From Candidatus Zambryskiibacteriota bacterium (GTDB taxonomy: Bacteria; Patescibacteriota; Minisyncoccia; Phycocordibacterales; Zambryskibacteraceae), in the NCBI GenBank assembly GCA_016177225.1, contig JACOVQ010000009.1:1-54854 (forward strand): a stretch of DNA of 54,854 nucleotides, in the 5' to 3' direction. Made by a program: the position numbers and the translations under genes. Position 1 is the stretch's first letter, and every line of letters starts with the position of its first letter. The notes under the pieces were generated by a model, which ran no database searches, was not told the DNA's origin, and saw only the letters and a list, made by a program, of their open reading frames with translations. Below, piece after piece: positions 1-54,854 of this stretch.

Positions 1-78
1 CACCAGTACTCCTACTCGATACAGTTTCTCAATCACAAATCTCTCCTCTTCTCTCAAATGATTATATTTCTTTTTCAT
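1..78 (-). CDS. N-terminus of IS30-like transposase (truncated by window edge)
   Basis: Reverse complement reads MKKKYNHLREEERFVIEKLYRVGVLV, resembling IS30-family N-termini (K-Y-x-H-L-x-x-E-E-R-x-x-I-E-x-L). Only 26 codons visible. Confidence 0.4.
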   Translation of the reverse strand, partial: MKKKYNHLREEERFVIEKLYRVGVLV

Positions 79-170
79 GACAGTTAATTAATTCTTAATT
101 CGCCAATTAATTCTAACTGTCCTACTTCAAAGGTATCTGGGGTGGGCAAGCTTCAGCTGAATCCAGTGCA

Positions 171-272
171 CAAATCTCTAAGCAACGGACGGTTTTCTAA
201 GGACGCTCTGGCCCGATTTATCGGACTGAAGTTATCCTTAAGACAATAGTTCAGCTTTTGCTTAGAGATTTG
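171..272. other. Nested stem-loop region (structured RNA or IS-end structure)
   Basis: Perfect 15-bp arms CAAATCTCTAAGCAA (171-185) / TTGCTTAGAGATTTG (258-272), inner TCTAAGGA (196-203) / TCCTTAAGA (235-243), and apical CCGA-TTTA-TCGG (213-224). Confidence 0.5.
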
Positions 273-297
273 CGGACTTGATTCTCGTTTAAATCTA

Positions 298-1968
298 CTA
301 AAGGTCTATGACTCTGTCGAGCTCTTCTAATGTTGTAATTCCCAAAAGCGCTTTCAGTACTCCGTCTTGAGCCAAGTTTAAAAGTTTCTGGCTTCTAGCC
401 GCCTCTCTTATGTCGCGCTCGGAAGGATTTTCAATTACCACTTTTTCAATATTAGCATCCACAAAAATGGCTTCAAACACTCCAATCCGGCCTTTGAATC
501 CCAGATTGCCGCACTTTTCACATCCGGTGTTTGTCCAGATTTTTTCTCTCTGTACTCCCTCAAGCAAACTCTTATCGTCTACGGCATTTAAAATTATTTC
601 CACCTTCTTTTTCCATTCTCCTTCAAGAACTTTTTCTTGTTTGCAAGATTCGCAGAGTTTGCGCACCAATCTTTGAGCGATGGAAACGTTTAATGCGGAA
701 CTGACCACTTTGGAATTAACTCCCAGGTCCAAAAGCCGGGGGAATGAGCCGGCGGCGTTATTGGTATGAAGAGTGGAAAGCACCAAGTGTCCCGTGAGCG
801 AGGCGTTAATGGCCACTCCGGCTGTTTCCGAATCGCGGATTTCTCCCACCATGATGACATCCGGGTCTTGGCGCAAAGCGCTCCTCAATCCTTCGGCGAA
901 AGTGTAACCCTTATCTGTTTCCGTTTGGGTCTGGACGATGCCTTCGATGTGGTATTCAATCGGATTTTCAATGGTAATTACTTTGATATCAGGCGTGTAA
1001 ATCTTTTTAAGAAAAGCATAAAGAGTGGTCGTCTTGCCGGAGCCTGTCGGGCCCGTAACGAGAATCATGCCATTGGGCTTTTTAATCTCTTTTTCTAAAA
1101 GAATTAAAAGGCGCGAGTGGATTCCAAGCTCGTTTAACTCCACGGCTATGGATTCCGGATTTAATACTCTTAGCACCACCGATTCTCCATACGGGCCGGG
1201 CAAGGTAGAAGTTCGCACTTCAGTTTCCTGCTCGCCCAGCTTAATGGAGAATCTTCCGTCTTGAGCGCGGTCTTTGACATTAAGTTTAAGTTCGCTGACC
1301 AGTTTAATGCGTGAGAGCAAGAGCTCGAAAGTTTCCGAATCAAAGTGGAGAATATCGGTCAAGACGCCATCCAGGCGATAACGCAGACGCAAATCTTTTT
1401 CCTCCGGCTCTAAGTGAATATCTGATGCATTTAAGGCAATGGCACCGGCCAATATGATTTCCAGAATTTTAGAAATTTTGTAAGCCCGCTTCATATTTAA
1501 GAGTTCTTCAATGAGAGCTTTTACGTCGGCAATTGAACGAACTTTTTTGGTAACGTTAATGATTTCCTCGTTTGAAATGTCCAGAGCGCCGGACTTTGTT
1601 TCAAAGGAGTAAGATAAATCTTTATACCGGTCCCATACTCTGTTTAAACTCTCGTGCGAAACCATAAAAATCTCAAGCTTATAGCCGTGGCGCTTTAAGT
1701 CTTCCAACACTTCTTTAGTTTTGCCGTTTTCCGGAGACAGGATTGCGACATCGATGTTTTTGTCCGTAGCGTTGAAAATGGCGAGGTTTGCGGCACGAGC
1801 ATCAGCTTCCTTCACCACTCTAAGCGCGTCAATGTTTATAGGATGCATGGAAAGGTCCAAGTAGGGAATACTATCGCGCTCGGCCAAAGTTTTTACTAAT
1901 TCCTCCTCCTCCTTTTTGCGGAGAGCGGCTACGCGTTCTTCCTGCTTTTCTTCATCGAATTGAACCAT
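298..1968 (-). CDS. pilB: Type IV pilus assembly/type II secretion ATPase GspE/PilB
   Basis: Walker A GPTGSGKTTTLYAFL, Walker B region LRQDPDVIMVGEIRDSETA, Cys pairs CESC/CEKC typical of PilB/GspE. Confidence 0.93.
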   Translation of the reverse strand: MVQFDEEKQEERVAALRKKEEEELVKTLAERDSIPYLDLSMHPINIDALRVVKEADARAANLAIFNATDKNIDVAILSPENGKTKEVLEDLKRHGYKLEIFMVSHESLNRVWDRYKDLSYSFETKSGALDISNEEIINVTKKVRSIADVKALIEELLNMKRAYKISKILEIILAGAIALNASDIHLEPEEKDLRLRYRLDGVLTDILHFDSETFELLLSRIKLVSELKLNVKDRAQDGRFSIKLGEQETEVRTSTLPGPYGESVVLRVLNPESIAVELNELGIHSRLLILLEKEIKKPNGMILVTGPTGSGKTTTLYAFLKKIYTPDIKVITIENPIEYHIEGIVQTQTETDKGYTFAEGLRSALRQDPDVIMVGEIRDSETAGVAINASLTGHLVLSTLHTNNAAGSFPRLLDLGVNSKVVSSALNVSIAQRLVRKLCESCKQEKVLEGEWKKKVEIILNAVDDKSLLEGVQREKIWTNTGCEKCGNLGFKGRIGVFEAIFVDANIEKVVIENPSERDIREAARSQKLLNLAQDGVLKALLGITTLEELDRVIDL

Positions 1969-2005
1969 CGTTAAATGATACAGCTTCTAGCCAAAATCCT
2001 CGCTC

Positions 2006-2034
2006 TTGACATTATATCTATTTAGGTGTATACT
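2006..2034 (+). promoter_or_regulatory. Sigma70-like promoter for lipoprotein gene
   Basis: TTGACA (2006-2011), 17-nt spacer, TATACT (2029-2034); SD-like AGGGAGG follows before ATG 2056. Confidence 0.7.
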
Positions 2035-2055
2035 AGCAAAAGGGAGGTTAGAGAT

Positions 2056-2445
2056 ATGAAAAAACTCTTTTTGTTGTTAACGCTTGTTGTATTGATGACA
2101 AGCGGGTGCGCGGCGCGAATGGCGGGAGGTCGAAGTTATAACTTCAACTTTTTCCCGACTGTTGATGTGGTCGTAACAAATGACTGTGTCAACTCAACCA
2201 TATACGTTAAATCGCCTCGGGAAAATGAAACGGCGATTACGTACGGAAACACCGCGACGCTGATTTTACAGCGTTATCCGGGGGATGACTACTCACTGCT
2301 CTTGTCGGCTCGTGGTGTAGGAATCGACGGAGCCTATCTCGGTTCTGACAGCCGTCACTTCTACGTCGGCCAGAACGGCCGTCGGGAGGAAGCCTGGCAT
2401 GTCCAATATCTCCAAGGGGGTCAACGGTCATGCTATGCTCGGTGA
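2056..2445 (+). CDS. Small secreted lipoprotein, function unknown
   Basis: Starts MKKLFLLLTLVVLMTSGCAARM (lipobox-like TSGC). Confidence 0.7.
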   Translation: MKKLFLLLTLVVLMTSGCAARMAGGRSYNFNFFPTVDVVVTNDCVNSTIYVKSPRENETAITYGNTATLILQRYPGDDYSLLLSARGVGIDGAYLGSDSRHFYVGQNGRREEAWHVQYLQGGQRSCYAR

Positions 2446-2450
2446 CTCTC

Positions 2451-2479
2451 GGGCGGGAACGCAAGTTCCCGCCCTTTTT
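2451..2479 (+). terminator. Rho-independent terminator
   Basis: GGGCGGGAAC-GCAA-GTTCCCGCCC-TTTTT, perfect 10-bp stem. Confidence 0.9.
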
Positions 2480-2525
2480 CCTTGTCCCGCGTAGCCTCGT
2501 GCGAAGTGGGATGTATAATACAAAG

Positions 2526-2855
2526 ATGAAAGCGACTGTTATAGGACTGCAAGGAGAATTGGGGTCGGGTAAGACCTATTTTGTAAAAAATCTGGCGAAA
2601 ATAATGGGCATAGAGGAACACGTTGTAAGCCCGACCTTCATAATTATGAAAGTCTACCCGGTGGATTGGCGCGGCTTTAAAAAACTTATTCATGTAGACG
2701 CTTACAGACTCGAGAACGAACAAGAATTGTTGCAATTAGGGTGGCAAGAATTAATAGCTGACCCGGAAAATTTAATACTTGTTGAATGGCCGGAAAAAGT
2801 CGAAGGCATCATCCCAAAAGGTTCCAAAAGAATTTATTTTAAACATGCCCTCTAA
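2526..2855 (+). CDS. tsaE: tRNA threonylcarbamoyladenosine biosynthesis ATPase TsaE
   Basis: GELGSGKTYFVKNLAK Walker A, VVSPTFIIMKVYP, HVDAYRLE, ILVEWPEKV motifs. Confidence 0.9.
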   Translation: MKATVIGLQGELGSGKTYFVKNLAKIMGIEEHVVSPTFIIMKVYPVDWRGFKKLIHVDAYRLENEQELLQLGWQELIADPENLILVEWPEKVEGIIPKGSKRIYFKHAL

Positions 2856-5178
2856 ACTTAAAAACTTAAAAACTTCTAAACTTGTCCTCTTCGATGCCCA
2901 CGCCATTATTCATCGCGCTTATCACGCTCTGCCGGAATTTACCGCCGCTTCCACCGGAGAACCCACCGGCGCTTTGTACGGCTTGGTGGCGATGCTCATT
3001 AGAATTATTGACGACTTAAAACCCGATTATCTGGTGGCTTGTTTTGACCTCGAAGGCCCGACTTATCGCCATGAAGCTTATAAAGAATATAAAGCCGGAC
3101 GCAAAGAAGCCGATAAGAATTTAATACTTCAACTTGAGAGGGCTAAAGATATTTTTACCGCCCTGGGCATACCTATTTATTCTCATCCTGGCTTTGAAGC
3201 CGACGACATTATAGGAACAATCGTCTCGAAGATGAAGAGCAAGGTTGACATTGTTATTGCTACCGGCGATATGGACGCGATGCAGTTGGTGGACAATAAA
3301 AAGGTTCAAGTTTATACGTTGAAAAAAGGCATTTCAGACACCATTCTTTACGATGAGAAAAAGGTGTTAGAGAGATTCAGCTTTGTCCCGAAACTGCTCG
3401 TTGACTACAAAGGTCTGAGAGGCGACCCATCCGACAACATCATCGGAGTCAAAGGCATCGGGGAGAAAACCGCAACCTCACTTATCCAAGCCTTCGGCAC
3501 TATCGAGAATATTTATAAAAATCTCGCCAAAGCCGATATAAGCGACCGCATCCGCCAAATCTTGAAAGACAATAAAGAAGAAGCGCTTTTTTCCAAAACA
3601 TTGGCTACCATCAGGACCGACGCGCCGATTGATTTTGTCTTACCGAAAAACTGGAAAGAAAATTTTGAGTTAAAGAAAGTTCTGGAGTTTTTTCAGGTAT
3701 TGGGATTCCGTACTTTGAGCGACAGAGTGAGGAAGTTGGCGGAAAAATCCGGGGTTATTCCGCTGGTCTTGCCTGTGTTCAACGAAGAAGCGAAAGATTT
3801 GCCTTTAATGCTCTGGGTTATAGATTCCAATCTTACCAGCCCGACCTTGGAAGACGTGGCGAGTTTCACAAAGACGAAAGATTTGAAAGAGGCGAGAAAA
3901 ATTTTGGAAAACGAGCTTGACAAACGCAAAGTGAGAAAAGTTTTTGAAGATATTGAGAAACCCATCATGTCTATCGTGGAGAAAATGAACGAGCGTGGCA
4001 TCAAAATTGATAGAGAAATCCTTGCCGACCTTTCCGCTAAATATCACAAAGAACAAAAACGGTTGGAAAAAGCTATTTGGAAAGAGGCGGGCGAGGAGTT
4101 TAACATCAATTCCACCAAGACACTTTCAGATGTATTGTTTAATAAGCTTGGGCTTGCCGATAAAAGGCAGAAAAAAACTCCGGGCGGCGCTCTTTCTACA
4201 AAAGAATCAGAACTTGAAAAGCTAAGAGAAAAACACTCTATCATTGGACTAATTCTAGAATATCGCGAACTCACGAAGCTCCTATCCACTTACATTGACG
4301 CCATACCGCCTCTTCTCGATAAAAATTCCCGGCTCCACTCCACTTTTCTCCAAGCTGGCACCACGACAGGACGAATGGCTTCCAATAATCCCAATCTTCA
4401 GAACATTCCTTCGAAAACGGAATTAGGCAGGGCGGTGCGGAACGCTTTTGTTGCTGAAAAAAGCTTCAAATTGGTGGCGCTGGATTATTCTCAAATTGAA
4501 TTGCGCATCGCCGCCATTCTCTCAAAAGATAAAAAATTAATCGAAATATTTAAATCCGGAACGGATGTTCATGCGGGCGTCGCCTCCCGGGTTTTTAAAG
4601 TGCCGCCCGAAAAAGTGGACAAGGCTATGCGTAGCCACGCTAAGGCCATCAATTTCGGTATTCTTTACGGCATGGGCGTCAATGCGCTTAAGGCAAACCT
4701 TGGAGTGGAGCGCAAAGAAGCCCAGGAGTTTTACAACAAATATTTTGCAACCTTTACCGGACTGGCGGCCTATATAGATAAAGTTAAAGCTGAAGCAGAG
4801 CGCAAGGGCTATACGGAAACCTTATTCGGCCGAAGGCGCTACTTTAGCGGGTTTAAATCGCCGTTGTCTTATGTAAAAGCGCAAGCCGAGAGGATGGCCA
4901 TCAACGCGCCTATGCAAGGCACTCAAGCCGATATCATTAAAATCGCCATGAAAAGAATTGATGATTACATCAAAAAAGAAAGCAAGAATGCATTTCTAAT
5001 ACTTCAAGTGCATGACGAGCTAGTATATGAGGTAGAAAATTCTTTTATCGATGAAGCCGCTAAGGAATTCAAACAAATCATGGAGAGCATATTAGAAGGC
5101 GAAGAAACTCACGGAGTGCCTATTATTGCCGAAGTATCGGTGGGAGAAAATTGGGGACAGATGGAACGTTATGGATGA
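2845..5178 (+). CDS. polA: DNA polymerase I (5'-3' exonuclease + polymerase; proofreading domain apparently missing/degenerate)
   Basis: N-terminal FEN-like domain (LFDAHAIIHRAYHALP, GFEADDIIGT, GDPSDNIIGVKGIGEKTA) and family A motifs (LVALDYSQIELRIAA, RSHAKAINFGILYGMG, LILQVHDELVYEV). About 777 aa. Confidence 0.96.
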   Translation: MPSKLKNLKTSKLVLFDAHAIIHRAYHALPEFTAASTGEPTGALYGLVAMLIRIIDDLKPDYLVACFDLEGPTYRHEAYKEYKAGRKEADKNLILQLERAKDIFTALGIPIYSHPGFEADDIIGTIVSKMKSKVDIVIATGDMDAMQLVDNKKVQVYTLKKGISDTILYDEKKVLERFSFVPKLLVDYKGLRGDPSDNIIGVKGIGEKTATSLIQAFGTIENIYKNLAKADISDRIRQILKDNKEEALFSKTLATIRTDAPIDFVLPKNWKENFELKKVLEFFQVLGFRTLSDRVRKLAEKSGVIPLVLPVFNEEAKDLPLMLWVIDSNLTSPTLEDVASFTKTKDLKEARKILENELDKRKVRKVFEDIEKPIMSIVEKMNERGIKIDREILADLSAKYHKEQKRLEKAIWKEAGEEFNINSTKTLSDVLFNKLGLADKRQKKTPGGALSTKESELEKLREKHSIIGLILEYRELTKLLSTYIDAIPPLLDKNSRLHSTFLQAGTTTGRMASNNPNLQNIPSKTELGRAVRNAFVAEKSFKLVALDYSQIELRIAAILSKDKKLIEIFKSGTDVHAGVASRVFKVPPEKVDKAMRSHAKAINFGILYGMGVNALKANLGVERKEAQEFYNKYFATFTGLAAYIDKVKAEAERKGYTETLFGRRRYFSGFKSPLSYVKAQAERMAINAPMQGTQADIIKIAMKRIDDYIKKESKNAFLILQVHDELVYEVENSFIDEAAKEFKQIMESILEGEETHGVPIIAEVSVGENWGQMERYG

Positions 5179-5614
5179 GTTTTATCACAAAGATTTATTC
5201 GGAACTGTTGTAGATGTCAATCTTCAAGAAACAGAAGAGAGCGAGTCCTTGCCTCTAGACAAGAAAGGAAGGGAATTTAACATCTTCGCTTTTACTGATG
5301 CTGTCGGCGCTCGAAAGAAAAAAAACGCCTGGCTCTTTTACCAAGAAGCTCTTTTGGCCGGAGTTTCAGCTGAAGAAATTTTCTTCAAATTATTCTGGCA
5401 GACAAAGTCCATGCTTTTAGCTTTAAAAACTAAGAGCGCGGCAGAGGCGGATATGAAGCCGTTTCCATATTCCAAAGCAAAAAGTTTTTTGAAGAACTTC
5501 TCGTCTTCTGAACTTATAAACTTACAAACTTCTTTGGTTGTCGATTACCACAAAGCTCGCCGAGGAGAAGGAGAGATAGAAACATTGGTGGAAAAGATAT
5601 TATTAAAGTTATAA
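5171..5614 (+). CDS. Short protein resembling the C-terminal domain of DNA polymerase III delta subunit
   Basis: IFAFTDAVGARKKKNAWLFYQEALLAGVSAEEIFFKLFWQTKSMLLALK resembles the HolA C-terminal helical collar; overlaps polA end by 8 nt. Confidence 0.55.
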   Translation: MDEFYHKDLFGTVVDVNLQETEESESLPLDKKGREFNIFAFTDAVGARKKKNAWLFYQEALLAGVSAEEIFFKLFWQTKSMLLALKTKSAAEADMKPFPYSKAKSFLKNFSSSELINLQTSLVVDYHKARRGEGEIETLVEKILLKL

Positions 5615-5615
5615 T

Positions 5616-5691
5616 TGGTGCGCCCACGAGGGATCGAACCTCGGACCTTCTCCTTAAAAGGGAGCTGCTCTACCGACTGAGCTATGGGCGC
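5616..5691 (-). tRNA. tRNA-Lys (TTT), CCA encoded
   Basis: Cloverleaf GCGCCCA..GCTCAGTCGGTAGAGC..CTTTTAA..GGTTCGATC..TGGGCGC-A-CCA. Confidence 0.95.
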
Positions 5692-5928
5692 TTATATTCT
5701 TAGTTTTAAGAAACTCCTGCCATAGCCAGTCTTGAAATATTTTTCTCTGGCTATTGCATGATTTTTATTCATGCACGCTTCGTAATATAGCAGTTTAAGA
5801 GGTTTTCGAGAAGCCGTTGCCGGCACTTGCCCATTATTATGTTTGGCCAATCGATTTCTTAAATTATCAGTCCAGCCAATATAAAGTTTACTATCTATCT
5901 CGCTTTTTAGAACGTATGTGTAATACAT
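5692..5928 (-). CDS. GIY-YIG domain endonuclease-like protein
   Basis: MYYTYVLKSEIDSKLYIGWTDNLRNRLAKHNNG: YVL..YIGwT..lrnRl.kHn.G pattern. Confidence 0.88.
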   Translation of the reverse strand: MYYTYVLKSEIDSKLYIGWTDNLRNRLAKHNNGQVPATASRKPLKLLYYEACMNKNHAIAREKYFKTGYGRSFLKLRI

Positions 5929-5937
5929 GCTGAGCTA

Positions 5938-6030
5938 CCTGCCCGCTAGTGCCTGAGCCTGCCCGACATTTGCCTGAGGCAAAGCCGATGGCAGGCGGGC
6001 ATAGGCGATGGCAGGCGGGTGGGCGCAATG
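5938..6030. repeat. GC-rich short repeat cluster
   Basis: Repeated GATGGCAGGCGGG units plus CCTGCCCG/CTGCCCG inverted copies between genes. Confidence 0.55.
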
Positions 6031-6047
6031 CTAGAAAGATACAATTC

Positions 6048-6449
6048 TTATAGCGGAATGTCTACGGCGTAGGCGCCGGCGCCGGTTAAAAGCAGTGATA
6101 ACGAAATAGCGAAAATGAGAAGGTAGAAAACCAAGTCGCGTTTCAATATATCGCCGGCCTCCCATTCTATATATAGTTCTATGCCGGTAAAAATGACAAA
6201 AGCGAGAGCGACACCCTGTGTCCAGAAGCCGACAAGCAGGAGTAAGCCGCCTATGATTTGAAGAAGGGCGTAAGCCGGGACGAATAGGTCTGCCGGACGC
6301 ACCCCAAGCGTATCGAAAGAAGAGATCCACCTCGGCTTTTCGCTGCGGAATTTTAAGATACCAAGATCGATGAAGATGAGCCCTAAAACAAGGCGTAAAA
6401 TGACAGGGGCAAGCATGGGTAAAAGGAGACTAGGGAAAAGATTGAGCAT
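6048..6449 (-). CDS. DoxX-like small membrane protein
   Basis: Four hydrophobic segments, RLVLGLIFIDLGILKF, LQIIGGLLLLVGFWTQGVAL. Confidence 0.65.
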   Translation of the reverse strand: MLNLFPSLLLPMLAPVILRLVLGLIFIDLGILKFRSEKPRWISSFDTLGVRPADLFVPAYALLQIIGGLLLLVGFWTQGVALAFVIFTGIELYIEWEAGDILKRDLVFYLLIFAISLSLLLTGAGAYAVDIPL

Positions 6450-6477
6450 GCATATAATATACAATAAACAACTCACA

Positions 6478-6954
6478 ATGAACAATGAATTCATTTTGAT
6501 CCTAGATAATATTAGAAGCGTGGAGAATGTCGGGTCTATTTTCCGCACGGCGGAATGCTTCGGCGTGTCGAAAATTGTTTTGGTTGGGATCACGCCAGCG
6601 CCAGTAGATCGTTTTGGTCGGAAAAGAACAGATTTTTCAAAAGTCTCTCTAGGTTCAGAAAAGCTAGTAAGTTATGAAGCTTGTAAGTCTATAAGTCCAA
6701 AATTGGAAGAATTAAAGAAAGAAGGGTACAAAATCATTGCACTGGAACAGCATCCTCTATCAACTAAACTTTCTAACTTTCCAACTTCTAAACTTAAAAA
6801 CTTTGCCCTAGTGGTTGGTAATGAAGTCGAAGGAGTTTCAAAAGAAGCTTTAGAGCTTGCTGATGATATCGTCGAAATCTCCATGATGGGTATGAAAGAA
6901 TCGCTCAATGTATCTGTTGCCACCGGCGTGGCGCTGTACCATCTGCTTAAGTAG
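6478..6954 (+). CDS. SpoU/TrmH family RNA 2'-O-methyltransferase
   Basis: LDNIRSVENVGSIFRTAECFGV, LVVGNEVEGVSKE, SMMGMKESLNVSVATGVALYHL. Confidence 0.92.
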   Translation: MNNEFILILDNIRSVENVGSIFRTAECFGVSKIVLVGITPAPVDRFGRKRTDFSKVSLGSEKLVSYEACKSISPKLEELKKEGYKIIALEQHPLSTKLSNFPTSKLKNFALVVGNEVEGVSKEALELADDIVEISMMGMKESLNVSVATGVALYHLLK

Positions 6955-6973
6955 CCTCTGTTATAATACTCGT

Positions 6974-7321
6974 ATGGAAACGAGAATCGTAAAGGATGCC
7001 ATAACTCTTGCTGAATTAAAGGCTCTGGCACATGAACAGTATGGCGATATCATCAAAGCTGACGTAGATGTGGCGCGAGGCATTATGGGAGTCGGCGGAG
7101 AATTGCATGTAGACATTCAATCTATTTTGATTGAGAGGGAGGGTTCAAAAGGGCAAGATGTGTGGGGGATAAACTTATATTTGGAAAAGACGGGGGATGA
7201 GTTTATAGAATTTGATTCCATGATTAATCTGAAACCGTCGCTTGGCAACAAAACGCGTGGGATTGAAAGTGTGGAGATTCAAAACAAAATCAGAGAGATT
7301 GTAAGTAGATTGGTTAAATAA
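6974..7321 (+). CDS. Conserved hypothetical protein (DUF5674-like)
   Basis: METRIVKDAITLAELKALAHEQYGDIIKADVDVARGIMGVGGELHVD; ORF with good start context. Confidence 0.6.
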   Translation: METRIVKDAITLAELKALAHEQYGDIIKADVDVARGIMGVGGELHVDIQSILIEREGSKGQDVWGINLYLEKTGDEFIEFDSMINLKPSLGNKTRGIESVEIQNKIREIVSRLVK

Positions 7322-7322
7322 T

Positions 7323-7652
7323 ATGGCGGGAGTTTCAAAAGAAAGATGGCTTACTCTCACACTAGCCGAACAACTCGGCAATATCGGCAGCGAAGTAGGC
7401 CGAGCGGCCAAGTGGCAAGGTAAAGATGAAAAAACTTTCTGGGACGCTGTCATGAGGGCTATGGAACTTTTTGATTTGACGCAAAGTGACGGAAGATGGA
7501 AAAGCAGGCGGTTTGAGTTAGACCGGGCGAAAGAAGTTTTTGCCGATGCTGTTCTTGGAGGTAGAGAATATAACAGTTCTTTACCAGATACTGAAAATTA
7601 TTTCATGCAGTTTGCTTTATTGGTAGCAAATAGAGCTTTACTAATAAAATAG
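7323..7652 (+). CDS. Conserved hypothetical protein
   Basis: Open frame directly downstream, MAGVSKERWLTLTLAEQLGNIGSEVGRAAKW. Confidence 0.6.
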   Translation: MAGVSKERWLTLTLAEQLGNIGSEVGRAAKWQGKDEKTFWDAVMRAMELFDLTQSDGRWKSRRFELDRAKEVFADAVLGGREYNSSLPDTENYFMQFALLVANRALLIK

Positions 7653-7700
7653 TTTCACTACTTCTATCACTTACGATCGTGAGTAGTAGATGTAAGAGAG

Positions 7701-8513
7701 TTATTTGAATAATTTTTGATGCACTGGGCAGAAGTGGGCGCTACGGGTGCCGACGACAAGGCGGGCGATAATACCTTTACAGCCTGGTTTAGTGCATTTT
7801 TTGCCGGTGCGGCGGTAAGCGCGATGATGTTCTTGGAATTCGCCTTTCTCTCCATCGATATTTCTATAATCAGACATCGAGTCGCCGCCGAAATCTATGC
7901 TTTCGTTTAAAACTTTTTTCATTGCGTTAAACATCAGTTTGAATTGTTTCTCCGGAATAGCTTTAGGCAATGAGAGCGGATGAACGCCTGCGCGCCAGAG
8001 AATTTCGTCAGAATAAATATTACCTATGCCGGCTATTAAACTTTGGTCCATCAAAACACTTTTAATTTTTCCGCTAGGTCTCTTCATTAATTGAAAATTA
8101 AAAATTTTAAATTGAAAGTTCTTATCTAGTGGTTCCGGTCCCAGATGTTCTAGATGCGGCGACTTTTTCAAGTCCTTTGTATCAATAGTGATGACTTTGG
8201 CAAAACGGCGCATGTCGGAGAGCGAGAGAATCTTGCCATTATCGAGCGTGAGGCGGAAGTGCACATACGGATAATTAGGCCGATTGTATACGAAGTGTCC
8301 CGTCATCTTCATGTGGACGAGAAGAGTCTCTCCGTTTGATAGATTAATAAGAATATTCTTACCCCTCCGGCGAGTTTCTCTTATTTTAGCTCCTATAATG
8401 GACGATGGGACTGAGTTTCGGCGATAATCCGACCAAACACCAGTGATTTTTCTTCCTTTAACAATTTTATTTAAACCATTAACGGTGGTTTGGACTTCTG
8501 GTAATTCAGGCAT
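7701..8513 (-). CDS. mutM: Formamidopyrimidine-DNA glycosylase
   Basis: N-terminal MPELPEVQT, MKMTGHF, IAGIGNIYSDEILW, C-terminal zinc finger CTKPGCKG..HFCPVHQ. Confidence 0.96.
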   Translation of the reverse strand: MPELPEVQTTVNGLNKIVKGRKITGVWSDYRRNSVPSSIIGAKIRETRRRGKNILINLSNGETLLVHMKMTGHFVYNRPNYPYVHFRLTLDNGKILSLSDMRRFAKVITIDTKDLKKSPHLEHLGPEPLDKNFQFKIFNFQLMKRPSGKIKSVLMDQSLIAGIGNIYSDEILWRAGVHPLSLPKAIPEKQFKLMFNAMKKVLNESIDFGGDSMSDYRNIDGEKGEFQEHHRAYRRTGKKCTKPGCKGIIARLVVGTRSAHFCPVHQKLFK

Positions 8514-9081
8514 TTTGCGATAAAATCTTGAGGGCCGCTTTTACGCGTTCGCTAGCTCCTTCAATGTCTTTGGAAATTTTTTTTAATGCTGTTCGAGCGT
8601 CACGCTCACTATATCCGAGCGAAACCAGTGCTTCCATGGCGTCGCCCTCAGAACGAGTATCGATGTTCTTATCCACCTCGGTAATTTTAAGCTTGTCTTT
8701 AAGTTCAAGAACGATTTTTTCGGCATTCTTTTTACCAATTCCGGAAACTCTGGTAAGGTATGATGTATCGGCGCTTGCCACGGCTTGTCGGAGCATTGCT
8801 GGAGTAGCTACATTCAATATGTTGAGAGCGGTTCTTGGCCCAATACCGGAAATTGTGATTAAAAGCTCGAAGGTATCTAAATTTTCTTTATCTAAAAATC
8901 CGAATAATTCCAAAGAGGTTTCCCGCACTACCAAGTGTGTCCAAAAGAAAACAGGAGAACTTAACGTTGCCTCTAGCGCGGTCTCGGTATTAACAAAAAT
9001 TTTGTAGCCAACGCCAGAAACATCAACTACCACAGAGTTTAAGTTCTTATGGCGAACCGTCCCAGACAGGCTTGAAATCAT
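8506..9081 (-). CDS. ruvA: Holliday junction DNA helicase subunit RuvA
   Basis: MISSLSGTVRHKNLNSVVVDVSGVGYKIF, TISGIGPRTALNIL, VSGIGKKNAEKIVLELKDKL. Confidence 0.95.
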   Translation of the reverse strand: MISSLSGTVRHKNLNSVVVDVSGVGYKIFVNTETALEATLSSPVFFWTHLVVRETSLELFGFLDKENLDTFELLITISGIGPRTALNILNVATPAMLRQAVASADTSYLTRVSGIGKKNAEKIVLELKDKLKITEVDKNIDTRSEGDAMEALVSLGYSERDARTALKKISKDIEGASERVKAALKILSQNA

Positions 9082-9270
9082 AGAGTAATAGTAAACAGTA
9101 GACAAAAAATAGTAAATAGACAAACCTTTTGTCTAAGCACCCATACGATTTAATGCTCCTATCGGCCAACTAAATCGTAATACGTTATAAATATGCGGTC
9201 GCATAAAAGTAACGTATTCATTTTATAAATCTTGACTAATTACTAACTGCTAGCTACTATCTAGCAACTC

Positions 9271-9534
9271 ATGGCAATAACACGTTCGGCTAAAAAGGCC
9301 CACCGAACCTCGCTCCGCAAGCGAGTATTTAATGCTAGGCGCAAGGACAATGTTTCCAAGACTATCAAATCTCTCAAAAAATTAATTGTGGCCGGTAAGA
9401 AAAAAGAGGCTCAAGAGGCGATGCGCCAAGTGCAGAAAGCTCTCGATAAAGCTGTTAAAGGAAAAACTATGAAGAAAAACACTGCTTCCCGCAAAAAATC
9501 CCGCCTTTCAAAATTAATTAGGAAACTCTCTTAA
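9271..9534 (+). CDS. rpsT: 30S ribosomal protein S20
   Basis: MAITRSAKKAHRTSLRKRVFNARRKDNVSKTIK, C-terminal KNTASRKKSRLSKLIRKL. Confidence 0.93.
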   Translation: MAITRSAKKAHRTSLRKRVFNARRKDNVSKTIKSLKKLIVAGKKKEAQEAMRQVQKALDKAVKGKTMKKNTASRKKSRLSKLIRKLS

Positions 9535-9653
9535 TTTGACGTAAGGGTAGATTCTGGTATTTTATAGTTGGGATAATAGAAAAGGGAAAGAAATTTTTCG
9601 AGAAGATGACATAGATTATCTTTTCGGAGTGGTATTCTTCTAGATGGCAACAA

Positions 9654-9680
9654 GGCCGGCGCGATACACGCCGGCCGACT
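9654..9680 (+). terminator. Strong intergenic hairpin, terminator-like
   Basis: GGCCGGCG-CGATACA-CGCCGGCC, 8-bp perfect stem; following T-run is weak. Confidence 0.55.
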
Positions 9681-9717
9681 TTATTAAGTTAATAAAAAAA
9701 TGTAAGCTGTCTCTTAC

Positions 9718-9792
9718 GCTCCCGTCGTTCAACGGATAGGACGCGACCTTGCGGAGGTTGTAATGTCAGTTCGATTCTGGCCGGGAGCACCA
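9718..9792 (+). tRNA. tRNA-Arg (GCG), CCA encoded
   Basis: GCTCCCG TC GTTC..GGAC G CGACC TTGCGGA GGTTG..GTCAG TTCGATT CTGGC CGGGAGC A CCA; anticodon GCG. Confidence 0.93.
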
Positions 9793-9819
9793 GATTTAAT
9801 CATATTATTTGATAAAGTT

Positions 9820-10347
9820 ATGCAATCATTATTCCTCTTTCTTTTGTTTATATTCACAACACTGAGTCATGCTTGTTTTTTGATTTTTGCCCACCGTCAC
9901 CCACAAATGTCCGAGCAAACACGAAGAAAATTTTGGCTAGCGCACCTTTGGGGGAATGGAATTGTATGGGCTGTACTTTTCGTGTGGATGATAGTCATGC
10001 AATTCACTTTCCCGCACACACTTGTAGTTTCAAATTTCGCAAAATTGACAGGATTTATTTTTTTCATTGTTGGAGTTAGTATAGTTATTAAAATTGCCTT
10101 GGTACTTAACTTTGAACATCTAATGGGTTTGCGATTTTTCTACCCAGCTAAAGCGAAACGGGTATATTCTTCTTTGTATCACGTCTTTCGGAATCCAATG
10201 TACGATGGTTTCGTGCTCATGTTAATTGGTGTTGCATTATTTTTAGGAATAAAGGAGGATTTATATCTCGCTTTAGCTTCGTTTCTACTTCTCAACATTG
10301 TTTTAGCAACAGTAGAAAATTATGAGTTCAGTTGGAATCCTTTTTAA
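9820..10347 (+). CDS. Membrane methyltransferase-like protein (ICMT/PEMT-type)
   Basis: Multiple TM segments and C-terminal NPMYDGFVLMLIGVALFLG, VENYEFSWNPF reminiscent of isoprenylcysteine/phospholipid methyltransferases. Confidence 0.5.
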   Translation: MQSLFLFLLFIFTTLSHACFLIFAHRHPQMSEQTRRKFWLAHLWGNGIVWAVLFVWMIVMQFTFPHTLVVSNFAKLTGFIFFIVGVSIVIKIALVLNFEHLMGLRFFYPAKAKRVYSSLYHVFRNPMYDGFVLMLIGVALFLGIKEDLYLALASFLLLNIVLATVENYEFSWNPF

Positions 10348-10470
10348 AAGAGTATGCCGCCGAAGAAAAACTTGAAACCCGCCTGAACGAATTCATTTGG
10401 GCAGGTTGTTAGCGGAGGTATATTAAAAGCGTGAAAATATAGGAAAAAAGATATTTCTTCACGATTATGG

Positions 10471-10498
10471 TTGACAAAAGCGTGAAAAGGACTATACT
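10471..10498 (+). promoter_or_regulatory. Promoter of fic gene
   Basis: TTGACA (10471-10476), 16-nt spacer, TATACT (10493-10498), 6 nt to ATG 10505. Confidence 0.75.
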
Positions 10499-10504
10499 TA
10501 CCTA

Positions 10505-11380
10505 ATGGCAAAAACATCTGTAGCATTTAATAAAATCAACATCCTCCGGGAAAGATACTACAAAGCATCGATAGGGAAAGATGCGCTTATTAAGCTTATA
10601 AGCGAGGCGGAAATTGCCGATCAGGTATACAACTCGAATGCTATAGAGAACAGCACACTTTCTCTTGAAGAAACAGAGAAAATACTCCTCCAGATCGATC
10701 TTGACCGATACATTTCTGAACGAGAAATATTTGAAGCAAAAAATCTTGCTCGAGTCGTGTCCTATATCGATAAAAGAGCTAAAGAGCAAGAGCTCGGCTT
10801 TGATGTCGTCTTGTCACTCCACAAGATGCTTATGTCGAACATTCGGGACGAAATTGCCGGGAGATTTCGTAGGGATGGTGAGTATGTTCATGTCGGAAGT
10901 CATATCGCTCCCGCGCCAAAAGAAATAAACGGGAGTTTTGAAAAAATGCTTTCGGAATACAACGCTACGAGTCATGAAAATATCATCAAGCGCATCGCAC
11001 GGCTTCATCTCGCTTTTGAATACCTCCACCCATTTAATGATGGTAACGGCCGCATTGGACGCGTGATCAATAACTACCTACTCATACGAGAAGGGTTTGT
11101 GCCGATAAACATCAAGTTCATAGATAGAAAGAAATACTACGACGCTTTCAAAGAGTTTGGTTCTATGGGTGCAACCAGAATTATGGAAGAGATTGTAGGT
11201 AAGGCACTTACCAATAGTTATCACAAACGCTTGGCATATTTGGAGGGCAAGAAGATTGTCATGCTTTCCGACTATGCAAAGAGCAACAAAATTTCTCATT
11301 CAAATCTTATCAACAAGGCCAACCGTCAAACCATCGAGGCCTTCTTGGAAAAAGGTGTCTGGAAGATTGGCACAAATTAG
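10505..11380 (+). CDS. Fic family protein (class II, N-terminal inhibitory helix)
   Basis: Fic motif HPFNDGNGRIGR; N-terminal SNAIEN matches the (S/T)xxxE(G/N) inhibitory motif; C-terminal HTH-like segment. Confidence 0.94.
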   Translation: MAKTSVAFNKINILRERYYKASIGKDALIKLISEAEIADQVYNSNAIENSTLSLEETEKILLQIDLDRYISEREIFEAKNLARVVSYIDKRAKEQELGFDVVLSLHKMLMSNIRDEIAGRFRRDGEYVHVGSHIAPAPKEINGSFEKMLSEYNATSHENIIKRIARLHLAFEYLHPFNDGNGRIGRVINNYLLIREGFVPINIKFIDRKKYYDAFKEFGSMGATRIMEEIVGKALTNSYHKRLAYLEGKKIVMLSDYAKSNKISHSNLINKANRQTIEAFLEKGVWKIGTN

Positions 11381-11850
11381 AATCCGAAATATTCAAGCAT
11401 CCTTTCCACAAACGGCAAAGCATGAAACTCTTCTTTCAGAAATTGCGAGAGCTTATCGTGCAGAGAATCAAAATCAACGTCGTCATTGAGAGGAATGATT
11501 ATAAGAGGCATGAGAAGTTTTTCTGAGCGCAAAATAATTTTTTTATGAGGGTGCTCCGTATCTATCCAAAAAGATTTTAGAGTGGAGTAGAGATAGCGAA
11601 TCCGGTCTCTCACTACGCCCGATTCGTCTACGACTATGTGCAAAGTATCAGGCTCGCGATTAATAAAGAGAGCTAACGAGAAAGCGCTCACCAAAATCAA
11701 GATGGCAAAAATAGTATTGCCAAAAATCACGGAGACAGTAGCTACTGCTATGGTAATGATACCTACGGACCAATACCAGTCGGTACTTCTTTCTTTGTGC
11801 TCATATTCATGAGCATCCCATTCCATTTTGAATTTAGAAGGTCTTGCCAT
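11377..11850 (-). CDS. Conserved membrane protein, unknown function
   Basis: MEWDAHEYEHKERSTDWYWSVGIITIAVATVSVIFG; two TM helices plus C-terminal soluble domain. Confidence 0.7.
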   Translation of the reverse strand: MARPSKFKMEWDAHEYEHKERSTDWYWSVGIITIAVATVSVIFGNTIFAILILVSAFSLALFINREPDTLHIVVDESGVVRDRIRYLYSTLKSFWIDTEHPHKKIILRSEKLLMPLIIIPLNDDVDFDSLHDKLSQFLKEEFHALPFVERMLEYFGF

Positions 11851-11897
11851 ACAAAAATTGTATCACAATAGTTTTTGATTTATTATGCTCAAGTGAG

Positions 11898-11985
11898 GGA
11901 GGGGTGGCAGAGTGGTCTATCGCACTTGTCTTGAAAACAAGAGTGCCGCAAGGCACCGTGAGTCCGAATCTCACCCCCTCCGCCA
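11898..11985 (+). tRNA. tRNA-Ser (TGA), CCA encoded
   Basis: GGAGGGG..CTTGTCTTGAAAACAAG.. long variable arm ..CCCCTCC G CCA; anticodon TGA. Confidence 0.94.
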
Positions 11986-11993
11986 TGAAACTA

Positions 11994-12359
11994 ATGGCGA
12001 TAGATTACGGTGCAAAGCGCGTTGGTGTTGCCTCTACTGATGAAAGCGGACTTTTCGCCATACCGCGCATGGTTCTGGAAAATAATGACCAACTGCTCGA
12101 AAAAGTCATTAAATTCAAAGAAGAACACCATATTGAGAAAATTGTTATCGGCGAATCCAGAAATTTTGAAGGCGATTACAACATCATACAGGAAGAAATA
12201 GATAGATTTAGCAATGAATTGGAAAAGTTTGGAGTAGAAGTCATATCTCATCCTGAAATTTTGACTACCAAAGAAGCCAGAGAACTCCAAGGCAACACCG
12301 CTATGACGGACGCTTCCGCCGCCGCACTGATTTTAAAAAGTTACATAGACAGCAATTGA
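11994..12359 (+). CDS. ruvX: Putative pre-16S rRNA nuclease / Holliday junction resolvase-like RuvX (YqgF)
   Basis: MAIDYGAKRVGVASTDE, ASAAALILKSYID. In-frame ATG also at 11985. Confidence 0.9.
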   Translation: MAIDYGAKRVGVASTDESGLFAIPRMVLENNDQLLEKVIKFKEEHHIEKIVIGESRNFEGDYNIIQEEIDRFSNELEKFGVEVISHPEILTTKEARELQGNTAMTDASAAALILKSYIDSN

Positions 12360-12379
12360 CCCATCGATTTAAAAACATT

Positions 12380-12454
12380 TGGTGTCCCCGGCAGGAATCG
12401 GACCTGCATCAAGTCCTTAGAAGAGACCTACTTTATCCATTAAGCTACGGGGAC
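12380..12454 (-). tRNA. tRNA-Arg (TCT), CCA encoded
   Basis: GTCCCCG TAGCTTAATGGATAAAGT..CTTCTAA..GGTCCGATTCC..CGGGGAC A CCA. Confidence 0.93.
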
Positions 12455-12471
12455 GTAGTAAAACGATATTA

Positions 12472-13635
12472 TCATTTTCTCTTATCTCTCGCTATTTTCT
12501 TGATTGCGTTCGCGACTGCGAGAACCACTTTTTTATCAAACGGGTCGGGGATGATTCTATTTGCGGTCGGTTTTTTCACCACACTAGCCAATGCTTCGGC
12601 GGCGGCAATTTTCATCTTGTCCGTAATTTGCGATACCCGGGATTCAATCGCTCCTTTGAAGATTCCGGGATAAGCAAGCACATTATTTATTTGGTTTGGG
12701 TAATCGGAACGTCCGGAACCGACAACGGCCGCGCCTCCGCGTTTAGCTTCGTCAGGCATGATTTCTGGAACAGGATTTGCCATGGCTATGACAATAGATT
12801 TATTAGCCATAGTTTTGATGTCTGAAGCCTGAAGCAAACGGGCTTTAGAAACCCCAATAAATACATCTGCGTCTATAAGCACGTCGCGAAGCGTACCTGA
12901 AGTATTCTTTTTGTTTGTTATTCTTAAAATTTCTTTCTTAATATTGTTCAAATCTTTCCTACCTTTACTTACGATACCATTGCTATCGCAGAGAATAATA
13001 TTTTTAACACCGTATTTATGCAAAAGTTTTGCAGTGGCGATACCAGCCGCGCCGGCGCCATTTATCACGACTCTTACCTTTTCTTTTTTCTTTCTCACGA
13101 TTTTCAACGCGTTAATCAGTCCGGCGAGTACCACCACCGCAGTGCCGTGCTGGTCGTCGTGCATTACTGGGATATTTAATTCTTTCTTCAATCTTTCTTC
13201 AATTTCAAAACATCGCGGGGCAGAAATATCTTCGAGGTTTATGCCGCCGAAAGTTGGCGCAATCGCTTTGGCCACAGTAATTATTGTTTCCGGGTCTTGA
13301 GTAGAAAGTACGACAGGGAAGCCATCGAGTCCGGCAAAACGCTTAAAGAGCGCGGCTTTGCCTTCCATGATAGGAAGCGCGGCTTCCGGGCCGATATTAC
13401 CAAGGCCGAGCACTGCGGAGCCATCGGAAATTATCGCCACCCCATTTTTGGTGGAAGTGAGGTCATATGCGAGCTTTTTATTTTTTAAAATTTCTAAGGC
13501 TGGTCCTGCCACTCCCGGAGTGTATGCAATAGATAAGTCGTGGCGATTATTGACCGGAAGTTTGCTCTCAACCGAGAGTTTGCCCCGAGCTTTTTTGTGC
13601 GCCGCCATGCTTAATTTTTGATAATCTGTTTTCAT
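12472..13635 (-). CDS. NAD(P)-dependent malic enzyme
   Basis: DLSIAYTPGVAGPALEI, TSTKNGVAIISDGSAVLGLGNIGPEAALPIMEGKA, MHDDQHGTAVVVLAGL, RSDYPNQINNVLAYPGIFKGAI. Confidence 0.95.
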   Translation of the reverse strand: MKTDYQKLSMAAHKKARGKLSVESKLPVNNRHDLSIAYTPGVAGPALEILKNKKLAYDLTSTKNGVAIISDGSAVLGLGNIGPEAALPIMEGKAALFKRFAGLDGFPVVLSTQDPETIITVAKAIAPTFGGINLEDISAPRCFEIEERLKKELNIPVMHDDQHGTAVVVLAGLINALKIVRKKKEKVRVVINGAGAAGIATAKLLHKYGVKNIILCDSNGIVSKGRKDLNNIKKEILRITNKKNTSGTLRDVLIDADVFIGVSKARLLQASDIKTMANKSIVIAMANPVPEIMPDEAKRGGAAVVGSGRSDYPNQINNVLAYPGIFKGAIESRVSQITDKMKIAAAEALASVVKKPTANRIIPDPFDKKVVLAVANAIKKIARDKRK

Positions 13636-13638
13636 ACT

Positions 13639-13776
13639 GTGCGTTTGTTTGACCAAATCCGAACCTATTTTGAACGGAACTAACCGCCTCGCTACGCTCG
13701 GGTGCGGCGGAATTCCCTCCACACCCCCCTTCCGCCGCACCCTCGCTTTGGGATTGCGGCAAAAATGCGTTCGCCA
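13639..13776. repeat. Inverted repeat A, left copy (flanks guaA-xre)
   Basis: Inverted copy of 15611-15760; contains hairpin GTGCGGCGGAA..TTCCGCCGCAC. Confidence 0.95.
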
Positions 13777-13795
13777 ATGTATTTTAACAAATAAG

Positions 13796-15322
13796 CTACT
13801 CCCACTCCATTGTCGCAGGTGGCTTATTTGTTATATCGTAAACAACGCGATTTACTTCCCGAATTTCATTTGTAATTCGCGTTGATATTTTTTCAAGAAT
13901 GGAGAACGGAATTTTGGAAAAGTTTGCCGTCATCGCGTCGCGCGATTCCACAATCCGCACAACCACCGGATATTTATAACTTCGCTCGTCGCCTTGAATA
14001 CCGACGCTTTTAACTGAAAGTAAGACGGCAAAACTCATCCAAATATTTTTCCAAAATTCCGTTTCCCTTAATTCTTCCTCAATAATTTTTCCGGCTTGCC
14101 GAACGATTTTTACGCGCTCCGGGGTTATCTCTCCTATTATTCGTACTGCTAAGCCTGGGCCAGGGAATACCTGCCGTACGGTTATTTCTTTCGGCAAGCC
14201 GAGTTCAAGGGCAAGTTTTCTCACTTCGTCTTTGTATAAATCTTTGAGCGGCTCATACAATTTCATCTTCAAATTTTTGGGTAATCCGCCAACATTGTGA
14301 TGCGATTTTATTTTTGAGGAATGTTTGGTTAAGCCGCTCTCTATTCTATCCGAGTAAATTGTGCCTTGAATGAGAAAACTTGCCCGTTCCTTTTTGGAAA
14401 TCTCATAAAAAATATCGGCAAAAAGTTTCCCTATGATTTTCCGTTTTTGCTCTGGCGAGCTTATTCCTTTTAGCGCGTTGAAAAATCGCCCTTCAGCTTT
14501 GACGATTTTTAAATTAAGATTTTTTCGCCGAAAAGTTTTTTTTATGAATTTTGTTTCGCTATCACGCATTAATCCTGTATCAACATAAACGGCAATTAAC
14601 TTTTTGCCGATTGCTCTTCCGACTAAAGCGGCGGCAACGGAAGAATCAACGCCGCCAGAAAGACCGATAATCATTTTATCATTGCCGATAACCTTTCGCG
14701 TTTCGCGGATTAAATTTTGAGCAACCAAAGTTGATGTCCATGATTTTTTGCATTTGCAAATATCAATAACAAAATTTTTGAGTATCCTATCGCCGTTTTC
14801 TGTATGGCTAACTTCGGGGTGAAATTGAACACCAAAGATTTTCTGTTTCTTATTTGCAAATGCGGCAATTTTAGAGTGTTCAGTACTGGCCACACATACA
14901 GATGATTTCGGAAGTTTTACGACAATATCCCGATGATTCATCCAAACATTTTTTGATTTCCCGAAACGCGCCAAAATTTCTGTTCCATTTTTAATGTTCA
15001 GGTTCATCAGCCCATATTCGCCAGATTTTCCAGAAAGAACCTTACCGCCCATCAAATGCGCGATTAGTTGATGCCCGTAACAAATACCTAAAATTGGTAT
15101 AGATGATTTCAAAATCTCTTTATCAAATTTTGGCGCGTCTTTTTCATAGACGGAGCGTGCGCCACCCGATAGGATGATGCCTTTTATAGATTTATCAGCG
15201 AGCAGTAATTTTTCGGAAATATTGGAAGGTATCACTTCGGCGCGCACGCCAAAATCTCTGACTCTTCGGGAAATCAAATGACAATATTGGCCGCCAAAAT
15301 CTAAAATTACGATTTTATCCAT
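13796..15322 (-). CDS. guaA: GMP synthase (glutamine-hydrolysing)
   Basis: GATase LGICYGHQLIAHLMGGKV, FHPEVSHTENG; PP-loop IIGLSGGVDSSVAAALVGRAIG; C-terminal YDITNKPPATMEWE. Confidence 0.97.
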   Translation of the reverse strand: MDKIVILDFGGQYCHLISRRVRDFGVRAEVIPSNISEKLLLADKSIKGIILSGGARSVYEKDAPKFDKEILKSSIPILGICYGHQLIAHLMGGKVLSGKSGEYGLMNLNIKNGTEILARFGKSKNVWMNHRDIVVKLPKSSVCVASTEHSKIAAFANKKQKIFGVQFHPEVSHTENGDRILKNFVIDICKCKKSWTSTLVAQNLIRETRKVIGNDKMIIGLSGGVDSSVAAALVGRAIGKKLIAVYVDTGLMRDSETKFIKKTFRRKNLNLKIVKAEGRFFNALKGISSPEQKRKIIGKLFADIFYEISKKERASFLIQGTIYSDRIESGLTKHSSKIKSHHNVGGLPKNLKMKLYEPLKDLYKDEVRKLALELGLPKEITVRQVFPGPGLAVRIIGEITPERVKIVRQAGKIIEEELRETEFWKNIWMSFAVLLSVKSVGIQGDERSYKYPVVVRIVESRDAMTANFSKIPFSILEKISTRITNEIREVNRVVYDITNKPPATMEWE

Positions 15323-15324
15323 AG

Positions 15325-15546
15325 CTAATCTTTAATAAGTTTCTCCATAGGCACTTCAAGGGCTTTCGCAATCCTTTGGATGACTTTTAGCGAGGGGTTG
15401 CGAATACCACGCTCTATGCCGCTAACGTATGAACGGTGAACATCGAGACGCTTTGCTATATCGCCCTGCGAAAGCCCTTGTTTTAAGCGTATTGCTCTTG
15501 CCCGCTTTCCAAATTGTTTTGAAATGTTGTCCATAACCTCTTGCAA
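15325..15546 (-). CDS. XRE-family HTH transcriptional regulator
   Basis: GKRARAIRLKQGLSQGDIAKRLDVHRSYVSGIERGIRNPSLKVIQRIAKALEV. Confidence 0.9.
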   Translation of the reverse strand: MQEVMDNISKQFGKRARAIRLKQGLSQGDIAKRLDVHRSYVSGIERGIRNPSLKVIQRIAKALEVPMEKLIKD

Positions 15547-15610
15547 TCATTGTAGCGTCTGTCGTAAAATAGGTCTATGGAGAAACATAGGTCTACATTC
15601 TTTAATTGGA

Positions 15611-15760
15611 TGGCGAACGCATTTTTGCCGCAATCCCAAAGCGAGGGTGCGGCGGAAGGGGGGTGTGGGGGGAATTCCGCCGCACCCGAGCGTTCCGCCG
15701 AGCGTAGCGAGGCGGTTAGTTCCGTTCAAAATAGGTTCGGATTTGGTCAAACAAACGCAC
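15611..15760. repeat. Inverted repeat A, right copy
   Basis: Reverse complement of 13639-13776 except one mismatch and a 12-bp insertion (TTCCGCCGAGCG). Confidence 0.95.
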
Positions 15761-15871
15761 CAGAATTAAACTTTCAGGAATTTTGCCGATTGATTCGGCC
15801 GCACGAAGCGCGGAAAGGTATGGAAACACTGGCTCGCCGCGCACGGCGCGGCTCGCCAAGCGCAGGTTCGA
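15756..15871. repeat. Inverted repeat B, left copy
   Basis: 116 bp, reverse complement of 17309-17424 with one mismatch. Confidence 0.95.
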
Positions 15872-15910
15872 AATCCCTTGCGATTTTAAGTATTTGCTTT
15901 GCCCAATCCT

Positions 15911-17461
15911 ATGAATAACGAACAACATAAATTTTTCCTCTACGCCCGCAAGTCCACGGATGTGGAAGATAAACAAGTGCGGTCTATTGAAGATCAGATC
16001 GCGGAATTACGCGCCTTTGCCAAACAAGAAAATCTGAATGTTATTGATGTTTTGATTGAAAAACAATCAGCCAAAATTCCGGGCCGTCCGATATTTGGCG
16101 AAATGTTAAAAAGGATTGAGGACGGCGAGGCCAATGGAATTTTGGCTTGGCACGCGGACAGGTTGGCGCGCAATTCTGTGGACGGCGGGCGTATCATTTA
16201 TCTTTTGGACACTGAAAAACTTGCGAGCTTGAAGTTTCCAACCCTATGGTTTGAAAATACGCCGCAGGGAAAATTTATGTTGAACATTGTATTTGGGCAA
16301 AGCAAATACTATGTGGATTCTCTTTCCGAAAACACGAAGCGCGGTTTGCGCCAAAAAGTGAAGCGCGGAGAATACCCCGGCCCCGCGCCCATCGGCTACA
16401 TCAACGACAGCCGCACAAAATCGGTGGTCGTAGACAGAAAGAAAGCAAAAATCATTCGCGGGGCCTTTGAGCTTTACGCCGAGGGCAATTCGCGGTTGGA
16501 GGATATTTCTAACTTTTTGGCGCAACGCGGGATATTCTCCCGCGGCGGAAAGAGAATCCACAAGACGAGGGCGACTTTTATCCTCTCCAATCCTTTTTAC
16601 ACTGGGTTATTCAAATATGGCGGTGAACTTCATGAAGGAAAATACGAGCCAATCATCGCAAAGAAAATTTTTGATAAAGTCCAAGAAGTTTTAAAGCAGA
16701 GAGGACGGCCGCACCATAAAACCAAATATGAGCCGCAAGATTATTGCGGGCTAATGAAATGCGGCACTTGCGGAATGTCCATAACTGGCGAATACAGGAT
16801 TAAGAAGCAGAAAAACGGAAATGTCCACGACTACATTTACTATCACTGCACGAAAAAGAACAAAGCGGTAAAATGTCCCGAATCCTGTATTCGCCAAGAG
16901 GAACTGGACAAACAAATTTCCTCTCTGCTTCAAAAATTTTCTTTGCGTTCGGATTGGGCGGAAAAATTGCTTGCTATGGCAGAAGCGGACAAAGAAAAAT
17001 CCACCCAATCTGTTTCTGCTTTTGTTCTTGAATCTCAAAATAAAATCCACGCCATTCAAACGAAGCTCCAGCGACTTCTTGACGGCTATTTAGAGCAAGA
17101 TATTGAACGCGAAATATACCGCAAACAAAAAACAAAACTTCTTTTAGAAAAGAAGTCGCTGGCCGAGAAAATGGCGCGGATTGAACAAAAGCAGAATGAT
17201 TGGCTCGAACCGATGAGAGAATGGATAAAAGTCGCTTCAAACCTCGTCAAAATCGCAAGGGATAGCAACCTTCAAGAGAAGAAGGTTGCTGCCAAAGAAA
17301 TCTTTGGCTCGAACCTGCGCTTGGCGAGCCGCGCCGTGCGCGGCGAGCCAGTGTTTCCATACCTTTCCGCTCTTCGTGCGGCCGAATCAATCGGCAAAAT
17401 TCCTGAAAGTTTAATTCTGGTGCGGGATGCAGGGGTCGAACCTGCGGCCTTCGCTGTGTAA
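15911..17461 (+). CDS. Large serine recombinase (resolvase/invertase + recombinase + zinc ribbon)
   Basis: FFLYARKSTDVEDKQVRSIEDQIAELRAFA, AWHADRLARNSVDGGRIIYLL, ..CGLMKCGTCGMSITGE.. zinc ribbon and coiled coil. Confidence 0.95.
   Translation: MNNEQHKFFLYARKSTDVEDKQVRSIEDQIAELRAFAKQENLNVIDVLIEKQSAKIPGRPIFGEMLKRIEDGEANGILAWHADRLARNSVDGGRIIYLLDTEKLASLKFPTLWFENTPQGKFMLNIVFGQSKYYVDSLSENTKRGLRQKVKRGEYPGPAPIGYINDSRTKSVVVDRKKAKIIRGAFELYAEGNSRLEDISNFLAQRGIFSRGGKRIHKTRATFILSNPFYTGLFKYGGELHEGKYEPIIAKKIFDKVQEVLKQRGRPHHKTKYEPQDYCGLMKCGTCGMSITGEYRIKKQKNGNVHDYIYYHCTKKNKAVKCPESCIRQEELDKQISSLLQKFSLRSDWAEKLLAMAEADKEKSTQSVSAFVLESQNKIHAIQTKLQRLLDGYLEQDIEREIYRKQKTKLLLEKKSLAEKMARIEQKQNDWLEPMREWIKVASNLVKIARDSNLQEKKVAAKEIFGSNLRLASRAVRGEPVFPYLSALRAAESIGKIPESLILVRDAGVEPAAFAV
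17309..17424. repeat. Inverted repeat B, right copy (covers recombinase 3' end and tRNA-Val acceptor)
   Basis: 115/116 identity with reverse complement of 15756-15871. Confidence 0.95.
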
Positions 17462-17494
17462 AAGCGCTGCTCGTACCAACTGAGCTAATCCCGC
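17418..17494 (-). tRNA. tRNA-Val (TAC), CCA encoded
   Basis: GCGGGAT TAGCTCAGTTGGTACGAGC..TTTACAC..GGTTCGACC..ATCCCGC A CCA. Confidence 0.94.
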
Positions 17495-17533
17495 GTTGGA
17501 ACGATATTATCATATATTGTATGCTTCATGCAC

Positions 17534-17616
17534 GAGCGCGTGGCGGAACTTGGTATACGCGTGCGATTCAGAATCGTATGCCGCAAGGCTTGGAGGTTCA
17601 AATCCTCTCGCGCTCA
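17534..17616 (+). tRNA. tRNA-Leu (CAG)
   Basis: GAGCGCG..TGCGATTCAGAATCGTA.. variable arm ..GGTTCAAATCC..CGCGCTC A; no CCA directly encoded. Confidence 0.9.
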
Positions 17617-17624
17617 CACCAAAC

Positions 17625-18353
17625 ATGGAAATTTTATACGAAGATAATGATATTCTCGCCATCAATAAACCGGCAGGGCTTGTTGTGCATCCCGTACCAC
17701 AGCTAGCTGGGTACGGGACAGGTCCAGATGGTAAGAGTGTGAGTGAGTGGTTTGTAAATAAATATCCGGAAGCAAAAGATGTCGGAGAGAAGATGGGCGA
17801 AGTAGAAAGGCCGGGGATTGTGCATCGCATAGACCGAGAAACTTCAGGAATACTGCTTCTCGCGAAGACAAAAGAGGGTCATAAAGTCTTGAAAGAGCAA
17901 TTTCAAAATAGAGAAATCGAAAAAGTCTACCACTTATTTGTATACGGCAATATTACCGAAAACTACGGCACGATAAAGTTACCCATCACCAGAAGTAAAA
18001 AAGATTTTAGAAAAAGGACTGCACGACCCGCCTTCGCACAAGGCTTCGGCGCGGCGAAGGAGGCAAGGACGGATTTCGCAGTTCTCAAGCGTACGGAGGA
18101 TAAAAGCGCGACCTTGGTCGAGGCAAAGCCTCGTACTGGGCGCACGCATCAGATACGGGTTCACTTCCAGGCAATACATCACGCGATTTTAGGAGATAAA
18201 TTGTATGCCCCTAAAAAGCCGCAACTTTTGGATTTCGAAAGATTGGCTCTCCACGCAAGACAAATTAAATTTAGGGATGTTTCCGGTGTCGAGCACACTG
18301 TCTCGGCCAAATACCCGAAAGATTTCCAAAAAGCGATAGATATGTTACATTAA
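17625..18353 (+). CDS. RluA/RluD family pseudouridine synthase
   Basis: LAINKPAGLVVHP, GIVHRIDRETSGILLLAKT, PRTGRTHQIRVHFQAI. Confidence 0.95.
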   Translation: MEILYEDNDILAINKPAGLVVHPVPQLAGYGTGPDGKSVSEWFVNKYPEAKDVGEKMGEVERPGIVHRIDRETSGILLLAKTKEGHKVLKEQFQNREIEKVYHLFVYGNITENYGTIKLPITRSKKDFRKRTARPAFAQGFGAAKEARTDFAVLKRTEDKSATLVEAKPRTGRTHQIRVHFQAIHHAILGDKLYAPKKPQLLDFERLALHARQIKFRDVSGVEHTVSAKYPKDFQKAIDMLH

Positions 18354-18385
18354 CTTCCCATGATTAAGATAATCAGCCCGGCCTG

Positions 18386-18451
18386 CCCCGTGAGAAATTC
18401 AACGAGGATAATATAGCCACAAAATTATGAACAGAATAATTTCTCATGGGG
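18386..18451 (+). promoter_or_regulatory. Candidate leader hairpin enclosing the rplS start codon
   Basis: CCCCGTGAGAAATT (18386-18399) pairs with AATTTCTCATGGGG (18438-18451): 14 bp with one G-U, ATG 18427 in the loop. Confidence 0.55.
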
Positions 18452-18822
18452 TAAATATAGATGAAAGGCGAGCTATCGATTTTCGTGCAGGAGATACCGT
18501 GCGTGTCTGGCAGAAGATTGTTGAAAAAGGCAAAACCCGCCTGCAGGCCTTTGAAGGTCTAGTGCTTGCCCGTAAGCATGGCAGAGAAGCGGGAGCCACG
18601 TTTACAGTGCGAAGAGTTGCAAGCGGGGTGGGAGTTGAGAAAATCTTCCCGCTCTATTCTCCGGTAATAGATAAAATTGAAGTAGTAAAACGCTCTAAAG
18701 TTCGCCGAGCCAAACTGTATCATATTCGCGAAAAGGCTGCCAAAGAAATCAGCCGCCAGATGAGAAATATCCGATTGGCGAAAGATGTTGAGCCGGTTGA
18801 AGAAACTGTAGAAGCGAAGTAG
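18427..18822 (+). CDS. rplS: 50S ribosomal protein L19
   Basis: [68 protein letters not shown]. Confidence 0.95.
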
Positions 18823-18834
18823 TATTGGCGTTAC

Positions 18835-18916
18835 GCGCGGGTGATGTAACTGGTAGCCATCTACGATTGAGGTTCGTAGGCCGTAAGGCGTGGGAGTTCA
18901 AGTCTCCCCCCGCGCA
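18835..18916 (+). tRNA. tRNA-Leu (GAG)
   Basis: GCGCGGG..CTACGATTGAGGTTCGTAG.. variable arm ..AGTTCAAGTCT..CCCGCGC A. Confidence 0.9.
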
Positions 18917-18972
18917 CACTTCAACTCACTATGTTCGCTCAGTGTAAACACTAGTGATGATATGATTACTGC

Positions 18973-19428
18973 ATGAAGAAAGTAATTATTTCAATAATAT
19001 CTGTTGTAATTTTAAGCATTGGCTATTGGCTCATCTCGCCATTTTTTATAGATAAAAGAGTTTCAGAAGAATTTCCCATTGAAGAATCAAAAGTTGAATC
19101 TCGCCTGATTTCTCAGGGCTCATTCGCTGGTTTCGATAGAATTCATTACGGCTCTGGAGATTTACAAGTTTTTAAAACAGAAGAAAATTACATTATTAGA
19201 TTTGAAGAAAATTTTAATGTGGCAAATGGCCCGGATTTGTACGTTGGATTTGGGAAAGACGGTAAGTATAAGAAGGGAACAGAGATAAGTAAACTGAAAG
19301 GTAATATCGGTTCGCAAAATTACGTAGTGCCGGGGAATATAAATCTCGAAGATTATAACGAAATCTGGGTCTGGTGCCGCGCCTTCTCCGTGGGCTTCGC
19401 TAAAGCGGTACTTAATTCTTCAATATAA
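18973..19428 (+). CDS. DM13-domain membrane-anchored protein
   Basis: SQGSFAGFDRIHYGSGDLQVFKTEENYIIRFEENFNVANGPDLYVGFG..YNEIWVWCRAFSVGFAKAVL is DM13-like. Confidence 0.8.
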   Translation: MKKVIISIISVVILSIGYWLISPFFIDKRVSEEFPIEESKVESRLISQGSFAGFDRIHYGSGDLQVFKTEENYIIRFEENFNVANGPDLYVGFGKDGKYKKGTEISKLKGNIGSQNYVVPGNINLEDYNEIWVWCRAFSVGFAKAVLNSSI

Positions 19429-19933
19429 ATCTGTAAGGTTTGTTTGCCCAAATTTCTCCCGCATAGGAAACGCCGATTCTGGGAGTCCGTATTACATTTT
19501 GATTTTTGATTTTTTCATTTTGTTTTTCTTCTATCCAGAGTCCGGATTTTTTGCCAAGCATTTGCCCATTCAAGCTTTTGTCTATTTGAAATTTTTTCGT
19601 CAAACGTGCTGGGCCGGAGATGTGTTCGGTGCCACGTATGAGAACAGCTGCCCCGCAGCTGTTCTCTGTCACAATATTGAGCATCCAATGCATGCCGTAA
19701 GTAAAATACACATAAATTGCGCCCGCTTCTCCATACATGGTTTTATTTCTTGCCGTCTTTCCTCGCGAAGAATGGCAGGCCAGGTCGTGCGGGCCGACAT
19801 AAGCTTCCACCTCGGTAATCTTCTCGCGAATTATTTCATTTCCAACCTTTCGCACCAAATATTTGCCAAGTAAATCTTTAGCTACGACCAAAGTTTTCCT
19901 ATTGAAAAAGTCTTTACCCAAGGTTTTTCTCAT
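19412..19933 (-). CDS. 3-methyladenine DNA glycosylase (AAG/MPG type)
   Basis: AKDLLGKYLVRKV, ITEVEAYVGPHDLACHSSRGKTARNKTMYGEAGAIYVYFTYGMHWMLNIVT. Confidence 0.94.
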   Translation of the reverse strand: MRKTLGKDFFNRKTLVVAKDLLGKYLVRKVGNEIIREKITEVEAYVGPHDLACHSSRGKTARNKTMYGEAGAIYVYFTYGMHWMLNIVTENSCGAAVLIRGTEHISGPARLTKKFQIDKSLNGQMLGKKSGLWIEEKQNEKIKNQNVIRTPRIGVSYAGEIWANKPYRFILKN

Positions 19934-19966
19934 ATTGCCTAGTATATGATATAAAGATGCTCTGAT

Positions 19967-20043
19967 GGTGGCTATAGTGTAGCGGCTCTGCACGGAGGTT
20001 TGTGGAACCTCAAGTTCCGGCTCGACCCCGGATAGCCACCCCC
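19967..20043 (+). tRNA. tRNA-His (GTG), G-1 and CCA encoded
   Basis: G-1 + GTGGCTA..GAGGT TTGTGGA ACCTC..GGCTCGACCCC..TAGCCAC C CCA. Confidence 0.93.
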
Positions 20044-20073
20044 ATTAATTTTATAAAATGCTATTATTAAAAT

Positions 20074-20625
20074 ATGGAACACCGACATTTTTCGCATTAC
20101 TCGGAAAGCCAAGAAATAGCGCTTAGGCTTGAAAGTTATGACGACATTTTTTCTGATTTCGACAACAGGCCTTACTCCAAGCGCGCCCTTTCGGTAGATT
20201 TTCTTGACGAAGTTGAACGCGCATCCAGAGATAAAAAAGAAGGAAATGTAGAACTTATTCTTTCGGTGCCGAAAGAAAAGCGTGAAGAATCACACGACCA
20301 AGTCATCAGAGAACGGCTCCATTCTCATTTCAATAAGCATTACAAAGGACATCTTAATGAAAAACGGAGAGTTTTGCAGTTTGGGTGCGGCATGGTCATT
20401 CTCGGTATTATCTCTATGATTGCGGCGACCATCATCGTGTTTGAAGATCCGACCAAAAATATCTGGCTCTCGTTTCTCGTTGTGTTTCTCGAGCCTGCCG
20501 CCTGGTTTCTTTTGTGGGAAGGAATGGATCAAATTATTTTTAACTCTAGAAATATTCAGCACAAACTTGATTTCTACCGAAAAATGTCTAGCTCGCATGG
20601 TCACATTCATTTCCAGTCGTATTGA
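20074..20625 (+). CDS. Hypothetical membrane protein
   Basis: Two TM segments (VLQFGCGMVILGIISMIAATIIVF; NIWLSFLVVFLEPAAWFLLW). Confidence 0.65.
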   Translation: MEHRHFSHYSESQEIALRLESYDDIFSDFDNRPYSKRALSVDFLDEVERASRDKKEGNVELILSVPKEKREESHDQVIRERLHSHFNKHYKGHLNEKRRVLQFGCGMVILGIISMIAATIIVFEDPTKNIWLSFLVVFLEPAAWFLLWEGMDQIIFNSRNIQHKLDFYRKMSSSHGHIHFQSY

Positions 20626-20631
20626 AACAAA

Positions 20632-21291
20632 ATGACTTCAAATTGGTCCAAAAACATTCTTTTCCTTCTGGTGTACATGATATCCGGACTGGTGCTCGTA
20701 ATCATTATCGAAGGTCTTTTGTCCGGTACGGAACTTATCCCGCTTAATACAGCGATAGAGCGACCAATCTCATTTTTGCGCAGACCGGTTATCACTACAC
20801 TCATAGTATTTATTACCAAGCTAGGCAATGCGTCGGTAATGCTTTCCGCCGCTACATTAGTCTCGGCACTTCTTGCTATGAAGAAGCGTTTTTACGACGC
20901 GGCGCTCTTCATGTCCGCGATGATTCTCACGATTGTTTCGCTGACCGTATTGAAAAATACTTTTCAAATCGCCCGCCCCGCTTCTCCTTTGATCGAAACG
21001 AGCGGCTGGAGCTTTCCTTCCGGCCATGCTACGGTAGCCACGGCGTTCTTCTTCATGCTCTCATATACTTTCTTCAAACGAATGAAGACGGCTCTCGGCA
21101 AGACTATTTTGGTGGCAGGTTCTGTCACTGCGACGCTGCTAATATACTTTTCCAGACTCTATCTCGGCGCTCATTGGACCCTCGATGTTTTGGCAGGTAT
21201 TGCTTTAGGCTTCTGGGCGACGAGTTTCGCCGCTTTAATCTTCGGCGTTTTCATAGAAAGTCGCCGTTCGTTGAGAAATACAATCGATTAA
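20632..21291 (+). CDS. PAP2-superfamily phosphatase
   Basis: KNTFQIARP, SFPSGHATVATAF, SRLYLGAHWTLDVLAG signature motifs. Confidence 0.94.
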   Translation: MTSNWSKNILFLLVYMISGLVLVIIIEGLLSGTELIPLNTAIERPISFLRRPVITTLIVFITKLGNASVMLSAATLVSALLAMKKRFYDAALFMSAMILTIVSLTVLKNTFQIARPASPLIETSGWSFPSGHATVATAFFFMLSYTFFKRMKTALGKTILVAGSVTATLLIYFSRLYLGAHWTLDVLAGIALGFWATSFAALIFGVFIESRRSLRNTID

Positions 21292-21386
21292 CTTCGGGGC
21301 GTAAACCACTCGCTTTATTTTCTGTATATTGTATAATATATGGGCACCATGTGTTCTTTCGAAAGGGGGTGGAAATGAAATAAAAA

Positions 21387-21428
21387 AAAGGAGGACATAG
21401 CCACTTCCTCCTTTCTAGAAGTTTTTTC
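21387..21428. terminator. Terminator-like hairpin
   Basis: AAAGGAGG..CCTCCTTT stem, later T-run GTTTTTT. Confidence 0.5.
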
Positions 21429-21448
21429 CACAATCAACCGCGTTTCTT

Positions 21449-21481
21449 GCCATACGATTGCATCCCGCGCAATCGTATGGC
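21449..21481. other. Perfect intergenic palindrome
   Basis: GCCATACGATTG-(9)-CAATCGTATGGC, 12-bp stem. Confidence 0.8.
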
Positions 21482-21509
21482 ACTTCGCATGCTTACCTCA
21501 AACTGGCAA

Positions 21510-21550
21510 CCGCAATTCGCCCTCCTGGCGAATTGCGGCTCTTTTTTATT
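21510..21550 (+). terminator. Rho-independent terminator
   Basis: CCGCAATTCGCC-CTCCT-GGCGAATTGCGG followed by CTTTTTTATT. Confidence 0.9.
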
Positions 21551-21604
21551 TGACTTAGTTCGCTTTTTTAGTATGATTGAAGGACGCCCGAGAGGGTGTT
21601 TTTT
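21550..21604 (+). promoter_or_regulatory. secE operon promoter plus 5'-terminal hairpin/U-tract
   Basis: TTGACT (21550-21555), 16 nt, TATGAT (21572-21577), then ACGCCC-GAGA-GGGTGT-TTTTTT just before ATG 21608. Confidence 0.6.
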
Positions 21605-21607
21605 AAA

Positions 21608-21790
21608 ATGAAAAGACTTATAAATTATCTTCGAGAAACAAGAGGCGAGCTCCAATATGTCTCTTGGCCGACACGCCGACAAGCTATTACTTTTACCGTA
21701 GTGGTAATCGTAATTTCCATCCTCTCGGCTATTTATCTGGGTTTCTTTGATTATCTCTTCTCCCTAGTATTACAGAAATTTGTTCTATAA
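21608..21790 (+). CDS. secE: Preprotein translocase subunit SecE
   Basis: LRETRGELQYVSWPTRRQAITFTVVVIVISIL; precedes nusG. Confidence 0.93.
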   Translation: MKRLINYLRETRGELQYVSWPTRRQAITFTVVVIVISILSAIYLGFFDYLFSLVLQKFVL

Positions 21791-21793
21791 ATC

Positions 21794-22339
21794 ATGGCTA
21801 AACAAAAAATTAGTGAAGGCAGGAATTGGTATGTGGTGCACACTTACGCCGGTTATGAGAATGCCGTTATGCGCAACTTAAAACAGCGCATTGAATCTTA
21901 CGACATGCAGGACAAAATTTTCAATGTCATTGTTCCGACAGAAAAGAAAATCAAAATCAAAGGAGGCAAAAGAGTGGAAGAGGAGGAGAAGATTTATCCC
22001 GGATACATTTTAGTAGAAATGATTGTGACGGACGATTCTTGGTATGTGGTGCGCAATACCCCGAGAGTGACGGGTTTTGTCGGTTCCGGAGTTTACCCGG
22101 TACCGCTCGATAAAAAAGAAATCGATTCGCTATTTGCCCGCATGAACGCAGATAGAGTGACGCACACAATCAATCTCTTGGAAAATGACGCAGTCCTGAT
22201 TGTCGACGGACCATTCAAAGAGCTCGAAGGCAAAGTTTCGGAAATTGACGAAGAACGCGGCAAGGTTAAAGTTCTAGTCAACATGTTCGGCCGGGAGACC
22301 CCTGTGGAGTTAGATTTTTTACAAGTTAAGAAGATTTAA
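21794..22339 (+). CDS. nusG: Transcription termination/antitermination factor NusG
   Basis: NWYVVHTYAGYENAVMRNLKQRI, YPGYILVEMIVTDDSWYVVRNTPRVTGFVGS, KOW domain. Confidence 0.97.
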   Translation: MAKQKISEGRNWYVVHTYAGYENAVMRNLKQRIESYDMQDKIFNVIVPTEKKIKIKGGKRVEEEEKIYPGYILVEMIVTDDSWYVVRNTPRVTGFVGSGVYPVPLDKKEIDSLFARMNADRVTHTINLLENDAVLIVDGPFKELEGKVSEIDEERGKVKVLVNMFGRETPVELDFLQVKKI

Positions 22340-22357
22340 GCTATCCTACTTACCTCA

Positions 22358-22789
22358 ATGGCAAAAAAAATTATCAAAGTACTCAAATTACAAATTCCGG
22401 GCGGCAAGGCGGTGCCGGGTCAACAGCTCGGACCGGTGCTCGGCGCGGCCGGTATTCCTATTGGCGATTTCGTCAAGCGTTTTAATGATGAGACTAAAGC
22501 GCGCGTAGGGGAGATTGTGCCGACGGCAGTAGAAGTTTTTGAAGACAAGACCTATAAGATGACCTATAAGACCGAACCGGCTTCAGCTCTTATTCTTAAA
22601 GCTTTAAATAAAGAAAAAGGTTCCGGTACTCCTAATACTTCCAAGATTGGTTCGCTGAACAAAACTCAATTGAAAGAAATTGCCGAAAAGAAAATGAGCG
22701 ACCTCAATACCAACGACATCGAAGCCGCTTCTAAAATCATCGCCGGTACCGCGCGTAGCATGGGGGTAGATGCGCAGTCTAGAGAATAG
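22358..22789 (+). CDS. rplK: 50S ribosomal protein L11
   Basis: KVLKLQIPGGKAVPGQQLGPVLGAAGIPIGDFVKRFND, IIAGTARSMGV. Confidence 0.97.
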   Translation: MAKKIIKVLKLQIPGGKAVPGQQLGPVLGAAGIPIGDFVKRFNDETKARVGEIVPTAVEVFEDKTYKMTYKTEPASALILKALNKEKGSGTPNTSKIGSLNKTQLKEIAEKKMSDLNTNDIEAASKIIAGTARSMGVDAQSRE

Positions 22790-23441
22790 ATGCAATTCCC
22801 AGAATACTTTTAAGCTGACGACATTTATAAAAATTGTCAGACTCTTCCATGTTTACCAAAATGCAGTTTATTCCCAAGCCAGTCGGGACTTCGTAATCAG
22901 AACGAGGACGGTCGCCAATATATAAAAATTCTTCCGGAGTAAAATCCGGATACTTGAATAGCCAGAGTTTATAAGAAGTACCCAGTGATTTTGATCCATC
23001 GTCTGAGGTAATAATGTTGTTAAAGAGTGTTAACGGGATATTTAAGTGAACAAGTTTTGTTTTAGTATTTTTTTGATTTGAGCCGGTTATAACATCTAAC
23101 GAATATTTGCTTCCGAGCTTATTGAGTAAATCAATTAATTCCTGATTCGGCTTAAGAAACTGGGCAATATCGGCATTCTCCAACGCTTCTTGAACTGCGT
23201 TAGAAGCCTCTTCGGGAGGGAAGCCTAGTCGGATTAAGCTTGTGGTTCCGCCCAGTCCTTGCATGTGGTAAAGCTCTCTAAATTTGTTGGCAGCAGTGTC
23301 GATGTCGGTATTGAATTTCTTGGCAATTTTTCCGCAGATGTATTCTTGAATAGCTTTGTCAATCTTCGGAGACTTTGGGTAAAGAGTTTGGTCTAGGTCA
23401 AAACCAATAACTTTTATCTTCTTAAAATTTGTATCCGACAT
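22779..23441 (-). CDS. HAD hydrolase, pyrimidine 5'-nucleotidase (SDT1)-like
   Basis: VIGFDLDQTLYPKSPKIDKAIQEYICGKI, DVITGSNQKNTK, EEFLYIGDRPRSDYEVPTGLGI. Confidence 0.82.
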   Translation of the reverse strand: MSDTNFKKIKVIGFDLDQTLYPKSPKIDKAIQEYICGKIAKKFNTDIDTAANKFRELYHMQGLGGTTSLIRLGFPPEEASNAVQEALENADIAQFLKPNQELIDLLNKLGSKYSLDVITGSNQKNTKTKLVHLNIPLTLFNNIITSDDGSKSLGTSYKLWLFKYPDFTPEEFLYIGDRPRSDYEVPTGLGINCILVNMEESDNFYKCRQLKSILGIASIL

Positions 23442-25830
23442 AGTAAAGTGAAAGGTCGCCCAATCCCACGTTTAGTTCTTTGGCTATTAAATGAGCAATG
23501 TAATTTCCCAGCTTGGTATCCTCGGCTTTATTCTTCAGAGAACGGTTTTGGAAAACGGCTGTGGCATAAACTTTTTTGCCGAAAACATTAGCCTGGAAAA
23601 ACACCATCTGGTCGGCTTGCGGGTCATCGCGGCCGGCATGATATTCCGACAACACGGTATTATTGTGCATCCCGCCTTTTGATTTAAGATAATCAACCAG
23701 TTTCTTGACCGTATTTACGCCCATATACTTCTCCAGTTTGTCTAGAGTTTTATTTTTAGGACGCTTCTCTTGAAAAATAATCTTTTGTATTGAATAAGCG
23801 ACAGCCCCTTCAGTACCCGGCTCTTTAACGTTATTGTCCAAAAGATATGGCCCGGAACTGACATCCCACTCTCCGTGCGGCTTAGAAGGTTCTCCCAATA
23901 TTTTTTTAGTCCGCTGTTCTTCAGTCAGCAAAAGAATATTAGCTCTATTGGAAAGCATATACATGTCGCCAGTTTCCAGTCTCAAATCTTTGGCGATTTT
24001 TGAAGTGTACGCGTCGAATAATCCGAACACGTTTTCCGGATAAGCGTTCACAGTATTATGCGCGCGGGCTATGTGGAATGAATGAAGCTTGTTGTTTAAA
24101 ATAAAGAAAATATCGTGAGTCAGGCATGGGTCATGGGTAAATTTGGTTTTGCCCGTATCATTGTCTATAAAAGTATCCATGTCTGTAGAGGGGTCAAATC
24201 TTTGGACTACCGCGGCTCGTTTAGGATTTTTTTTAAAAATTTCTACAGTTTTTTGCAGTTGGTCAAAACCAAAGTAAGCTCTAGTCCTCTGGCCATAAGA
24301 ATAAGTGCCGTCGTGGTCTAGCCGCAGAAGTTCTCGTTTATAGTTCTCTCTCATCAGAGGAGTATCTTGGTCGCCCTGACGATAAATAGCGGGCATTGTC
24401 TCAAGAGCCTTTTGCACATTCCTATAAATGGCGAGAACGGAGGCTGTTCTGGCTAAACCTTTCCAAGGGTCGCCATGTTCTTCGGTAATGCCTTGAGTAT
24501 AAATTTTCTGGAGTACTCCTTTATGGACAGATAAGAAATTATCTCCTTCGACTAAAATGCTTGGCAATACTTCGGTATTAATTTTAAAAATCGTAGCGAA
24601 ATCTTGGATGAACGAATAGCCAAGTGTTGCCGCCATAGCCGCTCTTGCAAGTTGAGTGCCAATATCCATCCTGTGCAGAATATCCATTTCATATTGCTCA
24701 AACCTATTCTCTCTAGCGAGTCTTTCGGCCATTACATACAAATTATCCGCCAAAAGCTCAAAGACTGATTCACAGACATCAAATGCCAAGCACATTACAG
24801 AGACTTTCCCGCCGCGATTACTGATTTTGTAGTAATAACGCTTATCCATCACCAACTTTATATTTGATTCAAGAGGGATTTCTTCTTTGCCGCTTATAGC
24901 ACTCGATATGACAAACGAGGGGAAAGAAATTCCGCTTGCTATCTCAGTGCCGACTCTGCCCAGTTCTGCGCCTAAGAGCAACTGGTCTATCGGAGAAATG
25001 GGCTTTTTATTCTTACCTAAGAATTTCATCAGCGAATAAGATAAAAGAAACGGGTCGTTGCTCTTTATAAAATAACTTTTAGGCCCGATTTTAATATCAA
25101 GGCGTATCAAGCCGTTATCGTCGGTTACTTTAAACGGCACAGCCAGTTTAATTTTCTTACCTTTAAGTTCTATCTTCGGAGGCTGGAGATGCTGGAAGTC
25201 TTTAGGGTCAAGCTCAACTTTCTCTTTTGGAGAAGTTGGAATGCTAATGAGCATCTCTAAAATGGAATTCAAAGAGTCATAATAAATTTTATCCTCGGAG
25301 TTTGTTTTTATGAGAAATGCGTGCAGTTCCGAAGGTATTTTGGGTTTGAGCCATTCCAAATATCTCGTCACAACCTCTCTGCTCTTCGGGTGTTTGCCCA
25401 TAAAGACTGGAATAACGGTAATCTCTTGGCGAAAAATATCAAAAATCTTTTTGGTAATAGAGGGATAATGGCTCGAGGCCGCTACGCCGCCTTTAATATA
25501 ATTGCCTTCCCGATTAGGCTCGAAGCCATCCATCAAAGCAATTAATAAATTGGTGCTTGGGGTAAATGTTAGGGATTCTTCCGAAAATAAAACCAGAAAC
25601 TTAAGCGTTGGATGAGCCAGAGCATTTACTATCATCCTCTCGCTTCCGTCGCGGCTGACTATCAGCGAGCCTAATACTGAAACATTGGGTCGGACAAGTT
25701 CTTTTATCTCGTTTAGGACTTGACCGGCGGCAGTGGTATTGGTACAAATGCCTATAAAACCACTTTTTCCTTCAGGGGGAATAGTCAGCATCGCTTCCAC
25801 TAGCGGGAAATAAGTTTTCATAGTTGCCAT
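23422..25830 (-). CDS. Multidomain protein: MtrA-like N-terminus + DUF4346-like middle + archaeal-type thymidylate-synthase-like C-terminus
   Basis: N-term GICTNTTAAGQVLNEIKELVRPNVSVLGSLIVSRDGSERMIVNALAHPTLKFLVLFSEES (MtrA-like); C-term YSYGQRTRAYFGFDQLQKTVEIFKKNPKRAAVVQRFDP..DPCLTHDIFFILNNKLHSFHIARAHNTVNAYPENVFGLFDAYTSKIAKDLRLETGD (TS-like). Confidence 0.75.
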   Translation of the reverse strand: MATMKTYFPLVEAMLTIPPEGKSGFIGICTNTTAAGQVLNEIKELVRPNVSVLGSLIVSRDGSERMIVNALAHPTLKFLVLFSEESLTFTPSTNLLIALMDGFEPNREGNYIKGGVAASSHYPSITKKIFDIFRQEITVIPVFMGKHPKSREVVTRYLEWLKPKIPSELHAFLIKTNSEDKIYYDSLNSILEMLISIPTSPKEKVELDPKDFQHLQPPKIELKGKKIKLAVPFKVTDDNGLIRLDIKIGPKSYFIKSNDPFLLSYSLMKFLGKNKKPISPIDQLLLGAELGRVGTEIASGISFPSFVISSAISGKEEIPLESNIKLVMDKRYYYKISNRGGKVSVMCLAFDVCESVFELLADNLYVMAERLARENRFEQYEMDILHRMDIGTQLARAAMAATLGYSFIQDFATIFKINTEVLPSILVEGDNFLSVHKGVLQKIYTQGITEEHGDPWKGLARTASVLAIYRNVQKALETMPAIYRQGDQDTPLMRENYKRELLRLDHDGTYSYGQRTRAYFGFDQLQKTVEIFKKNPKRAAVVQRFDPSTDMDTFIDNDTGKTKFTHDPCLTHDIFFILNNKLHSFHIARAHNTVNAYPENVFGLFDAYTSKIAKDLRLETGDMYMLSNRANILLLTEEQRTKKILGEPSKPHGEWDVSSGPYLLDNNVKEPGTEGAVAYSIQKIIFQEKRPKNKTLDKLEKYMGVNTVKKLVDYLKSKGGMHNNTVLSEYHAGRDDPQADQMVFFQANVFGKKVYATAVFQNRSLKNKAEDTKLGNYIAHLIAKELNVGLGDLSLYYVGYKF

Positions 25831-26690
25831 TTTTTGCTTGACCAGCTATCTGGGAGATACTCTGCTATGCTCCACTTTTTAAATTCTGAAGTTTCGCTTG
25901 CGAAACAATATAGATTGGGAGAAATATTTAGTTTTGAAGAGATTTCAGAAATAAATTGTCTGCAAATACCGCACATATTGCACGGAGAATCAGGATATTT
26001 AGTGGATACGACGCCAATGTCGATTATGTCTCGCTCGTTATCCATCAACGCGGATAAGATAGCTGTCATTTCGGAATGCAGATTGAGGCGTTTATCCGGG
26101 CTCGAATATTGCCCGGCATAATAAATATTTCCTTGGGAAGTATAAACAGCCGTTCCATACGAAGACGCACTGTCGTAAAGAGGAAAATTGCGGTTCAGTC
26201 CTAAAATGGCATATTCTTTAAGCCTCACGGATATTTCATCTGCACCGATTTTTATTTCCGCTCGGTTCGGAGAATACTTCTCTTTGATTTTTGAAATTGG
26301 AATCGGAGAAGGATTGTATAAAGGAAACACCAGTCTTACGTCTTTTGTTTCAAACAGAGCTTCTCCGTTGGTATTTACGATTTTGTATTTTAATGGCGCG
26401 CCTGTTCTTGCCGCATAATCAACCAATATCTTTATTACCACCGGAGAAACCAACGAACTGCCGTTTTCCGACATGGTCACGATTTCTTTGACAGGGAAAT
26501 CCGTTGAGCCGACGGAGAGGGCCAAAGCCGTTTGTTCCGAAGGAATATTCAAGAGATGAGTATCCGAACCAATCAGCGCTCCCAAATATTCCCGCTTTTC
26601 CGTTATGGCAATGGAACTTGTTCTTTCGATGCTTGTCGACTTCAGAATGCAGAGATTAAGGCCGGATTTAAGTTTTTCAATATGATTCAT
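25818..26690 (-). CDS. Tandem cytidine deaminase-fold protein (degenerate N-domain, zinc-motif C-domain)
   Basis: C-terminal LHSEMTAILSALMD..YPDSPCNMCGICRQFISE; N-terminal IPSEQTALALSVG resembles a CDA motif lacking the zinc ligand. Confidence 0.8.
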   Translation of the reverse strand: MNHIEKLKSGLNLCILKSTSIERTSSIAITEKREYLGALIGSDTHLLNIPSEQTALALSVGSTDFPVKEIVTMSENGSSLVSPVVIKILVDYAARTGAPLKYKIVNTNGEALFETKDVRLVFPLYNPSPIPISKIKEKYSPNRAEIKIGADEISVRLKEYAILGLNRNFPLYDSASSYGTAVYTSQGNIYYAGQYSSPDKRLNLHSEMTAILSALMDNERDIIDIGVVSTKYPDSPCNMCGICRQFISEISSKLNISPNLYCFASETSEFKKWSIAEYLPDSWSSKKWQL

Positions 26691-27625
26691 TAGAAAATTT
26701 CCGCGTTGGAACGCAGCTTGCTTACGATTAAACCAGCCGGCGCCCAGTCGTAATGAAGCGTTTTTTTCAGAAAGTCGCTAAAGAGATGAATTTTGTCCCT
26801 TTCCAGTCTAGGATACATTTTTTCCGATTGTTTGCTGGATAACCTTGTTGTCGGGTAAAAAGGCATGGGGAACGCATAATACGGTATAAGAGGGGAAGCA
26901 TTTTTACCTTCGACTAGAATGGCCGTTATCGGTTCGTTTAAATGCTCCAAAGCGTAATCTATGCGGTGCATTCCGTCGCAAACTATATAAAAATCTTGCT
27001 TCTTATTGTATTGAAGACCGTAGTTTATAAGCGGAGTATTGGAGTGAAAGATATCCAAGTGTTTAATAGCGCTTACCTCGTCTATGTAAAAATCTTTTAA
27101 ATATCGGTCGGCAATGTGGTGCAAATTATCATTGGCGTCTTTGACGTAAAAGTTGTTAAAAAGCTTCTTTAGTTTGTTTAAATCAATAAATCCCTTATTC
27201 AGTTCGTAAGAATGCTTCTCGATGATTGGAGGAATCATGTGAAATGTGCCGCGGTCTTTCCAGTCATATTCTATGCCGTATTGAAGTTTATGAACTCGTT
27301 TGTTGTCTTTGGCTAAAGCCTCGTCCACAGTGGAAATGATATTCAACTGGTTTAAATAAATCGTCGGTTGGGGAGAGAATAATGGAGCATAAACACTTCC
27401 TGTTTTTATAGTGGGAGAATGGCCAAGTTCTTTAGCCGGATAAACTTTGACCAGCGAGAATTGAGCTTTCTTGTAAGGTTTAATCTTTTCGCCGTCCTTG
27501 TTGTATAAACCTCTGAATTCAATACGTTTAAAAACTTCCGTCAGTTCATCAAAAGGAATAATTCGCTTGAGTTCAATAAGCCTTCCCGCCATAGATTGCT
27601 TCAGTATATAGAAATGGAGCGGCAA
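26690..27625 (-). CDS. ParB/Srx-fold-like protein
   Basis: DFYIVCDGMHRIDYALEHLNEPITAILVEG resembles the DGxHR core of ParB/Srx-like folds. TTG start at 27625. Confidence 0.5.
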   Translation of the reverse strand: MPLHFYILKQSMAGRLIELKRIIPFDELTEVFKRIEFRGLYNKDGEKIKPYKKAQFSLVKVYPAKELGHSPTIKTGSVYAPLFSPQPTIYLNQLNIISTVDEALAKDNKRVHKLQYGIEYDWKDRGTFHMIPPIIEKHSYELNKGFIDLNKLKKLFNNFYVKDANDNLHHIADRYLKDFYIDEVSAIKHLDIFHSNTPLINYGLQYNKKQDFYIVCDGMHRIDYALEHLNEPITAILVEGKNASPLIPYYAFPMPFYPTTRLSSKQSEKMYPRLERDKIHLFSDFLKKTLHYDWAPAGLIVSKLRSNAEIF

Positions 27626-27661
27626 AACAAGATTATACTAGCTATGTTAATATAGCCCAAT

Positions 27662-28255
27662 ATGGCGAAACGAGATATAGACTTTTTGTTTGAAATTGGC
27701 TCGTTAAGAAAGGTTCCAAGAGCCTGGCAGCAGGTTTTAAATGGCAGAGTCCAAAACATTGCCGAACACCACTTTAGAGTAACCTTGATTGCCTGGACCA
27801 TTGCTATAGCCGAAAGAGCAGATGTCAATAAAGTTCTGCAAATTGCCCTTATACACGATATAGGAGAATCCAGAGCTGGTGACATTGCGTTTATGCATAG
27901 AGATTATGTGATTAGACACGAAGAGTTGGCTGAAGAACACGTCTTTCAAAATACTATTTTAGAAAAAGAAGCCGGGGTATTGTTGTCAGAATATAGCGAA
28001 AGAAAGACTTTGGAAGCCAAAATCGTGAAGGACGCAGATAATCTTGACGTGGATTTAGAGCTTAAAGAATTGGCTCAAATAGGCGACTCAGCTGCTATAG
28101 GTATGCAGAAAAATCACCGTCCTTTCGTAAGAACAATCAAGCTTTACACTAAAACCGCCAAAAAAATGTGGGACCAGATTCAAAAAACTGACCCTAACGC
28201 CTGGCATCAAGCGCTGTCAAATAAATGGATTAAGAATAAAAAGGGAGCGAAATAG
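27662..28255 (+). CDS. HD-domain phosphohydrolase (YfbR-like 5'-deoxynucleotidase)
   Basis: NIAEHHFRVTLIAWTIAI, ALIHDIGESRAGDI, KIVKDADNLDVDLE. Confidence 0.88.
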   Translation: MAKRDIDFLFEIGSLRKVPRAWQQVLNGRVQNIAEHHFRVTLIAWTIAIAERADVNKVLQIALIHDIGESRAGDIAFMHRDYVIRHEELAEEHVFQNTILEKEAGVLLSEYSERKTLEAKIVKDADNLDVDLELKELAQIGDSAAIGMQKNHRPFVRTIKLYTKTAKKMWDQIQKTDPNAWHQALSNKWIKNKKGAK

Positions 28256-28261
28256 TTATTA

Positions 28262-29815
28262 ATGAAAGAAAAATTAGAAAATTTAATAAAAAAGACTTTA
28301 AATTCTCTGGGAATTGAGGATAAAAGATTTGTCGTGGAGCATCCAACCGATCTCAAAATGGGAGATTATTCGACGAATGTAGCTATTAAGTATGGGCATA
28401 AGGAAGAACTAGTGCGATATATCGCATTAAATAAATCTGATGAGATAGGGAAAGTGGAGTTGGCTGGGCCAGGGTTCATTAACTTTTATTTGTCAAAAGA
28501 ATTTTTCAGAAAAAGTTTGGGAGAAATTATTGAAAAAGGAGAGAATTTTGGGAAAAACCAAAATTTGAAAGGGGAAAAAACAATGGTTGAGTACACAGAC
28601 CCGAATCCATTCAAAGAATTCCACATCGGCCATCTGATGAGCAATGCTATTGGGGAAGCGGTTTCAAGAATTATAGAATGGAGCGGCTCGGAAGTGAAAA
28701 GAGCCAATTACGAGGGGGATGTCGGACTTCATATTGCTAAAGCTCTATGGAAAGGCAATTACACTTTGGGTTCTCGGGCTTATGACGAAGACCCACAGGC
28801 AAAAATCGAGATACAAGAAATAAACAAAAAGATTTACGAACAAAGCGACCCGGAACTAAATAGGCGATATGAAAATGGTAAGAAAGAATCTCTACAAAAA
28901 TTTGAAGAAATTTATAAAAGACTCGGCACTAAATTTGATTATTATTTCTTTGAATCAGAGACAGGAAAAATCGGCACGAAGATTGTCGAAGAAAATATCG
29001 GGAAAGTGTTTGAAAAATCTGAAGGCGCCGTTGTATTTAAAGGCAGCCACACCAGAGTTTTTATAAATTCTCAAGGATTGCCGACTTATGAGGCCAAAGA
29101 TTTGGGCAATGCCAAAAATAAATATGACAAATATCAATATACGAAATCCATTGTAGTGACCGGTAATGAAATCAAAGATTATTTCAAGATAGTGCTTGAA
29201 GCGATGTCGCAAATTTTCCCGGAGTTAGCTCACAAAACCAAGCATTTGCCTCATGGCATGTTGCGCTTGCCGACAGGCAAGATGTCTTCAAGAACCGGAG
29301 ATGTTATCACGGCCGAAGAATTGATTGATGAAGTAAAAACTAAAACAAAGGGAAATGAGCCAGTAGCCATAGGCGCGATTAAATATATGATTCTGCGACA
29401 GGCGATAGGCAATGATATTGTTTTTGATTTAGAAAAGTCTGTTTCGACGGAAGGCGATTCTGGGGTATATTTGCAATACGCGCATGCGAGGGCGAACTCC
29501 GTTTTCGAAAAAGCTACTTCTCAAGGTCTGACCTTAAATACGAATTCTCAAGGCCAGACCTTAACACGCGAGATAGAAAAACTTTTATACAGATTTCCGG
29601 AAATTGTGGAGCGAGCTGGTGCAGAATATGCGCCACATTGCATTACAACTTATCTGACAGAACTTGCGGCAAGCTTTAATAATTTTTACGCGCATGAACA
29701 GGTAATAGGAGATTCTCCGGAGTCTGCTTACCGCCTCGCCATAGTCCAAGCTTTCAAAATAGTGATGAAAAACGGCTTAAATATTCTCGGAATTCCAGCT
29801 CCAGAGAGGATGTGA
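28262..29815 (+). CDS. argS: Arginyl-tRNA synthetase
   Basis: VEYTDPNPFKEFHIGHLMSNAIGEAVSRII, YEGDVGLHIAKALWG-like, GMLRLPTGKMSSRTGDVITAEEL. Confidence 0.96.
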   Translation: MKEKLENLIKKTLNSLGIEDKRFVVEHPTDLKMGDYSTNVAIKYGHKEELVRYIALNKSDEIGKVELAGPGFINFYLSKEFFRKSLGEIIEKGENFGKNQNLKGEKTMVEYTDPNPFKEFHIGHLMSNAIGEAVSRIIEWSGSEVKRANYEGDVGLHIAKALWKGNYTLGSRAYDEDPQAKIEIQEINKKIYEQSDPELNRRYENGKKESLQKFEEIYKRLGTKFDYYFFESETGKIGTKIVEENIGKVFEKSEGAVVFKGSHTRVFINSQGLPTYEAKDLGNAKNKYDKYQYTKSIVVTGNEIKDYFKIVLEAMSQIFPELAHKTKHLPHGMLRLPTGKMSSRTGDVITAEELIDEVKTKTKGNEPVAIGAIKYMILRQAIGNDIVFDLEKSVSTEGDSGVYLQYAHARANSVFEKATSQGLTLNTNSQGQTLTREIEKLLYRFPEIVERAGAEYAPHCITTYLTELAASFNNFYAHEQVIGDSPESAYRLAIVQAFKIVMKNGLNILGIPAPERM

Positions 29816-29837
29816 GGTATGTTAAAATAGCCAAAAT

Positions 29838-32800
29838 ATGGCTGATAAATCTGAACGAGCCCAGAGAGAGGAGGAAATTCTCAAGTTCTGGAAAGAGAAC
29901 AAAATATTTGAGAAAAGTTTGGAGAAAAAATCTCCAAAGGGAGAATTCGTGTTTTATGATGGACCGCCTTTTGCCACCGGACTTCCTCACTATGGCCATA
30001 TTCTTCCTGGAACGATTAAAGATGTAATTCCACGCTACAAAACCATGTGTGGATATAGAGTCCCGCGCAGGTGGGGCTGGGATACGCACGGCCTGCCCAT
30101 AGAAAACCTCATAGAGCAGGAACTGGGACTTACAACAAAAAAAGATATTGAAAAGTTTGGTATCGCCGAATTCAACAAGCGTGCCAGAAACAGCGTTCTT
30201 CGTTTAGAGAAGGAGTGGAAAGAAATTATCCCTCGCACAGGACGATGGGTTGATATGGATAACGCTTATACCACAATGGATTCAAGTTATACCGAGTCTG
30301 TTTGGTGGTCTTTTAAAACTATGTTTGATAAAGGGTTGGTCTACCAAGGTTTTAAATCAATGCATCTCTGTCCAAGGTGCGAGACAACACTCTCGAATTT
30401 TGAGGTGAATCAGGGATACAAAGATATCACTGATATTTCAGTGTATGTGAAGTTTGAGCTTATAGACGAACTGAGAACATTTTTCCTCATATGGACAACC
30501 ACGCCATGGACACTTCCGGGCAATGCTGCTTTAGCTGTCAATCCAAAAGAACTTTATGTAAAAGCCAGAAAGGGAGAAGAGAACTTTATTCTCATGAAGA
30601 TCTTAGCAGATAAGGTTCTTAAGGAAAATTATAAAATTCTGGAAGAATTTTCCGGAGAAAAACTTGTCGGGAAAAGATACAAAACTCTTTTTGATTACTA
30701 CATCACAGAATCGCAGGTTTATGGCGCGGACTTTATAACGACCGAGGATGGTACTGGTATTGTCCATATTGCCCCAGCATTCGGCGAAGATGATTACAGC
30801 CTATCTCTTAAAGAAGGTCTGCAGTTTATTCAGCATGTTGGCACGGATGGGAGATTCAAGATTGAAGTGAAAGATTTTGCAGGTAGAATGGCGAAACCGA
30901 AAGATGACCACCAGTCTACTGACGTTGAAATCATAAAATATTTAGCTCACAAAAACCTGTTGTTTGCCAAGGAAAAAATTACCCACAGCTACCCTCACTG
31001 CTGGCGATGCGACACGCCGCTTTTAAATTACGCCTCCTCATCCTGGTTTGTGAAAGTAACAGAAATAAAAGATAAGCTCATTGCCGCAAATAGGAAAGTT
31101 AAGTGGCTACCGGAAGATATTCGTGACGGGCGTTTTGGCAAATGGCTCGAAGGCTCTCGAGACTGGGCTGTATCCCGCTCTCGCTTTTGGGGCACTCCTC
31201 TGCCTGTGTGGCAAAATTCAGATGAGTCTAAAAAATTTGTAGTTGATTCTATCGAGATACTTAAAAAATATGTAAAAAAGTCTGGCAACAAATATTTTGT
31301 AATGAGACATGGCGAGGCAATGAATAACGCCAGACATGAATTAGATTTAACTGGTGATCCGGATAACCATCTTACAGAAATAGGAAAAGCAGAAGTCAAA
31401 AAAGTAGATGTAAAAAACTTCGATCTAATATTTTCCTCGCCCTTTTTACGCACTAGAGAAACCGCAGAGCTTCTGGGTAAAGATTTTGCAATTGACAATA
31501 GGCTGCATGAAGTTGGTCCAAGTGAAGACCCGATAAATGTGCACCGAAGGATGGGCGAGTTTATTTTTGAGGTTGATAAGAAATATCAAAACAAAAATGT
31601 TTTAATCATTTCTCATGGTTATCCGATCTGGAGTCTCTTTAATCTTGCCAGTAAGAGCAAGTACAACAGGTTAGAACAGCCAAAAACTGGAGAAATATGG
31701 TTGTTAGACTTCGCGCCATATCCTCATGATGAAAATTACGAGCTTGATTTACACCGACCGTACATTGATGAAATTGTTTTAGAAAAAGATGGAGAAGAGT
31801 ACAGAAGAGTACCTGAAGTCTTCGACACTTGGTATGACTCGGGCTCCGTGCCATTCGCATCGCGAAAGGCAAAAGATTTCAGACCCGCTGACTTTATTGC
31901 AGAAGGGCTCGACCAGACCCGTGGCTGGTTTTACACATTGATTGTTCTCGGTACAGCACTTTTTGGAGCTTCACCGTATAGGCAAGTAGTGGTAAACGGT
32001 CTGGTGCTTGCCGAGGATGGTAAGAAGATGAGCAAGCGTTTGAAAAATTACCCTGAGCTCACTGATGTACTCAACAAATTTGGCGGAGATGCACTACGAT
32101 ACTACCTGGTTTCTTCTCCGGCTGTGCGGGCGGAAGATCTGGCCTTTTCAGAAAAAGGCCTTGATGAAGTAGTGAAGAAAAATATTAATCGTCTGGAGAA
32201 TATAGTAAGTTTCTATAAACTGTACAACAAGGATGAAAACGGTACTTTAATATCTAATCATATCCTCGATCGATGGATTGATAAAAAGCTTGAAAAGCTC
32301 ATACTGGATGTTACTGAAAGTCTTGAAAATTACGAGCTCGATCGCGCCAGCCGCCCGACAGCGGAGTTTATCGATGATTTGTCTACATGGTACTTACGCC
32401 GTTCTCGCACTAGGCCAGAGGCTTTGCCAAAATTGAGGGAAGTTCTTATTGTGTTCTCCAAAATTATTGCACCGTTCATGCCATTTATCGCTGAAGATAT
32501 TTACCAGAAGTTAAGAAAATCTGGTGATCTGGAAAGCGTGCATCTATGCGAATGGCCAAAAGTTCGGACAAGATTAAACCTTGTCAAATTCTTAAGGTTT
32601 AACCTTGGGAAAGACATAGTTATAGAAAACATGGCGGAAACTCGCCGGATTGTTTCTCTTGCTCTCGAAGCACGGGCGAAAGCGAATATCAAAGTGAGGC
32701 AACCACTTTCAAAATTACAAATTACAAATGACAAATTACAAAAAGAATATTTAGAAATTATTAGAGACGAAATAAATGTTAAGGAAGTAATTGTAAATAA

Positions 32801-33023
32801 AAAGCTTAAAGGAGAGCTTTTGTTGGATACAAACCTAACTCCAGAGCTTATTGAAGAGGGGAAGTTGCGTGACGCCATTCGTAATATTCAAGATTGGCGC
32901 AAAGAAAAAGGATTTAAGCCCGGAGAGAAAGTTAAATACGAAACAAATGACGAATTTCTCCTCAAGCACAAAGCAGAAATTGAAAGAATAACTAACGTTG
33001 AGCTACCAAATATACACAACTAA
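29838..33023 (+). CDS. ileS: Isoleucyl-tRNA synthetase with inserted histidine-phosphatase domain
   Basis: YDGPPFATGLPHYGHILPGTIKDVIPRYKTMCGYRVPRRWGWDTHGLPIE, DGKKMSKRLKNYPE; internal RHG domain. Confidence 0.96.
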   Translation: MADKSERAQREEEILKFWKENKIFEKSLEKKSPKGEFVFYDGPPFATGLPHYGHILPGTIKDVIPRYKTMCGYRVPRRWGWDTHGLPIENLIEQELGLTTKKDIEKFGIAEFNKRARNSVLRLEKEWKEIIPRTGRWVDMDNAYTTMDSSYTESVWWSFKTMFDKGLVYQGFKSMHLCPRCETTLSNFEVNQGYKDITDISVYVKFELIDELRTFFLIWTTTPWTLPGNAALAVNPKELYVKARKGEENFILMKILADKVLKENYKILEEFSGEKLVGKRYKTLFDYYITESQVYGADFITTEDGTGIVHIAPAFGEDDYSLSLKEGLQFIQHVGTDGRFKIEVKDFAGRMAKPKDDHQSTDVEIIKYLAHKNLLFAKEKITHSYPHCWRCDTPLLNYASSSWFVKVTEIKDKLIAANRKVKWLPEDIRDGRFGKWLEGSRDWAVSRSRFWGTPLPVWQNSDESKKFVVDSIEILKKYVKKSGNKYFVMRHGEAMNNARHELDLTGDPDNHLTEIGKAEVKKVDVKNFDLIFSSPFLRTRETAELLGKDFAIDNRLHEVGPSEDPINVHRRMGEFIFEVDKKYQNKNVLIISHGYPIWSLFNLASKSKYNRLEQPKTGEIWLLDFAPYPHDENYELDLHRPYIDEIVLEKDGEEYRRVPEVFDTWYDSGSVPFASRKAKDFRPADFIAEGLDQTRGWFYTLIVLGTALFGASPYRQVVVNGLVLAEDGKKMSKRLKNYPELTDVLNKFGGDALRYYLVSSPAVRAEDLAFSEKGLDEVVKKNINRLENIVSFYKLYNKDENGTLISNHILDRWIDKKLEKLILDVTESLENYELDRASRPTAEFIDDLSTWYLRRSRTRPEALPKLREVLIVFSKIIAPFMPFIAEDIYQKLRKSGDLESVHLCEWPKVRTRLNLVKFLRFNLGKDIVIENMAETRRIVSLALEARAKANIKVRQPLSKLQITNDKLQKEYLEIIRDEINVKEVIVNKKLKGELLLDTNLTPELIEEGKLRDAIRNIQDWRKEKGFKPGEKVKYETNDEFLLKHKAEIERITNVELPNIHN
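31285..31740 (+). other. Histidine phosphatase (phosphoglycerate-mutase-like) domain within ileS
   Basis: KYFVMRHGEAMNN, LIFSSPFLRTRETAELL, RLHEVGPSE, VLIISHGYPIWSL: all four catalytic-core motifs present. Confidence 0.9.
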
Positions 33024-33477
33024 GGGAATTGTTTTATCCGAGCGGCCGGTAAGAGAGGCGGATAGAGTTTACAACATTCTCACTCGCGATTTTGGCCTAA
33101 TGCGAGTGAGCGCGCTTGGTACGCGCAAGGAATCTTCCAAATTGCGCGGGCACATTGAACCGTTTTCGCTCGCCTACATTTCTCTGGTGCGCGGGAAAGA
33201 ACATTGGCGCGCCACTTCGGCGGAATATATTAGAAATATTCCAGCAACACCTAGTGTTGCAAGACCTCTCTCACTTTTAGAAAAATTGATACAAGGCGAA
33301 GTCTCTCATCCGGAACTTTTTGACGCTATTGAAGAATATTTAGAATCAGATGAGACTACTCTTGTCTCAAGAATTCTATTTCATCTTGGCTATCTTAAGG
33401 AGGAAGATTTAAATCTCGACAAAAAAGCTTTAATTAGAGCCATAAATGACGGATTGCAATCCAGTCATTTAGCATAG
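32998..33477 (+). CDS. recO: DNA repair protein RecO-like (short form)
   Basis: YTTKGIVLSERPVREADRVYNILTRDFGLMRVSALGTRKESSKLRGHIEPFSLAYISLVRGKE; TTG start, overlaps ileS end. Confidence 0.8.
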   Translation: MSYQIYTTKGIVLSERPVREADRVYNILTRDFGLMRVSALGTRKESSKLRGHIEPFSLAYISLVRGKEHWRATSAEYIRNIPATPSVARPLSLLEKLIQGEVSHPELFDAIEEYLESDETTLVSRILFHLGYLKEEDLNLDKKALIRAINDGLQSSHLA

Positions 33478-33494
33478 TGTTACAATAAGTAAAT

Positions 33495-35414
33495 ATGAAT
33501 GATAAAGGGAAGAGTGAAATCGAGAAGCTCAATGAGACGCTTAATTCGCGGACTAGATTTGAAGAAACTAAAGACGAAAGGCATCAAGTGAAAGAACTCG
33601 ATGTGCCGAGCGTCCAAGAGAAGTGGCAAAGCCCGGAGCTCGATGAAATGCTCAAGAGCGAGCGCGAGGCACCGAGCCCCGCTTCTTTTGTGAGAAAAGT
33701 TTTTGTCTTCGCCGTTTTGTTTTTCATCGCCACCATTATCGTGGCGGGCTTTGTTTTTCTCGGCGGGGCAAACTTCGTTTCCTCCAAAAACGTCGAAGTA
33801 AATGTAATGGGGCCGACAATGGCCTCGGCTGGAGAAACGCTTGAATTGGGAGTGAGCATTGTCAATAAAAATAACGCCGACTTGGAAGTTTCCAATCTTT
33901 CCGCCCAGTATCCTCAGGGAGCGAGAAATCCGCAAAATTCATCACAAGCGCTTACTTTCGAAAAACAAGAATTGGGAGCCATCCGAGCCGGCGGAGAGAA
34001 AACGAAAAATGTCCGGGCTATTATTCTTGGCGCTATCGGCGACAAAAAAGAATTTAAATTCTCGGTCGAGTACCGGGTCAAGGGCTCTAACGCCACCTTT
34101 TATAAAGACAAAATCTTTGAAGTGGTCATTGGCGATGCTCCTCTCACTATATCCGTAGAAAGTCCGGAGAGAGTCACTTCCGGCGAAGAATTTCAGACCA
34201 AAATTTCCGTTACTTTAAACTCGCCGGATATTTTAAGAGACGTGGTGTTAAAAGCCGAATATCCATATGGTTATGCGGCGATAAGCTCTGCGCCGACCGC
34301 CGCGCAAGAAAATGTGTGGCTTTTGGGAGATATGTCTCCGGGCGATACCAAAACTATTATCATCAGAGGAAAGCTCGCCGGTCAAAATGAGGAAGAAAGA
34401 ACCTCGCGTTTTTATGCCGGAGTCTCCGACGGGAAGGGGGCGCGCAATTTAAGAATCGTATTGACCTCGATACTCAACACTGTAAGCATCAAGCGGCCAG
34501 CCATAGGACTCGACATTTTGCTTAACGGAGAATCGGCCGCAAGTTATGTCGTGCCGGCGGCAAGAAATATTTCTGCGGTGGCTAAATTTCAAAACAATTT
34601 GCCGGACAAACTTCTCGATCCCAGATTAGAGGTTCGTCTTTCCGGTTCCAACCTGAACAAATCTTCTATTTCGGCTTTTCAAGGCGGTTTTTACGATTCG
34701 CTTAATTCTAAAATTGTCTGGCAGATTACCAGCGCGTCAGGAGCTCAAGAACTTGCTCCCGGTGATAGCGGGCAAGTAAACTTTACCTTTGCTTCGCTGC
34801 CGGAAGGAGCTCCGGACTCAAATGCCGGCGATATTAAGCTGGATTTTGTGTTAAGTGGAATACCGGTCGATGCGCCAAGCGCCCAGACTGTCTCGGTTAA
34901 AGAATCGCGCTCGGTAAAAATAGCGTCACAGGTAAATCTTAGCGCCAAAGCCGTGCGTTCCAGCGGGCCGTTTACCAATCGCGGTTCTATCCCGCCTAAA
35001 GCGGAAAGGGAGACCACTTACAGCATTATTTTCAATCTGAAAAATACTTTGGGTAATATCGCGCCGGCTGTAGTGACGGCCAAACTTGGGCCGGGGGTCA
35101 AATGGATTGGGGCGGCGAGCGCTCCGGAGGAAGACATTTCATATAACTCATCTTCGAATACCGTAACTTGGGATTTGGGTACGCTCGCTTCAAGCTCGGG
35201 CTTCTCAGCCGCTTCGAGAGAAATAGCTTTTCAGGTCGGTCTGACTCCATCCACTTCGCAGATTGGTACGGCGCCTATTTTGGTCTCCGGAATAAATTTT
35301 CTGGGCCGGGAGACGGATAGCGGCGCTGACCTAAAGACGACTTCTTCCTCTCTAACCACCCGCCTGACGGCCGACCCCGCATTTATCCAAGGAGATGATA
35401 TAGTGGTAAAATGA
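33495..35414 (+). CDS. Large single-TM surface/extracytoplasmic protein with repeat-like beta domains
   Basis: Cytoplasmic N-terminus, TM (VFVFAVLFFIATIIVAGFVFLGG), Ig/DUF11-like modules. Confidence 0.7.
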   Translation: MNDKGKSEIEKLNETLNSRTRFEETKDERHQVKELDVPSVQEKWQSPELDEMLKSEREAPSPASFVRKVFVFAVLFFIATIIVAGFVFLGGANFVSSKNVEVNVMGPTMASAGETLELGVSIVNKNNADLEVSNLSAQYPQGARNPQNSSQALTFEKQELGAIRAGGEKTKNVRAIILGAIGDKKEFKFSVEYRVKGSNATFYKDKIFEVVIGDAPLTISVESPERVTSGEEFQTKISVTLNSPDILRDVVLKAEYPYGYAAISSAPTAAQENVWLLGDMSPGDTKTIIIRGKLAGQNEEERTSRFYAGVSDGKGARNLRIVLTSILNTVSIKRPAIGLDILLNGESAASYVVPAARNISAVAKFQNNLPDKLLDPRLEVRLSGSNLNKSSISAFQGGFYDSLNSKIVWQITSASGAQELAPGDSGQVNFTFASLPEGAPDSNAGDIKLDFVLSGIPVDAPSAQTVSVKESRSVKIASQVNLSAKAVRSSGPFTNRGSIPPKAERETTYSIIFNLKNTLGNIAPAVVTAKLGPGVKWIGAASAPEEDISYNSSSNTVTWDLGTLASSSGFSAASREIAFQVGLTPSTSQIGTAPILVSGINFLGRETDSGADLKTTSSSLTTRLTADPAFIQGDDIVVK

Positions 35415-36553
35415 TGGAAAAAATCGTATCGCTATGCAAGCGCCGCGGGTTTGTTTATCCGAGTTCGGAGATTTACGGAGGCATTGCCGGTTTTTGGAAT
35501 TACGGACATTACGGCACTATTCTAAAAGAAAATATCAAGTGTCTCTGGAAGCAAAGATTTGTATTCGACCGAGAGGATATGTTTATGACTGACACTTCTA
35601 TCATAAGCTCTCCCAAAGTATTAGAGACTTCGGGACACGTCTCAACTTTCGGTAACGAGATTTTTGAAGTTGAAATCGGTACGGGCGGGGAAACGGCGAT
35701 TTCCCACCTGCGTCCTGAAACCGCGCAAGGCATCTTTACGGATTTTAAAAACTTGGTTGATACTCACCATCCCAAACTTCCGTTTGGCGTGGCGCAGATA
35801 GGCAAAGCGTTTAGAAATGAAATTTCTCCGCGCGATTTTATTTTCCGTTCACGAGAATTTGAACAGATGGAAGTGGAATATTTCACAAGAGAGAAAGAAT
35901 GGGAGAAGTATTTTGAAATATGGAGGAATATTGTAAATAATTTTGCGATTGAAATAAGCGTTAAAGTTCATGAGTTTGAAGTGCCAGAAGACGATAGAGC
36001 GCATTATTCCAAACGCACTATCGATTTCCAGTTCGATTATCCGTTTGGGCGTCAAGAATTATGGGGTCTCGCTTATCGCACCGACTTCGATTTGAAAAAC
36101 CACAAGCTTGATTATTTGGATGAAGAGAGTGGAGAAAAAATTACTCCTCATGTCATAGAACCATCCTTGGGAATAGACAGAACTATTCTTGCCGTCCTGT
36201 CCAGCGCGTATATGGAAGATGAATTGGGGGGAGAAGCAAGAACTTATCTAAAATTGCCTAAACAAATTGCTCCGGTGCGAGCGGCGGTTTTCCCGCTTTT
36301 GAAAAATAAGCCGGCATTAGTCTCGAAAGCGCGAGAAGTATATACAAATCTCAAATCTCAAATCTCAAATATAGAGTTCGACGACAATGGCAATATTGGC
36401 AAGCGCTACAGAAGACAAGACGAAATCGGTACGCCGTACTGCATCACTATCGACTTCGATACTCTTAAAGACAATACCGTAACGGTACGAGACAGAGATA
36501 CGGGAGAACAGGAGAGGGTAAAAATCGAAAATTTGAAAGAAAAGCTTCAATAG
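35411..36553 (+). CDS. glyS: Glycyl-tRNA synthetase (class II, alpha2 type, short)
   Basis: RRGFVYPSSEIYGGIAGFWNYGHYG, RPETAQGIFTDFKN, RNEISPRDFIFRSREFEQME, PHVIEPSLGIDRTILAVL. Confidence 0.95.
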   Translation: MMEKIVSLCKRRGFVYPSSEIYGGIAGFWNYGHYGTILKENIKCLWKQRFVFDREDMFMTDTSIISSPKVLETSGHVSTFGNEIFEVEIGTGGETAISHLRPETAQGIFTDFKNLVDTHHPKLPFGVAQIGKAFRNEISPRDFIFRSREFEQMEVEYFTREKEWEKYFEIWRNIVNNFAIEISVKVHEFEVPEDDRAHYSKRTIDFQFDYPFGRQELWGLAYRTDFDLKNHKLDYLDEESGEKITPHVIEPSLGIDRTILAVLSSAYMEDELGGEARTYLKLPKQIAPVRAAVFPLLKNKPALVSKAREVYTNLKSQISNIEFDDNGNIGKRYRRQDEIGTPYCITIDFDTLKDNTVTVRDRDTGEQERVKIENLKEKLQ

Positions 36554-36570
36554 GATAATCTAAGTCTCTC

Positions 36571-37842
36571 ATGAAATATAAAAAAACCACACTTCCCAAC
36601 GGGTTACGAATAATTACTGTGTCGACCAAAGGCAATCCGTCGGTAATGGTCATGGTCTCGGTTGAAACTGGCTCAAATTACGAAACTAAGGCGGAAAACG
36701 GCTTATCGCATTTTCTGGAACACATGTGCTTTAAGGGTACTGTCAAGAGGCCCAAGGCTTCAGACATTGCTCAAGAATTAGATAATCTTGGAGCGGAAAA
36801 TAACGCTCTTACTTATAATGAATGGACCAGTTACTACGCTAAAGCCGCCAAAAAACATTTCTTGAAACTTTTTGAAATTGTCTCCGACCTCTATCTTAAT
36901 CCGACTCTGCCAGCAAAAGACCTTGAAATAGAAAGGGGCGTTATTTTGCAAGAACTAAATATGTACGAAGATTTGCCTCAGAGAAAGGTTTGGGATGTCC
37001 TGTACAAACTGCTTTATGGCGATACGCCTGCCGGCAGAGCCATTATTGGCCCAAAAGGAAATATAAAGGGATTTAGTCGCAAAAATTTTGTTGACTATCG
37101 TGAGAAGCATTACGTAGCATCTAAGACTATTATTACGGTTGCAGGAGATTTCGATGAAAAAGAAGTGCTCAAAGAAACTAATAAATATTTTAGTAAAGTT
37201 AAAAGTGCCAAGAGGCTGAACAAATTACCGGTTAAACATAAACAAAATAAACCCGCACTTCTTGTTGAGCAAAAAAAGACAGACCAAACCCATATGGTCA
37301 TTGCCCTCCACGCTTTTGGCGCTAAAGACCGAAGATTGCCGGCGCTAAATATGATTGCCGAGATTTTAGGGCAAGGCATGTCTTCCAGGCTTTTTCACAG
37401 ATTGCGCGACGAAATGGGAGCCTGTTATTATGTCAAGGCTTTTACTGACGTATATACTGACCATGGACTTCTTGCCATCACTGTTGGCGTCGACCCTTCC
37501 AGAACAACAGAAGTGGTCAAGGCCGTTCTCGATGAATGTGATAAACTGTGCCGTTTTGCCGTTTCGGAAAGCGAGTTAAACAAAGCCAAGGAACACTATG
37601 TCGGGCATCTTTTTATGGACCTCGAAACTACTGATAGTATGGCAACATTCTATATAGAACAAGAAATACACACGACCATGCTGAAGTCGCCGCAAGAAAT
37701 AGAAAAAGAAGTCAGGAAAGTTACTTCACAAGATGTGATGAAGATAGCTAAGGGCATTTTTAGAAACGCGAACCTCAACCTGGCTATAGTGGGTAATATC
37801 TCCAACTCGTCTTCGATAAAGAAAATGTTATCATTTAACTAA
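36571..37842 (+). CDS. M16 family zinc peptidase
   Basis: GLSHFLEHMCFKGT (HxxEH), downstream glutamate region ERGVILQELNMYED. Confidence 0.94.
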   Translation: MKYKKTTLPNGLRIITVSTKGNPSVMVMVSVETGSNYETKAENGLSHFLEHMCFKGTVKRPKASDIAQELDNLGAENNALTYNEWTSYYAKAAKKHFLKLFEIVSDLYLNPTLPAKDLEIERGVILQELNMYEDLPQRKVWDVLYKLLYGDTPAGRAIIGPKGNIKGFSRKNFVDYREKHYVASKTIITVAGDFDEKEVLKETNKYFSKVKSAKRLNKLPVKHKQNKPALLVEQKKTDQTHMVIALHAFGAKDRRLPALNMIAEILGQGMSSRLFHRLRDEMGACYYVKAFTDVYTDHGLLAITVGVDPSRTTEVVKAVLDECDKLCRFAVSESELNKAKEHYVGHLFMDLETTDSMATFYIEQEIHTTMLKSPQEIEKEVRKVTSQDVMKIAKGIFRNANLNLAIVGNISNSSSIKKMLSFN

Positions 37843-37846
37843 CCCC

Positions 37847-38896
37847 ATGGAAGAAACCAAGAAAATTTCCATCACTCTGGGAAGCTGGGTCAAAGCGGCT
37901 TTGGTAGTGGCGGTGTTTTACGCGCTCTCTATTGTAAGCGGCTTAATCCTCGTGGTGGTGACGGCCATAGTGATTGCTTCGGCGATAGAGCCGGTGGCGG
38001 CTTGGGCCAAGCGAGAAAGAATTCCGCGCTTGCCGGTGGTCATTCTCGTTTATTTACTCTCTATTCTTATAGTGTCCGGATTATTCTACTTTCTATTATT
38101 GCCTCTTGTCGGCGATGTCGGTAATTTCATCAAGACCCTTACAATCTATTCCAACTCGGTTGTAAAAGGCGGTTTCTTGTCGGATATGTTTAAAACTCAA
38201 AACATTTTTGCCGGTCTTGATACGCCGATTATCATCAGAGAGATGAGCTCTTATCTCAACGAGTTCTCGCAGTTTCTTTCCCAAGGAGTTTTCTCAAGCC
38301 TCTCGTCTATTTTCGGCGGGGTATCAAACTTCTTCCTTATATTGATACTCTCATTTTATCTGGTAGTGCAAGAAGATGGTATCTCTAAATTCCTTAAAAT
38401 TATCACTCCTCTTAAGCACGAGTCTTACGTCATCAATCTCTGGAGGCGCTCGCAAGCCAAAATCGGCCGCTGGATGCAGGGACAAATTATCGCCTCCGTT
38501 GCGGTCATGATTCTTGCTTATATCGGACTGCTTATCGTCCGCGTGCCTCACGCCCTGTTGCTTGCCGTTTCGGTCGGCGTTTTTGACCTCATACCCATTT
38601 TTGGCCCCATCATTGCCGCTATTCCAGCTATATTTGTAGGCTTTATTTCTGGCGGGACTGTCATGGCTCTTACTGTCGGGGCAATATACCTCGTTGTCCA
38701 GCAGATTGAGAGTAACTTTATATATCCCCTAGTGCATAAAAAAATCGTGGGAGTGCCGCCAACCGTATCTATTATTTCCGTCGTGGCTGGCTGGGAACTC
38801 GCCGGCTTTCTTGGAGTAGTTATTGCCGTGCCGGTAGCCGCGGCCGTGATGGAAATGTTTTCAGATTTCGAAGAGCGCAAGAAGAATGTCCAATAA
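37847..38896 (+). CDS. AI-2E family transporter
   Basis: Multiple TM, IPIFGPIIAAIPAIFVGFISGG, QQIESNFIYPLVHKKIVGVPPTVSIISVVAGWELAGFLG. Confidence 0.92.
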   Translation: MEETKKISITLGSWVKAALVVAVFYALSIVSGLILVVVTAIVIASAIEPVAAWAKRERIPRLPVVILVYLLSILIVSGLFYFLLLPLVGDVGNFIKTLTIYSNSVVKGGFLSDMFKTQNIFAGLDTPIIIREMSSYLNEFSQFLSQGVFSSLSSIFGGVSNFFLILILSFYLVVQEDGISKFLKIITPLKHESYVINLWRRSQAKIGRWMQGQIIASVAVMILAYIGLLIVRVPHALLLAVSVGVFDLIPIFGPIIAAIPAIFVGFISGGTVMALTVGAIYLVVQQIESNFIYPLVHKKIVGVPPTVSIISVVAGWELAGFLGVVIAVPVAAAVMEMFSDFEERKKNVQ

Positions 38897-40304
38897 AAAA
38901 AGTTTTTATATAACCACTACTCTCCCATATGTAAACGCAGAACCGCATATCGGGTTTGCTATGGAATTAGTTCATGCTGATATCATTGCTCGCGCAAAAA
39001 GACTCCAAGGGTTTGAAGTATTTTTGAATACTGGTACGGATGAACATGGACAAAAGATTTATAAAGCAGCTCTTAATTCAGGCAAAGAACCACAAGAATA
39101 TGTTGATGAGTTATCTGATAAATTCGAGATTCTAAAGTTAGACCTTGGTCTGACTAATGATTTGCATTTTATCCGCACCACAGAAAACAGCCATCAGAAA
39201 GCCGCTCAAAAATTTTGGGAATTGTGTGAAAAGGCGGGCGACATATACAAAAAGAAATATAAGACAAGATATTGCGTGGGTTGCGAACTTGAAAAGACTG
39301 ATTCTGAAATTGAAAACAACCGCTGTATTCTACACCCGAATTTAGAACTTGAAATCAGGGAAGAAGAGAATTACTTTTTCAGATTTTCTAAGTATGGGCA
39401 AAAACTTCTGGATCTATATAACAATAATCCAGAGTTTGTCATACCCGATTACAGACTGAATGAAATTAAGGTTTTGATAAAGAAAGGTCTGGAGGATTTC
39501 TCGATATCGCGCCTTAAGGAAAAAATGCCTTGGGGTATTTCTGTACCGGGAGATAGCGAACACGTAATATATGTCTGGTTTGATGCTTTAGTTAACTACA
39601 TATCAACTCTCGGTTGGCCGGAAAATATAGCTCAATTCGAAAAGTGGTGGCCGGTGGTCCAGTTCGCCGGGAAAGACCAAGTGCGTCAGCAAGCCGCCAT
39701 GTGGCAAGCGATGTTAATATCAGCCGGATTAACTTCGTCAAAACAGATTGTGATTCACGGTTTTCTTAATTTTGGCGGCGAAAAAATGAGTAAGAGTTTG
39801 GGCAATTTTATAACACCTCAAGATGTTATAGGAAAATTCAAATTAGATGGTTTGCGTTATTTTCTCTCTAGAGAATTTAATCAATTTGAAGATACTGATG
39901 TAAGTTGGAATAAACTAAAAGAATTATATAATGCCAACTTGGCGAATGGCTTGGGGAACTTAGTTTCGCGTATTATGCAACTTGCTGAAACCAATTTGGA
40001 AGAGACACCCGAGCTTCCGAAAGAGGCTATACCACCCGAATTCTTCGCGTTTCTAGATAAGTATCAAATTAACAAAGCTACTAATTATATCTGGCAAAAA
40101 ATTGGAGAATTAGACGTCTTGATTCAAGAGGAAAAACCATGGGAATCTAAGAATAAAGAAGTGATTAGAGAATTAGTGCTTAAGCTCTATTCAATTGCTC
40201 GAATGCTAAACCCAATAATGACGGGAACTTCACTAGAGATTGAGTCGCTGATTAAGACTAATAAGAAACCGGAATATCCTCTTTTCCCGCGCATCAATGC
40301 CTAA
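38886..40304 (+). CDS. metG: Methionyl-tRNA synthetase
   Basis: FYITTTLPYVNAEPHIGFAMELVHADIIARAKRLQGFEVFLNTGTDEHGQKI, GGEKMSKSLGNFITP. Confidence 0.97.
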   Translation: MSNKKSFYITTTLPYVNAEPHIGFAMELVHADIIARAKRLQGFEVFLNTGTDEHGQKIYKAALNSGKEPQEYVDELSDKFEILKLDLGLTNDLHFIRTTENSHQKAAQKFWELCEKAGDIYKKKYKTRYCVGCELEKTDSEIENNRCILHPNLELEIREEENYFFRFSKYGQKLLDLYNNNPEFVIPDYRLNEIKVLIKKGLEDFSISRLKEKMPWGISVPGDSEHVIYVWFDALVNYISTLGWPENIAQFEKWWPVVQFAGKDQVRQQAAMWQAMLISAGLTSSKQIVIHGFLNFGGEKMSKSLGNFITPQDVIGKFKLDGLRYFLSREFNQFEDTDVSWNKLKELYNANLANGLGNLVSRIMQLAETNLEETPELPKEAIPPEFFAFLDKYQINKATNYIWQKIGELDVLIQEEKPWESKNKEVIRELVLKLYSIARMLNPIMTGTSLEIESLIKTNKKPEYPLFPRINA

Positions 40305-41061
40305 ATATTTTGATATCCATTCGCATCTGAATGCGTCTCAATATGATACGGATAGGGAAGAAATGATTGCGCGTATGCAAGAGAGCGGCACACACACAAT
40401 CATTGTCGGTACAGACTTAGAATCTTCGGAAAAAGCTGTTGAACTCGCCAGCAAATATCCGGAAATTTACGCCACAATAGGTATTCACCCCGTCGAAGAC
40501 ACTACCCGTGTCTTCGACGAGCCAACTTTTAGTAAACTTGCAACTCATCCAAAAGTGGTGGCGATAGGAGAATGCGGGTTTGATTTTTATCATGCCAAAA
40601 AAGATGAGGATTACGGAAGACAAAAAGAATTATTTTTAACTCAGATAGATTTCGCTCTTAAGCATAGCAAGCCTTTGATGATTCACGCTCGTAATGCATA
40701 TAAAGAATTATTGGAAATTTTAGAAAGTTTCAAAGGTCTTCGCGGCAATGTACATTTCTTTGCCGGAGATTGGAAAGTGGCTCAAAGACTTTTCGCTATC
40801 GGATTTACAATTTCTTTCACTGGAGTTATCACTTTTACTCACGATTATGACGAGGTAATCAAGCAAGCTCCTTTGGATAAAATTCTTTCTGAAACCGATG
40901 CTCCGTATGTCGCCCCGGTGCCATATCGAGGAAAAAGGAACGAACCGGCTTATGTCAATGCAGTGGTAAAGCGCATTGCGGAGATAAGAGGGGAGGATTT
41001 CGAGTTTGTCAGAGCCGCTCTTGTGAAGAATGCCTTGCGTATGATAGTGTATGAACTCTGA
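40297..41061 (+). CDS. TatD family hydrolase
   Basis: FDIHSHLNASQYDTDREEMI, AIGECGFDFYH, PLMIHARNAYKELLEIL, LSETDAPYVAPVPYRGKRNEPAYV. Confidence 0.95.
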   Translation: MPKYFDIHSHLNASQYDTDREEMIARMQESGTHTIIVGTDLESSEKAVELASKYPEIYATIGIHPVEDTTRVFDEPTFSKLATHPKVVAIGECGFDFYHAKKDEDYGRQKELFLTQIDFALKHSKPLMIHARNAYKELLEILESFKGLRGNVHFFAGDWKVAQRLFAIGFTISFTGVITFTHDYDEVIKQAPLDKILSETDAPYVAPVPYRGKRNEPAYVNAVVKRIAEIRGEDFEFVRAALVKNALRMIVYEL

Positions 41062-41077
41062 TGTTATCAGAGTTCAT
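41051..41077 (+). promoter_or_regulatory. Perfect hairpin abutting the rpsF start codon
   Basis: ATGAACTCTGAT-GTT-ATCAGAGTTCAT followed directly by ATG 41078; contains the tatD stop codon. Confidence 0.65.
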
Positions 41078-41503
41078 ATGCAAATCTACGAGCTTTGTTA
41101 TCTAATTTTGCCAAGCGTCGCCGAAGACGCTATTTTAGGCACGGTGGAGAAAATAAAATCTCTGATAACCAATGAGCTTGGTGGAGAGATTCCGTTCAAA
41201 CATCCTCTCGCTTATTCGATTTCCAAAACCGTCGGTTCGAAGAAATATATTGTTGATGAGGCTTATATCGGCTGGATTAAATTTGAATCAGAACCGGCAA
41301 AAATTGGCGAGTTCGAGGCCGGTCTAAAAAAGATTTCTGAAATACTCCGCTTTCTTGTTGTCAAGGCTCCAAGGAAAACAGAATTTACTTTTGCTTTGGC
41401 AAAAGCGGCTATAGCTGCTAAAATTGCCGCAGAGAAGGAGAAAGAATCCGCCTCCGCTATAAGCTCCGGCGAGACGATGGAAGAAATTGTAGTGGTAGAA
41501 TAA
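41078..41503 (+). CDS. rpsF: 30S ribosomal protein S6
   Basis: MQIYELCYLILPSVAED; gene order rpsF-ssb-rpsR. Alternative in-frame ATG at 41051. Confidence 0.92.
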   Translation: MQIYELCYLILPSVAEDAILGTVEKIKSLITNELGGEIPFKHPLAYSISKTVGSKKYIVDEAYIGWIKFESEPAKIGEFEAGLKKISEILRFLVVKAPRKTEFTFALAKAAIAAKIAAEKEKESASAISSGETMEEIVVVE

Positions 41504-41507
41504 TGCT

Positions 41508-41960
41508 ATGTATTTAAATAAAGCCATTCTTGTAGGAAATTTGACTAGAGACCCGGAACTTCGCTCGCTTCCTTCCGGAGTGCAAATTGCTACTCTCGGT
41601 GTCGCCACTAACCGGGTTTGGAAGGATAAAAACGGGGCAAAGCAGGAATCTACCGATTTTCATAATATTGTAGTCTTTGGCAGACAAGCTGAGACGGTTA
41701 GCCAATATCTACGCAAAGGCTCGAGCGTGATGGTTGAAGGCAGGATGCAAACCAGAAGCTGGGACGGTAGTGACGGCACCAAGAAATATCGCACGGAGGT
41801 GGTGGCTGATAGAGTCCAGTTTGGTCCGAGACGCGACTCCAGCGGGGCTGGAGTCGCGAGCCCGATGGCACAAACGTCGAAGAACAATGATGAGCCATTA
41901 TCTTCAGACACCATCGACTACCCAGAAGAGAGCGTTAACGTTGAGGACATTCCATTCTAA
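41508..41960 (+). CDS. ssb: Single-stranded DNA-binding protein
   Basis: MYLNKAILVGNLTRDPELRSLPSGVQIATLGVATNR, C-terminal acidic tail ..VEDIPF. Confidence 0.96.
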   Translation: MYLNKAILVGNLTRDPELRSLPSGVQIATLGVATNRVWKDKNGAKQESTDFHNIVVFGRQAETVSQYLRKGSSVMVEGRMQTRSWDGSDGTKKYRTEVVADRVQFGPRRDSSGAGVASPMAQTSKNNDEPLSSDTIDYPEESVNVEDIPF

Positions 41961-41961
41961 T

Positions 41962-42165
41962 ATGCGTAAACAAAATTACTTTAAGGAAAATAAGATTGAA
42001 TACATAGACTATAAAGATGTCGAAACTTTGAAGAAGTTTATAACGCCTCATTCGAGAATTCAGTCCAGGAAGCGTTCCGGTCTGCCATCCAAAACAAACA
42101 GGCAAGTGGCTATGGCTATAAAAAGAGCAAGATTTCTCGGGCTACTTCCTTACGTTTCGAGATAA
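41962..42165 (+). CDS. rpsR: 30S ribosomal protein S18
   Basis: IEYIDYKDVETLKKFITPHSRIQSRKRSGLPSKTNRQVAMAIKRARFLGLLPYV. Confidence 0.96.
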   Translation: MRKQNYFKENKIEYIDYKDVETLKKFITPHSRIQSRKRSGLPSKTNRQVAMAIKRARFLGLLPYVSR

Positions 42166-42175
42166 TTGTCTCGAA

Positions 42176-42736
42176 TTAAACACGGTCAGCATATTGACCT
42201 GTCTCTGTATTTACTCTAACCACGTCTCCTTCTTTGATAAACATCGGCACTTGAATTTCGGCGCCTGTTTCGAGTTCTACAGATTTGGTTGCGCCCTGGG
42301 CCGTATTGCCTTTGGTAGTGTCATGCGCTTCTATCACTTTGAGCTCAACTTTTATAGGAAGTTTGAGGCCAATTATCTTTTCATTGAATAACATTGCGTC
42401 AAGAATGGTGTTTAGCTTCAGAAACTTGCCTGTGCTTCCAATCATTTCTTCCGGCAACTGGAATCTTTTTGACGGGTCATTAGATTCACAAAACCAATAT
42501 TCACCTTTATTCGTGTAAAGATACTTAACCTCCTTTTTATCGATATCTGCTTCCTCGACTTTGTCGGAAACATGGAAAGAAACTTCGGTAATGCGACCGG
42601 TCACCAAATTACGAAGTTTTGTGGCATTCACCGGCTTCCTCTGTTGTTTGCGAAAAACATGCGAGCCGATCACTTCCCACGGTTCGCCTTCATAAATAAT
42701 ATATTTGTGCACTGTTACCTCACTGTATTCCAACAT
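42176..42736 (-). CDS. efp: Translation elongation factor P
   Basis: TKLRNLVTGRITEVSFHVSDKVEEADIDKKEVKYLYTN, C-terminal GAEIQVPMFIKEGDVVRVNTETGQYADRV. Confidence 0.95.
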   Translation of the reverse strand: MLEYSEVTVHKYIIYEGEPWEVIGSHVFRKQQRKPVNATKLRNLVTGRITEVSFHVSDKVEEADIDKKEVKYLYTNKGEYWFCESNDPSKRFQLPEEMIGSTGKFLKLNTILDAMLFNEKIIGLKLPIKVELKVIEAHDTTKGNTAQGATKSVELETGAEIQVPMFIKEGDVVRVNTETGQYADRV

Positions 42737-42809
42737 AGGGTATAAAATATAGCCTATTTAAGCCAGTTAGGCAAAACCAGCTTGATCGGTTTTACTTTAT
42801 AATGACTGC

Positions 42810-43370
42810 ATGGGTAAAGCTGGATACGAATACCTATTGGCTTATAAAATTACTGTGCCGATTTATGACTATACTGTAGAGTTCTGTAAAAGATATTTCT
42901 ATAAACTCTCTTCCAAAAGAACCCAAGATCAAATGGTGCAAGCGGCGCGTTCTGGCATGCAGAATCTTTTAGAAGGGAATCAACAGGCGAGTCTTGAGGG
43001 ATACATTAAGTTATTAGGAGTGAATTCTGCATCTCTGGAAGAACTTCTTCGGGACTATCTTTCTTATGCGAGGCAAAATAAAATACTTTTGTGGGAGAAA
43101 GCAAGGGTTATAGGGGAGGTCAGGGAGTTAAGGGAAGTATGGGAAATTTTGAAATCAAACTCAACTCTCTCCAACGCCCCCAACTTCCCCGATCTCCCTA
43201 AGGATGAGAATCAAACTCTGAACCTAATGGTTACTCTAGTTAACCAAGCGATTTATCTTCAGAAGAAGCTCAGAGTATCTCTCGAAAAGAAGTTTATAGC
43301 GGAAGGAGGATTTAGAGAAAAACTTTTCAAAAGAAGGATGGACTATAGGAATGGATCTAAGTTTCTTTAA
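42810..43370 (+). CDS. Four-helix-bundle protein (S23/23S rRNA intervening-sequence protein family)
   Basis: [76 protein letters not shown]. Confidence 0.88.
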
Positions 43371-44358
43371 GTTTTAATCTAATTTCCTTAAGAATTTCTC
43401 CAGAAATTTTTTTGTCTTCTCTTAAAAATTGCCTTGTGGAGTCGTAGCCACGGCCGAGCTTTACATCATTGTACTCATAAGAATTGCCGGATTTTTTTAT
43501 AATGCCATATTTTTCCCCAAGCGCAATCAGTTCTCCTTCTCTCGAAATACCCTCGTTATACATTAAGTCGAATTCAGTTTGCCTAAACGGCGCGGCTACT
43601 TTATTTTTAACCACTTTGACTCTCGTTCTGCCACCCATTACTTCCTCGCCCTTTTTGATTTGCGCGATTCTTCTGATATCGAGGCGCACCGATGTATAAA
43701 ATTTGAGAGCTTTGCCTCCGGGGGTAGTTTCCGGATTACCGAACATCACTCCGATTTGCATGCGAATTTGGTTTATGAAAATGACAATAGTTTTAGACTT
43801 AGCGACAATGGCGGTAAGTTTGCGGAGCGCTTGCGACATCAATCGGGCTTGTCGGCCGACATGCTGAGTTTCCATATCGCTTTCGATTTCTGCCTTGGGA
43901 GTAAGAGCCGCCACGGAGTCTATAACGATGACATCGATTTTGCCAGAGCGTACCAGCGAGTCGACGATTTCAAGCGCCTGTTCGCCGGTGTCCGGCTGGG
44001 AAAGCAATAGCTCGTCTATTTTAACCCCGAGACGCTTGGCATAATCGGGGTCCATGGCATGTTCGGCATCTATAAAGGCGCATATGCCGCCGAGCTTTTG
44101 CGCCTCGGCGATAACATGAAGCGACAGGGTGGTTTTGCCGGAAGATTCCGGTCCGAAAATCTCGATTATTCTGCCGCGCGGCAGTCCGCCCACTCCAAGC
44201 GCGGCATCGAGTCCTATGGACCCGGTAGAAACCGCATCGATACCCACTTTCGGTTTGTCGCCGAGTTTCATAATGGCGTCTTCGCCAAACTTGGTCCGAA
44301 TAGCGTCTAAAGTATTATCGATATTTTTCCTATCAATCTCTTTTGTTTTGGACATCAA
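43357..44358 (-). CDS. recA: Recombinase A
   Basis: [82 protein letters not shown]. Confidence 0.98.
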
Positions 44359-44690
44359 TTCAGTACTACTTGTAAATTTTTATTAACTTCGTGGCCGAAA
44401 CGGTCACGAGCTTTGACCGTTATTATACTCAAGCCTTCCGAGACAACCAGCTTCTCCGACCATCGGCCTTCTTCGTCCATGAAAATCTGCCGGTCGTTGA
44501 GCGTAAGCCAAGCCACATTTTTGGCCCGGCCTGTCAAGGTTACTACCGGACTGCTAACTGTTTCTCCATCTTTCAAATTATCTACCCATACTTGCGGTCC
44601 GAAAATAAGAAAACGTCCCTGGTATAAAGAGTAGGAGCCGATAAATAAAATCGCGAGAATCAGTGCCAATCGCCTGGAATTTATCTCCAT
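44355..44690 (-). CDS. Membrane-anchored Ig-like protein, unknown function
   Basis: N-terminal TM then [50 protein letters not shown].. Confidence 0.7.
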
Positions 44691-44693
44691 GAA

Positions 44694-46811
44694 TCACATT
44701 GTAACATTTTCTTCCGCGGCATTCTCCACAGCGTCTGTTCCAGTAGCGTTGATGCCGATGACTTCGCGCGGTCTGGCTCCAGAACCCGGGCCGATAATCC
44801 CTCTCTCTTCCAACATATCCATCAGCCGCGCGGCTCTGGCGTAGCCAATTCTAAGCTTTCTCTGCAGATATGATGTCGAAGCTTTGCCGGCTTCCGTAAC
44901 AATAGCTCTTGCATCTTCATATAACTCATCATCATCCCCATCAAACGTTTCTTCTCTCAAGTTTGAAGAGAATATGGAGTTGGCAGTATTGTCATTTGAA
45001 AAATTAATTTCATCCTGGAGCTCGTCAGCATATGAGTCGGCAAGATATTTGACCACGCTCTTAACTTCTTTCTCTGAGATGTAAGCTGATTGAATGCGTT
45101 TGGGCTTACTCATCTCGCCCGAGAGGAAAAGCATATCGCCGGCGCCCAGAAGTTTTTCGGCGCCGGCGGAATCTAAGATGGTTCTTGAATCAATTTGAGA
45201 CGAGACTTGCAAGGCGATGCGGGCCGGAATATTGGCCTTGATAAGGCCGGTAATGACGTTGACCGAAGGTCTTTGAGTGGAAAGGATAAGATGAATGCCT
45301 ACGGCGCGGCTCATTTGCGCAAGCCTAACCACGGCGGCCTCAAGTTCTCTCGGATATGACTGCATCAGGTCCGCCAATTCGTCGATAATCACTACTATAT
45401 AAGGCATAGTTTCGGCATTCTTAGCCATATTCTCGTGGTAGGAATTAACATCTCTCGCACCTGCGGCTTCAAGGATATTGTAGCGGCGCTCCATTTCTTT
45501 AGAGGTCCATTTGAGAGCAAGGATAGTCTTTTTGGGCTCGGTAATAACCGGAGTTAAGAGGTGAGGGATGCTATTATATAAGGTAAGCTCCACGCGCTTG
45601 GGGTCTATCATTATAAATTTCAGATTTTCCGGAGGATTTCTAAATAAAAGGGAAGTGATGATGGCGTGAATAGTAACCGATTTACCGGAACCGGTGGCGC
45701 CGGCGATTAAGAGGTGAGGCATTCTGGAAAGATTGGCAAAGTGAGAACGGCCTGCAATATCGCGGCCGAGAGAAATAAGCAAAGGCAAAGAACTGCGAGC
45801 ATACTCTTCATCGGCGACAAGCGAACCAAGCCCGATGGTTGATTTGAGAGTATTGGGCACTTCGATACCCACGAGAGACTTGCCCGGTATCGGCGCTTCG
45901 ATGCGCACCGGGTGAGCCGCGAGCGCCAGCTCCAAGTTGTTTTGAAGTCCTAAAATTTTTGAAAGTTTCACTCCTTCGGCCGGCTTGAGAGCATAGCGCG
46001 TTACCGATGGTCCGATAGAGATTTCATCCATCTCAACCACTATGCCGAAGTTTAACAGTGTACGTTTGATTAAATTGGCGTTGGCCTTGATGTCTCCGAC
46101 GCCGGGTTTGCCGCGGTCTCCTTCAAGCAAGTCTACCGGCGGAGGAGTCCAGGCTCTGCCGCTTTTACGGGTAATTACCGGCATAAATCCCTCTCCATCA
46201 CTTTCTTTCTTTTTTGGCGATTGTTGGTCGTAGGTTGTAGGTTGTGTGTCCATTTTTTCTACCGCTTTATCGATAGCGGCATTTTCTACGGGAGCAAATT
46301 CGCCAGTGGCTTTCTCCCTTTTCCTAAAAAGCTTGTCCAGTCTTATAGAAGCATTGAAAATAATTAAAATTGAAACGACGGAAAGCGCTATTAAAAGTAT
46401 CATGGTTAAATAGGCATCAAACAAAGAAACGAGAGGTTTGGAGATTAGGTTACCCGCCAAGCCTCCTCGGCCGGATACCAGATTCGTTAAACCGAGAGAG
46501 GAAAGAAAAAGTATAACTGCGCCCAAGATATTAGGCCTGGTTAATTCTCTGCCGTCTTCTTTAAGAAGAGAGGCCGCTAGCAATAAGGAGACTACTGGCA
46601 GTATGTAATATCCGATGCCAAAGAAATACGAGAGGTAATTATATGAAAATTCTCCGACTCTTCCTCCCAGTTTGAAAGTGGACATCAAAAGAAAGATTGC
46701 CAATACTACCGAAAATATACTTAAAATGGCACTCCACGTACCGGAAGATACAAACTTTAACAACGACTCTTTCTCCGGTTTTGTGTCAAAATTTTTCTTT
46801 GGTCTGGCCAT
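44694..46811 (-). CDS. ftsK: DNA translocase FtsK/SpoIIIE
   Basis: LIAGATGSGKSVTIHAIITSLLFRNPPENLKFIMIDPKRVELTLYNSIPHLLTPVIT, gamma domain ..TSYLQRKLRIGYARAARLMDMLEERGIIGPGSGARPREV. Confidence 0.97.
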   Translation of the reverse strand: MARPKKNFDTKPEKESLLKFVSSGTWSAILSIFSVVLAIFLLMSTFKLGGRVGEFSYNYLSYFFGIGYYILPVVSLLLAASLLKEDGRELTRPNILGAVILFLSSLGLTNLVSGRGGLAGNLISKPLVSLFDAYLTMILLIALSVVSILIIFNASIRLDKLFRKREKATGEFAPVENAAIDKAVEKMDTQPTTYDQQSPKKKESDGEGFMPVITRKSGRAWTPPPVDLLEGDRGKPGVGDIKANANLIKRTLLNFGIVVEMDEISIGPSVTRYALKPAEGVKLSKILGLQNNLELALAAHPVRIEAPIPGKSLVGIEVPNTLKSTIGLGSLVADEEYARSSLPLLISLGRDIAGRSHFANLSRMPHLLIAGATGSGKSVTIHAIITSLLFRNPPENLKFIMIDPKRVELTLYNSIPHLLTPVITEPKKTILALKWTSKEMERRYNILEAAGARDVNSYHENMAKNAETMPYIVVIIDELADLMQSYPRELEAAVVRLAQMSRAVGIHLILSTQRPSVNVITGLIKANIPARIALQVSSQIDSRTILDSAGAEKLLGAGDMLFLSGEMSKPKRIQSAYISEKEVKSVVKYLADSYADELQDEINFSNDNTANSIFSSNLREETFDGDDDELYEDARAIVTEAGKASTSYLQRKLRIGYARAARLMDMLEERGIIGPGSGARPREVIGINATGTDAVENAAEENVTM

Positions 46812-46900
46812 ATATAAATAGATGATAGCACGGCTATATATTTGCCAAAGCTTGTCCGTTAGATTTATAATGGACTGACCTTAAACAAAAAAGACTTCTA

Positions 46901-47431
46901 ATGGACTTTAATAGGACAAAAATGGCCGAGAGAATTACTACCGCTATATACTTTATAACCAATTTTATTAATGATAATGAGCCATTAAAATGGCGTCTAC
47001 GAACTCTCTCTACTAACCTTGTCTCTTATACTATAAAAGACAAGTCGGAAGTTATAAAGGAAATTATTTCTTTGTTTACTGTGGCTAAAAATACCAAGCT
47101 TGTCTCTGATGTAAATCACGGTATTCTGATAAAAGAGCTATTGATGCTAGAGACCGAAGAAAAGAAAATATCTCTTCCTGCTATCGAAGAATCTAAAAAA
47201 TCCATAGGAAATAGAGATTTTCAACACATAAGGGAAATTAAAAATAATAGCCGGCAAGAAACCATTTTATCTGTCATTAGAGATAAAAGAGAAGTAATGA
47301 TAAAGGACATTTCTGCTGTTATAAAGGACTTTAGCGCTAAAACTATCCAGCGTGAGCTCAGAGAATTGGTCAATAATGGTATATTGAGAAAAACTGGCGA
47401 AAAAAGGTGGAGTCGGTATTCGTTTGCCTAA
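46901..47431 (+). CDS. Putative winged-helix regulator
   Basis: C-terminal RQETILSVIRDKREVMIKDISAVIKDFSAKTIQRELRELVNNGILRKTGEKRWSRY. Confidence 0.65.
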   Translation: MDFNRTKMAERITTAIYFITNFINDNEPLKWRLRTLSTNLVSYTIKDKSEVIKEIISLFTVAKNTKLVSDVNHGILIKELLMLETEEKKISLPAIEESKKSIGNRDFQHIREIKNNSRQETILSVIRDKREVMIKDISAVIKDFSAKTIQRELRELVNNGILRKTGEKRWSRYSFA

Positions 47432-47473
47432 AGTATTAAAAGTGTGTACTATTAGCCTTATCCACAGCGTATT

Positions 47474-47503
47474 TTGACGCTCTGGGACGCAATTAGCTAT
47501 AAT
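47474..47503 (+). promoter_or_regulatory. Sigma70-like promoter for surface protein gene
   Basis: TTGACG (47474-47479), 18 nt, TATAAT (47498-47503). Confidence 0.75.
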
Positions 47504-47595
47504 TGATAGCGTGCGTATTAGTACACGCGGTGCAACCAAACAAAATTTAGAAATTACTTGGCGAACATCGCGCATTACAAGAAATAAAATTAAAA

Positions 47596-49605
47596 ATGAT
47601 TAAATCTAGAATTGCAAAGATCGCTGGACTCGCAGTAGGCGCGACCGTTGCCCTTGGTGCTTTTGTACCTATGGCTGGCGCTGTGACTGTTGCTGAACTT
47701 CAGGCCCAGATCAATGCGCTTATGGCACAGCTCGCTGCTCTTCAGGGTACGACTGTTACCACAAGCACTGCCATCAATTCCAACTTGACAGTTGGCTCAA
47801 CCGGCGCAGAAGTGACTACTCTTCAGAGTGCACTTGTTACTCAGGGCCACCTCGTCATGCCGGCTGGCGTATCCATGGGTTATTTCGGCTCCCTTACGAG
47901 AGCTGCGGTAGCTAAATGGCAAGCAGCTAACGGTGTTGCACCGGCGGTTGGTTACTTCGGCCCTCTATCGAGAGCGAAGTTTAATGCTTCCACTGGTGTA
48001 ACTGGTACCACTGGTACCACTGGTACCACTGGTACGACTGGTGTTACAGGCACAACGGGTATTACCACTCCCGGTGTTGAAGGCACTATCACCGTTACTC
48101 TTAACCCGTCTCCGGCTAACGGAACGAAGTTATATGAAGGTGATGTAAAGAAAGCTGTCCTAGGCATCAAGCTTGAGGCCAAGATTTCCGACATCAAGGT
48201 TGAGAGAGTCAAACTCGATCTCGATGAAACAGGAAACACCGCCACTGCAGACTCCGCTTTCTACAACAAAGCCGTACAAAAGATCTACATTATGGACGGC
48301 TCGACCATTCTGGCTTCGTCAGATCTCAACAGTTCGACTGTAGTTGAAGAAAGTAATGAAATCTCAATCACACTCTCAGGTATGAGTTTCGTTGTTCCTA
48401 AAGACACAACAAAGATTCTTACCGTAGCCGTTGATGCGAGGTCTAGTTGGGATTCGACATACAATACTGACAGTTGGACTATTACTATTCCGGCTGATGG
48501 TGTCCGAGGTGTAGACGGTGCCGGTGTCAACCAGTATGGCCCAACCGCCGCTACGGCAGCGCGCAGTTTCACTACTGAAGATGAAATTGCAGATACAGCT
48601 ACTCTAGCAATTTCCCTCAGCTCCAGTTCTCCTAAGACACAGGCGGTAGTATGTACTGCCGGTACTGATGAGGATGAGTGTGATGGGCTAGAAGTAGCTA
48701 AGTTCGACTTCAAGACGACAAAAGATAATGTAACAATTACCGATTTCGTTCTTGATATTCTTCGCAGTAACGATGATACGGCTAACGCTACGGCTACCAC
48801 AGCTTATCTCTACGACGGTTCCACTCTCGTAGGTTCAGCTTCGGGTGTCGGCACATCGGCTACGGCTATGACCGCGACTTTCACTGACATTGACTGGGTT
48901 GTTTCGAAGGACACAACCAAGACACTGTCAATCAGGTTGGACATTGACGATGCCGCCCTGACAAATCAGACCTTCGTTGTTTCTACGGATGCTGGCGACA
49001 CTACCGCGGAAAACTCTAATGGTAATACTGTTACCGCTACCGGTTCCGCCGATGGACAGACCTTTAACATTAGGAATGTCGGTCCTGAAGTAACCTTGGT
49101 GTCTAAGTCGATTACCACGGCTGGTGTTCCGCAAGGCGCTCCTGCCGCAAATCTTACAAGCACCTCTACCTTGACCGCGACATTCAATGTCAAAATCAAG
49201 GCAGTCGGTGGCGACTTGACTATCGGTACCGTTGCTTCCACTAGCGCTCCATTGTTTGGTGAGGATGTTGCCAATGATGGCTTTAACAGCTTCGAGTTAC
49301 TTGAGGACGGTGTGGCAAGCGATACGGATCTAGCCACTTCGACTTCGTTCAGCATCTCTACTACAGACACAACTGCTGCCACAGGTGCAAACGGTCGTGT
49401 TCTAGCTGAGAACAAAGAAACTACGATTGCCGTTACCTATCAGGTTCCTGGCAGGTTAGCAACCGATGTTGCCGCGACTAGAGCAATTTACGCAGTACAG
49501 TTCAAGGGTCTACAATGGTTCAACGCCACAACCGGCACTGTCCAGACTACGACCTTCATGACCAACGAGCTTGACTGGAGAACTGCTGATGTTTCCTTCC
49601 CGTAA
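47596..49605 (+). CDS. Secreted surface protein with peptidoglycan-binding domain and GXY repeat linker
   Basis: Signal peptide IAGLAVGATVALGAFVPMAGA; NLTVGSTGAEVTTLQSALVTQGHL..GYFGSLTRAAVAKWQAANG; GVTGTTGTTGTTGTTGVTGTTGIT. Confidence 0.85.
   Translation: MIKSRIAKIAGLAVGATVALGAFVPMAGAVTVAELQAQINALMAQLAALQGTTVTTSTAINSNLTVGSTGAEVTTLQSALVTQGHLVMPAGVSMGYFGSLTRAAVAKWQAANGVAPAVGYFGPLSRAKFNASTGVTGTTGTTGTTGTTGVTGTTGITTPGVEGTITVTLNPSPANGTKLYEGDVKKAVLGIKLEAKISDIKVERVKLDLDETGNTATADSAFYNKAVQKIYIMDGSTILASSDLNSSTVVEESNEISITLSGMSFVVPKDTTKILTVAVDARSSWDSTYNTDSWTITIPADGVRGVDGAGVNQYGPTAATAARSFTTEDEIADTATLAISLSSSSPKTQAVVCTAGTDEDECDGLEVAKFDFKTTKDNVTITDFVLDILRSNDDTANATATTAYLYDGSTLVGSASGVGTSATAMTATFTDIDWVVSKDTTKTLSIRLDIDDAALTNQTFVVSTDAGDTTAENSNGNTVTATGSADGQTFNIRNVGPEVTLVSKSITTAGVPQGAPAANLTSTSTLTATFNVKIKAVGGDLTIGTVASTSAPLFGEDVANDGFNSFELLEDGVASDTDLATSTSFSISTTDTTAATGANGRVLAENKETTIAVTYQVPGRLATDVAATRAIYAVQFKGLQWFNATTGTVQTTTFMTNELDWRTADVSFP
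47995..48067 (+). repeat. 9-bp tandem repeat in coding sequence
   Basis: Repeated ACTGGTACC units encoding (GTT)n. Confidence 0.85.
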
Positions 49606-49670
49606 TTCGTAAGCTAGGATCGTGATAACATCACGATCTAGAGGTCTCTGCCCTAGTCAGAGAAACAAGA

Positions 49671-49695
49671 GACCGCCTTCGGGCGGTTTTTTGTT
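49671..49695 (+). terminator. Rho-independent terminator
   Basis: ACCGCC-TTCG-GGCGGT followed by T-run; preceded by GATCGTGA-TAACA-TCACGATC hairpin at about 49618. Confidence 0.88.
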
Positions 49696-49831
49696 TTGTC
49701 TGGTTATCCACAGTTTTGTCGATTAAGAATTAAAGTTGTTTGATTATTATGAGATAATTAGTGTGTTCACAAATAATTAGCAATTAAAAAACTGCCAATC
49801 TAATAAAAAGGCAGGAAATAATTTAGTAAAT

Positions 49832-50515
49832 ATGAATTTAGTTAATAACGACAGGATGACGAAAATAATTTCCGTTGTCCTTGCTGTAGTATTTGGCGTT
49901 TTGGTTGTCTCGCTTGTCGCCGATGCTGTCACGACCATCAGTACCAATGTGGACACTGATGGTAACTTGGTAGTTGACGGCACATCAACACTGACCGGTT
50001 TGACCTCCATGGTCCAAGCGTCCTCAACCAGATTTTCGGTGCACGATACCGCTTACTTCGGCGGTTCGGCTACTACCAGTATTACTTCTGCCGGAGTAAT
50101 AACTCTTACCAATGGCGAGACCATAGCCAATGCCACAGATGGCACTGTGACTATTACTGCCGATGTAGTTAAGCTTGTAGGTACCGCCAGTTCTTCCGCC
50201 ATTCGAGTGGGAGATGAAGATAGCTCTACTCTTATCAATGCCATAGTTTCTGGCTATTGTACCGCTGCTTCCGTGGCCGTAGCAGCTACTTCAACCGGCA
50301 CTCTGCTTTGCAACAGTGCAACAGGTGTTGATTCCGGAGACCGTGTCTTCGTGACAGCGACCAGCTCGCTTGCCGGCCACTTCGCCATTACTGCCGCATC
50401 ATCCAGTGCTGCTGATGTAATCCAGATCCGCGTTTTTAACGAAGCGACAACGACTGCTGATTCTGGCACTGATGACACCGGAGTGAACTCATTCTGGTTC
50501 TGGGCCACCCGCTAA
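49832..50515 (+). CDS. Secreted hypothetical protein
   Basis: N-terminal hydrophobic segment (IISVVLAVVFGVLVVSLVADAV), Thr/Ser/Ala-rich. Confidence 0.65.
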   Translation: MNLVNNDRMTKIISVVLAVVFGVLVVSLVADAVTTISTNVDTDGNLVVDGTSTLTGLTSMVQASSTRFSVHDTAYFGGSATTSITSAGVITLTNGETIANATDGTVTITADVVKLVGTASSSAIRVGDEDSSTLINAIVSGYCTAASVAVAATSTGTLLCNSATGVDSGDRVFVTATSSLAGHFAITAASSSAADVIQIRVFNEATTTADSGTDDTGVNSFWFWATR

Positions 50516-50549
50516 TGGAGAGCTTATTACTAGCTCATAGCGTATGCTC

Positions 50550-51395
50550 ATGAAAAAATTATTACTTTCAGGCTCGATCGCGGTTCTGCTTCTGCCGGGA
50601 TTGGCTTTTGCCGCTTTCAATGACGTCTCTCTGACTACCGATGCGGACATCTCCGTCAACAGCATTACCCTTGATGTCAGCGGTTCAACCTCCGTTATTG
50701 AATCCATAATAGTCAACAGCACGAACTTCGTCGCTACCTTACAGTCCGGCTCTATTTTCAAGGTCTCTGCCTCTGGCCTTCAAAAACTCGGCTACGATGT
50801 CATATATGCCGGCAATCAATCACCCAGCATTGACTCTATCTGCACGGGTTCGGCATCTACTCTGGAACTGTCTCCTGTAGTAGCTTCAACCACCGTTACC
50901 GTTACTCCATCGAGTACGCTCTGCGCGGCCGCTGCCGTTACTGCCAGCTCCGGCACATCAGGGAGTGGCGGAGGAAGTGTGACAACGGTTATTGCCAGTC
51001 CGGTTGCTGTAGCGGCTACAACAGCTTCAAGAGAAGCTCAAATCAATTCCATCATGCAAGCCATTGCCGCTCTTCAGGCTCAAATACAAACATTGACAGG
51101 TGCTCCGGCAGCCCAAGTTTCTGCTATAAGCGGCAAAATTACCAGCAATCTTTCATCTGGTTCTCGCGGCGCAAGCGTTAAAACTCTTCAACAATTCTTA
51201 AACACTCACGGCCTTACCGTTGCTTCAAGTGGGCCAGGTTCTCCCGGCAATGAGACAGAAACATTTGGCGGTCTGACTAGGCAAGCTGTCCAGAAATTCC
51301 AAGAGAAGTACAATATTGCTGGTCCAGGTATTCCTGGCTACGGTACCGTTGGTCCTAAAACGCGTGCCAAAATTAACGAGCTTTCTGCGCAATAA
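50550..51395 (+). CDS. Secreted peptidoglycan-binding domain protein
   Basis: MKKLLLSGSIAVLLLPGLAFA; GSRGASVKTLQQFLNTHGL..FGGLTRQAVQKFQEKYNI. Confidence 0.85.
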   Translation: MKKLLLSGSIAVLLLPGLAFAAFNDVSLTTDADISVNSITLDVSGSTSVIESIIVNSTNFVATLQSGSIFKVSASGLQKLGYDVIYAGNQSPSIDSICTGSASTLELSPVVASTTVTVTPSSTLCAAAAVTASSGTSGSGGGSVTTVIASPVAVAATTASREAQINSIMQAIAALQAQIQTLTGAPAAQVSAISGKITSNLSSGSRGASVKTLQQFLNTHGLTVASSGPGSPGNETETFGGLTRQAVQKFQEKYNIAGPGIPGYGTVGPKTRAKINELSAQ

Positions 51396-51404
51396 CTCTA
51401 CCCA

Positions 51405-51437
51405 CAAAAAACACCTGCTCGAGCAGGTGTTTTTTTG
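51405..51437. terminator. Palindromic terminator (bidirectional-looking)
   Basis: AAAAAACACCTGCTCGAGCAGGTGTTTTTTT. Confidence 0.88.
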
Positions 51438-51452
51438 TTGTACAATTAACAA

Positions 51453-52562
51453 ATGAGATTTTTCGATAAAACTTTCTTTAAGTTTCTTTTTGGCTTTCTG
51501 GTTTTAATAGCGCTGGGCGTTGGAGTGATGGTTTATGCTAAAGCTGTTTTCGCCGACTCTCTTGTAAATATAAATACAGCGAATCTTACAGAGCTTAAAA
51601 CTCTTAACGGTATAGGAGATGTAAAAGGACAAGCCATTATTGATTACCGCACAAGCCACGGTGCGTTTGCCGCAATTGAGGATATTCAAAATGTTACTGG
51701 CATTGGTCCGGCCACTTTTAATAACATAAAAAATTTCATAACCGTAGGCACTGCTGTTGCGCCGGCAGCAGAAACAAATGCCAGTACCAACGCTTCTGTC
51801 GGCAATACATCCTCAGTTCATTATAGTTCAACTCCCGTAACAAATATAAATAAAAGAGTGGAAGCGTACGTCAGCGCAGGTTCGGATCGAATCAGTACTG
51901 CCGGCAGTCCCATGGAGTTTGCAGCTGAAACTGATTTCGATTACACCAAGTCGAGCATGTTTAACTGGAACTTTGGCGATGGCAGCACGGGAACAGGCGA
52001 TGTTCTTACCCACACCTACGAATATCCCGGAGAGTACACGGTTGTGCTTAACACCTGGCTACCCAAAGGCCAATCCGTTTCCAGAGTAAATGTCAAAATA
52101 ATAGAGCCGGAGATAGTTGTTATTTCGGCGTCGGAAGAAAAGATAGAATTGAAAAATAATTCAAAATCCGAAGTAAATTTATATGGCAGGGCATTGTGGA
52201 GCGGAGGAAGAACCTTTCTTTTTCCCAAAGATACCATCATCAGAGCGGGACAAAATATCACTCTCAGCTCTAGGGTCACGGAACTTAAACCCAACAGCCC
52301 ATTTGATGTTCAAATAGCAGTAGTGGGGGACACTGAACAGCCGAAAATGATGGCAAAAATCGAAGAAGAAAAAACAAAACAAATTGCTAGTATAAAAAAT
52401 CAAATTACTTCTCTACAGCAGCAAATGGCAAGTCTTCTAACTCCAGCCTTAGCGGTTCAACCGCCAAGCGAGGAAGTTGCCGAAATTTCTGAAATTCCGC
52501 CTCAGACAGCCTCGGTAAAAGTCGGGTGGCTTCAACTTATTAAAAAATTCTTTCTAAGATAA
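51453..52562 (+). CDS. ComEA-like helix-hairpin-helix + PKD domain protein
   Basis: VNINTANLTELKTLNGIGDVKGQAIIDYRTSHGAFAAIEDIQNVTGIGPATFNNIK; PKD NWNFGDGSTGTGDVLTHTYEYPGEYTVVL. Confidence 0.88.
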   Translation: MRFFDKTFFKFLFGFLVLIALGVGVMVYAKAVFADSLVNINTANLTELKTLNGIGDVKGQAIIDYRTSHGAFAAIEDIQNVTGIGPATFNNIKNFITVGTAVAPAAETNASTNASVGNTSSVHYSSTPVTNINKRVEAYVSAGSDRISTAGSPMEFAAETDFDYTKSSMFNWNFGDGSTGTGDVLTHTYEYPGEYTVVLNTWLPKGQSVSRVNVKIIEPEIVVISASEEKIELKNNSKSEVNLYGRALWSGGRTFLFPKDTIIRAGQNITLSSRVTELKPNSPFDVQIAVVGDTEQPKMMAKIEEEKTKQIASIKNQITSLQQQMASLLTPALAVQPPSEEVAEISEIPPQTASVKVGWLQLIKKFFLR

Positions 52563-52563
52563 T

Positions 52564-53088
52564 ATGCAAACAGCGATATTTGGCGGAGGATGTTTCTGGT
52601 GCACTGAAGCAGTATTTAAATCGCTTGAAGGAGTTTTATCCGTGAAGCCCGGTTATGCCGGCGGCCACGTGGCTCATCCGACATACCTTCAGGTAGCTAC
52701 TGGCAAGACAGGACACGCGGAAGTGATTTATATCGAATACAATCCGGGAAAGATTAATTACCGGGATCTGCTCACAGTATTCTTCGCCTCTCACGACCCG
52801 ACGACTTTAAATAGGCAAGGCAATGATGTCGGCACCCAATACCGTTCAGTAATTTTTTTCACCACGCCGGAGCAGGAGGCGGAGGCGGGCAGGTACATCA
52901 AAGAGATTCCGGGTGCGGTGACAACACTCGAACCATTAAATAAATTTTATGAAGCCGAAAACTATCATCGCGACTACTATATCAACCATAAAGAAGCGCC
53001 GTATTGCCAAATAATTATCAATCCAAAACTGGAGAAAGTGCAAAAACAGTTCGCCAATCTGTTGACTTCCAAATCAAGAGGCATATAA
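52564..53088 (+). CDS. msrA: Peptide-methionine (S)-S-oxide reductase
   Basis: AIFGGGCFWCTEAVFKSLEGVLSVKPGYAGG, SHDPTTLNRQGNDVGTQYRSVIFF, FYEAENYHRDYY. Confidence 0.96.
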   Translation: MQTAIFGGGCFWCTEAVFKSLEGVLSVKPGYAGGHVAHPTYLQVATGKTGHAEVIYIEYNPGKINYRDLLTVFFASHDPTTLNRQGNDVGTQYRSVIFFTTPEQEAEAGRYIKEIPGAVTTLEPLNKFYEAENYHRDYYINHKEAPYCQIIINPKLEKVQKQFANLLTSKSRGI

Positions 53089-53164
53089 TGGACCTATCCA
53101 GATGTTAAATATCTTTAGCTTAAGAGAACGGCATAAGCGGCTTTAATGTTGCTTTGTGGGGTTA

Positions 53165-53195
53165 CCCGCCGCTCTCCGAGCGGCGGGGTTTTAAT
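53165..53195 (+). terminator. Rho-independent terminator
   Basis: CCCGCCGCT-CTCCG-AGCGGCGGG-GTTTTAATTT. Confidence 0.85.
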
Positions 53196-53207
53196 TTCTG
53201 GAGTCCT

Positions 53208-53237
53208 TTGAAAATTTAATTCCACCATACTCATAAT
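53208..53237 (+). promoter_or_regulatory. Candidate rRNA promoter
   Basis: TTGAAA (53208-53213), 18 nt, CATAAT (53232-53237). Confidence 0.5.
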
Positions 53238-53334
53238 TTAGACGGGGGTCTTTGATGTGTATAGGTGGGCAGGAAAGAAAGAAAAATAATTAAGTGGTTT
53301 TTAAGTTTCCTAATGGGATTAATTTCCTAACGGA

Positions 53335-54854
<1,520 letters not shown>

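Follow-up and report, generated by a model that had tools for sequence, protein, structure and literature searches.

A 54,854-nucleotide stretch of DNA from a Candidatus Zambryskiibacteriota bacterium (contig JACOVQ010000009.1 of the 15-contig draft assembly GCA_016177225.1; hereafter the window) raises the question of what a complete histidine phosphatase does within the catalytic core of an isoleucyl-tRNA synthetase (IleRS). A sequence-only reading of the window had described a complete RHG-type phosphatase within this protein, placed it at positions 31260-31745, found its RHG, R, E and H residues intact and taken it to be probably active. The domain is there, with PF00300 matched in the insert and TIGR00392 on both flanks, its boundaries had been given correctly to about 15 bases (31275-31748 here), all the catalytic residues are present and conserved, and this conservation supports the suggestion of activity. 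What that reading missed is the swapping of the insert between synthetases, a separately encoded form coupled to ileS, copies in tandem, insertion into valyl-tRNA synthetase (ValRS), and other hydrolase inserts.

The synthetase and its inserted domain

The window protein is an isoleucyl-tRNA synthetase by its TIGR00392 score (845.2 bits against a cut-off of 621.4, with both flanks of the insert matched) and by its motifs (Table 1), and charging of tRNA(Ile) is predicted. The AF2 model of the full-length protein has a pLDDT of 88.8 and its top PDB matches are the IleRS2 structures 8c8u-8c8w. The CP1 editing residues T220-T222, H310 and D319 are invariant among the aligned IleRS and intact in the window copy. 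By reading, the neighbouring genes at 28262-29815 (upstream) and 35411-36553 (downstream) look like ArgRS and GlyRS, respectively, so that ileS appears to sit within a group of synthetase genes.

Alignment to the solved IleRS2 structures ends at residue 478 and restarts at residues 633-634, which gives about 155 inserted residues, located in the CP2 region between WGTPLPVW, in the first half of the core, and DLHRPYID followed by EVFDTWYDSG. The PF00300 (His_Phos_1) match starts at residue 487 (E 1.4e-15, 57.9 bits against a cut-off of 21.7), and the insert alone gives E 1.1e-17. When modelled alone, the cassette takes a histidine-phosphatase fold with a pLDDT of 94.1, and the PDB matches listed for this model are all histidine phosphatases, phosphoserine phosphatases leading and PhoE being closest by TM-score, with TM values of up to 0.75. 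By its motif residues and predicted fold, the cassette is a branch-1 histidine phosphatase. Along with some other inserts it is compact, with 149-162 residues versus about 193-214 in most related inserts, and these compact forms are without a cap segment of about 45 residues that lies between Glu558 and the GE(S/N)..R motif.

The catalytic residues were counted in 133 IleRS domains, a number that includes a few loci fetched twice (Table 1). The first 80 relatives were partly found through a peptide flanking RHG, which biases the count for the RHG motif and not those for R538, E558 and H593. In two close pairs the phosphatase domain has a pN of 0.06 versus a pS of 0.50 (L071/L065) and a pN of 0.10 versus a pS of 0.64 (L058/L051), and by this measure it is under purifying selection. 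Judged from conserved catalytic residues and purifying selection, the cassette is very likely to be catalytically active. More specific identities were rejected, namely dPGM (35.6 bits against a cut-off of 225 bits, with no enolase in the genome), the phosphohistidine phosphatase SixA (TIGR00249, 38.6 versus 74.5 bits) and the alpha-ribazole phosphatase CobC (TIGR03162, 38.1 versus 162.9 bits), and so was membership of ileS_w_GNAT (313 versus 1999 bits; the window IleRS is without a GNAT domain).

Table 1. Features of ileS and of its phosphatase cassette, in positions of the window
Feature	Residues	Position	Strand	Basis
ileS, isoleucyl-tRNA synthetase (IleRS2-like) with inserted histidine phosphatase	1061 aa	29838..33023	+	single uninterrupted frame
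HIGH-type motif HYGH	51-54	29988..29999	+	read from sequence
CP1 editing domain	~193-387	30414..30998	+	matches solved IleRS editing domain 1wk8 there
Histidine phosphatase cassette, compact, cap-less	480-637	31275..31748	+	PF00300, fold, homologous inserts
Left cassette border KKSG, before conserved NKYFVMRHG	480-483	31275..31286	+	kept in most of 81 inserts
RHG motif, H491 presumed phospho-acceptor	R490-H491-G492	31305..31313	+	Arg and His present in all 133 IleRS inserts
Second catalytic Arg	R538	31449..31451	+	133/133 IleRS inserts
Presumed general acid	E558	31509..31511	+	Glu in 132/133 IleRS inserts, Asp in one
Second catalytic His	H593	31614..31616	+	133/133 IleRS inserts
Right cassette border FAPYPHDENYELD, consensus FxPLPHNENYELD	625-637	31710..31748	+	kept in inserts
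KMSKS-type motif KMSKR	730-734	32025..32039	+	sequence; K730, M731, K733 invariant

Distribution among relatives

Scanning public genomes turned up 111 relatives. The names of the 80 retained are for the most part Zambryski-, Nomura-, Adler-, Kaiser-, Campbell-, Wolfe- and Taylorbacteria; one of these relatives is a complete chromosome (CP011215.1, L058). The insert is present in 16 of the 17 genomes of the window's genus, the lone exception being 79% complete, and in all 14 same-genus loci fetched the phosphatase lies inside IleRS. Absence from all close relatives and assembly error were what the sequence-only reading had named as speaking against its claim, and the close relatives share the insert. 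The window does come from a draft assembly, but the chance that an assembly or annotation artefact explains the insert is virtually nil: sharing of the same insert by close relatives rules out an assembly artefact, and identical junctions recur across scores of independent assemblies, long contigs and the complete chromosome among them.

Beyond the genus, the insert is found in more than 100 further genomes. In the class sample, the phosphatase lies within a long frame in more than 120 of 286 genomes, and IleRS is uninterrupted in 78 of the 284 genomes with a match, most of the 78 having no adjacent phosphatase. Given that many relatives in the class lack the insert, IleRS as such does not depend on it.

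Two side observations concern individual loci. A contig labelled Spirochaetia (L044) has the same IleRS with the insert and is probably mis-binned, and four IleRS frames of 1316-1392 aa (L013, L030, L062 and L082) have a C-terminal extension of about 200 aa past the IleRS match.

Exchange of the cassette between backbones

Among 113 IleRS with an insert, identity in the N-part correlates with identity in the C-part at 0.82 and with identity in the insert at 0.38. Similar backbones (about 80-88% identical) can carry divergent inserts (41-50%), as in L004/L011 (backbone 85/87%, insert 49%), L008/L022 (88/79%, 45%) and L041/L021 (84/80%, 41%). The reverse pattern is found as well, with inserts that are 75-78% identical on backbones of 43-52% identity, as in L075/L067 (backbone 43/52%, insert 77%), L062/L095 (48/52%, 78%) and L004/L012 (49/49%, 75%), and mixing of inserts and backbones is also seen within the window's own genus. 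The identity profiles change over near residue 480 on the left and at about residues 632-650 on the right, and these exchange points are the conserved KKSGNKYFVMRHG and PHNENYELDLHRPYID borders; the right border segment (residues 625-637) is absent from stand-alone phosphatases.

An explanation of insert divergence by faster evolution alone is rejected for L203/L211. In this pair, nucleotide identity is 0.93 over residues 400-455, 0.56 in the insert and 0.90 over residues 632-662, and synonymous sites jump too, pS being 0.35 and 0.22 in the flanks and 0.82 in the insert (in most pairs synonymous sites are saturated); moreover, faster evolution does not account for the reverse pattern. AU tests on the insert tree, for pairs picked after their identities had been seen, reject the groupings L004+L011 (p 2.6e-5), L008+L022 (p 6e-33) and L041+L021 (p 3e-4). 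In the backbone tree, where insert2 labels also hit compact single inserts with a split HMM match and were not counted, L004 groups with L011 as its fully supported sister. These comparisons of sequences and trees show the insert to be an exchangeable accessory cassette, replaced by divergent versions while the surrounding synthetase stays unchanged.

Stand-alone, tandem and repeatedly captured copies

Nine genomes with an insert-free IleRS have, directly upstream of ileS, a gene for a closely related phosphatase that stands alone, is about 200 aa long and has ends that coincide with those of the cassette. Its start was located in seven of them, and there the gene overlaps ileS by up to 7 bp or lies up to 14 bp away; the remaining two likewise have frames that abut ileS. 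In some further genomes the stand-alone gene is unlinked to ileS. Family f77 of the phylum (L114, L133-L136 and L140) has an IleRS with two tandem histidine phosphatases, both keeping the catalytic set. The IleRS of L115 (G243) contains three such domains, of which the last sits elsewhere, deeper in the C-terminal half.

In the phosphatase tree, a quick tree with weak deep forks, the tandem, f56, ValRS and class copies stand in different places, which argues for capture more than once. A single origin of all synthetase phosphatases is not supported by this same quick tree, whose starred branches require three or more label changes in the IleRS group. As reconstructed from these genomes, it is shown that the cassette has been captured more than once, lost, or kept beside ileS as a coupled gene.

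ValRS and other inserted domains

Eight phosphatase-bearing frames are valyl-tRNA synthetases, seven by NCBIfam scores above the cut-off and one (L257) by its Val_tRNA-synt_C domain, and their insertion site is homologous to that in IleRS, with the same two flanking core segments. All inspected frames of more than 700 aa with this phosphatase domain are either IleRS or ValRS. Other domains are inserted in the synthetases of the phylum. NUDIX lies in the CP1 region of IleRS in L218, L255, L259 and L260, L255 combining it with a serine hydrolase and a histidine phosphatase in a single 1544-aa IleRS. The serine hydrolase PF06821 is found in this IleRS, in ValRS (L132, together with HAD and phosphatase; L257, with phosphatase) and in LeuRS (L258, with Ham1). 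GNAT accompanies the phosphatase in the IleRS of L117, and the LeuRS of L263 and L265 have a nucleotidyltransferase-like insert with a weak match. These other inserts in IleRS, ValRS and LeuRS are mostly hydrolases of the clean-up type (NUDIX, Ham1, HAD and serine hydrolase); histidine phosphatase, NUDIX, HAD and GNAT domains are abundant and small, and the clean-up theme may reflect abundance or size and not function. A 1519-aa IleRS frame at L254:7-4563 is broken by an intein (PF14890).

What the phosphatase may do

The conserved catalytic set, purifying selection, repeated capture, coupling to ileS and confinement to IleRS and ValRS among the inspected long frames together point to an active enzyme that serves the synthetase, and a function tied to the synthetase is probable. 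Swapping, the ileS-coupled stand-alone gene, tandem copies, insertion in ValRS and the other hydrolase inserts favour an accessory clean-up function. Enzymes typical of nucleotide clean-up include NUDIX, Ham1, HAD and histidine phosphatases. Nucleoside drugs in the form of aminoacyl esters can be cleaved by RBBP9-type hydrolases, and GNAT enzymes and serine peptidases act as immunity enzymes against microcin C, an inhibitor of AspRS. These roles make the removal of a nucleotide-type by-product or inhibitor the leading idea. His491 would take the phosphate, with Arg490, Arg538, Glu558 and His593 assisting, and the cassette would dephosphorylate a small nucleotide-type molecule arising at, or aimed at, IleRS or ValRS, for example a nucleotide formed as a by-product or an aminoacyl-nucleotide inhibitor that bears a phosphate, with protection or clean-up as the outcome for the synthetase. 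Taken whole, substrate class included, this proposal of an active and exchangeable phosphohydrolase is tentative and falls somewhat short of an even chance. The sequence-only reading had suggested tRNA ends, adenylates, ppGpp-like alarmones or phospho-proteins as targets, and the results speak neither for nor against these roles; none of them singles out ppGpp or protein phosphate as the substrate.

The main rival is that the domain is a passenger, a metabolic phosphatase of the phosphoserine-phosphatase or PhoE-like kind, unrelated to aminoacylation and housed in an insertion-tolerant loop of IleRS, where fusion would benefit expression or genome economy. Phosphoserine phosphatases and PhoE are indeed the nearest folds, the site takes inserts in ValRS too while other sites take NUDIX, GNAT and an intein, and in several lineages the gene stands alone, sometimes distant from ileS. 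Nevertheless, the restriction of the long frames to IleRS and ValRS, the repeated capture, the tandem copies and the coupled stand-alone genes link the domain to the synthetase, and swapping with retention of the catalytic residues would be odd for a housekeeping enzyme with a fixed substrate, which leaves the passenger explanation somewhat unlikely. An enzyme of repair or counter-toxin type, stripping phosphate from tRNA ends (for example, a toxin-made 3' pyrophosphate) or from the synthetase itself, would suit the position on a tRNA-binding enzyme and the variable, swappable versions, and cap-less compact inserts would fit a large substrate; however, no tRNA- or protein-specific feature was found in the domain, and most inserts have a cap, like small-molecule phosphatases, so that we consider this role distinctly unlikely.

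It is highly improbable that the domain lacks catalysis and instead has a structural or sensory part, adjusting IleRS upon binding of a phosphorylated ligand. From the middle of the catalytic core it could pass on a signal, and in mycobacterial MutT1 the RHG site is dispensable for the protein-phosphatase activity tested (PMC11784022), but the catalytic set is kept in every IleRS domain compared apart from the one E-to-D change, both tandem copies included. That IleRS houses the cell's phosphoglycerate mutase has next to no probability. The cassette gives the only PF00300 match in its own genome, and iPGM was not found there in a family-by-family search; yet the same search found no enolase, which is also absent from 11 of 12 same-genus genomes searched while the insert persists, and the dPGM score is far below its cut-off. 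With neither enolase nor iPGM in the genome, a role as glycolytic mutase does not explain why the domain is there.

Relation to known systems

Synthetases with extra domains are already known. The NCBIfam family ileS_w_GNAT (NF040702) is a curated precedent for an IleRS with an additional enzymatic domain, which is an acetyltransferase and not a phosphatase, and SepRS variants discussed with Parcubacteria have a fused tRNA-Thr-ED-like domain (PMC8762117), likewise an accessory domain on a synthetase but in a class II enzyme, by terminal fusion and with an unrelated domain. The IleRS2 of Priestia megaterium (PDB 8c8u-8c8w) aligns over its full length and shares the core, the editing domain and the HIGH and KMSKS motifs, whereas no phosphatase lies between its two core halves. 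Among branch-1 enzymes, the phosphoserine phosphatases from Entamoeba (6m1x, 5zkk) and Hydrogenobacter (4ij6), PhoE (1h2e) and TIGAR (3dcy) have the same fold and catalytic residues at about 20% identity to the window cassette, which differs in being without the cap segment. MutT1 (NUDIX plus RHG domain; PMC11784022) is another case of an RHG domain fused to another protein, although not to a synthetase. In full-text searches of a literature with few subscription papers, no histidine phosphatase was found described within IleRS or any other synthetase, and a phosphatase cassette in the core, exchanged between backbones, is new as far as could be checked.

An active-looking phosphatase is kept in the core of an essential synthetase across a large bacterial group, and such retention would imply a phosphate-removal step linked to aminoacylation that is missing from standard schemes. 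The sharp-bordered swapping among near-identical synthetases suggests that variety is selected for, as it is in genes for defence or detoxification. Natural controls are provided by the class itself, in which ileS occurs without the insert, with the phosphatase gene beside it, or with the insert. A broader and doubtful generalization is that the class Ia synthetases of Patescibacteria (IleRS, ValRS and LeuRS) are a chassis for swappable clean-up enzymes. If so, the set would comprise histidine phosphatase, NUDIX, Ham1, HAD, RBBP9-like serine hydrolase and GNAT, which would act where aminoacylation takes place, breaking down or modifying inhibitors of nucleotide type or damaged products, and would amount to an immunity-like, diversifying cassette system within essential translation enzymes.

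Histidine phosphatases outside the synthetases

A phage origin of the cassette was considered and rejected, as a first scan of viral contigs gave no match and a profile scan gave only a distant phosphatase protein of about 323 aa, without a synthetase. In this protein, present on five viral contigs (L266-L270), the histidine phosphatase forms the N-terminal part. In family f55 (L143-L146), with proteins of 437-462 aa, a histidine phosphatase is fused behind a membrane domain that is DedA-like in appearance.
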